NCBI GenBank assembly: GCA_905147135.1
Contig: LR990065.1
Location: 1,116,001-1,180,000, forward strand
Direction: 5' to 3'
DNA from: Blastobasis lacticolella
Lineage: Eukaryota; Arthropoda; Insecta; Lepidoptera; Blastobasidae
Length of the DNA: 64,000 nucleotides
The position numbers and the translations under genes were made by a program. Positions 1 to 64,000 of this stretch are shown here, piece after piece (the stretch's first letter is position 1; each line of letters begins with the position of its first letter). Under the pieces are notes generated by a model. That model saw only the letters and a list, made by a program, of their open reading frames with translations, was not told the origin of the DNA and made no database searches.

Positions 1-284
1 TTTGACAAGAACGAGGCTCTGGTGATGATGATAATATGAGTAAAATAATTGTTAGAGAAAAGAATAGCTTAGTTACCTAATGTTACTTTGTTACAGCCAA
101 TAGAGATGCCGAGGGAGGCTTTTTTCCGGTATGACTATCTAATAACTTTTAACTAACTCTAACTCTATCTAGTAACTCTTACTGCATAAATCTCTTATAA
201 TAATTAATAACCAATTTTAACGGAATACTCGTTAAGGTAACTCCCGGCTACATGCTGCACTTTTTGAAAATATATTATTTAGAT

Positions 285-515
285 TTTAAACCTTGCTCTT
301 TCGGTAAGGGAAAACATCGTATTGAAACCTGTACATTCAGGCGACTGAATGTGTAACCATGATCCAATCTGGTCGGGTTCCCCTGGTAGCGGAGGGCCAC
401 GGAGGTCAGATGTCAGCTCCACTGTTCTGTCAAATCCTGAATCATGATCAAGGCGGACCTCGGAGCTTTGTGCGCGAGAGCACAACCGGGACATTAACGC
501 CAAGTTGATGAAATT
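285..515 (-). repeat. SINE-like repeat body fragment
   Basis: This stretch is, in reverse orientation, the body of a repeat also present at 10,330-10,520, 15,085-15,185 and 61,200-61,430. Shared blocks cover the stretch about the Lys-poor phrase gatcaggcaattacagtgga and the later accctgaccagattgga. No tRNA-like head is attached here, so it is a truncated copy. The 105-codon open frame on this strand is repeat sequence and not a gene. Confidence 0.6.
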
Positions 516-599
516 GTATGAGCCACAACCAATGTTGTAGACCTCTAAAATTTTGAGGATAAGTGCCACAAACAGTATAGTCGCCATACCTGTCAAATC

Positions 600-1075
600 A
601 GTGAAAAGGATAGTTGCCTCTCTTAGAAATTTGTAAATATTTAAATATACTTTTTAAAAGCATTAATCTAAATTTAAAAGGAAACCATTTTTAAGAACTT
701 CTATTCAACGGGATTAACTCACTGATTGGATTTCTTTGAAATTAGAACGGATAGACGCCTCGTAATAAAATTACTTTCTTTCTGATTTTTCTATAACTAT
801 GCTTAAGAGATAATGATTTTATAAGGTCAACATTACTTTATTGTGTACTCTAGCAGTAGCTTTGCAATAAAAATATAAAATATTTTCTGAATCCAACAAG
901 GGAATCTTCAATTATCTTTTGAATGTTCGAATATATGGAGCGTTGACGTTCCAGTAAATTTATAGAATGATACAATAACAACATTTTTTTAAATAAATAA
1001 TAATATAAATTTATGAATACATTCGACTTTAGATGTTTGAACTTATACTACTATGTTTATCTTTATGTGTTAAGC
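600..1075. other. AT-rich intergenic DNA
   Basis: I see no coding frame with protein-like character, RNA gene or recognisable repeat here. Poly-A and poly-T runs and TA-rich tracts dominate. Confidence 0.5.
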
Positions 1076-1077
1076 CA

Positions 1078-1200
1078 TTTCTGTCCCACTGCAGGGCAAA
1101 GGCCTCCCTTTCGAACTTCCACGACTCACGGTCGGATGCTTTCCTCGGCCAATCCTTAGAAAAGGCGTCCAACTCGTCCCGCCATCTCCGCCATCTTTAG
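1078..1200 (-). mobile_element. RTE-type LINE, C-terminal tail of reverse transcriptase
   Basis: The reverse complement reads RWRDELDAF.KDWPRKASDR, then ESWKFEREAFALQWDRNG and a stop. This is the characteristic end of an RTE-like LINE ORF2 (the W-D-E-L...W...R...W...A...QWD pattern). Only about 40 codons remain, so the copy is dead. A shorter relative is at 51,756-51,860 on the same strand. Clade assignment rests on motif recall. Confidence 0.7.
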
Positions 1201-2155
1201 AACATTGAAAAGTTTTCATTTGCTTTATCTTTACTTTCACCACTTATACCATACCTTTTTTAGATAGTTGATTTTCTCCCAGAAAAAAAACATTTTAAGG
1301 TTAGAAGTACCCTAACTGGTGATGTAAGTCGTAGAAGCAATAGGGATGTTTCAGGACTTACTTGCCAAAAGAAAACAAACCGTACTAATAAGTAATTATC
1401 ATCATCATATCAACATGAAGTTGCCCACTGCCCAAACAATAAAAATTATTTTTAAATTACTTTTTTTATTTACAGGCTTCCTTGGATGAACATTCGGCCG
1501 ACAATGTTAACAAATTCTTAACAAATAAAAGTCCTACGTTCTAAGTCTATTTTGTCTTATTTTTCTAAATATTTGACTCCCCCACTTACTTCAAGAGGAG
1601 TAACTGTAATAAAGAAAACAATATAACTTAAAACGATAGCATGGAGTTAGACCAAACCATTATATTCCTAGAAAATATGTTATCAGGTGTCTCCCAACAT
1701 TTACTTACGACTGATGTCATTGAACCGAGTTAGTTAAATTCCTTTATTCAACACTTTAAGAGTTATTCTAGCTTGAAGTATGTTTTGCTATACTTTCTTA
1801 TACTATACTTATCAAAAGTTTCTGTATAGTGTACACTGACTCTTGATGTTCTTATAGAGAGCTAGTTAAACGCTTTGTAACACCTTTAGGGCTACCATTA
1901 TACTTTTGGTACAACTAAATGTAAAACACCAAAAGTTTTGTCAGTTGTTTATGTTCTAAAATCGAGTTTGAGTTCGAGGTCTTTGGAGCTTTAAGAGGTA
2001 ACAAGAATACCATTAGTGCATTAACAGTGTTAATTGTATACTGCTTAGAGCTAGATGCTGCTAGAGTCGGAACACGCAAATAAATCATTGCAGTTTATAT
2101 ATTAGAGTTAATCGGTCAACTTTAGGAAATAATCCCTGTTTTACCTACACCTGAC
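1200..2155. other. Intergenic DNA without recognisable features
   Basis: This is AT-rich sequence with no long open frame and no repeat that I can match elsewhere in the window. Confidence 0.45.
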
Positions 2156-2159
2156 TTGA

Positions 2160-2395
2160 CGACCTGAGTGGTTCAGTTGGTTAACATGCCGGTCGCCACG
2201 CAGAAGTCCCGGGTTCGAATCCCGGCCGAGTATAAATTGAAATAATGACTTTGAATTTCTGTTACGGGTCTGGGTGTAGTATATGTAATAAGTATATATT
2301 TTAAAAAAGTATATAAGATGTTCATCAGTTATCTATACCACCCATAACACAAGCTTTGCTTACTTAGTGGCTAGATAGCGCTGTGTTAGTTTGTC
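2160..2395 (+). mobile_element. tRNA-derived SINE (Metulj-like), copy 1
   Basis: The head carries an A-box-like gagtggttcagttggttaac and a B-box gggttcgaatcccg, as in RNA polymerase III promoters. The body (ctgttacgggtctgggtg) and tail (ctagatagcgctgtgt) recur in copies at 26,101-26,340 and 43,281-43,665. Such elements are moved by LINE machinery; this one encodes nothing. I match it to Metulj-type lepidopteran SINEs from memory, so the family name is tentative while the SINE call is firm. Confidence 0.85.
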
Positions 2396-2399
2396 AAAG

Positions 2400-3580
2400 C
2401 ATATAATATGGTGGCAAGCATTACCTACTTGCAAACTTTATTACTTCTAATTATCACTTTAAGTAGGTTTACAAAGAATCAAATCTTTTAAATACATATA
2501 GTATATTTAGTTTATTGTTATTTGTCTTATGTGGTAAACAAATATGGCGTAGTAGCAACCAAAGATAATTTATAGGGTTGGGGAATCACCGAATGAATGA
2601 TTAGCGAAATAAGAACGAAATTGACGTGAACTGATTTAATTCAATTTAATTAGATCGATACACTACCGAAATCAAGTATTTATAAACAAGCTTCTGCCCG
2701 CGGCTCAACATAGACAAAAATTGTTATCTACAGAAGCAGAGAGTACATACCGAGTTTCAATTCGAGACAAAATGTTACACATCTCTATAACACACACTAA
2801 AGCAAATGCAGTGACGAAACCAGGCAGCCCATCTGCACATAAGTTATTTTTTACTACAAATTTATATTCCGTACCAAACACACACAAATCTGACTTGTTT
2901 ATTTATATTGTCATTATAATAAAAGTGCAATGAAGGTCGTCATCTGCCTATATACGTCTAAGTTCCTGGAATTCGAGCAGTTCAGATCATTGTAAAAGTG
3001 TTAACAATTAACTAGGATATATATCTGTGTTAATTACACAGAAATATAAACAGGAAAATTAAAATTTTGAGTTTGTTAAAGACATCTAGGTATTCAGCCT
3101 ACATTTCGCCGTGACCCGGCGACAGACAAAAATTTAAAAAATAAAAGTTTTGCATAATGATTAAAAAGTAATACAGCTGTAATGAAAACGGTATGGGAAA
3201 TGCTGTATCGAAAAGTATTTTTTTAAAATTGTATAGGCTGGCGTGAAAAAAGTGTACCCTTCAACGACTGTTTTTGAATGTGTAATTGGAACATTACGCT
3301 ATGAGTGTAGATAAATTAACTTAAAAATTACCGTTCGGGTTATAAAAAAGCGACTTAGAAACTTAGAAACCACGTACTTTAAGTTCGTACGTCTATCACC
3401 GACGTCCAGTCCAGTAGGTTCGCGAATTTAAAAACCGCGTACTTGAAATTCGTACGTGTGTCGCCTACATTACGTAGAAGAATAAAAATTGTATACAAAA
3501 ATCCGACCCTGTTACCAACGAAATATTTCCATGTCCATTTCGACACGGAAATATAGCTTTATTTGCTAATAATTAAGAGT
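2400..3580. other. Intergenic DNA with a diverged internal duplication
   Basis: There is no gene-like frame; the two overlapping frames near 2,700-2,930 lack protein-like character. At about 3,360-3,470 a segment containing cgtacttta.gttcgtacg occurs twice in diverged form. Otherwise nothing is recognisable. Confidence 0.4.
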
Positions 3581-3589
3581 CTCATTTTA

Positions 3590-3960
3590 AGGGTATGTTC
3601 CGGGTTTCCTACCGCGTACCTCTGTTGACGAGTAGCCCGATATTTCGACACAGTTGTGTGCATCACGGTCACGGGAAGACTGGAGAGCTGCGAGCGCCGG
3701 ACTATGTTGGTTAGCGATAAAGCGGCCGAAGTCGATCTACCCGCTTTCGCAAAAGTTTTTTGCTACTACTGCCGGTCTAGCCATCTTTGACAGCTCCACT
3801 TGTGTGATGCGTGTATGGTAGAAAACTGATTGGTCGAAGTTCGACTTTTTCTACCAACATCTACATTGACTCTGATTGTGTAGGATCATCCGCCAATCCG
3901 CCTCCTTTGTACATCGAAAGTACGTGAATTGTCTATGGACCAAGAATTTCTACCACAAAC
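3590..3960. repeat. Possible Penelope-like element flank (UTR-like)
   Basis: This non-coding stretch lies just beyond the 3' side of the minus-strand GIY-YIG fragment at 4,127-4,500. It contains the phrase cccgatatttcgacacagtt followed by cacggtcacgggaagactgg, which resembles the non-coding flanks of Penelope-like elements. The assignment depends on adjacency and memory and is weak. Confidence 0.35.
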
Positions 3961-3967
3961 GAATATT

Positions 3968-4027
3968 AGATAACGATAGCTTATGTCAGATAACGTTAAC
4001 TTATGTCAGATAACGTTAGCTTATGTC
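3968..4027 (+). repeat. Three 20-bp tandem repeats
   Basis: The unit agataacgttagcttatgtc occurs three times head to tail with one or two substitutions. It lies directly beyond the end of the PLE endonuclease fragment and could be part of that element's untranslated end. Confidence 0.8.
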
Positions 4028-4126
4028 AAATCCCATACATTTTTCCTACCACAAACGATTGTAGATTAACGAAACCTCTTGGCTAAGGCACACTAAACTG
4101 ATCGTTTCACTTAGTTTTTTAGTCTT

Positions 4127-4500
4127 ATTTCAACCTTGTTCTGGTTTTAGAGACTGAATCACTGGTGACCAAGTATTCGAAAACCTAAATCTGTCCTCAC
4201 GATTGAAATTTGGATATTTCGTGATTTCGATGGCTTCCCTAACTAAACGTGGAGTGTAGTGTCGTTCAGTAGATAACACCCGTGGGTTATGTAACTCCAT
4301 CCAGTGGTTAGTTACAGATTCTAAGAGTTGTTGGGCAATGGCAAACCTATAGCTCTGATTGTTTTTGATAGCTTTTATATGCTCCTTTACCGGGCTCGAG
4401 ATGGTTCGTTTGGTTTGGCCGATATAAGACTTCCCGCAACTACAATCAATCTTGTACACACCTGGATGCTCCAAAGGGAAGGTATCTTTAGGTCACCTCG
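4127..4500 (-). mobile_element. Penelope-like element, GIY-YIG endonuclease domain fragment
   Basis: The minus-strand frame reads [20 protein letters not shown], then QTKRTI and a VKEH motif. This is the GIY-YIG endonuclease core with its zinc-ribbon-like CSC that sits C-terminal to the reverse transcriptase in Penelope-like elements. About 114 codons remain. It faces away from the RT fragment beginning at 4,525 on the plus strand, a head-to-head order common in Penelope insertions, which often carry a 5'-truncated inverted copy. A short relative is at 15,392-15,465. It lacks an RT and cannot move. Confidence 0.85.
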
Positions 4501-4524
4501 TACTCTGCGATACTCATACTCTGT

Positions 4525-4916
4525 AATATAAGCTCAAAAGAACGTATGGCATTAAAGGAGTTACGAGCCGAAGAGGAAAATTTTAATACCTAAAGCAGAT
4601 AAGGGGTACGCCACTGTGGTTATGAATGTCACTGAGTACGACGATAAAATGAAGGCTCTGCTTAGTGATACTAATACGTACAAACCGGTAAAATATAATC
4701 CCACCGCCAGAGTGACCAAACGGACCATTAACATTATTAAGGAGTCTGATAATAACATCTCAGAGGAGGAACGTCAACGTTTACTGCGCCGCCGTATATC
4801 GCAGCCACTAAAAAAGGACGTATTGCCAAAGTACATAAGAATAAAACACCTCTGAGATCAATTGTTAGCCAAATTGACTCACCAACTGATATACTGGCTA
4901 AACATGTAAGGCAGTG
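4525..4916 (+). mobile_element. Penelope-like reverse transcriptase, N-terminal portion
   Basis: The plus strand encodes, with a few frame breaks, ERMALKELRAEEE, then ADKGYATVVMNVTEYDDKM, and after a break SPTDILAKHV. This matches the start of the PLE reverse transcriptase (ADKG.A.VVM...EY..KM) and runs to the region just before the PLTGK motif. The frame stops making sense at about 4,916, where a GC-rich sequence begins. The next part of the protein, starting PLTGKTSSYVK, resumes on the same strand at 12,192. It is a pseudogene. Confidence 0.85.
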
Positions 4917-4980
4917 TAGGATGCATGTGTCCGACGTGTCGCGTACAACGGCGCGACACGTCGGATGCATGTCGCGTATG
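4916..4980. repeat. GC-rich palindromic terminus
   Basis: gatgcatgtgtccgacgtgt is followed shortly by its approximate inverted copy acacgtcggatgcatgtc, making an imperfect hairpin. Related gatgcatg/gcgtcctgc units form a short array at 12,055-12,180 at the other end of the insertion. Confidence 0.6.
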
Positions 4981-5131
4981 AGAAAAAAATTAAATATTTA
5001 GTCTGCGCACATCGCACGCTAACGACATCGTAACGACATGCATCTTGACACTGACATGACACTCACTGCATACGTGTCTCCTAGGGATGTTCCAGTTTTT
5101 GTGTAATTGAAGCTAAAAACTAGAAAGCTGT

Positions 5132-5345
5132 GACCAGTAGGCCTACCATGAGTTGCTACAGTAAAAACGGCTTACTTTACTACTCTCGTTCCGTAAATCC
5201 CGTTTCCACAGTAGTAAACGTTAAGTCGGTACCATGAGTTTCACATACGTTTCCCGTTTAGTGTTACGTGAAAACCATACTAGCCACAGTAAAAGCTAAC
5301 TTCAGTGTAGTTCCGGGGTATAGGTCCTTGACAAGTGTTGTTGAT
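5132..5345 (+). repeat. MITE relic with taggcctaccatgag terminus
   Basis: The segment begins ccagtaggcctaccatgag. The same terminus, inverted, ends the segment at 7,925-8,142, and a variant flanks the 150-bp MITE at 59,021-59,170. The inner sequence contains a second accatgagtttcacatacg. The right end is unclear. Confidence 0.5.
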
Positions 5346-5459
5346 TATTAGTAGTCAGTGTCACAAAAACTTGTTTATTTACAAACAGAGGTTATGTTTT
5401 AGCAATGCCTAGGCACTTATTTAAGTCCTGTTAAATTGATAATAACATATACTTTATGT

Positions 5460-6560
5460 CCAAATAAAATTACGAAATCATAGACGATCCCCGAATTCCC
5501 CGAAATGAAGAAGTCAATAACTGGTTGAAACTGCGCTTACAGTTTGTCCACTGGGTTTTAAGTAGTTTTAACCCACCGGAAACAAAAGATTAATACTGCA
5601 TAATTATTGGTAAGTTTTATCTATATCTTAAAGTATATATACCTAATTTCAACTAAGTAGACATGTTGTACTGAGTAAACTTATATTAGGTATTATTTGT
5701 CAACAGGATCAGACTCTGGAGTCATGGTGGTGCAGTAAATTCTCAGAAATGGACGCCTGTAACTTTGAAAAGGAACTGCACTTACCCAAGTTGAATGAAG
5801 TTCGGAGGCACGACCACATGTGTAAAAAAGAAAACTCAACATCGGCTAAGAATATTTTTTTCAAATTGAAGATGCAAGTGGTACCTAATGAGCAGTAATT
5901 CCAGACTTTAGCATTAGTTAGTGCAATACTATATTAAAAATTGTTTGTAAAAGTGAAAGTGGTAGTTTAAGTTTAAGTTCTGATTTTTAAGATTTTGAAT
6001 AAAAATATATTTATACCTAATTCATAATTTGATTTTTATTTTCCTGCTATAATTACTAGGATTAGTGTAGTATAGGTATAGTACAGCTAATATAATAATA
6101 GCCCTGATATTTTCTATTATCAATACAATCCCAGTTATTTCCCAATAATAATACCTAAGGTTAAAATTCTTAATTACCTATGTGTAAAACCCCAACCTCT
6201 CAGACCAGAAAATAGACAGCAGTTATGTGTACTTGTGTGTACTCAAGGCTGGAATTTGGACCGAGGCTGAGGATCCAATGGCATGTCAAGTGTAAAGATT
6301 ATGGTAAAACCCTCCACTAATGTGAAGGAGGCCCAGGTCAAACTGTTTACCATTAAAGACTGTTATGTGTGTGATAAAAATAAAATATAATATTGATTTT
6401 TCTTATTAATTTAATCTTTCATAGTATGGCACAGTAACATATTTTTTATTACAATATTGTTGTTGAAGGCAGTTGTGTGGCTTTATAAAGAGCATAATGA
6501 AAAACAAAAATATTTGCTAATGTCATCAACTTAAAAATATTAGTTCTTATATGTAAAATA
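5460..6560. other. Intergenic DNA, no gene recognised
   Basis: At 5,480-5,600 and 5,706-5,900 base composition is more balanced than around it, and a splice-acceptor-like ttgtcaacag precedes the second part. No frame gives a recognisable protein. At 6,290-6,350 there is a short stretch with gaaggaggcccaggtcaaac that resembles LINE 3' sequence. The rest is AT-rich. Confidence 0.35.
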
Positions 6561-6570
6561 TATAAAACAA

Positions 6571-7067
6571 GCCAGCGAGTAACTTATCTTGTAAATTTCA
6601 CTTTTCAAACATTTTATTATTAGGTGTTATAGGTTAATAGACAAGTAGGATTTCTTCTGATATGTCTATACAACATTGCAGTGCTGATAATAGCTTTCAC
6701 TTCCATAACACATACTACAGTTTAGTTTACTGAATAATTTTATTAATTTTGCACCAAATGTCCATTTTGTTTTTAAAAGAGCGGGCGGTTACCTATGAGA
6801 GCCTACTGACCATGTCTGAGAACCAACTCCAACTATTCACAATTCACAACCTTATGGTATAGCAAGTGATAAACAACATTAGTCTTAGATGGTGTGCAAT
6901 TTATCCTTGTGCTGTGTCCACACAATGCTTCAGCACCTTTCATATTAAACATTTGACGAAAGTTAAGCTTGTAAGTCTCATTGATGCCACCCTGTATCCT
7001 TGTTTCTTCCAGTGTGGTGAGGTTCAATTCTTGTAGTCTTTCCTCATATAACTTCTGTTCCAGGGCA
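6571..7067 (-). mobile_element. CR1/Rex1-like LINE RT tail, tandem unit 1
   Basis: The minus-strand frame encodes KLYEERLQELNLTTLEETRI and, after it, NETYKLNFRQMF, a fragment of the region after the RT palm of CR1/Rex1/Jockey-type LINEs (YE.RL..L.L.TLE.RR..G...E.YK). A second copy follows immediately at 7,068-7,570 with a 497-bp offset, so a local tandem duplication took place after insertion. Both are dead fragments of about 80 codons. Confidence 0.7.
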
Positions 7068-7605
7068 GCCAACGAGTAACTTATCTTATAAATTTCACTT
7101 TTCAGACATTTTATTATTATTATTAGGTGTTATAGGTTAATAGACAAGTAGCATTTCTACTGATATGTCTATAAAACATGACAGTGCTAATAATAGCTTT
7201 CACTTCCATAACACATAAGTACTACATTTTAGTTCACTGAATGATTTTATTAATTTTTCGCCAAATGTCCAACTTGTTTTTAACAGAAGGGGCGGTTACC
7301 TATGAGAGCCTATTGCCCCATGTCTGAGAACCAATTCCAACTATTCACAATTCACAACCTTATGGTATGGCAAGTGATAAACAATATTAGTCTTAGATGG
7401 TGTGCGATTTATCCTTGTGCTGTGTCCACGCAATGCTTCAGCACCTTTCATATTAAACATTCGATGAAAGTAAAGCTTGTAAGTCTCATTGTTGTCATCC
7501 TGTATCCTTATTTCTTCCAGTGTGGTGAGGTTAGATTCTTGTAGTCTTTCCTCATATGACTTTTTCAGTGCTGCCGGTATCTTTGTGGCTCTTCCCTGCA
7601 CACTC
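7068..7605 (-). mobile_element. CR1/Rex1-like LINE RT tail, tandem unit 2
   Basis: This is the second unit of the 497-bp tandem duplication, minus strand. It reaches further N-terminally than unit 1 (QGRATKIPAALKKSYEERLQ) and continues through NLTTLEEIRIQ to RGHSTRINRTPSKTN. The extra upstream residues support LINE identity: the usual sequence is RRATK.IP.L...YEERL. It has no catalytic residues. Confidence 0.75.
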
Positions 7606-7609
7606 TCGA

Positions 7610-7920
7610 GAACAACAATGTCTTGTAGAGAGTTTTAACACTTCTCACCTTAGAAAAAACAGTAAGAGACGTAATCACAGTGTGTGTATTAAATTATTCA
7701 TTTGTTTTCGCATATGGGCTTCTTGTTGGCGATAAAACGTATTTTCATCAGCCGCATGGACTTCGGCGAACATCCTTCAAGCAAAATATCGCCTTCCAGA
7801 CATTTTTGGCACGAAAATAATAACTATCTCCAAACGAAAAATACTTCTCACATTAAAAATTTTTGGGAGTGCTGTAACCACAGTAGTTTCGGTAATTTAC
7901 TAAAGCATCTGTCAAATTTG
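7610..7920. other. Intergenic DNA between repeats
   Basis: No recognisable coding content; the 73-codon plus frame here has no protein-like features. Confidence 0.4.
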
Positions 7921-7924
7921 TGAC

Positions 7925-8142
7925 TCATGGTACGGATTTGTATGAAAAGCGCTGCGTAAACCACACTCCCCACGTAAACGGAAACGTGTGTGGTAAAGTC
8001 AATTAACCAATAGCAACTCACGGTACGGATTTTAGTTCCGCTACTGCCCGATAGAGGCGCTGTACGAATTCTCATAGAAACTTTTTTACGTTCACTGTAC
8101 AGTAAACGGGAAAACAAACTCATGGTAGGCCTACCGGTATAC
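7925..8142 (-). repeat. MITE relic with ctcatggtaggcctac terminus
   Basis: The segment contains actcatggtacgga near its left edge, an internal actcacggtacgga, and ends ctcatggtaggcctacc. The final 16 bases are the inverse of the start of the relic at 5,132. No transposase is present. Confidence 0.5.
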
Positions 8143-8254
8143 AAAAGTAAGACCCTCATCGATTAAATATTATGTAGTGTGCAATAAGGTACTTCTGATA
8201 AGAAAATTGGTCCCGAAGTCTTTTCAATTTTAATTAAGTAAACCTAAATATATA

Positions 8255-8625
8255 TGTATAGGTACTATTATTACATTCATACATTACATACAACACTCAC
8301 GCCCGTGTCCCATAGGGGTAGGCAGAGACTATCGAGTACCCAAGCTACGATCCTAACACACCTCTTTTGCCTCTTCCACATTCATACATATTTTCATGCA
8401 TTTGCGCCGGTTGAGGGTACTCCTAACCTTTATTTGATCAGTATAATGTCCTTCTTGGGCGCTCTTTCAACCCATCCATTTACATACATACGATAGATAC
8501 CATTCGTAATCTGTTTTTCTTCCATCCTCTCCACGTGTCCATACATAACAAACAAACCATCTCAGCATACCTCTTTCAATACTCTTTTATGAGATTACTC
8601 CTCATTTTATCACTTACTAGTGGAC
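8255..8625. repeat. Dispersed lepidopteran-type repeat (LINE 3' region-like)
   Basis: This contains acgcccgtgtcccataggggtaggcagagactat followed by atcctaacacacctcttttg. The same core is recognisable at 39,740-39,780 (cccgcaagagtaggtagagacga). Phrases of this kind are common in lepidopteran repeats from memory. It holds no reliable coding frame. Confidence 0.45.
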
Positions 8626-8815
8626 CCGGCGCGACTTCGTTCACGTACACCTACTATACCCTTATCCATTTTTCTTGCTTATAAACCTTCCTCTTGAATC
8701 ACTCTATCTATTAAAAAAAAACGCATCAAAATCCGTTGCGTAGTTTCAAAGATTTAAGCATACAAAGGGACATAGGGACAGAGAAATCGACTTTGTTTTA
8801 TACTATGTAGTGATG
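8626..8815. repeat. Dispersed repeat tail ending in (ATG)n
   Basis: The sequence runs from agtggacccggcgcgacttc through catcaaaatccgttgcgtag to actatgtagtgatgatgatg. I recognise this as a widespread lepidopteran repeat tail; the terminal trinucleotide run is typical of RTE-like 3' ends. No protein is encoded. Confidence 0.5.
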
Positions 8816-8927
8816 ATGATGACCTCACACTCCGTATATTATACATTAAATACCTAAATTGTTTTTTTATTACATTCCTTTAGACATGGAATCATGGACA
8901 GAATGGCACAGATCTATCATTAATCTT

Positions 8928-9065
8928 CAGTAACAAGTGTTCTGAGATCAATAGTTTCCAAGTTATTACACTTTCACGTTTGACAGCTGTCATTCGAAAT
9001 GTAGATTTCGACGAGTACTATCATTTCTATTTACTACGACTAATAGTTTCCTAGTCATAACAGTT
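8928..9065. repeat. Single diverged unit of the gacagctgtc repeat family
   Basis: This unit contains tttgacagctgtcattcgaa and tcgacgagtactatcatttc. These are the core blocks of the roughly 110-bp units that fill the palindromic MITEs at 49.2-50.4 kb and 59.6-60.8 kb and the repeats at 13.4 and 39.0 kb. Confidence 0.7.
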
Positions 9066-10325
9066 TGAAGCTAGCTGTACGCTCTATTTGAGTCGCTTTG
9101 GGGGTCTCGTTAATCTTCTAATCATTGCTATTTTCAGAGTTCTTGGCCGATTTATTTGATTTTAGTCTCAAACGATGGACCGGCTTAGACGCACTGTACC
9201 ACCAGCTCAAAAAACCAACTCGGGATTTTATTGCGTTTTGCGACTTTTTACAATTAATTACGCAAAATATGAAACACGCACATTGCCACAAACGCAAAAC
9301 ACCAACCCGTGACTTGTGAAATTTTTGCAATCAAAATGGCGGGCAGTACAACAACAGGCCGACATTTTGTACCTTCACTATCCTGGGTACAAGTTTGAAC
9401 CTAAGTTCTTTCTTCGCGCTGGTGTTTGCCTATTTCTCAAATTATTAGTCACCACACTAAGTTAATGTTGTTATAATATTTTGTAAGTCTTTCCGGTACT
9501 CACAATGATAGTGCTATAAGAGAGGTTTTATTCTGAAAATCACAAGGCACTTTATATTTTCGCAAACTGACTTGCAGTTCCAAAGATATTTAGGCATTAA
9601 CGAGGAAAATTCGAAATTTTCGGCCCAAATACACACTCATGCAGAGAAATAATAGAGGCGACTAACGTAAGTTAGGTATCAAAATTATAACTACCTACTG
9701 TGGGTGGAAGGGTACCGAGTGACTTTATTACCTGACACCTGGTTTGCTGGGCTTGGTTGAGCGGTTCGTGATATAATGGTATACCGAAAGTACATTAGAT
9801 TTTTACATACTAATGGATTCCATGTCAAAAATAGTCGTGACAGGGTACTGAGACACTTTATAATTATTATATAAATTATTCCTTCATTAACTATTATAAA
9901 ATTAGAGCCAGAACTGAAAGTTCGTCCCAACACTAGTTCATATGGTAGCATGACGGGGGGACTATTGCCTAACTTAGTTGCAAACTGAATTTGACATTAG
10001 ATAATTCTACACTACGTCATCTACGTTGGCCACTAGCCATAGCGTCCACAAAATTAAAGTAGTGTAAGATTTTTATATGACAAATTCAGTTTTCCAGTGA
10101 GTTAGCCAATAGCCCCCCAGCAATGACGAATAAAACCAGAGGGACGGCAATGTGGTTATGGTTTCTGTGGCGATGATAGGCCATGAGCGTGCCGATTGAC
10201 AGCCGATTATCCATATTATTATTATATACTACCTGTTGCCCGCGACTACATCCGCGTGGGCTTCTGAATATAAACAAAATACCTATCCTTCAATGACAAT
10301 TTAAAATTAACCATGCATTTCGGCT
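9066..10325. other. Intergenic DNA, no gene recognised
   Basis: Frames of 60-90 codons occur on both strands but none has a known motif, signal peptide or codon pattern that supports a gene. Confidence 0.4.
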
Positions 10326-10329
10326 GGTC

Positions 10330-10640
10330 ATCTTGGCGATAATGTCCCGGTTGTGGTCTCTGTCCGTCTTGATCCATGATTTGGGAGATCAGGCAATTAT
10401 AGTGGAGCAACTGCCATCTGACCACCGTGACTCTGTTAACAAGGGAACCTGACCAGATTGGACATTCCTGGGGCCTGAACGTGCATATTGCATCACGATG
10501 TTTCCCTCACCGCAAGGACACTGGTTAGTGTTCAACTAATGTATATAACTTATAAAGAGCATTGGCACTGCTGGTCGAACCCTCGTACCTCGGGGTACGT
10601 GTTTTACCCCTTAACCATTACGCCACCAACGTTCTCATCA
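10330..10640 (-). mobile_element. SINE with tRNA-like head (minus)
   Basis: The reverse complement starts with a tRNA-like head (ggcgtaatggttaaggggta, then a B-box gagggttcgacc) at about 10,577-10,640. The body at 10,330-10,520 is shared with 285-515 and 61,200-61,430. The copy is diverged and non-coding. Confidence 0.7.
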
Positions 10641-10689
10641 TAGTACATCTCGGATACTGAATATAAATGTAAAGCAGGTAAACTGATAA

Positions 10690-10905
10690 TAGAGTGTGCT
10701 GTGAATTACGTGGGGAACAGATGTCTGGCCACCCTCTCCAGATACGGGAAGGATCAATCGGCCCAGGTCGTAAAGAGTGACGTGCGTTCCAACAGACTCA
10801 CCACTAAGCGTGTCAAAGACCGTGCAAAGTCAACTAAGAAGAGCAGAAAGTTGGACCGCGGGCCTCCGCGTGTTGGGCGGGAGCGCAACCGAGATTTTTA
10901 GCAAA
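10690..10905 (+). mobile_element. LINE ORF2 C-terminal tail (RTE-like)
   Basis: The plus frame contains DVRSNRLTTKRVKDRAKSTK followed by KSRKLD. It parallels the better preserved copy at 14,865-15,075 (KRWLDVDKNDMRANKLTT, then DRAKW). The pattern RW.DD...D.R...LT..D..DRA.WR...RKADP is the known ORF2 end of this LINE type. Short and non-functional. Confidence 0.65.
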
Positions 10906-10914
10906 TATTATGGT

Positions 10915-11060
10915 GATTTCCCTCACCTTACGGTGGGTATAGGTTAATGTTCAACTGTACATAACACAGAAAAGAGTCATTAGCACATAGTGGACCTGGG
11001 GTTCGTACCCAGTATTCCAGAGTATGAGTCTGACCCCTTAACTATTAGGCTACCGACACT
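10915..11060 (-). mobile_element. Second tRNA-like SINE head (minus)
   Basis: The reverse complement gives gtagcctaatagttaagggg as an A-box region and gggtacgaacccc as a B-box, followed by a truncated body ending in ccctcacct. It is related to the SINE at 10,330-10,640. Confidence 0.6.
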
Positions 11061-11069
11061 CTCATCATC

Positions 11070-12050
11070 ATCGTACTTCTCGGATTACTCTTATCTAATC
11101 TTACACTTTATTCGCCCAGTATTCGGAGATACACACAGCCTTTGGATTGGCCTCGAACAAGACTAATAAACATACAGACTCAAATGTAATGCAGTTGAAC
11201 TGGTAATTTAGGAGAATAGAGTGTGTTGGGAGCCCGCATATACTTAAGAAGTTTAGATATTATACGTACCTACCTACATTTACCTGACTCACCTAGCTGA
11301 CGTCAGAATTAACCTTAAATGATCTGAACCTTTAAACTATCGAGTATACAATTGTAAGCAAGAAATTAGCAATTACACTCTATTTTTTTTAACTTTAAAG
11401 TACTGGGATGCTGTTCTCCATTCTCATTGGTTAGAAGTCAGCGTTCACATCAAACATACATTCCCACTTTACGGTAATCAAATGAATTGAAATTTTGCAT
11501 ACATATAAAATAAATGACAGTAGAATATAATGGTATTACTGAGCTGAACTACTCTCGGTGACAATCGGCTCCGAGACTGTTCAACGTCGAACGTCGAACG
11601 ATCGTCATGGACACGGGACGACGGGTCGTCCCGTGTCCTAGACAAGTATATAAACTAAACAAGTTCCTTCTTATCTATACGCACGACTAAACATCTCATA
11701 AATAACCCATAGTTTGTTTATAAATTTGCGACAAGCACTTGGCCAAGTTTTTGTACAGCTGAGTGTATAAGATAGGATAAACTATGATGCAATGGTATTT
11801 TATATAATGTTCTTCTAGTTTGAGCACATCTGTTTCACGCATTATTTGACATTGTGCTCTCCCCTCTTAAAAGGAGCTTTTTCTTTCCTCTTTGCATAAC
11901 AGTTACAGGATTATTTGGCATTTGGATGAGGGCGTGAGTGTCAAATATTAACTCCAGCTGTCTGTCAAAAGTGACGCTGTACAAGGTGGCAGCGTTAATT
12001 CTGATTTCATCCACGAGCCAAATGATCTTTGTACACCGTCAGTTGACAGT
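11070..12050. other. Intergenic DNA
   Basis: No gene is seen. A short perfect hairpin (gacacgggacgacgggtcgtcccgtgtc) lies at about 11,609-11,636. Confidence 0.4.
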
Positions 12051-12054
12051 GCCG

Positions 12055-12180
12055 CGTGCATGCGTCCTGCATGCGTCCTGCATGCGTCCCGCATGCATCC
12101 TGCATGTGTCGTGCATGCATCCTACGTGTCTCCGTCGCGTCGCTGTCGCGTCCGTGTTGCGTCATGTGCGGACTGCCTAA
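12055..12180. repeat. Short array of gcatgcgtcctgc units
   Basis: Six to seven degenerate 11-12-bp units (gcgtcctgcat, gcgtcccgcat, gcatcctgcat) are followed by gcgtcgctgtcgcgtccgtg. This is the right-hand counterpart of the GC-rich terminus at 4,916 and marks the end of the insertion in the PLE. Confidence 0.7.
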
Positions 12181-12189
12181 GTGATGTTT

Positions 12190-13081
12190 AAATGCCTCTG
12201 ACGGGAAAAACTTCATCGTACGTCAAATATTCTCGTCATTTTGTAGGCCTTTTACAAAGCACCGTAGTGCATAAGAAAGAAATAATGGCGAGTTTTGAAG
12301 TTGACTCCCTTTTTACCAATATTCCTGTCGCACATTTCTTAAAAGTGCTGAAAAATAAGCTCCGCATATTTCGTATACCATGGGCAGTACCATACCATCT
12401 ACAGGTGGATGGGGTGCCAATGTGCAGTCCTGTAGCGCCAGTCGTAGCTAATCTATGGATGGAGCATTTCGAAAAGCTGGTCCTTGCAACCGCACCATTT
12501 AAAAATTAAGATGTGGATAAGATACATGGATGATATTTTCTGTATACTTGAAGATGGAGAAGCGGAGGTTGAGCAGTGTATAACTCACCTTAAAAACATC
12601 CACAGCAGAATGCGGTTCACATATGAGTTAGAGCAGGATGAGACACTGGCATTTTTTGGATGTGAAAGTTATGGTTCGGAAGGACGGTACACTTAGCCAC
12701 ACGGTTAACCGAAAACCAACTTACACGGACCGATACTTGCACGCGTCATCACATCACTACCCGCGACAATTGCACTCCGTGGTGACATTTTTGACCAGAA
12801 GAGCGAATGATCTTTGTGACAAGGATAATTTGAAACAAGAACTATCACATGTAGAATATGTTCTACGTGGTAATGGATACAATGTCAAACGCAACAAAAC
12901 CAAGATCAAGAGGAAACGACCACTGACGGTAGAACGACAACCAGCTTACCTGCCGTATCTCGAGGGAGTGAGTGATAGAATGGGTCGCCTGTTGAGTAAA
13001 TACTCAATAAAGACAATATTCACTCCTTTCAAGAAAATTTCGCAAAGTATGAGGTCACCCATAGCCTCCTTCATCTACTGA
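12190..13081 (+). mobile_element. Penelope-like reverse transcriptase, central and C-terminal portion
   Basis: Three overlapping plus frames together cover the rest of the PLE reverse transcriptase. The first (12,192-12,509) has PLTGKTSSYVK, then FEVDSLFTNIP (catalytic Asp block) and GVPMCSP. The second (12,484-12,696) has the catalytic YMDD box at about 12,523-12,534 in WIRYMDDIFCIL. The third (12,638-13,081) has [27 protein letters not shown] and a basic segment [12 protein letters not shown]. Frame changes near 12,500 and 12,650 break it. It continues the fragment at 4,525-4,916. Confidence 0.9.
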
Positions 13082-13100
13082 AGGAGGCTATGGGTCACCT
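13052..13100. repeat. 22-bp-stem hairpin at the PLE 3' break
   Basis: Left arm 13,052-13,073 and right arm 13,079-13,100 pair at 21 of 22 positions around a 5-base loop. The left arm is still PLE coding sequence; the right arm is its immediate inversion, after which PLE similarity ends. This is what a fold-back during target-primed synthesis or repair would leave. Confidence 0.85.
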
Positions 13101-13378
13101 AATCTTAAAGACGATAGTGCGATGTCAGTAGATGTCAACATGAAACGTCACATCTGACTGTTTCTTTTTACCAACAGTTCGAATCTTTTCTCTTTATGTG
13201 ACACAGTTCACACACATATATCTGTCTACTTTTTTTAGTACAGATACGACGTGTGTGAATGAAATAGGAAACCGACCTTGTCAAAGAAAGTTTGACCGCT
13301 GATGCGTAAGCCCCTCCCCTTTTTCTGATTCTTTAACATTATCGTAGTTGTTTCGCTTTCGTGATCCTGTCGTCATTC

Positions 13379-14300
13379 ACTTCTCAGTTCATCCCGAATT
13401 ATCAATAAGGCATGTTTGGTTCTAGAACACTAGTTTCTAAAAAGAAATGCTGGTACTCGTAGATATCTACATTTTGGATGGCACCTGTCAAACTTAAAAC
13501 TGTAATAACTCTGAAACTGTCGCTCCTTGAACACTAGTTCCTGAAGAGAAATGATAGTCGAGATCTACATTCCGGATAACAGCTGTCAATCTTAAAACTG
13601 TAATAACTCTGAAACTATTTGCCTTAAAACGCTTGTTCCAGAACAGCAAATACTTACAGATATCGACGGGCGCTATCATTTCTTTTTAGAATCTAGTTTT
13701 CTAAGAGCAATGGTTTCCGAGTAATTTAAGTTATATACACTCTCTTTATACTTACTACTGATGTTATACTTTGTAGTTATAGTTTTGAATGAGCCACTAT
13801 GGTATACACTCAGTTTAAGTAAACATTCGTAAAGGACAGAAATAACTACTTTACTGTTTACTGTTTACTTTACTTTACTTTACTGTTAACTGTTTTAAAA
13901 CATTTTGTCGTAATATTGTCCCAAAATCATGTCTTCAACCAGTTAAGGACAAATATAAGCAGTGCGGTTTATCCTACGACAGAATCAATCAATGTGAATA
14001 AAAATTCCTAACATGACCGAATCAATCTTCTGAATTTATAAATTTTGAAGTTTTTATGTTCTTATATCCTCAAGATAATTTAATTGAATGTATTATCATA
14101 GAGCCTGTAACATTGTTCCACTTGCTATGGTCCTGACAAATCTCTGTCGATTCTTCCGCGTTTATTAACTTTACATACATAGATTGTTAACTTCATTACC
14201 CTCCCTTAGCTCCATCGTAGTCGGGTAAAAAGTATTAGTTATAGTATAGTATTCGCGGATGTTGCATGGTTCAATTTCTTTAGATATTACTGATGTTATA
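13379..14300 (+). repeat. gacagctgtc-family repeat, copy with twin at 38,951
   Basis: The block starts cttctcagttcatcccgaa. It has two to three units with cacctgtcaaacttaaaact and cagctgtcaatcttaaaact, then continues to ctccctt/ctccatcgtagtcgggtaaa. The same order is found at 38,951-39,900 in the same orientation. Core units are shared with the palindromic MITEs at 49 and 60 kb, but the long inverted termini are missing. Confidence 0.75.
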
Positions 14301-14418
14301 CTTTTTAGTTAAAATATGGAATGACTTACTACGGTCGGTAGATGGTGAATCTATGGACACCTGACAGAAGTAAACATCCAAAGAAAAAATTCGTTTTCAA
14401 AGATTTTAAAGTAAAATT

Positions 14419-14855
14419 ATGTCTTCTTCCGAGGATGAAGACATGTTGGCCGTACTGCAGATGGTTAATATGCAAAAATGTAGACAACCCCGACGTAAAT
14501 ATTGGGTGCAACCTATATGGAATACCAGTGAAAAAATAGACTTACCAGTTTATGGTTAACCTGGAAATGTATCCGGACCGTTTTCAGCAGGTTTTCAGGA
14601 TGTCACCATTATGTTATAATCAAATATTAACCCGAGCCAGATTACGAAAACGGCACACAAATTGTAATGTCAATGTAGCATTGACAATAATATAAATTAA
14701 ATAATCATCGCGTCATTATAATGATGTTGACTCTAATATAATGTTTTATGAGCTTGTTGAAAAACATCCTGCACCATACGATTATAATCGATCAGATTAC
14801 TCTAAACGGAACGTGAGAGACAAGATGCGGATAATGATAGTAAGGAAATTAAACG
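14419..14855 (+). pseudogene. PIF/Harbinger-type transposase and MADF-like relic
   Basis: From the ATG at 14,419 the frame reads MSSSEDEDMLAVLQMV, RRKYWVQPIW, and after a frameshift LEMYPDRFQQVFRMSPLCYN. This resembles the N-terminal part of PIF/Harbinger nucleases (R..WV.P....LYP..F...FRM). Further on, 14,730-14,855 encodes MFYELVEKHPAPYDYNRSDY, which resembles a MADF domain, a DNA-binding module often carried by the companion ORF or by host regulators. Frame breaks and the absence of the DDE nuclease core make it dead. Family calls rest on motif memory. Confidence 0.6.
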
Positions 14856-15080
14856 GCAAATTACGTGGGGACAATAATGTCTGACCATGCCATCCCGCTA
14901 GGCACGGGAAGGAGAGTTCAACCCACGAAGCGATGGCTAGACGTCGATAAGAACGACATGCGTGCCAACAAACTCACCACCAAGTATACCGGAGACCGAG
15001 CGAAGTGGACCAAGAGGAGTAGGAAGGCGGACTCCTGGCAACCGAAATTTAACACCAAGACGATGATAATGATGATCTTG
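14856..15080 (+). mobile_element. LINE ORF2 C-terminal tail (RTE-like)
   Basis: The plus frame has TKRWLDVDKNDMRANKLTTK and, just after, GDRAKWTKRSRKADSW, then a short gatgataatgatgat microsatellite, the expected 3' end of this LINE type. A diverged relative is at 10,690-10,905. There is no RT domain. Confidence 0.75.
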
Positions 15081-15084
15081 TTTG

Positions 15085-15185
15085 TGCTCTCGCACGCGAG
15101 TACCCGAGGTCCGCTTTGACTATGATCCAAGATTTAGCAGATCAGGCAATTACAGTGGAACGACTGCCAACTGACCTCCATACAT
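15085..15185 (+). repeat. SINE-like repeat body fragment
   Basis: Sequence gatcaggcaattacagtgga and neighbouring bases match the bodies at 10,330-10,520 and 61,200-61,430. Truncated at both ends. Confidence 0.6.
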
Positions 15186-15189
15186 AAGG

Positions 15190-15391
15190 TCGACATAAGG
15201 TCAATAATCATGCGAGTCGTTTAAAATAACGCGCGTAAAAGCGTCGAAAAAGCTCTCGTGGAAACGTTGCCTATCTCACAATCATTCGTAAATCTCTCGT
15301 GCGAACGTTGCCTAACTTGAAAAACCAGAATAACACCACCGTTTTCTTTGTTGTCACCGTGACGTGGCACTGCACTGCATGAGTGGAGCTA
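15190..15391 (+). repeat. Repeat shared with 40,436-40,655
   Basis: The stretch aaggtcaataatcatgcgag to cactgcatgagtggagctag is nearly identical to 40,436-40,650. In the second copy the segment contains an extra gtgcggtgcgccgcgcagag. Here it abuts a PLE endonuclease fragment, which suggests it is a PLE untranslated end. Confidence 0.75.
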
Positions 15392-15470
15392 GTCTCTAAA
15401 GATACCTTCTCTTTGGAGCATCTAGATGTGTACAATATTGATTGTAGTTGCGGGAAGTCTTAAAAAAAGC
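15392..15470 (+). mobile_element. Tiny PLE GIY-YIG fragment
   Basis: The plus frame reads KDTFSLEHLDVYNIDCSCGK and then stops. It is a copy of the endonuclease start at 4,440-4,500 ([20 protein letters not shown]), 5' part only. Confidence 0.8.
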
Positions 15471-15474
15471 CGTA

Positions 15475-16195
15475 AGTCGTTATTGCAGATAAAATCACCA
15501 ATCACAACACAAAGTATTTTTAAAGTTTTCTTTTAAAATACCACACTGTCCAAATTACCACTGTACCAAATTGCTTATCGGTTTACAGATATTGTAGATC
15601 AATTTCAAAAAGCCCAGCGTAGGCTGAATAAATTCTTTTTATTTTAATCATTATTGATATAAGTAGTCAAAAGAGGTTGTAAACACGTTGTGTACCAATT
15701 TCTATAGAAGCCAGAATAAATATTTTTAAATCATTTTTATGTGGTCCATAGAGGCGGTATACAATTATCATGTCCTTTCATAAATAAAATATAGTTTTTA
15801 TCGTGCATGATTATGTGTGGAAACAATGTGGGAGTCGATGCATTCCAAAGAAATTTAATATTATGTACAACTCTTTGTTTGATTCATTCATTCTATTTCT
15901 CCCATCTCTAAAATCATTAGACAATATAGATTTTGGAATGTCAATATACCAATAATTTTTAAAATCTGTGGCATTAAGTGATGGTGAAATTTATATTTTC
16001 ATTGAAATTACGTATTTAAATGAATAATTTGCAACAGTGTTCGTTGAAATTACATTTTATGAGATTCTTATATAATTCAAGATATTTATACATAATGTTC
16101 GTAGCGTAATTAATACGGCAAGTCGCAATTTTGTTACGAGTGCTGTTTGTTTACCACATTAAACAAATTACAATAAATTAATGGTACAACCTAAC
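15475..16195. other. AT-rich intergenic DNA
   Basis: No open frame or repeat could be recognised. Confidence 0.4.
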
Positions 16196-16200
16196 TTGAA

Positions 16201-17760
16201 TTCAATGACTTCTACATAATGGACCAGTTCATGGACCAAAGAGAATAGCTCCATGTCATTGGAGCGTAAACTGCAATTGCGCTCCAACTATGTCTCAGTG
16301 ACATTTTGGCCACGTATACGAATGATCGTTACTTTACAATCCAAGAATGCCGAGTTGCGTAGGAAACACATGCACTAATTCCAATATACAGTAACCAAAA
16401 CCAAGAATGGAGTATCTTTTTTCCGTAAAGTATAAGAAATATCATGTATTACTTGTAAAACTTATATTTTTAGCATTTCCATTAAATATTTAAGTGTTTA
16501 TTGCAACATCATTAACCGGCCATGATTAGTTGGTATGTTCATTCAAATTCAATGCACGCCATCTGCTTATTTTTTATTTGGCAGTCTTACATATATGCGC
16601 ACAATGTGACTTTGCACCAGCGGCATAATGCCGTTGATTTTGTTTTCGCGGAAGTAATATTATTATTGATAAAAATAGATAACAGATGAGTATACAAATT
16701 AATCAATAACAATAATATTGTTATATAATGTAGCTTCGTTGAAGAATTCTACAACAACAAAAGTGGTATAATTTTAAAGGAGATAAAATGATAAATTTGA
16801 AGGTTGGATTTGTAATTGACGAATCCCAATTATTACTGTTTAGAAATTTATATTTAAGGCATTACGTTACAACAATTTTGTAAGCTTTTACAATGTTATA
16901 TCTGGCGCCTTGGCGAGATTGATGACTGACGTCTATTTCAGTGCTAAAAACCGGTGGCCAAAACTGGAACTAAGCGTTGCCATATTGAAATAATATGTCA
17001 TTGCCAACAACAGCGACGCTGTCACCGGGTCAAATAAGTTTGTGGCACAAGAGACTGCGCCATTATATTTAATATGGTATGGTTTATTTATACTTATACA
17101 GGTGTCAAAAGACCGCTAGCATTCATTGAAACCTCATATTCTAGCGACGAAACTGAACAACTTTCCCCAACAAAACATACCCGCGGAAATAACTTCATAA
17201 CTTCGCTACCTAAAATAAATAATTAATTGCGACGCGCAATGTGGGCAGTTTCATGGGTAGAATATGGGGTTTCAATGAATGCTAGCGGTTTTTTTACACC
17301 CTGTATATCCATGAATCCATCGATGCTTTACACATGGCCATTAAATGCGGGTAGAACAGAAAAAAATACTTAATACTGTGATATGTTTAATACAGTATAA
17401 CTCTGAACGAACTAAAATGTGGCAGTTAGCGCCTTACTTACTTTTGTTCAGCTTGAAAATAGCTATCCAACGACGTATTACACATAGCTATTGGAATGGT
17501 TACCACTGTCCATACATATTCTTGTACGCGTTAACAATGTTATATCTGGCGGCTTGACAAGATTGTTGACAAACCTATTCGACCCGGTGGACAAAACCAG
17601 AACTAAGTGTTGCCGTTTTGAAATGTAATGTCAATGCCAACAACAGCGACGCTGTCACCCGGTCAGACATGTTTGTGGCACTGTAGACAGCGCAGTTTTA
17701 TTTACTATGGTAACCGTCAGAGTTATTTGTTCGCTCAACCGGTTCCAGGGTATTTATTTC
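16201..17760 (+). mobile_element. Composite non-autonomous repeat, copy A
   Basis: This 1.56-kb unit is matched in inverse orientation by 32,846-34,605 (copy B) and by 56,457-57,880 (copy C, same direction as B). It contains a diverged internal direct repeat: ccaacaacagcgacgctgtc at about 17,005 and again at about 17,640. It holds no transposase frame. A nested MITE sits at 17,097-17,305. The boundaries are where similarity to copy B stops; I cannot name the superfamily. Confidence 0.75.
17097..17305. mobile_element. Nested Tc1/mariner-like MITE
   Basis: The element has inverted ends: tacaggtgtcaaaagaccgc at the left and the inverse of gcggtttttttacaccctgta at the right, both continuing into ctagcattcattgaaacc. 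TA at the ends and the tacaggGTGT start are typical of Tc1/mariner-type MITEs. It lies inside copy A. Copy B has a related but different insertion at about 33,282-33,660, and copy C lacks one here. Confidence 0.7.
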
Positions 17761-17764
17761 TATG

Positions 17765-18015
17765 CTTGAATTATAATATTTATGAGTAAAGCTGAGAGCT
17801 GTGAGCTTTTACGAAAATATTATTTATATCGACCACACCACCATAGGAAGTTAAAAAAATGACCAGCGGAGTCAAGCGAAGTATAAAAAATTCATTAGAT
17901 TATGGCAACAATAACTTGTTGATTTTTCTGTTTTGAAACCTTATTGAAGAACTACAAGTGACATCGAAGTGCTAACTATCATTCTTTAACCACTACGTCA
18001 GAAATAACAGAGTGA
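17765..18015. other. Intergenic DNA
   Basis: No features recognised. Confidence 0.4.
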
Positions 18016-18019
18016 AAAT

Positions 18020-18370
18020 GAAAATGAAAAATGAAAAAGTATTTATTGAATTAGGATTACGTTAATTAATCTCTTTTCAAAAGTAAAAAATCTAACGGAA
18101 TACAAAGGGAAGTTAAGCGAGCTCATCCAGGTAGGGGGCCACGCATGCATACCGATCAGCGCGTACGAGGGCTTACTTCGGCGAGACACCGGGCACCGAT
18201 ACGCGCCACGCACATAACCTAGGCCTAGCCTAGGCGAATAATGTGCGGCGCGCGCCCGGCCCCAGGCAGCCCGCCGGCGCTCACACCTGCACGCACCAGC
18301 CGGCCTACCCGCGTCGCCCCCTGAGCTCGGAACAAATAAGTAAAAAGAATGTCGTCTGTCTGTCAATATG
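18020..18370 (-). repeat. GC-rich retroposon-like segment
   Basis: This is a sharp GC-rich island (about 18,120-18,330) in AT-rich surroundings. Read on the minus strand it ends in aattcaataaatactttttc followed by A-rich gaaaat repeats, like a polyadenylated transcript copied back into DNA. The 107-codon minus frame is arginine-rich by composition and is not convincing protein. Source transcript unknown. Confidence 0.45.
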
Positions 18371-18399
18371 CCGCTTCAGTTAGGGCCATATGTGGGAAA

Positions 18400-20955
18400 A
18401 AGAAACGGCAAGAAACCCACAGGTACATTTATATATGATTACATTGCATTGATAAATTTGTCCATTTTTTGTTGTCAATGACAATTGTCAAATGTCAATT
18501 GATACATTTGTCAAATTTGATTCAGAGTTATCAGAAACCTTAAGTGATTGCAAGCTGGCGCTCCATAGAGTCAATTTTTGAAAATCTGGCTGATAATTAA
18601 ATGCCGTTGCCGACTACTGGGTAAGCCAATAACGGTATTAGGGCAACGGCAACGTTATTGGCAGTATACTCGTACATTTTCTATAGGTCAAGACTTTATA
18701 TATGCCTAATCTTTAATGCCAGGACACATCCACCTAGAAGACAAAATCCTAAAATTAAACAATGTAGCCGAATGGATGCAGGCGGGAAAACCAAAACAAC
18801 TTGTAACTTGGATTTATTTGTGAGAGATATATAAGAATACAAAGTAATCGCTACAGGGCCACCGGAAACAACACAACCGTAGTAAGCCGAATATTCGTGA
18901 ATATAACAAAACGACCAAATAGGATCCCGAGAAGTGCCTATTTAGTGCTAGTTGTTGTAGTCAGGAGAAGAAACTAATACTGAATCGAATACATTTACAA
19001 AATCAGACGGATATCTTATTAAACAGCAGCTACAATTCGTAAGCGCGATGTAACTTACCGACACTGCCATCTAGTGGCGTCGCGATGAACTATATATGTA
19101 TAGGTCGTTACAACAATTATTTACCCGTGTATAAAAGAAAAAAACAGGAATTCATTCATTTAGGAACATAACTTTGAAAGCGCTGGCCAGAACAGAAACT
19201 GGGCGTCCAGTACTAAATAACGTTATTCTAATAGCCTATAAAAACTGAAACATTGGGTGTATAACTACATTTGACAACTAAATAAAAAAAATTTACGAAT
19301 TGTTTGCTCTATCGCAAAATAATACTTTTATTTATCTGGCCCTTTTAGACTTTTTAGTCCAAAAATGTATGAAACGTTAATGATGTCTACAAATAAGCTT
19401 TTGCTTCAAACCCATTTATCAGATAAGTCGTCGTGCTGTATTACGCACGCATACGCGTGTGCGGACGCCCGGCCAGCTGAATCCGCGTTGGCGCGATGCG
19501 ACTGCTTACACCGATTGAGTCCGGAAGCTAGAACGAAACATATTTATCTCGTTTCAAATTCCAAAATATTATTTTAATTGACGATTTAAATGTAGATATA
19601 ACAAAATAGTATTGATTTCAAATCACAGGAGTGCCTTAGATTAATGATACTCATGGTCTGTTTGCTGCCCATCTCCATCCCACGAGAGTTGAAAATTGCC
19701 TTGATTGTACAATTAAAAACTAAATTAAAATCTACTGTAAACAGAAAAGACTTCGATATAGAAAGTTAGTTGACTTGGCCAAAAATTCAACATCCAAATC
19801 GATGACGTCACAATAAATTAATGAAAGTGAATTTATATCTTGAACGAATTGATTACTCCGAGCGTGTAAAAAGCGAATATCATACGAATGAAATGTAAAG
19901 TATATAACTTTTTGAAATTAGAACAAAAATTTTGAACACATTTCTACTATACAGTGACAGCTGAAACATAATGAGCAATGCATAACTTCCTTGAACTGTA
20001 AAAATAAATATGAGTAAAATTATTGTTGATTTAAAATGATGGTGTAGGCATTTGACAAGAGTCACAAAAACAGGAAAACCATACCAAAAGTTTCATTACC
20101 AAATACAGTCAAAACAATTTAAATGTGTTAATTATTTTTATTTCATGGTACATTGTGGTTAATTACGTCATATGCATATCAGCAACTCTAGAAACTTTCA
20201 AAACACGTAAATTGTGGGAGTTGGCGTGGAGTTTTGGGTTTTAACCACTGAATTTTCCATACAAAAATACTCTGCTTTTTTGAACTATTTATGAGTTTAT
20301 GTTTTACGATATAAAAGCGCTCGTAAATGTCTCGTTGAATAAATTGGTTTCTTACTAACGTTCTTGAACGCATTATGTATTCTTATCCAATAGTGACTCA
20401 TGTGACGTGAAAATCCAGCGCGATGAAAATGTCGTATACAATAGCGCAAAGTAATATCTGCTGAATTTAAACCTGATAGTCCATTTTCGCTGAGAACAAT
20501 CAGATCATTGGATTATCCATCACATTTTCTTCTAACAGCTGCAGTTTGTGTTTGTTTTGGTGTTTTGAGTTGAAAAATCTACTGACGGTATTCTACAGAA
20601 ACTATTAGATCCTAGATTAGATCTCATTTTTGCTGTAAACTGATCAAAGCTGATCTAATTTAACGATCGAACATCGTTTCTTTTATTTCTTCACTTCATG
20701 ATTTCGCAGATTTGAGATGAAAAATAAAAACGAAAATATTTACTGCTTACATCCTTAAGTTTATTAAAAGTTTAAAAAAATTTGGATATGTTGTACTCAT
20801 GATTGTTAATCTTAATGACTGTTGACAAAATAAAAATACTTCAATTATACATAAATCTTAGTCTAATTCATCTATAGCTAAACATTTGGTATACATTAAT
20901 AAAAACTATAATGAAATACATTGAAATTTCATAGTGATCCATATTAGATTTAAGC
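18400..20955. other. AT-rich DNA left of the PTP block, no gene seen
   Basis: There are no protein-like frames. Small structures include an inverted pair around gccgttgccg/caacggcaacg at 18,603-18,655 and the short repeat tgacaattgtcaaatgtcaattg near 18,480. A segment at 19,150-19,370 begins with gcgctggccagaacagaaac and ends tctggcccttttagactttt; its ends resemble the MITE at 39,990-40,300. Confidence 0.4.
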
Positions 20956-20959
20956 TAAA

Positions 20960-21730
20960 TTACAATACTGATGATCCATTAAGGAAATACTCATACAAAG
21001 CATAGTAGCAAAAATAATAATGATGCGTTTCGGACAAGCATTTGAACCTCTGCTGTCTTAATTTGGCAACAATTGAAAATACATTTTTTTTTCTGCAAAT
21101 ATTTTGAAAGAGAGATATCAATTGCGCAGTAAACCATTGTTCGATCTAACCCATTACTGCAGTGCACCAAAATTGGTTTAAGATTCCAATAACATTCATC
21201 AAAATATATTGTACTTTCCCTTCCTTTTCCCTCTCCACCAACGACCCGAGCTTCGTAATTTTAAGAGTTGGTGAGATTGTCCAACTTCTGATGGTGCCGA
21301 CTGTGATATTTCCAAATCGAAGCGACTTTCCATTTTGAGGATGCCAGTAGAGATAACCTTTTTCGTTTTCCTCGGGTTTGTTGAGCATCACTATAATATT
21401 GGTTTGATTCTTCAATACTGTTTTCCACAGAGCCTTGGCACCCTCTGAAGACTGTGGGGTTTCGGTGGCAATGTACGCGTTGGGTTGCTTGTATCCTTGG
21501 ATGTAACTGGCATTGATGATGGTCGAGTCGTTTTCAAGTAGATTCACACGGTTACTCTTGAAGACAAGCCTGTTCTCGGGTCCAGCAAATGCGTACGCCT
21601 TGAGCTTTGATGGTACTTCAGTCTTTAAAACTTTATTATGCTCTTCGAAGAGACGCTCGATGAAATCATATTTCTGCACCTCGTTGATGAAGTCCTTCGG
21701 GGACAATGATTTTGATTTTAAATTCCTCAT
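20960..21730 (-). pseudogene. Bracovirus-type protein tyrosine phosphatase, broken
   Basis: The minus-strand frame opens at ATG 21,730 and encodes 194 residues ending at 21,146. It has the pTyr-loop NASYIQGY, the IATETPQSSEGAKALWKTVL helix and NIIVMLNKPEENEKGYLYW, the usual order in the N-terminal two thirds of a PTP. It then leaves frame. The phosphatase signature HCSNGLDRT is encoded in another frame with the Cys codon at 21,159-21,161, and that frame runs on to a stop at 20,960 through a Q-loop-like RQQR. The stretch that should carry the WPD loop, some 40-50 codons, is missing between the parts. So two lesions, a deletion and a frame change, disable it. PTPs of this class dephosphorylate phosphotyrosine, and in bracoviruses they are thought to disturb host haemocytes. 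Intronless, like its two relatives here. Confident as a PTP relic; bracovirus origin is inferred. Confidence 0.9.
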
Positions 21731-21776
21731 TCTGGTCAATTAGCACAGAGCTAGTCGATTCAAGTACACAGAGATA

Positions 21777-21811
21777 ACTGAAGTACAATGCTTTGCAATC
21801 CCCTATTTATA
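21777..21811 (-). promoter_or_regulatory. TATA box and TCAGT initiator of the broken PTP
   Basis: On the minus strand TATAAATA (21,804-21,811) is followed by TCAGT (21,777-21,781), 30 bases from the start of one to the start of the other. The ATG lies about 50 bases downstream. The same arrangement is found before the PTP at 28,739. Predicted from sequence only. Confidence 0.7.
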
Positions 21812-22430
21812 TGATTCTATTGTCCTTATGATGCATCGCTGATGATTTAATGACGTGAAATTGATTAATATAATATAATTATTTCACTCATGGCATAAAC
21901 ATATTCTAGTTTAACGTAAACAACCGCAATTGTGGTCGAATAGTCGCAAATGAAAACGCATCTTGTTTGTAAAATGAAAAATTGAGTCGTAAACGTCACA
22001 ATAAAAGAAGAAATTTGTCATCGTAAAAACGGATCGTAAAACTAGTTATTTCTTTATTAAATTAAGAAAGTAAGGTAAATGCGCCTGTCTGGAAACACGT
22101 AGAAGATATTTTAACATTAATTTTCATTCACTTATGCATAGACCACCAAAGGATTGTTCACTATACTTTAGGTATTGCATGAATAATTTGTTTTTCGTGA
22201 AACATCAGAACACGAATTATTTTTAATGTCACTAGTTAATCATTTTTACTTCAATTAATCATTATTTTGTTGTTTTCTGTACTGAAATGTCTAAGCAAAT
22301 TACCTAACGAAATGTAACGGCAATCATGTGCGCAAATGTAATGTTTTCTTCTTATAAAGCAAAATTAACTGATTGCATTTAGGAAATTAAGTTTGTTTTT
22401 ACATTTTCAACCCTATTTCCACAACCCGGG
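21812..22430. other. AT-rich DNA between PTP relic and tandem repeat
   Basis: No coding or repeat features recognised. Confidence 0.4.
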
Positions 22431-22439
22431 AAAAAAAAA

Positions 22440-23190
22440 ACATATATAATCATGTATGATCATATATGAAAGTGCCCATATATTATTACATATGGTCAGA
22501 TAAGAAAATTGGCCTGATATGATCCTATATGGTCATACATGATTTGATATAACTATATATGATAAGATACAATCATATATTCAAGAACATTATTATATTT
22601 TTTGTTGTTAAAATTTTTTAATAATATATTATTAATTTATTAAAATCACATAATTTTTACTATTATTTAAAAATAACGAATTTTCATTTATAAAAAATGA
22701 ATAAAAAAAGTTGAGAGTCACCATGACTTAATTGTGACGGTCACCCACCCAAGTTCTAACCACGCTCAATGCTGCTTAACTTCAGTTATCTCGATGGTCC
22801 TTGAATTCCCCGGCTGCTGTCCTGCTGATATGTTATCTTAGTTGAATTACAAAGTACATAAAGTAAAAGATTAATATACATATGATCTTATAAGATCATA
22901 TACGATCATATATGAATCATATATGATTACATATGGATCATATATGGGCCGTATATGATCATATATACTACATATCAGATCATATATTGACTATACATGA
23001 TTATATTTGTATCATATAAGATCATACCAGATCAAATATGGGTCATATATGATAATATATAGTCAATATATCCTAATATATAGTCAATATGATAACATAT
23101 GTATCATATATGATCATATGTTGTCCACATGTGGCAATTTATAACTTACATATTATCATATATGTTTCCATATATTATAACATACTGGGT
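22440..23190. repeat. catatatgatcatatat palindromic repeat field
   Basis: Two clusters (22,440-22,580 and 22,880-23,190) consist of loosely repeated units such as atcatatatgatcatatatg, each self-complementary, with variants ggtcatatatgata and tggtcatacatgat. They are separated by about 300 bp without the motif (22,590-22,875). The units can form many alternative hairpins. No similar field occurs elsewhere in the window. Confidence 0.85.
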
Positions 23191-23234
23191 ACTTGTTACG
23201 ACGTGTAGTTGCCTAAGGCTCCCGTGAAAAGAAA

Positions 23235-23408
23235 ATGTTTTCTGCTCAATCTTTGGCTCAGGCGGCAGTCATCAGATTAGAATAGAGATGATCTCTAGAA
23301 AGAAAATTCACCAGACTTCAGACAGACTTGAGCCAAGTCAGGTCTGAATTATCCACGGCTCAGCGAGATTTGGACAGAGTGAGATCTAATGTCCGATACT
23401 CATCTTGA
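23235..23408 (+). pseudogene. Decayed coiled-coil reading frame
   Basis: From the ATG at 23,235 one frame gives MFSAQSLAQAAVIRLE, then two stops three codons apart (TAG and TGA), and then an open stretch including TRLQTDLSQVRSELSTAQRD and LDRVRSNV before a TGA at 23,406. The second half has a heptad-like spacing of Leu/Val and alternating charge, as in a coiled coil, and codon use looks protein-coding although the surrounding DNA is AT-rich. A splice-donor-like aaaggtatac follows at about 23,416. No family recognised. It may be an old exon of the transferred block or a chance frame. Confidence 0.4.
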
Positions 23409-23409
23409 A

Positions 23410-23980
23410 TATGAAAGGTATACTGTATTTCTTAGTTATCTTGAAATCTCATTTCCATGCATCAGTTTTTTAAAAGCGTTACAATTTTGGGTTTATGTTA
23501 AGCTAATACTTTGAGATTAAGATAAAAAATCAATGACAACGTGATAACTTGAGCAAGTAGAGTCAGCGCCGGTGAGGTCATTAATCAATATCATCACACG
23601 CCAAATTCATGCATTGGCCTGATGAATGTTAGCCAACTTAAGAAGCAAGAAAGTGAATAATAGTGTAATACTTCAGATCCATTACAAAGATTAAATGCAA
23701 AAGTACATTTCAAGATAAACTTAAGCCTTAACAAAATAAATTCATACAAATCTTCCAACAAATCTTATAGTTAACGAGATAATTCTTACAGACTATGATT
23801 ATAAGAGTACAAAAGTTCACACAACCTTATAAATGCTCTCAGCTGCCATTTTACTCAATTTTAAAATAATACGTAACATAAAAATTACATGTAAATACTA
23901 ATGCTAATGATTGAGTCAGCCTTGAAAATGGCAGTTGTCAGTGATAAAAAGGCAAGCTTTGGTAAAAATTATGGATAAAA
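23410..23980. other. Intergenic DNA 3' of the spliced gene
   Basis: AT-rich, no coding frame. A likely polyadenylation region for the minus-strand gene lies here, but no single signal stands out. Confidence 0.35.
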
Positions 23981-23982
23981 TT

Positions 23983-25193
23983 TTAGAGCATTGAGGCTAC
24001 TCTCACGAATAGGTAGTACATGAATAGTAGAAATATTGTTAGAATGATGCCAAGCCCTATCAAGGCGTCCAATTGCTCCCGTAAGCGCCATCTGGAACAA
24101 AAAGATAACTTTAAAATAAGATTTTTTATGTTATAGAAAGAAACTGTAGGATAAATACCATGGTTTTGAAAATGCGATAGATTTTTGAATTGATTTTTTT
24201 CACAAGAATAGTAGGGTCCTTATTAAACGTAAACTGGTGTAGTACCGTCGAAATCCTGGAAAATTCAAAAAGAAGTCACAACGCAGCCTTTCGAAAGTAG
24301 AGCACACCCACATGCTTGCGCTTTGTGAGGTGTGCAATTAGTTGAGTGGAAATAACACACATAGAACAGACAGTTTATGATTGTCAAAAACTTACTCCAT
24401 GATCTTAATCTTCGGGTACGTTGTCTTGAGAATTGGTTTGTGAACCAAGTTACCGGTAATGCCTCTAATTTCCAGGATTTTGCAGATGTCTGGAACCGCA
24501 ATCGTTATTTCTCCACGTCCCGGCATCTTTTGAATCGATTCCATATCAAGAGAATGGAAATTAAGATTTTCAGTTTCTAATGATCTGAAATTGAAATATA
24601 AATCACAGTAATAACATAAGTAGGTATAATAGAAGTAAAATACTTTGTAAAACTTACATATCATTTCGCTTTCCACCAGAAATTAGTACAATCTCTGACG
24701 GCAAGATCAGATCAATTTTATAGAAATTATCCGGTCTGTAAATAGAAAACACATTTTAAAATCTTGAACCTTCAGAAGTAAATGCAGGATTTAGAATAAG
24801 AATACTTACATTTCTTCAATTATTTTGAAAACAAATCCAATTCTCAAATCATTTTGTATCAGCTCTGTAGAAATGTTGTTTATTGTTAAAATAACACGTT
24901 GACCTTCTAAGTAATGCACTATCGCATTTCGCACAGCCTTCAAAATTTTGATCGGAATTTCTTCGCAAAGCCACGCGCTCGGTACTTGAATCCCAAAAAT
25001 TATGTTCTGGTAATCTTCCATAATTGACGATCTAAAAACAGTTTCAATATGATTTAACCAAAACTTTTGAAAAACACATCCAGACAAAACTGTTCTAATT
25101 ATTATGCAGAATCTATAAATACCTTGATGTTGCGCACGTCGAAATAGGTTTTGCGCCGGTGCTTGGAAGATGTTGTGCAGTAAAATGGTACAT
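23983..25193 (-). CDS. Six-exon gene of unknown function, possible C-terminal membrane anchor
   Basis: I do not recognise this protein. Exons on the minus strand are 25,193-25,123 (ATG TAC CAT start), 25,031-24,810, 24,735-24,658, 24,584-24,396, 24,255-24,159 and 24,091-23,983. The first four junctions keep phase 2 throughout, with donors gtaagt at three of them and pyrimidine-rich acceptors. The first three introns are 91, 74 and 73 bp, short as in many bracovirus and insect genes. Exon 2 encodes the soluble-looking segment MEDYQNIIFGIQVPSAWLCE and onwards; exon 4 includes EITIAVPDICKILEIRGITG. Exon 6 has a frame with a strongly hydrophobic run, LIGLGIILTIFLLFMYYLFV, just before its stop, which would anchor the protein by its C terminus. 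The last junction is uncertain. The clean donor after the exon 5 ATG leads into a different 40-codon frame; the anchor frame needs a weaker donor 14 bases on. This could be a lesion. Total about 230-240 residues. It lies between PTP genes on the same strand, which suggests that it came with them. Confidence 0.6.
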
Positions 25194-25199
25194 GTTCTT

Positions 25200-26100
25200 T
25201 CACTGTTAACTTATTTGCTGCAATATCCAAAAAGTTGTCAAATATTCTTACAAACTTTACTGGGATACGAGAGCACACGCGTACACCTTGAAGGTGTTTT
25301 TTGAACTGCTGAATTGACTGCGTCTCAAGTAGCTATTCATGCAATAACAAATACCGAAGATTGTCGATCTTATTTATCGATCAAAGTCGATTTTTGCTTG
25401 TCATCTCAACTGCATTGTCAAAACGTATAAACTTGCATGTATTCTAATAAGATTATGATCATAGATGTAACGTTGGTAGTAAAGCACATATTCTTCAAAT
25501 CGAAGGTCAATGAAGGTCAATGAAGGTCACTATCATGAACCAAAGCTTAGACCATTTTTAAAACGAAAATTTGTACTAGTCCCACCACCAGCGGCTATTA
25601 GCTATTACTGATTGTTTACTCATTAAGATCTTTCTTCTAAATCCTGCTACAATTATTTTTCTACAATCCTTATAAGATTTTAATGAAAGTACACTTATTT
25701 TTTAAGTGAATATATTTAATGTGTTCAAAGATGAGCATAATTGGCCAATTAGTTTAGAAACGATGGCAATTTAAAGTTATCAAAATCCCAAATTTCTTAG
25801 GAGCATGCCGGGGAGCAACTAAATTGTTGATAGCTTGGGACTAGCTTGGGTGTGGCGAACAAAGGGTTCTAATGAAAGGTCATCGACGTTGCTACATTGG
25901 TATTTATGAAAATGATTGATAGTGTGCGTGCATACGTGCATGAGTATAATGTGTGCACGAATGAAATCATAGCCTGTTTAGTACAACGAGATAATCAATA
26001 AACTTGATTACTCCTTTTACAATGCATTAACGAAATAAGAACATTTTATTAGATTATGGTTTGTTATAAAAGTGGATAAGTACCATAGATAGTATTTTCG
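25200..26100. other. Intergenic DNA
   Basis: The upstream region of the spliced gene lies here; no TATA box is obvious. A triplicated tcaatgaaggtcaatgaagg-type motif occurs at 25,506-25,530. Otherwise there are no features. Confidence 0.4.
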
Positions 26101-26340
26101 ACGACCTGAGTGGTTCAGTGGTCAACATCGTTAGCCACGCAAGAGGTCCCGGGTTCGATTCCCGGCCGGGCAGAAATTTAAATGATGAATTTTAATTTCT
26201 GTTACGGGTCTGGGTGTTCTATGTATAATAAGTATGTATTTATAATAAAAAAGTATATAAGTAGTATATCAGTTAGCTAGCACCCATAGCACAAGCCTTG
26301 CTTAGTTTGGGGATAGATGGCGCTGTGTAAATTTGTCCAC
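26101..26340 (+). mobile_element. tRNA-derived SINE (Metulj-like), copy 2
   Basis: The head has gagtggttcagtggtcaac and B-box gggttcgattcccgg; body and tail are collinear with copies 1 and 3. It is followed by a T-rich run at 26,342-26,368. It lies inside the PTP block, so the insertion is younger than the arrival of the block. Confidence 0.85.
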
Positions 26341-26369
26341 GATTTTTTTTTTTATTTTTTTTTTATTTT

Positions 26370-27914
26370 AGCTTGTTACTAAGAAGAAAAAAGGTCTTGG
26401 AGGCGATTATTTTAGAGATTACTTATTACACTAGATAGCTACCGATAAATTGATTCTCATACTTAACCATATTTACTAAGTTACCATAACCATAATGAGA
26501 ACAAATATGGAAGATCAATCTATAATCAGGTAGTCACGTTATATGATTGTAAAAAAAGTTCGGTCATAGTTTACACGTGAGGTTAAGCTCCGAAATTAAA
26601 TAAATAAACGTTTACTTTCCCGTCAAGGACACCGGTTTATTGACACCGTAACCTATCAGCGGAGCGCTGTTGGTATAATAGATTAGTCACAGCTGTGCGA
26701 AAATAGGTAACATATTCTGTGTGGCTACCGTACAAAAGTAAGTATTGTTTTTAACGCTGCGAATAATGAAGATAGACAAAAATGAATTAGTACATCACTA
26801 GTACAACTGAAATCACGACTCGACATAAAACCAACCAAAGACCCACGTGTTAGTGGCGTGGAAAGTCTAGCCGTATGATGTGAAACCTGTTTATTCTTTG
26901 GTAGTGTGTACATTCAGATGAATACGTATGCGTACATGAAATTCATGTGTTTATGCAATACCAAATTCATTAAAGACATAACGATTTCGTTGAAAGATAG
27001 AATATTTTAAATGGATTTTTTTTTACCTTTTGTTCAAATAGATGAACCGTTTCCTACTGCTTTGATAAAATATGAAGCCTTGTTGCTATGGAACAGCTGC
27101 CAGAGAGCAGGACATTGCTGTATCAAAATTGTTCAATTTGACATAACGCATAGAATTGAATTTAGTGCGTTGTAAATAAGCAATTAAACCTCAAACCTCA
27201 TTTAATGGATGCGTAAGCGTTTTGTTCCAAATTGGCGCGCACTGCGAATGATGCTTTAAATAAGTTGTTAATATTCCTCACTTACTAATCAACTCAGCAA
27301 ATTTCAGAACTATGTTTATCTCAATTTGATTTTTTCGTCTGATATTTCTGAATGCAAACTTTTAGACGGCTTTAGAATTTCCCTAGTAATTTGTTTCAAA
27401 TTTTTTAATGCGCACCCAATAGTTTACTAGTTTTAATTACAGTTTTACTTGTCAACTAGTTGCATAATTGCATAGAAATATTAATGTCGGAACAATTGTA
27501 ACATAAAAGTCAACTTGCTATATCCTCAATTACTTTTGAAATTTCAAATCAGTAGTTCAAATATAGTAGTAACACAATTGTGCAATTATAAATTGAGTGA
27601 TAATAATCGCGTCAGTTAGTGCTCCGGTGTTGTGTAAATGAGTGCCACTTATGAGTTACTCATTGAGAGTTCATGAGGAGCAATTGAATAAATCATTGTT
27701 AATGCGATTCAACGATTCAATTATCTGTTGACTGTTTCACTTATGATATCTAAACAATACCCGATATGAAATATTGTTTCATGGCTAAAGAAATTTCATT
27801 GATTATATCGTGGTGTAATGAATCTCAAAGTAACTGTTACATAACTTTTTATTACAAAATACAGCATAAACACAAAAAGTAGTTATTCATTGAGCAAAAA
27901 ATAATGAGTATGAT
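26370..27914. other. AT-rich DNA between the SINE and the intact PTP
   Basis: No protein-like frame or repeat recognised. AATAAA on the minus strand at 27,848-27,853 is a plausible polyadenylation signal for the PTP that ends at 27,915. Confidence 0.45.
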
Positions 27915-28739
27915 TTAGGATATGACAATATAATAGTACAAAACCATATAGATAAAAATGTACTGATTAACATTAGATAGACAGTTGGGTCTTTGCTTTC
28001 TGAGTTTTAATACCGTGGAAAATACGTCGAGTTTCCCTGTATCGTCTAATCTTGACAAACAGATGTCTATGGCACAAAACGCCATGGATCTTCCTAGCCC
28101 ACTATTGCAGTGAACAACTATCGGGCTTGCATGCGTATCACTAGCTGATTGGCCGTATAACTTTGTCGTTAGTACCAAGTCAATGAAGCTGAATTCGTCA
28201 GGAGATAAATCGCGTTCTTGCCATTTTTCGTACAACAAGTGAGTGACTTTCAAACAGTCACCATCTTCATTCGTCACCTCAAGGTGCGTAATTATGAAGC
28301 CTGGATGTGTCGAATCAACCTTGACCGTAGCTATCTTAAATTTTCCAAATTGCATCGTTACTTTTTCTACTGGACTCCAATAACGATAGCACTGGGTCTT
28401 GCCATTTTCAATAGTACTGCACAACATAACGATGATTTGAGTTCTGTGCTGCCATATTATTCTCCAGAAGTAGGAACTGGTGTTCTTTATAGTAGGTGCT
28501 TGACACACGATGTACTTCTTAGAGTTCTTGAAACCATCAACGTAACTAGCGTTCATATAATCCTCAGAGTTTTCTTCTTCTGGAAAACGTACACGGCTTC
28601 GATCAAAGCACGTCATGTCTTGTGTCTCAATCTTCATAATGTTGTCGTGCTCATCACAAAGAAATTTACTGGCGTTGGTACGGTCGATCAATTTAACGAG
28701 ACCACTGCGACTCAGTGTCTTAGAATTTCCATTCCCCAT
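27915..28739 (-). CDS. Bracovirus-type protein tyrosine phosphatase, intact
   Basis: A 274-residue intronless reading frame encodes a complete single-domain PTP, close to the roughly 300 residues usual for bracovirus PTPs. In order: DRSRVRF (residues 46-52), pTyr-loop YMNASYVDGF (61-70), IVCQAP with the following FWRIIWQ helix (77-97), QIIVML (101-106), a WPD-loop position reading W173-Q-E175, and the signature HCNSGLGRS with nucleophile Cys211 and Arg217. The Q-loop region has KQRPNC. The general acid Asp is replaced by Glu175 and the Pro by Gln, so activity may be reduced. The protein starts MGNGNS, a good N-myristoylation motif, pointing to membrane attachment. PTPs of this class remove phosphate from tyrosines; in bracoviruses they are linked to suppression of host blood cells. 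It is divergent from the PTP-like gene at 29,219, 480 bp apart. Its own TATA and initiator are present. Sure as a PTP; origin and activity are inferred. Confidence 0.93.
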   Translation of the reverse strand: MGNGNSKTLSRSGLVKLIDRTNASKFLCDEHDNIMKIETQDMTCFDRSRVRFPEEENSEDYMNASYVDGFKNSKKYIVCQAPTIKNTSSYFWRIIWQHRTQIIVMLCSTIENGKTQCYRYWSPVEKVTMQFGKFKIATVKVDSTHPGFIITHLEVTNEDGDCLKVTHLLYEKWQERDLSPDEFSFIDLVLTTKLYGQSASDTHASPIVVHCNSGLGRSMAFCAIDICLSRLDDTGKLDVFSTVLKLRKQRPNCLSNVNQYIFIYMVLYYYIVIS

Positions 28740-28815
28740 TTCAATTATTGCAGGTACAAAAGAGTTTGGGTTGATATTTACTTAGAAATCGAGCAGGGTT
28801 CAGGAATGAGCTACA

Positions 28816-28850
28816 ACTGATGTCTTTTTAACTGTAAATCGCCATTTATA
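28816..28850 (-). promoter_or_regulatory. TATA box and TCAGT initiator of the intact PTP
   Basis: On the minus strand TATAAAT (28,844-28,850) is followed by TCAGT (28,816-28,820) 30 bases later, within ATCAGTTG, an arthropod initiator. The ATG at 28,739 is 77 bases beyond. Geometry is the same as in front of the broken PTP. Confidence 0.75.
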
Positions 28851-29124
28851 GAAGCTCCGTTTCCTTAATAACTCTCTGACACATATATGAATAACTCAGT
28901 GGTTAGATTATTGTTACTATTCAATATATATTCTAAATATTACACACAAGGGCAAATATTACATGCCTTTATCAATTGACGTCATAAAAAAAAACCCAAG
29001 TAGGATAATTTGAATTAAATAATATAACTACATGCTGAAAAACATTATCAACAGGAAAGTATATTAATATAATTAACCACAAAACGTAATAACTTTGGAA
29101 TATAACTCATAATCGCGTTACGCA

Positions 29125-29155
29125 TATTCTATTTGCTTCAATGCAGAGTCAGTAA
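29125..29155 (+). promoter_or_regulatory. Possible initiator of the inactive PTP
   Basis: A TCAGT initiator occurs at about 29,149-29,153 with an AT-rich catattcta about 26 bases upstream. The TATA match is weaker than for the other two PTPs. Confidence 0.4.
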
Positions 29156-29218
29156 AATAGAATCATTTGTTTTGATCACACGTGTTCTGTTTCAATCTAC
29201 TACTGGATTTATTTGACG

Positions 29219-30178
29219 ATGGCTGTAAACCTCTCAGCAATTTATGGAGCTCGCAGTTTCATGCGAAGATTAGAAGACCCGAAATACATAGAAATACTTC
29301 TTCGGGAGCACTTGGGCATCATCAACATGCCAATTGAAGGCACCAGTGACATCTTCCGGCAGCCTAAAAACAGGAAGAAGAATCATAACTTGAATTACCC
29401 ATGCTGGGATATTTCTCGAGTGGTTTTGAAATCCTACAATGATTCAGACTACATCATTGCCAATTATGTGAGGGGACACAACTTTAGTTCCAAATTCATC
29501 GCAACGCAGCAACCAATGGCCAATACTTTCGATGATTTTTGGAGCATGGTCTGGCAAGAGAACTCTCGTGTGATTGTGATGCTCAATGGTACCAAGTCAG
29601 AACCATCAGGCCTTCAATACTTTCCTACGAACCAAGATCATATTATCTTAGCAAAATTCATAATCAAGACAGAAAGCATCAGGATGGAACCCCAGTACAC
29701 CAGCACAACCTTGACTGTTATTCACAAACCAACCGGAGAATCAAGGACAATACACCACTTCAAATATTTGGACTGGCCAGAAAATGGTATTCCGGACTCA
29801 AAATTTTTTCTTGAATTTCTGCTAGCTGTCAACAGGCAGGACCAACAAAATTTAACAGAAGCGATACAGACCAAGCAGTCTTTACCCGGTCCAATTATTA
29901 TTCATAGTGATAATGGTGTAGGTAGAACTTCAACATATTGTGTGATCGACATGTGCTTGTATTCTTTAGTACATACGGCATCTGTTTCCGTGCCGCTGAC
30001 AGTTTTAAAAGTTGGACAACAACGAAATGTTAGTATCCAAAATCCAAATCATTACTTTTTCATTCATAATGTCTTGTTTTACTTTTTGAATACCATTATA
30101 TCAAATAGTTCAATGTTCGTCGAATTTCGCATTCATCTGACCAAAAAGGACTTGCATTTGTTAACATTACATTGTTGA
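29219..30178 (+). CDS. PTP-like protein with catalytic Cys replaced by Ser
   Basis: The first ATG of the frame is at 29,219 (an upstream in-frame TTG is not a likely eukaryotic start), giving 319 residues without introns. The PTP fold is complete: DISRVVL, DYIIANYVRGH for the pTyr loop, FIATQQP, DDFWSMVWQ, RVIVML, the WPD-loop W186-P-E188 and the P-loop HSDNGVGRTS. The nucleophilic Cys is Ser230, while Arg236 is kept. The general acid is Glu188 instead of Asp. With Ser in place of Cys the enzyme cannot form the phospho-cysteine intermediate, but such proteins may still bind phosphotyrosine, as with known inactive bracovirus PTPs and substrate-trapping mutants. The long frame without stops suggests selection or recent origin. 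AATAAA overlaps the stop (30,179-30,184) and another lies at about 30,201. The C-terminal 25 residues extend past the usual end of the domain. Confidence 0.92.
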   Translation: MAVNLSAIYGARSFMRRLEDPKYIEILLREHLGIINMPIEGTSDIFRQPKNRKKNHNLNYPCWDISRVVLKSYNDSDYIIANYVRGHNFSSKFIATQQPMANTFDDFWSMVWQENSRVIVMLNGTKSEPSGLQYFPTNQDHIILAKFIIKTESIRMEPQYTSTTLTVIHKPTGESRTIHHFKYLDWPENGIPDSKFFLEFLLAVNRQDQQNLTEAIQTKQSLPGPIIIHSDNGVGRTSTYCVIDMCLYSLVHTASVSVPLTVLKVGQQRNVSIQNPNHYFFIHNVLFYFLNTIISNSSMFVEFRIHLTKKDLHLLTLHC

Positions 30179-30189
30179 ATAAACATGTA

Positions 30190-31500
30190 ATCTACTGAGA
30201 ATAAAAGAACTATCAGTATTGATCAGTGTATCCTATTTTAAGTCAACCATTGCTGCCATAAGAGTAAAGCAATCAGATTCATGGTCTTATAACAATTTCT
30301 TATTTCTGAAATATGTTTCTTTACAAAAAATTGCTAATGTATCGATGTAGCATATGTTTACTATAAGAGATGAGTCATCTCATAACTAATGAGGGCTATT
30401 CACCTCATAATCACGCTGCGTATTGTGTAACCAAGGCCAAAAGGAACCGGCGTAAAGTTGTCAAATTCTTATCGTTCAAAGACGACCACGTTGATTTCAT
30501 TTATAGAACGTGTTGGCTCAAAGCTGTTTATTCGCGAGTTACTTATAGGCGTTGTCAGAGAGTGAACGTGTTTGAGTCGCGATAACGTCATGATTTTTGT
30601 GTTGCATTGTGTCAAAACGTGAGACCAACAGTAACTATATTCATATTTTGAATATAACATGTTCTTTTGATTGGGCAAGTGATGATGATGATGATGAGAG
30701 AAGGATTATTGTTTGGTCACCAAACTCAATCGTTATAGGTATAAAAACATTTAATGCGAGTGCAGAAAAAAGGGCGCGTTCTAAATGCTTATGTATCTAA
30801 CAGATAAAGTTTCAAATTGACAACCAATTTTGCACGTAAAAAAATTTATTTTCAAGTTGATGAGTTTTTCCGATTATGATTTATAAATTTCTACATGGAA
30901 AACGTTTCTGTTAATAATTCTAGACACTCTTATTACGGACCACTTGCCAGTCTAATTGTAGTTTTAAAAATTCGTCTCCCAAATACTTTTTTATACAATT
31001 ACATAGTTTTGCAGCATGATTCCACTCCGTCTTAATTACACACCTGTTATAAATTATTTAGACGCTAATGCCGCATCAAATTATTTTATCTCTTCCAAAG
31101 TTTCTAGGAAGAACTTCTAAACCTGAAACCATGATAACTTCTGGTCTGCTCTGATGCATTAGTAACCGAGACTATTTGCATATCAAAGTCAGAAAATCCC
31201 CTGATAATCCCATTTCGGAACCCACTAATAAGCACTACAGGAATATCTGTAATAATTCTACGGAAACTGAAATATGCGTATGAAAAACAAGAGCTTTTAA
31301 AACCAAAATATTATGCAAAAAAGAAAGTTATAAAAAATATTACAAACAAAAATTGTGCACTTCTTTTGAAAAAACTTAAATTATCTAGAAATAATGATAC
31401 TTCACTCGAATAAATGAACATTAATTAATGACAAACGTGATTGTCAAATAACTACGGTGGCAACATAACGGCTAATGTCGCGCATATTCATATTCATTTA
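30190..31500. other. Intergenic DNA at the right side of the PTP block
   Basis: Frames of about 70 codons near 30,370-30,800 show no motif. A (gat)n microsatellite lies at 30,681-30,698. No viral junction sequence could be recognised by eye. Confidence 0.4.
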
Positions 31501-32560
31501 TTTCAGTAAAATATTACACCGTCATTTATTATAATACACATATATAAAATATTACGTCTCACATATTTTGCCATCTCATAAATATAGAGAGAAGGCAGTG
31601 TTAGGATGTTCAAATCTATAAACAATTGCCTCGTGGGTGTATCTAGCGGCAAACGTGATAGAACACGCACTACTTTCTTCTGAACTATAAACGGCCTATT
31701 CCTGTCTGCTGCCAGCCCCCACAGATCAATGCCATAAGTTAGATGGGAGTGAAAATAAGCATAGTAGGCAATTACTAAATTATTGTGTGAAAGTGTATGT
31801 GACAGACGGACAATGGCGAAAAACGCAGAGTTCAATTTTGAGCATAGTTTATCTATATGGTCGTGCCACTGAAGGTAGCGATCGAACTCGACACATACCA
31901 TTTATTAAAATGTTAGAACGGCGCACCCATTGATCATTTCTATTTTTATCCGTATTCAGGTTATTGATAACAGTTTTCATAAGATCAATTTCTGACCCCA
32001 TGGCCTCTAATTGTGATATACGGACTTCAACATCGTTAACTCTATCTGAAATACCGTCTACCCTCGCGTTCAATGCACGTTTCACCTCACTAATATCAGA
32101 CTTAACCTGTTTCATATCCTCTTGGATGCTCTGGATCACTAAGAACTTAGCATGTAGTTCATTAATCTTCATGGACATGTCCCTTAGCAACATTAAATCA
32201 GGTCGCTCTGTTACAACTGCTGTCAATTCTTTGGATGAGCCAGTTTCAGGGGTCAAATACAGCGGCTCAGATACCATCTTGGACATGGATGTCGGTGTTC
32301 CTGGAGTGCTAGCCGTAGTAGGAGTGCCAGCCGTGGTAGGAGTGCTAGCCGTGGTAGGTTGTAGCGATTGGTCTAGGTGCGACAAGGTCAGGGTATTGTC
32401 CCTGCATTGTGAGCATATCCAGGTGTCTCTTCCCGGTCCAAGTCTATCAAAACCTCTCTCAGTTATACCACCGCACTTGAAATGGAACTTTGATTCACAA
32501 GAAGAACACTTTGGGCCATGGCCAACGACATCGTTGCACTGTTTTCATTGACTTGTAAAC
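31500..32560 (-). mobile_element. CR1/Jockey-type LINE with internal deletion (ORF1 fused to RT tail)
   Basis: On the minus strand the 5' part encodes an ORF1 protein. It has a PHD-type zinc finger (GPKCSSCESKFHFKCGG...WICSQC) at about 32,420-32,550, then a Pro/Thr-rich linker with TPTTAGTPTTASTP, then a coiled coil running from about 32,250 to 31,950. At about 31,910 this passes directly into the extreme C-terminal part of the LINE reverse transcriptase (LQWHDHIDKLCSKLNSAFFA, then SHLTYGIDLWG). The endonuclease and RT core are missing, so some 2.5 kb was lost in one deletion. A defective derivative. Confidence 0.85.
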
Positions 32561-32845
32561 ATTTCGGTTGATTACTATTACACTTAATATGTTTAAATAG
32601 TTAAAATTACCGTGTTCACAACACAATTTAAACTAAACTGTTGACTTTTAGTAATAAAATGAAATTAAAAAGCGAGATAACGTAGAAAAGACGTCTTAAT
32701 GCAATGAATCGAATCTACCCTCTGTGAACCACCAGGGGAATACGAGCCGTTTATCAAATAAGTATTGAGGCCGCCTGTACTTTACCACGTCAAACAGAGC
32801 ACATGCGAGATGTAAATTCAGCCTAGACGCATAGAAATAAATACC

Positions 32846-34605
32846 CTGGAACCGGTTGAGCGAACAAATAACTCTGACGGTTACCATAGTAAATAAAACT
32901 GCGCTGTCTACAGTGCCACAAACATGTCTGACCGGGTGACAGCGTCGCTGTTGTTGGCATTGACATTACATTTCAAAACGGCAACACCTAGTTCCGGTTT
33001 TGACCACCGGGTCGAATAGGTTTGTCAACAATCTTGTCAAGCCGCCAGATATAATATTGTTAACGCGTACAAGAATTTGTATGGACAGTGGTAACCATTC
33101 CAATAGCTATGTGTAATACGTCGTTGGATAGCTATTTTCGAGCTTAACAAAAGTAAGTAAGGTGCCAGTTCTAATTTTAGTTCGTTTAGAGTTATGCTGT
33201 ACTAAACATAAAACAGTATTAAGTATTTTTTTCTGTTTTACCCGTATTTAATGGCCATGTGTAATGCATCGATGGATTCATGTATATACCCATGAAACTG
33301 AACAACTTTCCCCAAGAAACATACCCGCGGAAATGACTTCATAATTTCGCTACCTAAAATAAATAATTAATTGCGACGCGCAATGTACATCGTCCAGCGC
33401 ACGCCTCTCGCTCGCCTAAGTGACCAGTGGGCACTGACCCTGCGCGGCCGGCCGGCCTGCACGCTTTACATTGCGTGCTTTTACTTAAAGTGCATTTATT
33501 TCAACTTAAATTTGAACTTTGAGTGTCTAAATTGATTGTGCTGTATCGTTAGGTACTTGATATTTTTAGTAGAAAAATACAAACTTTTCTTTTAAAAACA
33601 ATCTCGATTTCTGCCTAAACTATGAGTTTCCGCGGGTATGTTTCTGTTTACACCCTGTATAAGTATAAGTAAACCATACCATAGCATAGCAGTCTCTTGT
33701 GCCACAAACTTATTTGACCCGGTGACAGCGTCGCTGTTGTTGGCAATGACATATCATTTCAATATGGCAACACTTAGTTCCAGTTATGGCCACCGGTTTT
33801 AAGCACTAAAATAGACGTCAGTCATCAATCTCGCCAAGGCGCCATATATAACATGGTAAAAGCGTACAAAATTGTTGTAACGTAATGCCTTAAATATAAA
33901 TTTCTAAACAGTAATAATTGGGATTCGTCAATTACCAATCCAACCTACAATTCCAACCTTCAACCTTTATCATTTTACCTCCTTTAAAATTATACCACTT
34001 TTGTTGTTGTAGAATTCTTTAACGATTTAACACATAAGTTTTTATTGATATGTTGACTGTTTTGAAGCTACATTACATTACGATATTATTGTTATTGATT
34101 AATTTATATACTCATCTGTTATCTATTTTTATCTATAATAATATTACTTCCGCGAAAACAAAATCAACGGCATTATGCCGCTGGTGCAAAGTCACATCGT
34201 GCGCATAAATGTAAGACTGCCAAATAAAAAATATGCAGATGGCGTGCATTGAATTTGATTGAACATACCAACTAATCATGGCCGGTTAATAATGTAGCAA
34301 TAATCACTTAAATATTTTTTGGAAATGCTAAAAATATAAGTTTTACAAGTGCTATTTACATACATGATATTTCTTATACTTTACGGAAAAAAGATACTCC
34401 ATTCTTGTTTTTGGTTACTGTTTATCGGAATTAGTGCATGTGTTTCCTACGTAACTCGGCATTCTCAGATTGTAAAGTAACGACCATTCGTATACGTGGC
34501 CAAAACGTCACTGAGACGTAGTTGGAGCGCAATTGCAGTTTACGCTCCAATGACTTGGAGCTATTCCCTTTGGTCAATGAACTGGTCCTTTATGTAGAAG
34601 TCATT
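32846..34605 (-). mobile_element. Composite non-autonomous repeat, copy B (inverted to copy A)
   Basis: Read on the minus strand this is collinear with 16,201-17,760. It includes the paired gacagcgtcgctgttgttgg blocks at about 32,938 and 33,723. It has an insertion at about 33,282-33,660 that ends tttacaccctgtat and shares gcgacgcgcaatgta with the MITE in copy A but is longer and GC-rich in the middle. Copies A and B flank the PTP block as an inverted pair. Confidence 0.75.
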
Positions 34606-34639
34606 GCCTAGACGTCATATTTAAAATTGATTTCTCATT

Positions 34640-34880
34640 TTAATATGGAGAAATGTGGCTTCGAGGTGGTATATCAAAGCAAAAGCGGCAGCAAGCGTTT
34701 TGAACGCGCTGTATCAATCGCTGCGATTTACACAGCAGCCTTGAACCGTAAATAATATCCCCATAATTCAAACGAGACAATATCAGTGATTCACACAGCT
34801 TCACCCGCACCTCCTCACTTATACCTTGTCTAAAATAGGATGATAATTTTGACAGCTCACAAATTGTTGGTCTTTGGCGC
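34640..34880 (-). mobile_element. LINE RT C-terminal part
   Basis: The minus frame reads CELSKLSSYFRQGISEEVRV and then LCESLILSRLNYGDIIYGSR, with ACCRFCFDIPPRSHISPY to follow. This is the post-palm region of a CR1/Jockey-type RT and continues the element at 36,164-38,950, from which it is separated by the duplicated segment at 34,934-35,894. Confidence 0.8.
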
Positions 34881-34933
34881 ACGCCTATGAAGTTTAGTGG
34901 TTTTTTTTCGGTAAAATGTACTACGTAAAATGT

Positions 34934-35894
34934 CGTACTTCATAGACAGGCCCCGCCCCTTTAGTGAAGTGTCACGAATAACGAATAACAACAGACAATA
35001 GAAAATCGGTATTGATATAATATAATCGAGTATTTAAAATTAATATTTAGGTAATCTTATTATTTTTTGTAACTATAACTCTTATTCCTTGTTTGGATTT
35101 TACCCTAAGAGACCTGTTACAACAACGAATTTGAGTCGCGCGTATTCTACGTAATAGGATGACTGACCGAATAGTGATACGCACTGGTTGATTTCGTCGT
35201 TGTTTTTTGTATTAATAAATTATTATTTCAAAAGAAAATAAATAGTTTATTTTGTATAACATGTACTGAATACCCATGCAACTATCGATTCCAAGTTCTA
35301 TGAGAATGATAATCGATAATCGAATAGATTCATTAACGATTTTACATTACCCCATCCCTACTGTGAATTGTCAAAATTATCATCCTATTTTAGACAAGGT
35401 ATACGGATAATATCGTACTTCATAGACAGGCCCCGCCCCATTAGTGAAGTGCCACGAATAACGAATAACAACAGACAATCGAAAATCGGTATTCAAATAA
35501 AATAATCGAACATTTAAAATTAACATTTAGATAATTAAATTATTTTTTGCAACTATTACTCTTAATCCTTGTTTGGATTTCACCTTAAGAGACCTTTTAC
35601 AACAACGATTTACTCGAGCATATTCTACGGAATAGGATGACTGACTGAATGAAAATACGCACGTGTCGAAATCGTCGTTGTGGAAGGGTTTTTAATGTCG
35701 TATTAATAAATTATTAATTCAAAAGAAAATAAATAGTTTATTTTGTATAACACGTACTGAATAACCATGCAACTATCGATTCCAAGTTCTATGAGAATGA
35801 TAATCGATAATCGAATAGATTCATTAACGATTATACACAATCACATCCCTACTGTGATCTGTCAAAATTATCCTCCTATTTTAGACAAGGTATA
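34934..35894. repeat. Two 480-bp tandem units inserted in the LINE
   Basis: The unit starting cgtacttcatagacaggccc occurs at 34,934 and again at 35,414 with high similarity. The end of each unit carries, on the plus strand, ctgtcaaaattatcatccta and ttttagacaaggtata. This is the inverse copy of the neighbouring LINE coding sequence at 34,797-34,842. So a piece of the LINE was captured in inverted orientation and then duplicated in tandem. Confidence 0.8.
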
Positions 35895-38800
35895 ACAAGC
35901 TACGGACCTTATATAGGAATTTTAAACGAAAGAAACAATTTCTTACCAACTCAAGCACATGATTATCAAACCGAAGAAGGCTTATCCATATTGACACCCA
36001 GATTCCTAACTTGATCTACTAATTCTATGCTTGCGCCATTGACATATAGCGTTGGATTTTGAGCTAAGATGTTATCAATTTGCTTAGTAGAACCTAATAT
36101 CATAAACTTTGACTTAGCAGGGTTTGGCAATAAACCATTCCTGTTTGATCATGTTGCAATACTTTACAAATCTTCATTCATTTTATCAATCGCTTGTTTA
36201 ATATTTAGAGGTGAATCAGAAATGTACAACTGTACATCATCCGCATAGCAATGATATAAACAATATTGTATAGTATTAACTAGATCCGATCTATACAGGA
36301 CAACGAGCAGAGGCCCCAGTCCCTGAGGCACCCCACGTTGCACTCCTTGCATGTTCGACAGTCTAACACTACCATCCCGAGCAGTAATTTTGACTGTTTG
36401 ATAACGGTCGCATAGGTAGCTATCAAACCAAGCCAGAGCGTTACCATTAAGACCGTAATACGACAATTTAGAAAGCATGAGTGGTATGTCCAGACTGTCG
36501 AATGCCCTCGAGAAGTCCAGGAGTGTCAAAACAGTACCTCGGCCAACATCCTGCTTAGCCAAAATATTATCAGTCACGTCCAAAAGTGACGATATGGTCC
36601 CACGACCCTTACGAAAGCCGGACTGAAAATTAGGCAACATACCATTTTCCTCAACGTATTTATAAAATTGAGCATGCATGGCCTTCTCCAAAACCTTTGA
36701 CATGAAGGGTAATATACTAATCGGTCTTAAATCTTTAAGAGTCATTGGATGATCAACTTTAGGCAGTGGAGTAACAATCGCGATTTTCCAAGGTCCAGGG
36801 ACAATACCAGCAGACATTGAGCAATTAATTATATGAGTTAACACACGTGAAGTACGCGGGAGAGTGAGTAATATCATATCCCTGCTGATGCCATCCGCAC
36901 CGATTGCATTACTTTTAATTGAAGTTATGAAGCGAAACACATCGCTTTCAGAGACAGCAGCAAGGCTCATAGTGGCTTTACTGTATTTGTTGGACATGAA
37001 ATAATGTATATCCGACTCTGGAACGCTGTTGGGAACCTGTACATTCAAAAAATGATCGTTAATGTCATTGGCGTCACTTAAAGAATCAGGAAGATAATCC
37101 TGTTTATTGGGATTAGTTAAAACCTTGTCTTTCACATGTTTCCATAATGACTTGCTGTCCTTAAAGTTTGAATTAATGTAATGATTAAAGTAAGCACGTT
37201 TTTCATTAAAGATACAACTGATTACAAATTTTTTTAGTTCTTTGTATCGTTCTCTGTCCGCATCCGATTTTGTTTTCCTATATTTGTCGTGTGCTTCATT
37301 ACGTAGGTCGATCATAAGTAAAATCGTATCTGTAATCCATGGCAGTGAATGATCTTCTTTTATATTGATAGTTTTAAGTGGTGCATGACAATCAGAGACA
37401 AAATTAACTTATTAAACTGCTCAACCATAGAATCCACAGTTGTCAACCCCAGTACTGATTCCCAGTTAATTGTTTCATTTAAGTGATGATTAAAGCTCTC
37501 CATATTTATATTTTTAATTGGTCGGTATGAAATTACTTTAGGCGGACACCGTTCCTTCCTAAATGACAACGTTACGTTGACCATGGCATGACCGAGTGAC
37601 CCTGAAATATTGGACACGACTACCTCGCCAGCACCTAGACGTGAATCAGTGCATTCGAGATCAATTAAAGTCTCTGTCTCATTTGTGAAATGTGTGGGTT
37701 GTGTGACCAACTGTTTAAGTTGCATATAATTAAGAAAGTTCTTAAACTTAGTAGTTTTACCACTAGTTTCGTCAAGCAGATTTATATTAAAATCACCCAG
37801 CAACACCACATGATCATATTTTGAGAAAAAAGTAACGGACTCAGTCAATGCGTCAAGAAAACGGTCAATATCTACCCATTGTGGGCGGTGAGAAGTTCCC
37901 ACAACCAAAGTACGTCCATTCAGCTTTGTAGATAACCACATCTGCTCAATCGGAGCATCAGGGTGTTTAAGAAGCCGTGCAGTTATATCCCGTTTTATGT
38001 AGAAACGTACTCCGCCACCTCGGCCGCCACGCATGTGTACCGGGCGCGGCGCGCTCCGCAGCCGATAGCCGGGCGGCGCGGGCGCGCGCGCCTCCTGCCC
38101 TGCGCGCAACCATGTTTCGTTTATTGCAACTATGTCTGCGTTGAAACGCTTCATTGCAATAATAAAATCGTCCTGTTTTGTATTTATAGAACCCGCATTG
38201 TAAAGGCCCAATCTAAAAAACTTCACCCTAGGAGCCATTAGAATAAAAACAAAAAGCAGCAAAAAATAAAAGCGCAGTTAGATAGAAAGCGGATGCACAC
38301 AAGACTAAATACATAATATATACTTTAAGCACTATATGCGATGTATGATATGTGTATGTATGATTTATAAATAAATATTCTAGAGTAAGTGAAAGCCATA
38401 CCATACTGTTGCTGCAGCACACCCATACGAAATTAACAAATAAAATATAAATAAAACTAAAAAAATTTACATAAATACCATATACAACTATTGCTACAGC
38501 TACTATAGCAATAATAAAAGCAAAGCCAATATAATAAATAAAAGAACAAAAAGCGCTTAAGCCAACTTTAAAACTACAAAAAGCAAAACAGGAATACCTA
38601 CAAAATCAAAAAAATTATGCCCCAACCACATCTATACCAAAAACCCTTTTAAGGTCATCCTCAGTGCGTATCCAATGCTTAGGAGAGCCCTCCCCTTTAT
38701 GTTTGCGTACGTAAAGGTTTCCTCCGCGCGTCCAGACGTAACTCCAATTCAAACTAGCAGTCGCCTTCCTCGCCAACTTGAACAGCTCACGGTTGACGCG

Positions 38801-38950
38801 TGTCAATGTTTCATTAACATAAAATCGACGAGATGGTCCAGGCAACCCCGTCCCTTCGGTAGTGGCTCCACGGCGGACACGTGCGTACTTCATTAAGTCG
38901 TCTTTTAATGCGCGACGCGCCAGTCGCACGACAATAAGCCGCGGCCGCGG
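35895..38950 (-). mobile_element. CR1/Jockey-type LINE: ORF1 end, endonuclease and reverse transcriptase
   Basis: On the minus strand, ORF1's conserved end (38,615-38,945) includes RLARRALKDDLMKYARVRRG and the FYVNETLTRVNRELF block found in lepidopteran LINE ORF1 proteins. ORF2 starts with an apurinic-type endonuclease at 37,360-38,262 (INETWLRAG, VVLLGDFNINLL, SGSLGHAMV with the usual SDH changed to LGH). After a frame break the reverse transcriptase is at 36,164-37,315 with LDFSRAFDSLD, GVPQGLGPLLV and CYADDVQLYIS. The PQG motif has lost two residues against PQGSILGPLLF. Below 36,164 the frame decays. Frame breaks and the changed endonuclease residue make it inactive. Its ORF1 is truncated at 38,950 by another repeat. 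Confidence 0.9.
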
Positions 38951-39910
38951 CTTCTCAGTTCATCCCGAAATATAAATAAGGCTGTTTGGTTCTAGAACAC
39001 TAGTTTCTAAATAGAAATGCTGGTTCTCGTAGAATTCTACATTTTGGGTGGCACCTGTCAAACTTAAAACTGTAATAACTCTAAAACTATTGGTGCTTGA
39101 ATACAAGTTCCTAAAGAGAAATGATAGTGCTCGTCGAGATCTACATTTAGGTTGACAGCTGTCAATCTTAAAACTGTAATAACTCTGAAACTATTGGCCT
39201 TAAAACGCTTGTTCCAGAAGAGCAAATACTTATAGATATCGACGGGCACTATCTTTTCTTTTTGGGATCTAGTTTTCTAAGAGCAATGGTTTCCGAGTTA
39301 TTTAAGTTTATACACTCTCTTTATACTTACTACTGATGTTATACTTTGTAGTTATAATTTTGAATGAGCCACCATGGTATACACTTAGTTTAAGTAAACA
39401 GTCGTAAAGGACAGAAATAACTATGTTTAAAAACATTTTGTCGTAATATTGTCCCAAAATCATGTCTTCAACCAGCTTACCAAGACAAATTTAAGCAGTG
39501 CGGTATATCCCACAACAGAATCAATCAATGTGAATAACAAATTCCCAACATGACCGAATCAATCTTCTAAATTGAAACATTTTGAAGTTTTTATGTTATT
39601 CTATCCTCAAGGTTATTTTATTGAATGTATTATCATAGAGCTTGTAACCATCGGACAATCAATAGGCTTATAACGAAAATCGGCAAAGTAGTTTTTGAGC
39701 TAGAATTAACATCCACACAAACATTCATATCCACATACATACAAACAAACCCCTTTCTCCCGCAAGAGTAGGTAGAGACGACATTGTTCCACTTGACAAA
39801 TCTCTGTCGATTCTTCCACGTTTATCAACTTTAGATACATAGACAGTTTACTTCATTACCCTTCCTTGGCTCCCTCGTAGTCGGGTAAAATCATCAGTTA
39901 TCATAGTATT
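38951..39910 (+). repeat. gacagctgtc-family repeat, twin of 13,379-14,300
   Basis: Same orientation and order as the copy at 13,379, from cttctcagttcatcccgaaa to gtagtcgggtaaa. A segment at 39,650-39,780 (ctcccgcaagagtaggtaga) is not in the first copy, so one of them has an insertion or a deletion. It truncates the LINE ORF1 on its left. Confidence 0.75.
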
Positions 39911-39989
39911 CGAGGAAGATCAATCGAGGTGGTCCAATTTCTTCACATGTTTCTTTTGTTATACTTTTTAGTTAAGAAAGCAACATTCG

Positions 39990-40300
39990 CGTTTCATACA
40001 TTTTGGATCAAAAATCTAAGTGTCGGCCAGAACAAAATTATTAGTTTCCAATTGAGAAAACAGTTCTTTACATTGTTTACTGTGACGTCAAATCCGCACG
40101 TCCGACGGTCGATTGTTATTGGCTTTTAGAAAAGCGATACTTAGTACCTACTGTACGCCCGGTGGTACATAGTGGTGGTGGTGGGCGTACTGGTTTGGCA
40201 CCATAGTAAGAAATAATAGAACCTGTGTGCTGTCTCTGAAAATTGCATAATATTTTTCTGGTCGGCCCTTTAGCGTTTTAATCCAAAATGAATGACATCC
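39990..40300. repeat. MITE-like inverted repeat element
   Basis: At the left, ttggatcaaaaatctaagtg and tcggccagaa; at the right, ttctggtcggccctttagcg and ttaatccaaaat: the two are inverted copies with several mismatches. The inner part includes a short duplicated ggtggtacatagtggtggtg. A related end pair occurs at 19,150-19,370. Confidence 0.5.
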
Positions 40301-40319
40301 TTTTCGTACGTTTCTCTTG

Positions 40320-40400
40320 GTTGCATTTGAGACAGTCTCTTGGTTGCAAAGTGACTGGAGATAAACAAATCTCCAGTCACTTTTTACTAAGTTTTTACGC
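40320..40400. repeat. Short hairpin, gtgactggagatttg
   Basis: gtgactggagataaacaaatctccagtcac at 40,351-40,380 is a perfect inverted repeat with 12-bp arms. Function unknown. Confidence 0.7.
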
Positions 40401-40435
40401 CTGCGTGTGAACAGACAGTCGGAGACATATTATGG

Positions 40436-40655
40436 TCAATAATCATGCGAGTCGTTTAAAATAACGCGCGTAAAAGCGCCGAAAAAGCTCTCGTGCAAAC
40501 GTTGCCTAACTCAAAATCTTTCGTAAATCTCTCGTGCGAACGTTGCCTAACTTGAAAAACCAGAATAACACCACCGTTGTCTTTGTTGTCACCGTGACGT
40601 GGCACCGTGCGGTGCGCCGCGCAGAGCACTGCACTTCATGAGTGGAGCTAGACCC
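40436..40655 (+). repeat. Repeat shared with 15,190-15,391
   Basis: Nearly identical to the first copy, with an extra GC-rich gtgcggtgcgccgcgcagag before the shared end. No PLE coding sequence follows here. Confidence 0.75.
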
Positions 40656-40659
40656 TTAG

Positions 40660-43280
40660 GCTGAATTAACCTTGATTTGAATGGTTCCGCTCACTTCACC
40701 AACACGCACAGTTCAAGTACCATTGGGTATTATAACTATTACTACTAAATGTTCATTGATAGTATTTATATTTTATTTAAATAGCGCGAGCGCGTATTAT
40801 CACTTCTATTCGCAGTAATGTCCGCGTACCCGCGTCTACAGTACCTACTGGAAAACTCCTCATTGGAATGCAGTACCCGCTCGAGAGCGAACATTTGGTT
40901 GTTTATAGATCGGTCTTATAAGAAAGTCGTTAGATAACTTCCTAACTGGATTATTACATCTAATTTCTTCAATATAAAGTTGGCTTTTAGTTTGTACTCT
41001 GTTAAGGCCCTTGTGAGATTAGAACTATGGTACTTATTGTAGTGGTTGTAAATGCTGTTCTATCTATCAGAAGAAATCTATCATCGTCGAAAGTTTAACT
41101 ATTGGTTTCCTATTTCTGCTTTTGTTTCAATATTAATAGATTAGCTGGGCGGAGTCTGTCTTTTCCTGTTAGCGCTGCGTATGTTGCTAAGTCTGGACGC
41201 ACTGCCTAGTGGTAAAATATTAGGTGAAGGTCTTTATTTGTTTGATCATAGACGGTCTTATTGTCGTCTATTTTTGTTTGCCATGTTAGGTGCGCCAGAT
41301 GTTGCAGTGGCTTTGTTCATGGAAAAGGCCAGGCATAAGTTTTTATCACCATTCCATTGGGAACTAGTCTACAAATGTGCGCTTATTGTTTTCAAGTGCC
41401 TGGTCAGAGCTCTTAAACAATTTTTTATCGATTAATTTCCTGTGTTTATTGCGTTTCGCTGAAGACCCGATATTTAAGTTATGGCGTACGGTTTTTAAAG
41501 TTATACTACCTATGCGTTGCAAAGTAGGCAGTAGTTTTGCTGTATTGTGGAACGCATGTTTCTGTACGTATTATTGTGGATTGGTACAGCTGTGGAGAAA
41601 GCTTGATAGGCAGTTAGTTAAAATATGAGTAACCTATAGCGGTATTGGACGGTTCAGGATATATTTAAAAAGGATCGATATTTTCATAGTCAGATTAATT
41701 CGTGTTATTTTTAGTTTGGGATATATGCATCCCTCTAAACGTCAATTATATTTGTCAATAAATCATAGGAACGCTCTCACCAGATTACATGATGGATAGT
41801 GTAAGTACATAGTTCCACCATGGAGCTAGCTATTGGGACCACTGGATGCACCATTGATTTCAGATCAGGTCTGATTATGTACGTACGAGACGGAACCAGA
41901 TATTGCACTGTAGATGCGCGATTGTTCTATTGCTCGTATCCATTGGAATCCGATTCACTCATTATCACTATCACTTCTAACTCTAAGTAGGTACTACAAA
42001 ACAATTTTTCTGACACAAAGTTAAGATTAGCGAAAACATAAAATTTCACTTTAACTAATTCTATGCGAAAACATTTAGTAAACGCAACGCAAATAGTGCT
42101 CGAGACAAAGGGCGGGCTGTAAATTTTTTATGCCCTTGAGGGGTTGCGCTCGGCCGAGACGGAGTCGCGGGCGCACGTGTACTCAGCATGCAGGTCCAAA
42201 CAAGACTCCTTTTCAGGCTACAGGCATTATACCTTCCAAAAATTAAAATATTTCTCCGATTCGTTCAATTATCATTAAAATTATAATCCAAATAATACCC
42301 ACCTTTTAAATGTTTATTTTAGAAGATTGTCACATTAGTGGTTCTAGTTATAGGACATACTCCAGTTTTAATGGAAAGCGAAATAAATAGATGTTTTAGT
42401 TTTCTCTGCTCACTCCACACACGCAGCCACTTTGGCTGTTTAACTACAACGTCAATATCGACCTAAAAAACAGCCGAATTTAGTTTTTAAATAAAAGTGT
42501 TTGCTAAATTGTATAGCAGCAATCCCGATCTTGTTCCCGGAAGTTTCTATCTGAACCCTTGCCATTTCTATATTAAATAACGCTCTATAAATTATAGATG
42601 TTACCAAATTTTTTTCCTATTTAATAATGTTATTAGTGAACGTTACATCACACTTTAGAAAGAATACTATGAAAGATTGTTTGTCGATCCATGTTTCGTA
42701 ATAAATTACATTGATTTTATTCAAATGCATGACTTTTATCCGTGATATCAACGATAATATTTCAGCTTTCAAATTCTACATGTGTTCTCTGTAATCTGAG
42801 GAGGAAGCGCGAAGAATAATTAGTGATTGCACAGAACACGATAGAAGTGTCATCTTCGCCATTAGTACCGAAACCGATGCCGCCGTTCCCGACCCCACTA
42901 TTTTTACCACTACTCATGCAACTTAATATGCACAGGCTTACGCACGCACACGCAAAGTCAAACGGAGCGCCGTGATTAGTCAATCGGTCACTACCACATA
43001 CACACATTGCGTTGCGTGTGTGCTGTAAATCCTCTCTGAATTTACATTTACGCTAGGGATTGACAAAATCGAATTCTTGTCAATATAAATATTTCGATAA
43101 AATTCTAACTATTATTATGGTATTTATTATTTAATAATAATGAATTGAAAATGTTATTATATTGGGGGGGGGGGGGGGCTTAAGGACGCATAAAGCGGAG
43201 ATAGAGTAGGGGTACTGTAGATTTACCATAGGGGTATGGCATTAGTACGGCAGAGTTATGTCAGGAGTACGATAATGTGT
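40660..43280. other. Intergenic DNA, no confident gene
   Basis: Two overlapping plus frames of 83-84 codons at 41,181-41,628 have no recognisable motif, and I do not call them. A run of 16 G residues lies at 43,164-43,179. Nothing else stands out. Confidence 0.4.
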
Positions 43281-43665
43281 GACGTCCTGAGTGGTTCAGT
43301 GTTTAACATGCTAGTCTGTCATACAAGAGGTCCCGGGTTCGATTTCCTGCCGGGCAGAAATTGAAATTATGAATTTTAATTTCTGTTCCGGGTCTGGGTG
43401 TTCTATGTATAATAAGTATGTATTTCAAAAATGTGTATAAGTACTATATCATACCCATCCCAAACCATGGAGCATTTACTCTCTTGTCCACTTTGTCCTG
43501 CTACCTGAACTAGGGAGGAACTGTTCCTGGCGACTGGCCTTTGCCGTGGCCAACTATACGGCAGGTCACATCTAGGGTTTTCAAAAATTGACTCGACCAA
43601 GAAGAAGCCCATAGTACAAGCTTTGCTTGGTTTGAGGCTAGATGGCGCTGTGTGAATTTGTCTAC
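43281..43665 (+). mobile_element. tRNA-derived SINE (Metulj-like), copy 3, interrupted
   Basis: The head has gagtggttcagtgtttaac and B-box gggttcgatttcc. The body matches copies 1 and 2 until 43,451, then resumes at 43,608 with cccatagtacaagctttgct. The piece in between is a LINE fragment. Confidence 0.85.
43452..43607 (+). mobile_element. LINE RT tail fragment inside the SINE
   Basis: The plus frame reads MEHLLSCPLCPAT, a stop where a Cys would be expected, then TREELFLATGL. This is the C-terminal Cys-rich tail of Jockey-like RT proteins (EHLL.CP.CP..CT.EDLF.AT). It lies between two collinear halves of the SINE. Confidence 0.75.
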
Positions 43666-44126
43666 GATTATTTATTTTATTTTAGTGTTAAGGTAAGGCT
43701 ACAGTTATAGTATAGCAGGGTCATGGCTGATATACGGTAGAGGGGTACGGCAGAGGTAGGGTAGGGTTACTGATAGTGCAGAGCTAAGGTAGGAGCTAAG
43801 GTAGGGCTAGGAGTTCGTTGAATAGGAACTACGCAAACGAAGTAGCTTCGTTCAGTATAAACTTATTTTTACCCTATTTTTAAAAAGGCATTGGGAAAGT
43901 GACAGCGTTAAATAAAATTAAACACTTATATGCATGCATAATATTATAATATAATTGTATTAGTATTACACAACATACCTCCGCCAGAACCTGCATTTAA
44001 ATGGGTAAAATATTTAAATGGGTTATAATTTACATTTTATAATTATAATGATGTATTTACACACATCAAGTGTAAACACTTGGACCATTCTTAGACTTTT
44101 TTATTTATTATTTCACTCGGCGACAT

Positions 44127-45024
44127 TCATTGACCTTGAAACAAAATATATTTCGTCAACAACTGTCGCTTTGTATCCTTTACCAAAGAATTTTTAACAA
44201 AAAATGTAACCTTGTTGATATATTTTTCTATTATTGCTTTAATTAAATCTGATACATGATTGGATGACGGGTATTCAGTAATCTGATGAAATGCGATGTC
44301 ATCAAATAACGTTGTTCTGGAACACTTTCACTTTTCACTGGTGAAATTACTTGTGATCTTTGTTATTAACATATCTTTGTTAATTTTTCGTAATTTGTCT
44401 GTATGTAGTCGAATAACAGATTCAGAAATTCTACAAATTCTGATAACGTCATTAGATGGATACAAAAGACCACCTTTATCTTTTGCAGCAATGAATTTGT
44501 ACAATGAGTTTTTTGAGTTGCACAATAGTGCACAACATTTCCAGCAATGTGGCTAATAATTTGCATGCTAAAGTCGATTAAATGTTCATACCGATCATTA
44601 ATTTCTTCGACATGCTCATCATGCCCGTCATCATCGTTATTTTCAATTTCCAGTTCTCTACCCGCCTTGTCTACTGATTAGTCAAGTTGATTCTTTCAGC
44701 AGTTGAGGAACAATTTAAAATAGACAAGTGTTCAAACGCAGTGCAATTCCCGTTTCCAAAGTCTTTAACTTCATTATGTACCAACAATTTCTTATATACA
44801 GCTTTAAATTGCCTTGCCGTTGGATTATTATTTGCACCACCGTGCGACCTTATGTTAGCAAAGAGCAACTCAAGGTGATCCTGGCTTGTTTTATAGAACG
44901 GGAAAAATATTAATTCACCTGTTTCTATTAGAGTTTCGTAAAATATATATAATAATATAATATGTTTAGCATTATAGAAGTGTAACACATTAATAAAAAA
45001 CATGTTAGAAGTTCCAACTACCAC
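44127..45024 (-). pseudogene. P-element/THAP9-type transposase, C-terminal half
   Basis: On the minus strand 44,671-45,024 encodes KTSQDHLELLFANIRSHGGA followed by NNNPTARQFKAVYKKLLVHN. This is the conserved C-terminal block of P transposases and vertebrate THAP9 (SQDHLE.FF..IRS.GG.NNNPT..QF..AYK.LL). Further on 44,328-44,566 has KDKGGLLYPSNDVIRICR, and the last part gives FDDIAFHQITEYPSSNHVSD, ending at 44,127. The frames are shifted relative to each other, and the THAP domain and most of the catalytic region are absent. Dead copy. Two MITEs with P-like termini are present in the window. Confidence 0.85.
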
Positions 45025-45029
45025 TTTTC

Positions 45030-46235
45030 TGTCTGGTTTTCGAAAGTTGATATAGAAAATTAAAAGTCAACGAAAACAATGACAACTTTACGATCAACTT
45101 AATTTAAAACAGTCGGTATTATCACAATTAAAATAATATATTTTAAAAGTCCAAACCTTCTTAAGCAAGTTGCATAACTTTCACTACCATATACTTTAGT
45201 ACATCAATTTTATTAAATCGCAATCGCAAAGAAGAAAAAATCCCCGTTTTTTAAAGTATCAATACGACAATGAATAGATATACTTTAACTTAAATTATTT
45301 TACCGTTCTAATGAGTTTTAAGGAATAAAATTATATTTTATTGCTCTTTAGTAAATTGTCTTTAAAATAAAAGTAACAGGATCCACTTTACTTACCTTCG
45401 GTTTTTTTAATTACGAGCAATCTCTTGTATGGGAGTAGAGCACTGTGCGCCGTCGTAATCGACGCACATTAATTGTGAAGCAATTAACTATCACGATTTC
45501 CTTGGTTCATAGGTATCCCACCTCTACCCCACCCGTGCCCTTATAATACCCTGCTATACCCCTACCTTACCCCTACTAAAAACTAACATCAAAATCGGTC
45601 CGCAATTGACGGAAATTTCAAGGACACAAGTACCTACAATAAATGTACATTCAATAGAAATAAAAATTTCCTCCTCTTTTGATGTCAATGCTACTATACA
45701 ACAAATATATTATATCGATAAACAAAAAAAAATTATCGATATGGTCGGTTACTGTGCACAGCACTAGATTAGGCGCAAGGTGTCCTTGAGCGCGGGTGGA
45801 TATTTTTCCTAAAATATTGATAAATACAAGGTTTTTAGACTTACCGGTGAAAAGAGATTCCTCCTTTTGTTCTAGAAGCCTGATCGCTTCTGGTTTTGCA
45901 GTTAATTATTGCGCAAAATGGCATATTTTTTACAATTTAGGCACAGCTTTTTTTTAATGCGCACTCCGCGGAATTGTGCAAGAGACTGACGGCGCGTTCG
46001 CGCCTTTTGGAAGAAACTAGCTCATTTGCGCATAGTTGTGGCGCGCCTGCACCGCCTACTTAGCTTTTCTAACTACTTATTTGTTCTATGAGTGATTGAA
46101 CGAACGTAACTGAAGTGAAGTACTTTACCCAAATTATACGAAGTGCTACGTCCGAATGATTAGAGTCCCTCCCTCCTCAGAAACATGTTATCATTGATAT
46201 CAGCGCATAACTTTAATTTATTATTTTTTCTTTGG
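45030..46235. other. Intergenic DNA
   Basis: No gene recognised. gctatacccctaccttaccc at about 45,551 resembles the ggtaggg-rich stretch at 43,700-43,810. Confidence 0.35.
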
Positions 46236-46237
46236 CT

Positions 46238-46730
46238 TTAAACTAAATGAGGGTAAGCAGGCTGCGGCGCGCCAAGGAACCGTGTACCTTTCTTTTTGTA
46301 AGAGGGGAAATGTTCTGATGTTATCACTTCACCCGGGGGAGTGACGTGCATATGTGAGTTTGCCCGAAAAAGAACCCTACCCACTAAAACCCCTCTGTTT
46401 ATCCACAACCGCTTTTTATTGAAACACCACAGGAACTCATAGATAGCTGGCACTGTGATGTTTCGGCGGACAACGAAACTATGCTGGGCCTATCAGCATG
46501 TACGGGAGACATCCTGATACACTAGGACGTCATATAGTCATGTGGAACCGTGCAATGAAGGAAAAGAGTTCCCCGACTCTTTCCAACTGGTCCCACTAGG
46601 ACAGAGGAAGTAGACGATTGTATCGCCTTTTCCTTGGCTCTGTGCGGCATCTAATTAAATCCGCCCGCCATTTCTCCTCACTCCCCGTACCTTCGATGCA
46701 AATGTTAAAGTTCGTACTGTAGGGCACCTT
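46238..46730 (-). repeat. Unassigned repeat, possibly LINE 3' part
   Basis: The minus frame (71 codons) includes LWCFNKKRLWINRGVLVGRV, and the base composition changes abruptly at both edges. It looks like transposon-derived coding sequence, but I cannot assign it. Confidence 0.3.
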
Positions 46731-46731
46731 T

Positions 46732-46865
46732 AAGCCGATGACATACAAGTTTACCGGCATTTCAAAATAGGTGATATTGCGAATACATTCACCCAGCTCA
46801 ATGCAGATTTGGAATATATCTCTGCCTGGGCTACGGCCTTTGGGCTTCTAGTTGTGGCGACATCT
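46732..46865 (+). mobile_element. LINE reverse transcriptase fragment with ADD box
   Basis: The plus frame reads ADDIQVYRHFKIGDIANTFT and then LNADLEYISAWATAFGLLV. This is the catalytic YADD box and following helix of a CR1/Jockey-type RT, with the Tyr lost at the breakpoint. About 43 codons. Confidence 0.85.
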
Positions 46866-46942
46866 ATCGCTCCACTAGAAAAACTCAACGATTCTTACAT
46901 TACGAGTACACAAACACAAGGTTGGCAAGCATCCGCACATAG

Positions 46943-47660
46943 ATGGCGCTAACCGTGACCTCGGTGACGGCGTGCGGCGGCCGGCTCGAGGAGCTGGAGG
47001 CCAGGGTGAAAGCATTGGAGCGGCGCGGCGAGGACGAGGGCGTTGCGAAGATGGTCGCCAGGGCCGAGTCACTAGAGCGGCGTGGCGAAGATAAGGTTGT
47101 CGCGAAAGTTATCGCAGGACTCGAGACCACTGTTGTGCAGCTGAAAATCGACATTCAGGATCGTGAACAAGAGCTGCTGCAAAACGATGTCGACATAAGC
47201 AACGTGCCCGAGACTAGCGGAGAAAATGTCATGCACCTGGTGCTTGCTTGTGCTGCCAAAGTGGGCGTCAGACAGGAGGAGCGTGACGTGGTGAGCTGTT
47301 CGCGCGTGGGCCCCTTACGTGCGGGCACCGAGGCTGCCGCGGGCGACGCGGGTGACGCGGGCTCGCCCGGACGTGGCGTGCCATCGCGGCCACGGCCCAT
47401 CGCCGTACGGCTGGCGCGTCAGGCTCTTCGCGGGGACCTGCTGCAGGCGGCCCGCGTGCGGCGTGCTCCCGACACCCAGGGGATAGGCCTCAGTGGCGAG
47501 CCTCACTGCTTTTATATCAACGAGCGTCTTACTTATTACAATAGGCGACTGTTTTATATGGCACGCGAGACGGCCAAGGAGCAAAAGTGGAGATACGTCT
47601 GAACAAAGAACGGCCGCATTTATATCCGACAAGCCACAGGAGATGAAGCTCATCGTCTAC
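46943..47660 (+). mobile_element. LINE ORF1 protein (coiled coil plus FP-like domain)
   Basis: A 219-codon plus frame starts with a coiled coil rich in LEELEARVKALERRGED-type repeats, then QLKIDIQDREQELLQNDVDI, VPETSGENVMHLVLA, and the conserved RLARQALRGDLLQAARVRR and FYINERLTYYNRRLFYMARE. This is the ORF1 protein of CR1/Jockey-type lepidopteran LINEs, whose C-terminal domain resembles baculovirus FP proteins. A stop after KWRYV at 47,600 cuts it before the last 25 or so residues, which follow in the same frame (NGRIYIRQATGDEAH). The N terminus also lacks the zinc finger. It is GC-rich relative to its flanks. Confidence 0.85.
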
Positions 47661-47664
47661 GCAG

Positions 47665-48000
47665 CGAAACTGATATGGAGACGATTTTTGTTACGAACTA
47701 CATTCGCACTACTCGTTAATTATATTTTGTTTTGTTGTTTGTTTTGTTCTGTCATATTTTCGATTGTCTATTATTATCGTTACCTGTGCCAAGTCCAAAG
47801 CAGCAGCTTCGTGTTATTTTACATGCTAACGTTTCACTAATCACATTTTTACACCTTATTTATTATTTAATTACACAAAGAATATCCAGTTTACACACAG
47901 AGTCTCGCAGTTTAAAATAGTACTTTATTATTTTGTCTATAAACATACACAATATTATTATTTATTCAAATATCAAGTACACTACGCACAAATTATACGT
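47665..48000. other. AT-rich DNA
   Basis: Two overlapping hydrophobic frames (47,493-47,920) are composition-driven and not called. Confidence 0.4.
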
Positions 48001-48840
48001 AGGGTCGGGTGTCCAACGTTGAAACAGTAGTACACAATGAAGCAGCGCCATATTTCTGAAATGCGAAGTTGCCAGATAGTGCAGTATGCCTAGTCCAGAC
48101 AGCCTCGTACACCCCCGATCCTGACTTATTTTGCATGCTCGCCGCTTGTAAAATGACGTGTCTGCGGAGCTATTTTGGTTTATTTGACTAAAAAGTAAGA
48201 TTTGATTTAGTTGTATTTGATTTTTCAGTTAAATACTATAGTGAATCCCATTTTTCTCAGTATTGCGTTACTATGTACCTAGATGTATCATAGATTCACG
48301 TGAACTAGTTCACCTATTAAATTGTATGTTTTTGAAGGTAATTTTTGAGGTTATTATAAAATATCCCAGGTGTCCAACAATGACACAGTTGTAGGGTGGA
48401 CACAATTTATCGGAAAATATGCTTTAAACTATAAGACTTAAAAGACAAGGAATAAGCTTACGAAAAGCCGCAAAACAGTGCAATGTGTCTTATCCTACAC
48501 TGTTCCGAAACGTCAAAAAACATAAAAATATTAGTGATGTGTCATTGGAAGATAAAATATTAACGCCTAACTACGATGTTAACAAAACTACGTAATATTA
48601 GTTATTTAAAATTTTTTGAGACTGATTAATCTTTAAGTAAATAAATAATAGTACCTAAGACAAACCTAAAAGAAACTTTGAATAAAATCTTTTATTATTG
48701 AAATTTAATATTTTTTTTCATTTACTTTTTTCAATAGTTACACTAAATACAAAAAGTCAAAATTAATAACAGTGTTTCACTGTAGGACACAGGATGTTTC
48801 ATTGTGTACGCCTGGGTGTACACAATGAAACGATTCTCAT
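48001..48840 (+). mobile_element. pogo-like transposon relic with HTH_psq domain
   Basis: The plus frame at about 48,438-48,590 reads IRLKRQGISLRKAAKQCNVS and then YPTLFRNVKKHKN, a helix-turn-helix of the psq/pogo type (K..G.S.RKAA...NV...TL.R.VK). It is preceded by an in-frame stop and ends at a stop after KTT. Around it, the motif gtgtccaac.ttgaaacagt at 48,009, gtgtccaacaatgacacag at 48,371 and gtacacaatgaaacg at 48,822 recurs, and its inverse is at 63,380-63,400. No DDE domain remains. Confidence 0.6.
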
Positions 48841-48880
48841 TTTTTATTTTAAACCTTCTTAATGGTAATGTATCTATTTA

Positions 48881-50504
48881 TCGGCGCCCTAGAGACTAGA
48901 TAGCTGACATCATTATAACTGGATCTATCATCACTATTTTAACATCAGGGCCGACTTTTCCAGCGCGGCGCATGAGGGCCCGCGGTCCACCACGACACAA
49001 ACTTACAACGACGTTAGTTTAAAGGCTATTGTATTGGTATTCGTGACTTATATAGCAATTCCTTGTGGGTGCTTGATTTCTGGTGTTAATCAAAACAAGA
49101 ACATCACAGCGCACAATAATGCGTGCGCGCGCTGCCATTGTTAACTAACCACAGACAAACAAACAAACAAGGACCAGCTAAAGAGTATCCATGGACTTAC
49201 TACCCAAAGGGACTGCGCACTGCTTTGACTAAAACCGGGCAGAGCGAGAGTCACCATCGATAGTCCTTTGTCCCTTTCTAACAGTGTAAACACAATGTTA
49301 TTGGCATAATCACCGTCATTCTAAATTGACAAGTGTCATGTTTGGTGTTGCCATTATTGGAGAAATATATTTACCGTGAATTTAGTATTATTATGAGGTA
49401 ATCCGTACAATCCGAAAAGTAGTTGTCAAAATACCTTTTGATCTACTGAACGTTTCTCCGACAAACGTCGAGTCGACATAATTATTAACCTACGATTTTT
49501 TGTTCCACAAAACAGATAAAAGAGTTCGGTAACGATTTATCCTACAATACTAGTTTCTAAAGAGAAGTGATAGTACTCGTCGATATCTACATTTCGGGTG
49601 ACAGCTGTCAAACTTAAATGTGTTATAACTCGGACCCATTGGTTCTAGTACTAGTGTTCTAGTTTCTAAAGAGATATGAAAGTACTCGTCGAGATCTACA
49701 TTTCGTATGACACCTGTCAAAGTTAAATCTTTTGTAACTCGGAACCTATTGGTCCTAAAACACTAGTTTCTGTACAGAAATGATAGTACTTGTCGAGATC
49801 TACATTTCGTATAACAGCTGTCAAACTTAGAACTGTCATCCGAAATGTAGATCTCGATGAGTACTATCGTATTGCTCTAGGAACTAGTGTTCTAAGACCA
49901 ATCGTTTCCGAGTTACAACAGGTCTAAGTTTGACAGCTGTCATGTGAAATGTAGATCTCGATGAACACTATCATTTTTCTTTAGGAACGAGTGTTATAAC
50001 ACTAATAGTTTAGGAGTTATTTCAGTTCAGTGTTTGACAGCTGTCATTCGAAATGTAGTCTCAACAAGTACTATCATATCTCTCTAGAAACTAGTGTTTT
50101 AGGACCAATGGGTATCGAGTTTTAAAAGATTTAACTTTGACAGCTGTCATACGAAATGATGATCTCGAGGAGTGCTATCATTTCACTATAGGAACTAGTG
50201 TTCTAGGGCCAATAGTTTCCGAGTAGCAGGGTAAACTTGGGCTGGACCCTGGTGAAAACATGACCTTCAGATTGCACCCGGTCCAGCTCTGCCTGAGGTC
50301 GGTGTCCGCGCCAAATAATAAAAGTAATTCGGAATTTGCATCAACAATGGTGGCAACACTAGAAAGGGACACAGGACTATCGATGGTGACTCTCGCTCTG
50401 CCCGGTTTTAGTCAAAGCAGTGCGCAGTCCCTTTGGGTAGTAAGTCCATGAGAGTATCTAACCGATAGACATCTTATCACGACCAATTACTCGATGCGCC
50501 GTCA
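48881..50504 (+). repeat. Dispersed repeat copy 1, split by a MITE
   Basis: The repeat begins tcggcgccctagag, runs to ctaaagagtatc at 49,189, and resumes after the MITE with agagtatctaaccgatagac, ending at 50,504. The uninterrupted twin is at 62,908-63,262 (355 bp). It holds gtgcgcgcgctgccattg and a (acaa)n run. Possibly a solo terminal repeat or other non-coding element; no family is named. Confidence 0.85.
49190..50450. mobile_element. Palindromic P-like MITE, copy 1
   Basis: This 1,261-bp element has long inverted ends beginning catggacttactacccaaag, with at least 90 bp matching, and an 8-bp target duplication agagtatc (49,182-49,189 and 50,451-50,458). Both halves are filled with roughly 110-bp units containing tttgacagctgtcaaa-type cores and tcgacgagtactatca, in opposite orientation in the two halves. 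So the whole element is one giant imperfect palindrome. CATG termini and an 8-bp duplication agree with the P superfamily; hAT also gives 8 bp. It encodes no transposase. Confidence 0.9.
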
Positions 50505-50970
50505 CGGCCATTCTGATAATACGACCGTCCTCGGGCGTTCAGTTGTTCTAACAGCTTCACAGCTAGTGATCCGCTCGATCATCCTGACAATCAAGATTTG
50601 TTACTATGATTGCCTATTTCTCGAACTCAAGAGGACAACATTCCACCATTGACTCGAGCTCGATATATAGAACTGCAAACTTAACCTAATTTGTAGTTAC
50701 CCATCAACAACGTCTAAGTAACGCACACGGACCGATCATGTGCGTCCAATGAAACAGCCCCATAGTGTTGATGTACACCTATCAACCAAATTTATCTGTA
50801 GGTACAATGTACATCCATGTTTATCTACTTCGCCGTCGTGAACATCGTGACCATGTAACAAGCAACTCTAGATCAACCTTAAACGTACCAAAGTCGTCGT
50901 CTGCGCCTGATATTTGGTTCTTTTAAACCAACCCGCACTTACCCGATATGGCTCACATAAACAGCAAGTT
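50505..50970. other. Non-coding DNA before the tandem array
   Basis: No gene or matched repeat seen. Confidence 0.4.
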
Positions 50971-50974
50971 TTAA

Positions 50975-51545
50975 CCATTGAATCCTTCAAATCGAACCCC
51001 GCAACAGGGCAGGATCCGGATATCAGAAGCTAAGAACCAGGGTACACATAGACATCAGCTAGTTCTATCCGTTGAATCCTTCAAACCAAACCCCGCAACA
51101 GGGCAGGATCCGGATATCAGCGGCTAAGAACCAGGGCACACATTAACATCAGCTAGTTCTATCCGTTGAATTCTTCAAACCAAACCCCGCAACAGGGCAG
51201 GATCCGGATATCAGCGGCTAAGAACCAGGGTACACATAAACATCAGCTAGTTCTATCCTTTGAATCCTTCAAACCAAACCCCGCAACAGGGCAGGATCTG
51301 GATATCAACGGCACAGACCAGGATACACAAACATATATCTACCATCTATTTCTGACTACTGACTCCTCTCCCAACTCCCGCACAGAGTATGGTCCGGATG
51401 ACAGCATCAGGTGTCCAGAATAAACATAAACACACATACACTATCTGGTTCTAATTACTGACTCCTATACCAACTCAAGCACAGAGTATGGTTCGGATGA
51501 CAGCGTCAGGTGTCCAGGATAGAGTACCAACATACCAACTAATAC
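50975..51545 (+). repeat. 94-bp tandem array with degenerate continuation
   Basis: The unit with gcaacagggcaggatccgga starts at 51,001, 51,095, 51,189 and 51,283, an exact 94-bp period. It is followed by two diverged units with cacagagtatggtccggatg 99 bp apart (51,381 and 51,480). The 85-codon plus frame across it (51,166-51,423) is repeat translation and not a gene. Confidence 0.92.
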
Positions 51546-51755
51546 AACGCCTGTGTATTGTCTTACAGGACCATTATTCTGTCCAACTTAACTACATCGT
51601 ATGAAACTTCGTACACAATATCCATTTCTACACAGAGGATCTCTTTATCACTGTTATGACCTTCGTTAAGGACCTCCAATCCTAGGTGCAACTATCTGTA
51701 CAACAGCGTTATGAACGCTCGGAATAAATTACCAAAACATTTTATTTTTATTTTT

Positions 51756-51865
51756 AGCCATCTCTGTCCCACTGCAGGGCAAAGGTCTCCCGGTCAAATG
51801 CTTTCCTCGGCCAATCCTTAGAAAAGGCGTCCAACTCGTCCCGCCATCTCCGATACTCATTATAG
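51756..51865 (-). mobile_element. RTE-type LINE tail, second copy
   Basis: The reverse complement reads RWRDELDAFSKDWPRKAFDR and then ETFALQWDRDG and a stop. Compared with 1,078-1,200 it lacks about 10 codons before the end. Confidence 0.7.
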
Positions 51866-51869
51866 ATAT

Positions 51870-53078
51870 TTTTGCCCAGTCCCACTTCAGGTTGGCAGCT
51901 TTTTAACCCCTATCAGCGAATTGATATTTGGACAGCAATACACTGTTTCTTATACGGTCCGACAATTTGACTCTCAAGATACTGCGCTTCATGGCTCGCT
52001 GGCCTCGAGTGCGGACTTCTGATGATCCGTCAAAAACCATAACATCAGTAGACTAAATTAATTAAAGTAATTGGTAAACTCTTTCAATGACAAAATTGCC
52101 GTCAAGTATCAAATACAGTGACATGAGTGATAATTAGATCACGCTTCTGCTATAATCATGTCATCCAAGATATTTATAGCACAACAAAGTACCTATACAG
52201 GTACAACTCTCAAGGCTGCGGTAAGTTGGTAACGTACCTATCTAATCAACATTAACAACAAATACTTACTCGTAAGTAAGTAACTTACGATCACTTTTTC
52301 CTGACTATCTTGAAAAACGAGGATGATCTATCACATCCTAACCTACCATACAAAATACTGTCAGTGTGGACTCCCTCTCCAAAGCCTAGTTCCCTTTCTC
52401 TCGAGAGAGGATTCTAACTACAAAAGCGCTTATCCAAATGGATACGTTGTTAATTGATGGAAAGCTTTGCACATAAATTCGAACATGTTTGTTGTGACGT
52501 AAACCAAAATCTGAGAAGTACTCAAAAAGACATGTCAAGCTCCTAGAGTAAGATAAGTATTAATAATTATTATTGACATTTCTTGCTAAACCGAGTAGTA
52601 AATGTCTGTAACTACATATGTTGCATTGCTGAGGCTCAACCGCGCTTGCTCAGTGTTGACTTGATTGGTTAGTATCTATCTTCTGGGTCTATGAGTTACG
52701 AACAAAATACAGATCAAGACTTCCAAGCCTACTTTTATCACGCGACAATTGATTTCTTTGTATCATTATAATAGCATAACATTAACTATCCAATGAGACA
52801 CACTAAAAGAGTCGACAACTATGTCGTGCAGGTATCCGAAGAGTTGGAAACTCCAGTCAGCGCTACACTGTACCAAGCGACGGAACGCAGCCAATGGAAG
52901 CACTTAGTTGATAAAGGTAGGAGTTACGACACTCTGCATCAAATGACCGACCAAGAGGAAAGCCTATGCCGCAACTGTAACTAAGTCTAAACTGACTTTC
53001 AACAAGTACGTGCTCCTCTCATTCTACTCATTTACAATTATCAAGGGCATGTGATTTACCACACGCCTTGACCAAAGA
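51870..53078. other. Non-coding DNA; one weak LINE-like frame
   Basis: The 63-codon plus frame at 52,793-52,984 contains TERSQWKHLVDKGRSYDTLH, slightly like the DR..W..L region near LINE RT ends, but the match is too weak to call. No other feature. Confidence 0.35.
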
Positions 53079-53081
53079 TAA

Positions 53082-53265
53082 TCTTTATATATATAATTCT
53101 TCTGTGAGTGTGTATGTCACTGAACTTCTCTCAAACGACTGGACCGATTTTGATGAAATTTTTTGTGTGTGTTCAAGGGGATCTGGGAATGGTTTAGATT
53201 CACAATTTTGTCAAATTTTCAAATTAAAGACATGTAGACAGGACAACGTCTGTCGGGTCCGCTAG
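53082..53265 (+). mobile_element. Non-autonomous Helitron
   Basis: The element starts TCTTTATATATATAATTC and ends GGGTCCGCTAG, inserted between A and T (53,081 and 53,266), as Helitrons are. A short hairpin (gacag...ctgtc at 53,237-53,254) stands about 11 bases before the terminal CTAG. The internal phrase ggaccgattttgatgaaatt is familiar from lepidopteran Helitrons. It has no Rep/helicase frame, so it depends on a partner. Confidence 0.88.
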
Positions 53266-53269
53266 TATG

Positions 53270-53685
53270 ATATAAAATCAGTATCTTCAACCAAACTATG
53301 TCATACTATCAATTAAGATTTTCTCATAAGGCTTAAAACAACTCGCCGAAACACCACCGAAGCCCCCATACGACCACTAGGCACTTCGCTAATAAAACTT
53401 ACCCGTCTGGTACGTGAGCCATCAGTTAACTTTAAGAAAATAAACCATAACACACATATTGATTGATATAACCTTCCTCGACAGTCACCTTGTTCTCACT
53501 TTGTATCATCAATTTCGTCCTGTCGAGTTACCACGTCCTTCAATCTAGTTCCCCTAAGCATGTAAAATTAAGACTTTCTTTTATAGCATTTCATTTATTA
53601 GATTGGGTAATATTTATTACCTATTATGAAATTAAGTCACACAAAGTAAGTATCTACTACAGCCTTAGCATGATCAATTAAAACA
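53270..53685. other. Intergenic DNA
   Basis: No features recognised. Confidence 0.4.
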
Positions 53686-53687
53686 TA

Positions 53688-54032
53688 GAGAGGTAGGGCA
53701 TAGCGGGGTATCTCGTTCGAATTGGAGCCGCCCGACTGGGGAAGTACCTCCACCTTACAGAATATCGCAGCTAAATAATACTCTTTTAAGTAGTATTGTG
53801 TTTCTGCCGGTGAGTAAGGTTTCCAGTGCTCCATGGGGTGGGGATTTGGGGAACCGTGGCTTTAGCAGTGGAGTGGCATTTGCTTTTTGCTGCCAGAGCA
53901 ACGTGTTATAGAGGTGGGCAACGCATTAGCGATACTCTTGGTGTTGCTAATGTCTATAGGCAGTGGTGACCACTTTCCATCAGGTGGCCCGCTTGCCTGT
54001 TTGCCTACCGTATGACATAAAAAAAAAAAAAT
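53688..54032 (+). mobile_element. Retroposon with A-tail, uninterrupted copy
   Basis: The repeat runs from gagaggtagggcatagcggg to cttgcctgtttgcctaccgt and atgacat followed by 13 A residues. Its 3' end resembles that of lepidopteran LINEs and the SINEs that borrow it. The second copy at 58,708-59,198 carries a MITE at a site that is intact here. Confidence 0.8.
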
Positions 54033-54034
54033 CA

Positions 54035-55660
54035 CAAGTTCCACTGTCATTAAAATATACTCTACACATTGCGACCGGTTTGTAATAAATCATCATCAGT
54101 ATCTTCGTCATATATTATCATGTGTCACAAACTGGCCAAAGCAAGTGTCACAAACTATCTCCAGAAACTCTCCTATGAAACTGTTGAGTGCCCAATTCGT
54201 CCTCCAAATCAGTTACCTGCTATCCTACGTTTTACCAAATACATAACACAATGCAATACACAATACACATACATTAGTATAAAATAATGCTATAGAATGC
54301 TAATGCTCTTCAAAAGTACTGTTTGGCAAAATGAACATTATTTCCGCTAGCTGGTGGTATAGCACAGGCTGCCACCTACTTTACCTACAGCTTTATCAAT
54401 TGTGTATGACTAAGTACTTGCTCAATAAATATTTTATTATTAGCATGAAATTACATTAAGAATACACTACACAAATAATTATCTAAACCTAAGTAGATCT
54501 ATTTAAAACTTGAAATAGTGAGCCTTGTCTTCACCTTTAGTGTAAATTCACTAAACACCCAAATCATCATCGTCCACCTGCTCCATCTCAAAAACCTAAA
54601 TATCTTAAGGCTCTTGACAAAATGTTGATAGAGATGCACAAAAGCATTAAATAATTATTTCACACTTACCATTATGCTCCTACATCCAATTCAATGTTTG
54701 TGTTCCTCCAATAAGGCTAAACATGGTGTGGTGATACAAAACAACTTTCTGTTTCCAACAAAGACTACTATGGACCACTTGGGCAGGGAGAATCCGCGTA
54801 GCAGCAGGGTCACAATTTAACTGACACAGCGGTCACAACATTATTATGGATTTATGATAATACCAGCAACATAATATTAAAGAGTGTAAGTAGGCAAGTA
54901 CATCCCAAATGGTTCAAATCAGTACTTAAATTCAATATAGGTAGGTATGCACCTGCAATTAAATTCAATTTGAAACTTCTTCATCATAATTTTTTGTAAA
55001 CAATTTACTTGCTGCTACAATATCAATATTGTTTGTATTAAGCTCTGCACAAATAGCTATGGGTGCCATGGTATTGACACTCCCAGAAAGTTTCGTTCGG
55101 AATATAAATAAGCTCCATGGCAATCTAAGAATTAGAATTGCTTATTTATTCTATAGGTTACTTAATGACAAGAAAACTTGAAACATGAAGTTAAATGTGA
55201 TCATGACTAACTAGTTAAATCAGTATTACATTATAGTATCTGCATACACACACCACACATATTCCAAATAAAGAATTGAATAAAAACACAAATAACAACC
55301 CGTACAATAAAATTTCAAATCAGTCTCCTCAAACCGTTCCAACATGGGAACGATGGGAATCCAACCCAAATCCATTGGCATAGCCTCTTAGAAACATAAT
55401 TATACTATTCGGCTCTGACAGGGCCTATCCCAACAATCAATAGGTAGGTTATTACATCTTAATCTTCAACTTATTACATCATTCTGCTATTATGAAATTA
55501 AATTCAATGTATAAAATTCTCTTAGATATTTACTGAAATAATCAAATCAATATAGGTACCATGACTGGGTATATTGAATGGTTTGGGAGCACATTCAAAA
55601 GTAGCACAATTTATGATGGTAGGCTCTGTACCTGTACGGCAGGATTTATAAAAATGGGAC
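54035..55660. other. Intergenic DNA, no gene recognised
   Basis: Frames up to 72 codons with no motif. No repeat could be matched within the window. Confidence 0.4.
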
Positions 55661-55664
55661 CAAT

Positions 55665-56235
55665 TAAGGCCTTGCCACACACAAAGCTCGGCGCGAGCGC
55701 GGTGCTGGCGAGGCGCGATGCTGGCGCGTTGCCTAGGCAACTATCACACCGCGCTCGCGCCGCGCTATAGTTGCCTAGCAACTATCGCACCGCGCTCGCA
55801 CCAAGCTCACGCCACGCCGGCATCACGCCGCCAGGGGTGGACTAACGAACAAAGCGGGAAAGGCGGCCCGCCCCGGGCCTCTGGTCCAGGGGGGCCTCCA
55901 AACGTCTCCATGTTGCCTTGATCAAATCCTATACAAGGCTTTAAAATATACTTAGAACATATCGAAGAGGTGGTTCGGAGTTGTGACAGGGGCGTAGCTA
56001 TCGCCGTATCACTATTCAAACAGAATTAAGATCAGGGTCGAGGACCCCCTCCGCGAAAGAAGTAATTTTAACTAATAAATAAAAACACTTAAACATACAA
56101 ATGTGAACTGAATAAAAAGCTTGTAAAATTACATCAAACTTCTTAAACTGGGGGCCTTATAAAGGTTGTCCGCCCCGGGCCTCTGATGGACTTAGTCCGG
56201 CACTGCCGGCGTCGCGCCAACAAAGTGTTGCCAAT
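55665..56235. repeat. GC-rich gcgctcgcgcc MITE, interrupted by a hAT-like MITE
   Basis: The left part starts aaggccttgccacacacaaag, then gctcggcgcgagcgcggtgc, and has an inverted pair gttgcctaggcaactatc around a second tagttgcctagcaactatc. It resumes after 56,205 with ccggcgtcgcgccaacaaag. A related copy in reverse is at 62,378-62,545. The 60-80-codon frames over it are Arg/Ala-rich composition effects. Confidence 0.7.
55832..56205. mobile_element. hAT-like MITE nested in the GC-rich MITE
   Basis: The left end is caggggtggactaacgaac and the right end, inverted, cagtgccggactaagtccat: the CAG.G..GGACTAA start is typical of hAT elements. Both subterminal regions carry cgccccgggcctctg in inverted order. 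The flanks share ccggcatcacgcc / ccggcgtcgcgcc, an imperfect direct duplication that includes an 8-bp candidate. The middle is AT-rich and non-coding. Confidence 0.8.
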
Positions 56236-56456
56236 GTGGGCTATTTATCGCCATTTGGGGTATTCGAGATTAAAATTGGCGACGAAAAAATTGTAATGGC
56301 GAATTGTTTATGCTATGGGCCCAGGTACATAAATAAACATAAACTTAAGAGAGAAAACCCGAGGGTTGCGCGGATGATTGTGGGTTCCAAGTACATTTAC
56401 CTACTACTGCTCTTGCTGGCACTAGCACCCATAGATATACATATACATCTTGATGC

Positions 56457-57880
56457 GGTTGAACGAACAAATAACTCTAACGGTTACCGTAGTCAATAAA
56501 ACAGCGCCGTCTACAGTGCCACAAAAATGTCTGACCGGGTGACAGCATCGCTGTTGTTGGCATTGACATTACATTTCAAAACGGCAACACTTAGTTCCGG
56601 TTTTGGCCACCGGATCGAATAGGTTTGTCAACAATCTTGTCAAGCCGCCAGATATAACATTGTTAACGCGTACAAGAATTTGTATGGACAGTGGTAATCA
56701 TTCCAATAGCTATGTGTAATACGTCGTTGGATAGCTATTTTCAAGCTGAACAAAAGTAACTATGGCGCTTGTTCCAAATATTAGTCCGTTCCGGGTTATG
56801 CTGTACTAAACATATTACAGTAATAAGTATTTTTTTCTGTTCTACCCACATTCAATGGTCAGAACTAAATCCACGGTGTTATACCGCCAGTGCAAAGTCA
56901 CATCGTGCGCATGCATGTAAGACAGCCAAATAAAAAACAATCAGATGGAGTGCATTGAATTTGATTGAACATACCAACTAATTATAGCCGTTTAATAATT
57001 TTGCAATAAACACTGAAATATTTATTGCAAATGCTAAAAACATAAGTTTTACAAATAATACATGATGTATATATACGGAATACTTTACGGAAAAAAGATA
57101 CTCCATTGTTGTTTTTGGTTGCTTCGTATCGGCATTAGTGCATGTGTTTTCTACGCAACTCGGCATTCATAAGGTGCGTACGAATTAGAGGCAGCCTCAG
57201 GTTAAGCCACGCACGGGTCGCCCATTTGCTCAAATTCGTACGTGGCTCACGCGCAGCTCGCGGCGCACCGCGAGCTGCCGATTGTCGGTTTTCTGGCCAT
57301 GCTCAAGGTGCCTCGGCGTGCGTGCCTCGCGAGTTTGGACGTGACTACGAATGCGCGCGTATTGTTTATTGACACTTGACAACTTTAATATTTTCATGTC
57401 AATTAAACTGTTGGTCGTCCTAATAAATAAATAAAATAAATAAAATAAATAAATAATAAAATAAATTAATAAATTATTTTGAAAACTTATATACTAAACA
57501 ATATGGTGAGAAGAAAAAAGCGTTATGGGATCGAAAAAACTAAAATTATTTTAACAATCCCAACAATTATGATATTAGCAGCATCAGCATTTTATTTGTG
57601 AGGCGCATTTGTGGCTCGCCGCGAGCACGTTGCCTCAACGAACAAACAAATGCGCAGCTGAGCAGCCTCACCGCGCGCGGTGAGCATCTCGCCGCGCACG
57701 GCGAGCATGCCTCGGGCTGAGCCGCTCTAATTTGTACGCACCTTTAGATTGTAAAGTAACGACCATTCGTAGACATGTCCGAGACGTCACTGACGCGACA
57801 TTGGAGCTCTATTGCAGTTTTAGCTCCAATGAAGTGGTCTTATTGCCTTTGTACAATGAACCGGTCCATATATAGAAGTC
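56457..57880 (-). mobile_element. Composite non-autonomous repeat, copy C
   Basis: Collinear with copy B (same orientation) from cggttgaacgaacaaataac to ttgtacaatgaaccggtcca. It lacks the middle part that holds the MITE in copies A and B (only one gacagcatcgctgttgttgg block). It is split by a 574-bp GC-rich MITE at 57,171-57,744. Confidence 0.75.
57171..57744. mobile_element. MITE with aaggtgcgtacgaattagag ends
   Basis: Left end aaggtgcgtacgaattagag and right end ctctaatttgtacgcacctt are inverted copies; both subterminal parts are GC-rich with gcctcaggttaagcc / ggctgagccgctc. The centre has an (aaat)n-rich tract at 57,420-57,475 and no transposase. The interrupted host sequence, cggcattc then agattgtaaag, is continuous in copies A and B. 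TA or TAA flanks allow a Tc1/mariner or PIF/Harbinger origin. Confidence 0.82.
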
Positions 57881-57884
57881 TTTG

Positions 57885-58700
57885 CTGGCAGCACTACATT
57901 ACTTAAAAACTCAAATATAATATTCCTATCTGTAAACAAACTGATACTTCAGCTGTCACATCGACCAGACATTGTTCTTTTTTATGTTAAAGTTTTCATG
58001 TGATATCACAGTGATATTTCCAGTATTTTACTGTGTGGGGACGTTTATTTTCGAAATAAGTACAAAAACATAAAAGCGGCACCAAAACAGTAATATTTTG
58101 AGTTTATAAAGCATGATATTCAGATAGATTTTGAAAATATTAAATGAAATGTGACCTTTTGGAAATCATTTGAATTTAAGTGGAATTAATGTATTTTGTA
58201 GTACTTATTGTTTACATTTATTTGAGGTTACCAAATTAACCGACAAAATATTAACCATAATACCAAGCTACCAAGCTTTGATCGTTTTGTATTTTTGATA
58301 TTTGTTGTTTGACAGTATCTAGATCTATATCCAGGCACAGTGCAATGTACCTAAGACTATTCGGTGCTGGTGAAATGAAACCCTGCTGACCCTCGGTCAG
58401 AGAAACTTGAGAAATCTATTTTTAATTTCGGAAATCGTAGTAAATCATTATCACTGGCTGGTCAAACAGTGACACAGAGAGACAGAACATTGCTAACAGA
58501 TTGACATTACAACGTTATCAGTGTTACGGTAAATAAATTAATAAGGATATACACAAGAATATTATTTCTATATCAAACACTTCCCTTAAACTTATTATTC
58601 CAGCAATTTATCTATAATGTGACCGTTGAAGTAGGTACTCAGTTTGACATTAGGATTGTTTAGACATTGATTAAAACAGTCATGTATCTAATAAAACTCC
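57885..58700. other. Intergenic DNA
   Basis: No gene or matched repeat. Confidence 0.4.
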
Positions 58701-58707
58701 CATTTAA

Positions 58708-59198
58708 GAGAGGTAGGGCATAGCGGGGTATCTCGTTCGAATTGGCGCCGCCCGACTGGGGAAGTACCTTCACCTTACAGAATATCGCAGCTAAATAATA
58801 CTCTTTTAAATAGTATTGTGTTTCTGCCGGTAAGTAAGGTTTCCAGTGCTCCATGGGGTGGGAATTTGGGGAATCGTGGCTTTGCCAGTGGAGTGGCATT
58901 TGCCTTTTTGCTGCCAGAGCAACGTGTTATAGAGGTGAGCAACGCATTGGCGATACTCTTGGTGTTGCTAATGTCTATAGGCAGTGGTGACCTCTTTCCA
59001 TCAGGTGGCCCGCTTGCCTGGGGCCTTACCATGAACTCTTATAGCAGGACCTAAACAGAACTGCCCTGCTTAGAACGAGACAGCGCTATACGTGTCACAT
59101 AAGCTTGTCTCGTTCAAACCGAAAGCAATTCTGTTTAGGTCCTGCTATAAGAGCTCATGGTAAGCCTACTGTTTGCCTACCGTATGATATAAAAAAAA
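58708..59198 (+). mobile_element. Retroposon with A-tail, second copy interrupted by MITE
   Basis: About 95 percent like 53,688-54,032 by eye. It is collinear to cgcttgcctg at 59,020 and resumes with gtttgcctaccgtatgatat at 59,171, then nine A residues. Confidence 0.8.
59021..59170. mobile_element. 150-bp MITE with cttaccatgaactcttatag ends
   Basis: The left end reads ccttaccatgaactcttata, then gcaggacctaaacagaa; the right end is its inverse. The arms pair over about 40 bp. Terminal similarity to the relics at 5,132 and 8,142 (taggcctaccatgag) makes one MITE family. No target duplication is evident: the empty site already contains ttgcct twice. Confidence 0.85.
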
Positions 59199-59199
59199 A

Positions 59200-59600
59200 C
59201 GAGTTGACATTATGACAATTTTGCTTTCCTATATGTTACCTATCAATGGTCAATAATTATTTTCTATTACGAAGTGGGTTTATTGAAAAAAGAAAAGAAT
59301 TATGTTTTTATTTAATACTCTTCGATAACAATATTTGAATTTCTAAAATTTTCATTTAAATGTGCACTAAATTACACCGTCTTTTAGGTGGTTTGATTTA
59401 AATTATATTAGGAAATTATAAAATTATACACCGATGTTTCAAAAGAAACATCAGGTCCTCAGGAGCTCCAGTAACATGTGGAGCGTTCAAAACATTGCGC
59501 TCGTTATTTTCTGACAGCTTATTTCAATAGACGAAAAAACGGGATAGGGAGATTCATAATAATTGTAGAGTGAGCGAACAGGGAATATTTTTGATTTGTG
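59200..59600. other. Intergenic DNA
   Basis: AT-rich; a small inverted repeat gatgtttcaaaagaaacatc lies at 59,433-59,452. Confidence 0.4.
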
Positions 59601-59616
59601 TCTATTCTGCAAATAG

Positions 59617-60778
59617 CATGGACTTACTACCCAAAGGGACTGCGCACTGCTTTGACTAAAACCGGGCAGAGCGAGAGTCACCATCGATAGTCCTGTGTCC
59701 CATTCTAGTGTTGCCACCATTGTTGATGCAAATTCCGAATTACTTTTATTATTTGGCGCGGACACCGACCTCAGGGCCAGCCAGGCAGAGCTGGACCGGG
59801 TGCAATCTGAAAGTCATGTTTTCACCAGAGTCTAGCCCAAGCTTACCCTGCTACTCGGAAACTATTGGCCCTGAACATTAGTTCCTAGAGTGAAATGATA
59901 GCACTCCTCGAGATCATCATTGCGTTTGACAGCAGTCAATCTTTGAACTGAAATAACCCTTAAACTATTGGTGCTATAACACTCGTTCCTAAAGAAAAAT
60001 GATAGTGTTCGTCGAGATCTACATTTCGCATGACAGCTGTCAAACTTAGAACTGTTGTAACTCGGAAACGATTGGTCTTAGAATACTAGTTCCTAGAGCA
60101 ATACGATAGTACTCATCGAGATCTACATTTTGGATGACAGTTCTAAGTTTGACAGCTGTCATACGAAATGTAGATCTCGACAAGTACTATCATTTTTCTA
60201 CAGAAACTAGTGTTGTAGAACCAATGGGTTCCGAGTTACAAAAGATTTAACATTGACAGCTGTCATACGAAATGTAGATCTCGACGAGTACTATCATATC
60301 TCTTTAAAAACTAGTGTTCTATAACCAATGGGTTCCGAGTTATAACACATTTAAGTTTGACAGCTGTCACCCGAAATGTAGATATCGACGAGTACTATCA
60401 CTTCTCTTTAGAAACTAGTGTTGTAGGATAAATCGTTACCAAACTCTTTTATCTGTTTTGTGGAACAAAAAGTCGTAGATTAATAATTATGTCGACTCGA
60501 CGTTTGTCGGAGAAACGTTCAGTGGATCAAAAGGTATTTTCACAACTACTTTTCGGATTGTACGGATTACCTCATAATAATACCAAATTCACGGTAAATA
60601 TATTTCTCCAATAATGGCAACACTAAACATGACACTTGTCATTTTAGAATGACGGTGATTATGCCAATAACATTGTGTTTACACTGTTAGAAAGGGACAA
60701 AGGACTATCGATGGTGACTCTCGCTCTGCCCGGTTTTAGTCAAAGCAGTGCGCAGTCCCTTTGGGTAGTAAGTCCATG
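59617..60778. mobile_element. Palindromic P-like MITE, copy 2
   Basis: This 1,162-bp element has the same ends as 49,190-50,450 (catggacttactacccaaag and its inverse). Relative to copy 1 it is in opposite orientation: the arm with gtcgagtcgac near 49,470 in copy 1 is at about 60,490 here. The 8-bp duplication ctattctg occurs at 60,779-60,786 and at 59,602-59,609, the latter separated from the element by 7 extra bases (caaatag). Non-coding. Confidence 0.88.
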
Positions 60779-60789
60779 CTATTCTGTTA

Positions 60790-61190
60790 AGTGTCTTTGC
60801 CAGTGTCTACTGGTAGCCAGAGTATATAAATTACTAAAAAATGCTACCATAAATATTTAAAAAAATACAAAAAAATTCTACCATAAATATTTAATAATTT
60901 CACCTGGCAGGTGCGTTTTGACAAATGTCAAAGACGCAAATACGTAAAGAGTGGGTTACTTAAGCCCGCGCTGTGAGCCCGCGGGGACTATTCTAGCGAC
61001 AAATCCCGGTGCAGCCACTAGCGATAAATCTGTTAGAAAAAAGTCGAATTTGGTTCTGTATGGCGGTAAGTCAATTGTACACGAACAAGAAGAACTACGA
61101 TCCATGGCCATGAAGTAAGCTTTGGGCAATTGTTCGTCTGTTTTATACTGAACATTAGCGAAATTGAAATCTTAATTTAAAAAAATCACT
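60790..61190. other. Intergenic DNA
   Basis: Nothing recognised apart from a duplicated ctaccataaatatttaa near 60,842 and 60,878. Confidence 0.4.
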
Positions 61191-61194
61191 ATCA

Positions 61195-61505
61195 CCTTGG
61201 CGTTAGTGTCCCGATTGTGCTTTTGCGCCCGAAGGCCCGGGATCCGCCTTGACCATGATACAGGTTTTCGGAGATCAGGTAATTACAGTGGAGCGACTGC
61301 CATCTGACCTCCGTGACCCTGCTACAAGGGGACCCTGACCAGATTGGATCATGGTTACACATTCAGTCGCCTGTATGTGCAGGTTTCATCACGATGTTTT
61401 CCCTCACCGTAAGAGCATCATTGGTACATGGCCGCAGCGGGATTCGAACCCGGTACTTCTCGCTTATTAGTCAAATACCCCAACCGCTCGGCCACTGAGG
61501 CTCTC
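61195..61505 (-). mobile_element. SINE with tRNA-like head (minus)
   Basis: The reverse complement begins gcctcagtggccgagcggtt (A-box TGGCCGAGCGG) and has B-box gggttcgaatcccg about 40 bases on. These form a 72-bp tRNA-like head at 61,434-61,505, followed by the shared body down to 61,200 (also at 285-515, 10,330 and 15,085). It is a SINE and not a functional tRNA gene, because the body is attached at the point where a terminator would be needed. Confidence 0.8.
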
Positions 61506-61509
61506 CAGA

Positions 61510-62235
61510 AATTGAAATGTAAATATTATGGCAATACTTGCACATCATATCATCATATTACCATTTATTACTACTTATCATCTGGCAGGCCGAAAGATTG
61601 TCGAATGAAATGTAATTTGGTATCAATGTGTTTTGTACCATTGTGGTGGATAAGATTGAGCGCAATTTTCTGTGTACTGTGGCGGGTAGTTGAACAGAAC
61701 ATCTATATCAGCGTTGGACTCTAGCCACCGAATTTTTGCACTGTAGAATTTGTGCTCTATGTTACGGTATCATTAAAAGTTTTTCTAACTCGGCAAGTAA
61801 GTCGGACTGAAATGTTTTGATTATGATGTAGGAGAGCTGTGCCCCTTCATCCTACCTACCTTAGGAGGCCTACCTAGGGAGCAAAATTTGCAGTGTGGTG
61901 TCCAACAGAGTAAAATAGCATCGCCGTCCACACTAAGAGGTGTTGTAAAAGGCGACTTATTACAGAGGTAGGGCGTTACTTTTCCAAGCTTCAGGTTTTT
62001 ACCTACCTTATATATACTCTTGCAAGCTAGCGAGTGGAGGGGAATAAAAAGTAGCCTATATTCGTCCTCAGGTTCTAAATTATCTGCGTAATACACCAGT
62101 CTAATTAGGAGGAAAGATTCGGACTGTTGGTAAAAAGAAACGAGTAATTAACCCGCTATTACGACATGTGGGTATTACCATCCTAAAAATTCAATTCCCC
62201 GAATAATGAAGCTGCCACTCTATGTGTGCCGATTG
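61510..62235. other. Intergenic DNA
   Basis: A 91-codon minus frame at 61,821-62,096 lacks recognisable motifs; possibly transposon-derived. Confidence 0.35.
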
Positions 62236-62377
62236 TCATAGAAACGCGGTGGCCAAAACTGGAATTGCGGAAAAATAACGACACTTACTTTTGAAATGTA
62301 TTTGAACTGACATGTCAATCCCAAAAACAGCGCCGCCGGTACCAGGTCAGATAAGTTTGTGGCACTGCACAGCGCAG
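62236..62377 (+). repeat. Fragment of the composite repeat family
   Basis: gcggtggccaaaactggaat, then tgacatgtcaatcccaaaaa and tttgtggcactgcacagcgc match the subrepeats of copies A-C (for example 16,965-17,055). About 140 bp remain. Confidence 0.6.
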
Positions 62378-62545
62378 GCGTGGCGCCGCGCCGCGCTCGG
62401 CGCTGGCGTGGCATGAGCGCGGCGTGAGCGCGGCCTGAGCGCGGCGCGAGCGCGGCGCGATACTGGTGCGTTGCCTAGGCAACTATCACACCGCGCTCGC
62501 GCCACGCTCGCGCCGAGCTTTTTTTGTGGCAGGGCCTTTAAACTG
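62378..62545 (-). repeat. GC-rich gcgctcgcgcc MITE, second copy
   Basis: Contains gcgcgagcgcggcgcgatac, gttgcctaggcaactatcac and ends gccgagctttttttgtggca then gggcctttaa, the inverse of the start of the copy at 55,665. Confidence 0.7.
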
Positions 62546-62549
62546 TTGA

Positions 62550-62905
62550 TACGGGACAATATAATAAAATAGCATTTGACACCAGACCTGAATACCATAG
62601 TTACCACAATTACAAACCTTATACTTTGTTCTTTGCTCTCTTACACGATGTGATCACAATGAGGGGAACCTCACATTCCTTTCTCTTCCTTGTAGGCATG
62701 AGCCATTTGACAACAACATGATTTGCTCTCTGTTTTATTGTAGCGGGACTCGTATACATCAAATAAGAGAGAAATCAGACGTCCAGTGGTAACCAGTTGT
62801 CTGTTGGTAAGACTCACCTTCCATAGGAACGACCTCACCTTGGTGTGATTATCATATTCAGATTTCATCTCCTAAAGTGGGCGTCGTGTTGGATCCCACT
62901 TCTGA
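62550..62905. other. Intergenic DNA
   Basis: No features recognised. Confidence 0.4.
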
Positions 62906-62907
62906 TA

Positions 62908-63262
62908 TCGGCGCCCTAGAGTCTAGATAGCCGACATCATTATAATTGGATCTATCATCACTATTTTAACATCAGGGCCGACTTTTCCAGCGCGGCGCAT
63001 GAGGGCCCGCGGTCCACCACGACACAAACTTACAACGACGTTAGTTTAAATGCTATTGTATTGGTATTCGTGACTTATATAGCAATACCTTGTGGGTGCT
63101 TGATTTCTGGTGTTAATCAAAACAAAAACATCACAGCGCACAATAATGCGTGCGCGCGCTGCCATTGTTAACTAACCACAGACAAACAAACAAACAAGGA
63201 CCAGCTAAAGAGTATCTAACCGATAGACATATTATCACGACCAATTACTCGATGCGCCGTCA
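62908..63262 (+). repeat. Dispersed repeat copy 2 (empty site for the MITE)
   Basis: 355 bp collinear with 48,881-49,189 plus 50,451-50,504. The site ctaaagagtatctaaccgat is intact, with one agagtatc. Confidence 0.9.
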
Positions 63263-63264
63263 TA

Positions 63265-63525
63265 TTTATAAATAAAACTATAAACGCCATATTATACCTA
63301 ATTAAGTAGACTTTCTTCGTATAAAATACGGAATTCATATCTACAAAAATGAGAGAATTATGAGACTATGAAGTTTTGGCGTTTCATTGTTGGACACTGT
63401 ACCCTACCCATTTATTTAAAAACAAAATTTTTGTAAATTTTTTATGCCTATTTTGAGCATCATTTGCGAAAATCACAATGTTTAACGACTCAAATAGTTA
63501 CGGACATATATGGGATAAATATAAC
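63265..63525. other. AT-rich DNA with a pogo-relic motif
   Basis: cgtttcattgttggacactg at 63,381-63,400 is the inverse of the gtgtccaac.ttgaaac motif near 48,009 and 48,371, so part of the same transposon family may lie here. Confidence 0.4.
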
Positions 63526-63529
63526 TCAA

Positions 63530-64000
63530 ATAATTTTAGGGCGTTTCCTCTCACTCCTATATAATCTAGTTGTTTTAGGAGAATGTCATGCACTACGCAA
63601 TCGAATGCTTTTGATAGGTCTAGAAACAGACTTACATGCTTGACTCACCTGTGTTTAAAGTCATCCAGATTTGCATCAGATTTGAAAGCTTGAAATATTG
63701 CAGAGGTAGTTTTTGTTCGTTTGAAACCCGAATTGATTTGAATTTAATATATTGAATTTGTTGAGGAAAAAAAGGAGTCGGTTGTATATTACCTTTACAA
63801 AAAATGTTGAGAAACAAGATAGTAAAGCCTGTCTGTAGTTATCTAAGTCAGTAAAGGAACCTTTATTGTGTATTGGCTTAACTATTGCCATTTTAAGATC
63901 GTTTGGGAATTGGCCAGATTCTAGTCAAAAATTAAATAAATATCCTAGCAGTTTTGCTATGTATTCAATACAGGACTTGATTACCTTTATCGGAATATAA
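63530..64000 (-). mobile_element. LINE reverse transcriptase fragment, runs off the window
   Basis: On the minus strand, with frame breaks: IVKPIHNKGSFTDLDNYRQA, LLSCFSTFFVKVIYNRL, NKFNILNSNQFGFQTNKNY, then downstream VSLFLDLSKAFDCVVHDIL in another frame near 63,580-63,640. These are the fingers and palm start (P.HKKGD..D..NYRPISLL, QFGF...., LDLSKAFD) of a Jockey/I-type LINE RT. The fragment is interrupted and inactive. Confidence 0.85.

What the first reader, a model, noticed from the sequence alone, without database searches (positions are those of the whole stretch)
18400..31450. Bracovirus-type PTP gene cluster resident in what looks like a moth or butterfly genome
Three PTP-family genes and one spliced gene sit in a 10-kb block that is poor in old transposons, flanked on both sides by dense lepidopteran-type repeats. 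Single-domain intronless PTPs in divergent multicopy clusters are a hallmark of bracoviruses, and bracovirus-to-Lepidoptera transfer has been reported. The SINE at 26.1 kb shows the DNA is long resident. Seen: the PTP motifs and repeats. Inferred: transfer, and the identity of the host genome.
Basis: partly seen in the sequence, partly recalled or inferred. Interest (0 to 1): 0.88.

Follow-up and report, generated by a model that had tools for sequence, protein, structure and literature searches.

The report
Bracovirus gene units littering moth genome
The window holds one of many copies of parasitoid-wasp virus DNA scattered through a moth's chromosomes, each with matching inverted ends and, where both ends were read, a duplicated 3-base target, which hints at how this wasp virus DNA gets into caterpillar genomes.

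Summary
Three single-domain PTP genes lie in an 11.17-kb unit at 19741-30911. Mitochondrial ND2 places the host among gelechioid moths (best hit 83%). PTP1's top hit is a braconid PTP (51%), and three unit PTPs join different bracovirus PTP groups, so transfer from a braconid to a moth is supported.

Beyond the finding: the genome gave 148 PTP matches, with 141 of 876 candidates scored, in dispersed, near-identical units. One family has 36 units with both ends paired, on 19 contigs. Units of three families end in ACAG...CTGT inverted repeats resembling the bracovirus Host Integration Motif. All 19 units whose two junctions I read carry a perfect 3-bp target duplication, mostly TNA with CG favoured on one side. 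Copies of one target repeat without the unit confirm a clean insertion. The enzyme thus made a 3-base staggered cut, as transposases and retroviral-type integrases do.

I favour recurrent germline insertion of wasp-injected circles (0.6) over later transposition inside the moth (0.3). Germline polydnavirus insertions in moths are published; copy number and duplication look new, but the key 2023 paper was not readable here.

The parts
19741..30911 (.). Whole inserted unit (family A copy), 11,171 bp, ACAG...CTGT ends
   Evidence: Same ends in 5 copies with unrelated flanks
19738..19740 (+). Left copy of 3-bp target-site duplication, TAA
30912..30914 (+). Right copy of 3-bp target-site duplication, TAA
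19741..19771 (+). Left terminal inverted repeat, HIM-like
   Evidence: 25 of 40 identical to the right end read inward; 0 of 20000 shuffles reach that
30881..30911 (-). Right terminal inverted repeat, HIM-like; holds GAAATTTA, the published CvBV HIM 8-mer
   Evidence: The pattern match used a pattern drawn from these ends, so it is no independent proof
27915..28739 (-). PTP1, 274 aa, catalytic Cys and Arg kept (HCNSGLGRS), bracovirus PTP-Y-like
29213..30178 (+). PTP2, 321 aa, catalytic Cys replaced by Ser (HSDNGVGRT) in the window and the three other copies read, trap-type
20994..21739 (-). PTP3, frame broken in this copy; intact copies exist elsewhere in the genome
24395..25210 (-).
25646..26614 (.). 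Nested insert not found in the other held copies, containing a moth SINE-like repeat (about 26096-26368)
   Evidence: repeat also at window 2158-2395 and 43281-43451 and in L012, L028
23111..23973 (.). Second stretch found only in the window copy
   Evidence: no other match in held DNA

Best explanation
The unit is a bracovirus DNA circle that a braconid wasp injected, that opened at its Host Integration Motif, and that was inserted into the moth germline by an enzyme making a 3-nt staggered cut at TNA(CG)-type targets, leaving a 3-bp duplication. The same has happened again and again with several circle types over a long time, leaving at least 36 end-paired units of one PTP/ankyrin family and eight left ends of the window's own family. 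Shown: exact ends, inverted repeats, target duplication, dispersal, bracovirus-type genes, moth host. Inferred: that each copy came afresh from wasp-injected circles, that the donor was microgastrine-like, and that the enzyme is of the DDE/retroviral-integrase type.
For: 19 of 19 units with both junctions read have a perfect 3-bp duplication (chance 0.019 each), T 16/19 and A 13/19 at its outer positions, then C 10/19 and G 12/19. Of nine sites tried for copies of the target without the unit, one (C24) had them: four held copies match without a gap across the insertion point. Inverted-repeat ends are shared by families A, C and D and resemble the published CvBV HIM (ACCAG/GAAATTTA; PMC8460044 passages). 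In CvBV the circles with a HIM carry 31 of 33 PTPs and all 5 ankyrins; unit C carries three PTPs and two ankyrin-repeat ORFs. PTP1, a family-C PTP and a family-E PTP join different bracovirus PTP groups, one nested among wasp sequences. Nested inserts in the five insert-bearing copies examined are not shared with other held copies. Both right-end types occur in four size classes of family C, as alleles of a recombining source would. Divergence runs from 6 mismatches in 11,015 bp (C2 v C28) to about 2% (window), so insertion was spread over time. PTPc changes lean synonymous: 13N:10S, expected N 0.763, p 0.029.
Against: No donor circle was available, so loss of the HIM spacer and presence of a single DRJ were not tested. 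Inverted repeats plus target duplication plus size classes are also the hallmark of a non-autonomous DNA transposon, and the copy number of family C is extreme. PTP1 shows no constraint among 5 copies (15N:2S); in PTPc the private changes alone give p 0.14 and the overall p is weak. The unit-C ankyrin's three named hits are Cydia pomonella proteins and the fourth is unnamed; none is bracoviral. All four family-C end rows differ from the HIM 8-mer at 2-3 of 8 places, and both A-left and D ends at one. In the tree, PTP1's link to the bracovirus PTP-Y group is 92/95, below the starred level, and four of seven unit PTPs do not join a named bracovirus group.
Confidence: 0.6

Rival explanations
1. 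A few bracovirus circles entered the moth once, and their HIM ends were then recognised as terminal inverted repeats by a transposase or integrase in the moth, so that the units now spread as non-autonomous DNA transposons carrying PTP and ankyrin genes.
For: Inverted-repeat ends, 3-bp duplication at 19 of 19, 36 end-paired units on 19 contigs, a class of 11 units within 9 bp of one size, near-identical copies on different chromosomes. 3-bp TWA duplications are known for Chapaev3 transposons (PMC4079192, passages).
Against: Several different circle types share the ends. Inserts examined inside copies are not shared. Size class and right end are reshuffled. No transposase-like ORF was seen: the ORFs of 150 aa or more in the window's unit A and the C20 unit C are PTPs, ankyrin-repeat ORFs and one ORF antisense to PTP1; shorter ORFs were mostly not searched. 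The genome-wide search for other elements with these ends did not complete, so a partner is not excluded.
Confidence: 0.3
2. One insertion was multiplied by segmental duplication.
For: Copies are very similar.
Against: In 19 of 19 units both host flanks start right at the unit end with their own duplicated 3-mer, and the flanks read differ between units; two units entered the same host repeat family at different points.
Confidence: 0.02
3. The moth elements are the older stock and bracoviruses took PTP/ankyrin circles and the HIM from a lepidopteran transposon.
For: Relatives also occur in Cydia pomonella and Euphydryas editha, the unit-C ankyrin's named hits are all from Cydia, and the HIM works like a transposon end.
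Against: The E-unit PTP is nested inside a mostly wasp group (99/95), the Euphydryas PTP inside the Cotesia PTP-Y group (99/99), and unit PTPs attach to wasp groups separately.
Confidence: 0.05
4. Ordinary moth cellular PTP genes.
For: The Pfam domain is the same; the Cydia relative is labelled 'non-receptor type 9-like' by its source.
Against: Intronless, multicopy, in units with exact ends; best hits are bracoviral/braconid at 51%. No clearly cellular lepidopteran PTP was in the tree, so this was not tested by tree.
Confidence: 0.01

Closest known systems
HIM-mediated bracovirus circle integration (CvBV, CtBV, MdBV, CcBV; PMC8460044 passages, PMC8549517 passages and section 23)
   Same: Circle opened at an inverted-repeat motif of 8+5 nt; PTP and ankyrin circles; dispersed insertion in Lepidoptera
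   Different: Those reports are of somatic insertions in hosts or of the wasp germ line, largely from chimeric reads; the passages I read mention no target duplication. Here: a moth germline assembly, many end-to-end units, 3-bp duplication at 19 of 19
Bracovirus-derived insertions in Lepidoptera (PMC4574769, PMC4190172, PMC5704228 passages; Heisserer 2023 known only by title and one citing passage)
   Same: Wasp-to-moth germline transfer of bracovirus sequence. [quoted passage not shown]
   Different: PMC4574769 found no complete circles and PMC5704228 describes ancient, rearranged remnants. Here units run end to end, many are recent, and one family has 36. I could not check what Heisserer 2023 reports
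HIM-mediated re-insertion of PTP circles into the wasp genome (PMC3573978 and PMC8549517 passages)
   Same: PTP circles cut at J1/J2 and inserted elsewhere in the genome
   Different: In the wasp, three cases in C. sesamiae and at least six in C. typhae; here dozens, in the moth
Chapaev3 DNA transposons (PMC4079192 passages)
   Same: Inverted ends, 3-bp TWA duplication
   Different: CAC...GTG ends and an own transposase there; ACAG...CTGT ends and no transposase seen here

Membership tests
HIM-integrated bracovirus circle | Bracovirus virulence gene families (PTP, ankyrin) | tested here: met
   PTP1, a C and an E PTP in bracovirus groups; ankyrin ORFs by Pfam, but their named hits are from Cydia pomonella
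HIM-integrated bracovirus circle | Ends at J1/J2, an inverted-repeat motif like the published HIM | tested here: met
   Gapless inverted repeats in A, C, D; GAAATTTA exact in the A right end, one mismatch in A left and D ends, 2-3 in C ends; ACAG against ACCAG. A likeness, since no donor HIM was held
HIM-integrated bracovirus circle | Loss of the 39-72 bp spacer between J1 and J2 | not testable with these tools
   No donor circle found: three viral-contig scans gave none
HIM-integrated bracovirus circle | A single DRJ (wasp excision site) inside the unit | not tested
   DRJ sequence not given in the text read
HIM-integrated bracovirus circle | Lepidopteran host genome | tested here: met
Cut-and-paste DNA transposon (non-autonomous) | Terminal inverted repeats plus fixed-length target duplication | tested here: met
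Cut-and-paste DNA transposon (non-autonomous) | An autonomous partner with the same ends and a transposase | not tested
   The pattern search of the genome did not complete (and repeats to 125)
Cut-and-paste DNA transposon (non-autonomous) | Amplification inside this genome (shared nested inserts) | tested here: inconclusive
   Nested inserts examined are not shared among held copies; a clean master copy cannot be excluded
Chapaev3 (CMC) transposon | CAC...GTG ends | tested here: not met
   Ends are ACAG...CTGT

The most novel reading that the evidence does not exclude
Bracovirus circles are transposons in disguise: the HIM is a pair of transposon ends cut by a DDE-type transposase or retroviral-type integrase with a 3-bp TNA duplication, and in this moth the inserted circles have gone on to spread as a high-copy transposon that carries wasp immune-suppression genes.
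Probability: 0.28. Interest if true: 0.95.

Novelty: new variant of a known kind. Interest (0 to 1): 0.78.

Why it matters
Which enzyme inserts bracovirus circles is debated: the passages read propose nudiviral tyrosine recombinases and, for some circles, retrovirus-derived host integrases. A 3-bp duplication at every unit whose two junctions were read makes this testable, because a 3-nt staggered cut is what DDE transposases and retroviral integrases leave. The genome is also a dated archive of one moth lineage's parasitism, and dozens of copies of immune-suppression genes in the intended victim raise the question whether they are harmful, silent or used.

Tried and rejected
Rejected: wasp contig (mitochondrial ND2 is gelechioid); segmental duplication (flanks differ). 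'No TSD' was my own first reading; the proper junction test overturned it. I first took stretches present in three sister copies but absent in the window for shared nested transposons (entry); they matched nothing outside the units in the held DNA, so I read them as unit-native and lost from the window copy.

Led nowhere: viral-contig scans and phage records gave no relative. The ankyrin search found Cydia pomonella and one unnamed protein, no bracovirus. Papers not held: Beck 2011, Heisserer 2023. Literature searches for a target duplication at polydnavirus HIMs: 28 papers with at least 2 of 3 terms, 25 listed; none listed holds both 'host integration motif' and 'target site duplication'; 11 papers, none on HIM by title. 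Inside papers, one search found no 'target site' or 'duplication' in PMC8460044, no 'target site' or 'duplicat' in PMC7843510, no 'target site' in PMC8549517.

Never answered (tool busy): genome searches for other elements with these ends, for two unit stretches (58, 60, 62, 66), for an ankyrin family (84) and for a nudivirus structural gene as control (107, 123). These questions stay open. Other busy answers were repeated until answered (41, 44, 47; 54; 55, 59, 63, 70, 72, 74, 78, 80), except, the window unit's right end, which was not asked again.
Full report
What is there. The window is bases 1116001-1180000 of contig C26 of a 577-Mb assembly in 45 contigs. PTP1 keeps the catalytic Cys and Arg. 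PTP2 has Ser for Cys in the window and in the three sister copies read, a substitution that PMC3573978 (passages) describes for some bracovirus PTPs thought to act as traps. PTP3 is broken in the window copy, and intact copies exist.

Host. Contig C45 is mitochondrial. Its ND2 best matches Tecia solanivora (83%), Parachronistis, Phthorimaea and other moths that I know, from recall, as gelechioids; 120 of 7015 hits are listed, and the names I recognise are all Lepidoptera. At 83% the species itself is not identified.

Origin. PTP1's 21 database hits are led by Glyptapanteles flavicoxis (51% over the whole length), Cydia pomonella (54% over 93%), an unnamed metagenome protein and Cotesia congregata/bracovirus PTPs. 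I read the Cydia and Euphydryas hits as bracovirus-derived, which is inference. In a tree of 28 proteins, PTP1 joins the Cydia protein (99/95), and that pair stands beside the PTP-Y group of Glyptapanteles and Cotesia (92/95, not starred). A family-C PTP joins Cotesia ptp.b (100/100). The family-E PTP joins the PTP-A pair of Cotesia (100/98) within a group that also holds a Microplitis protein and an unnamed one (99/95). The Euphydryas PTP sits inside the Cotesia PTP-Y group (99/99). PTP2 joins two unnamed proteins (100/99), the other two family-C PTPs sit together beside a long-branched unnamed protein, and PTP3's place is unsure. Several bracovirus PTP lineages therefore appear to have reached moths separately. 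No clearly cellular lepidopteran PTP was available for the tree, so the contrast with those rests on identity and gene structure alone.

A dispersed repeat. The PTP1 search of the own genome gave 148 matches; only 141 of 876 candidates were scored, and some matches are fragments of one gene. The window's unit recurs on C2, C28 and C24, with aligned pieces 95-99% identical, and in shorter form on C6, with unrelated flanks. Its left end has 8 matches at 94% or more, the window included, and 33 at 68-86%. The left and right ends of family C gave 40 scored matches each, at 96-100% and 97-100%, out of 95 and 105 candidates. Pairing ends less than 30 kb apart by script gives 36 units on 19 contigs, 5.8 to 23.7 kb, including 11 of 6868-6877 bp; 4 left and 4 right ends stay unpaired. 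Most interiors were not read. The C20 copy of family C carries three PTPs and two ankyrin-repeat ORFs.

Ends and target duplication. Family A, C and D ends align without gaps over the first 30 or so bases as inverted repeats; in A, 25 of 40 positions agree between the two ends, and 0 of 20000 shuffles reach that, while for D 24 of 40 agree and no shuffle was run. The published CvBV HIM has ACCAG and GAAATTTA at its borders, with 39-72 bp between them lost on insertion (PMC8460044, passages). The window's right end, read inward, has AACAG and GAAATTTA; A-left and D ends differ from the 8-mer at one place, family-C ends at two or three. I read both junctions of 19 units: 5 of family A, 12 of C and 2 of D. 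Nine came from the first fetch; one more held family-C copy (C2 near 21.45 Mb) lacks its left end and was left out. Ten were picked from the lists and all belong to the 6.6- and 6.87-kb classes. In 19 of 19 the three bases left of ACAG equal the three bases right of CTGT, and none has 4 or more in register. Position 1 is T in 16, position 3 is A in 13, followed by C in 10 and G in 12. Of nine sites tried, only that of the C24 unit had held copies of the target repeat without that unit: four run without a gap across the site with one TCA where the unit has two (one of the four is a 38-base match beside another unit).

How it works. A site-specific tyrosine recombinase does not normally leave a 3-bp target duplication; a staggered cut by a DDE transposase or retroviral-type integrase does (established knowledge of these enzymes). 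PMC8460044 (passages) reports that, besides nudiviral integrases, two retrovirus-derived host integrases affect some circles. The duplication fits that second route or an unknown transposase. The enzyme is inferred, not shown.

Repeated arrival or spread inside the moth. For repeated arrival: several circle types share the ends. Nested inserts in the five insert-bearing copies I examined (window, C20, two on C22, C1) are not shared with other held copies, and two 8-kb-class copies of the same structure show no large unexplained insert. Size class and right-end type are reshuffled: long-right and short-right ends number 2 and 1 in the 6.6-kb class, 7 and 4 at 6.87 kb, 2 and 3 at 8.0-8.2 kb and 13 and 1 above 9 kb, with 3 and 0 others, out of 36 (types read off the identities). 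In 22 of 39 PTPc copies by my count the changes are star-like, 13 nonsynonymous (one a stop) to 10 synonymous against an expected 0.763 (p 0.029); shared changes are 1 to 3 (p 0.044), private ones 12 to 7 (p 0.14). Against: PTP1 in 5 copies shows 15 to 2, no constraint; copy number is extreme; inverted ends, duplication and size classes are what a transposon shows; gene conversion could also reshuffle. With a recalled mutation rate of 2.9e-9 per site and generation, the C2-C28 split (6 in 11,015) is about 0.09 million generations and the window's about 2% roughly 3.5 million. Under neutrality some 40 fixed insertions in about 0.6 million generations (PTPc median 0.37%) need of the order of 1e-4 insertions per gamete. 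That seems within reach given 12-85 insertions per haploid genome in parasitised host tissue (PMC8549517 abstract). This estimate is inference.

What is new. Germline polydnavirus insertions in Lepidoptera are published: PMC4190172 (passages) reports 105 regions in two genomes, and the title of Heisserer 2023 speaks of massive germline integrations; of that I saw only the title and one citing passage. In the held library I found no report of a target duplication at HIM insertions (searches; finds within papers). The claim of novelty is limited to those searches.

Noticed in passing
G000 contig C8: C8 (21.75 Mb, 3.8% of the genome) holds 27 of 148 PTP matches by my count and 7 of 40 family-C left ends; unexplained enrichment.
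   Followed up: no
P0143-P0145 (Cydia pomonella), P0002: The codling moth has three ankyrin proteins 61-76% identical to the unit-C ankyrin, with different longest contigs, plus a PTP1 relative: a second moth that may hold similar units.
   Followed up: no
P0012 (Euphydryas editha): A butterfly PTP sits inside the Cotesia PTP-Y group, a separate and apparently younger transfer.
   Followed up: no
window 36164-38262: Two ORFs that look by eye like LINE reverse transcriptase and endonuclease.
   Followed up: no
window 61430-61501: tRNA-Ile (AAT) predicted on the minus strand.
   Followed up: no
G000, several chromosomes: Ten further COX1 matches besides contig C45, on nuclear contigs, nine over the family cut-off.
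   Followed up: no
L030 and L029 (C11 near 1.1 Mb): A further PTP unit family (E) with PTP ORFs on both strands; its ends were not mapped.
   Followed up: partly
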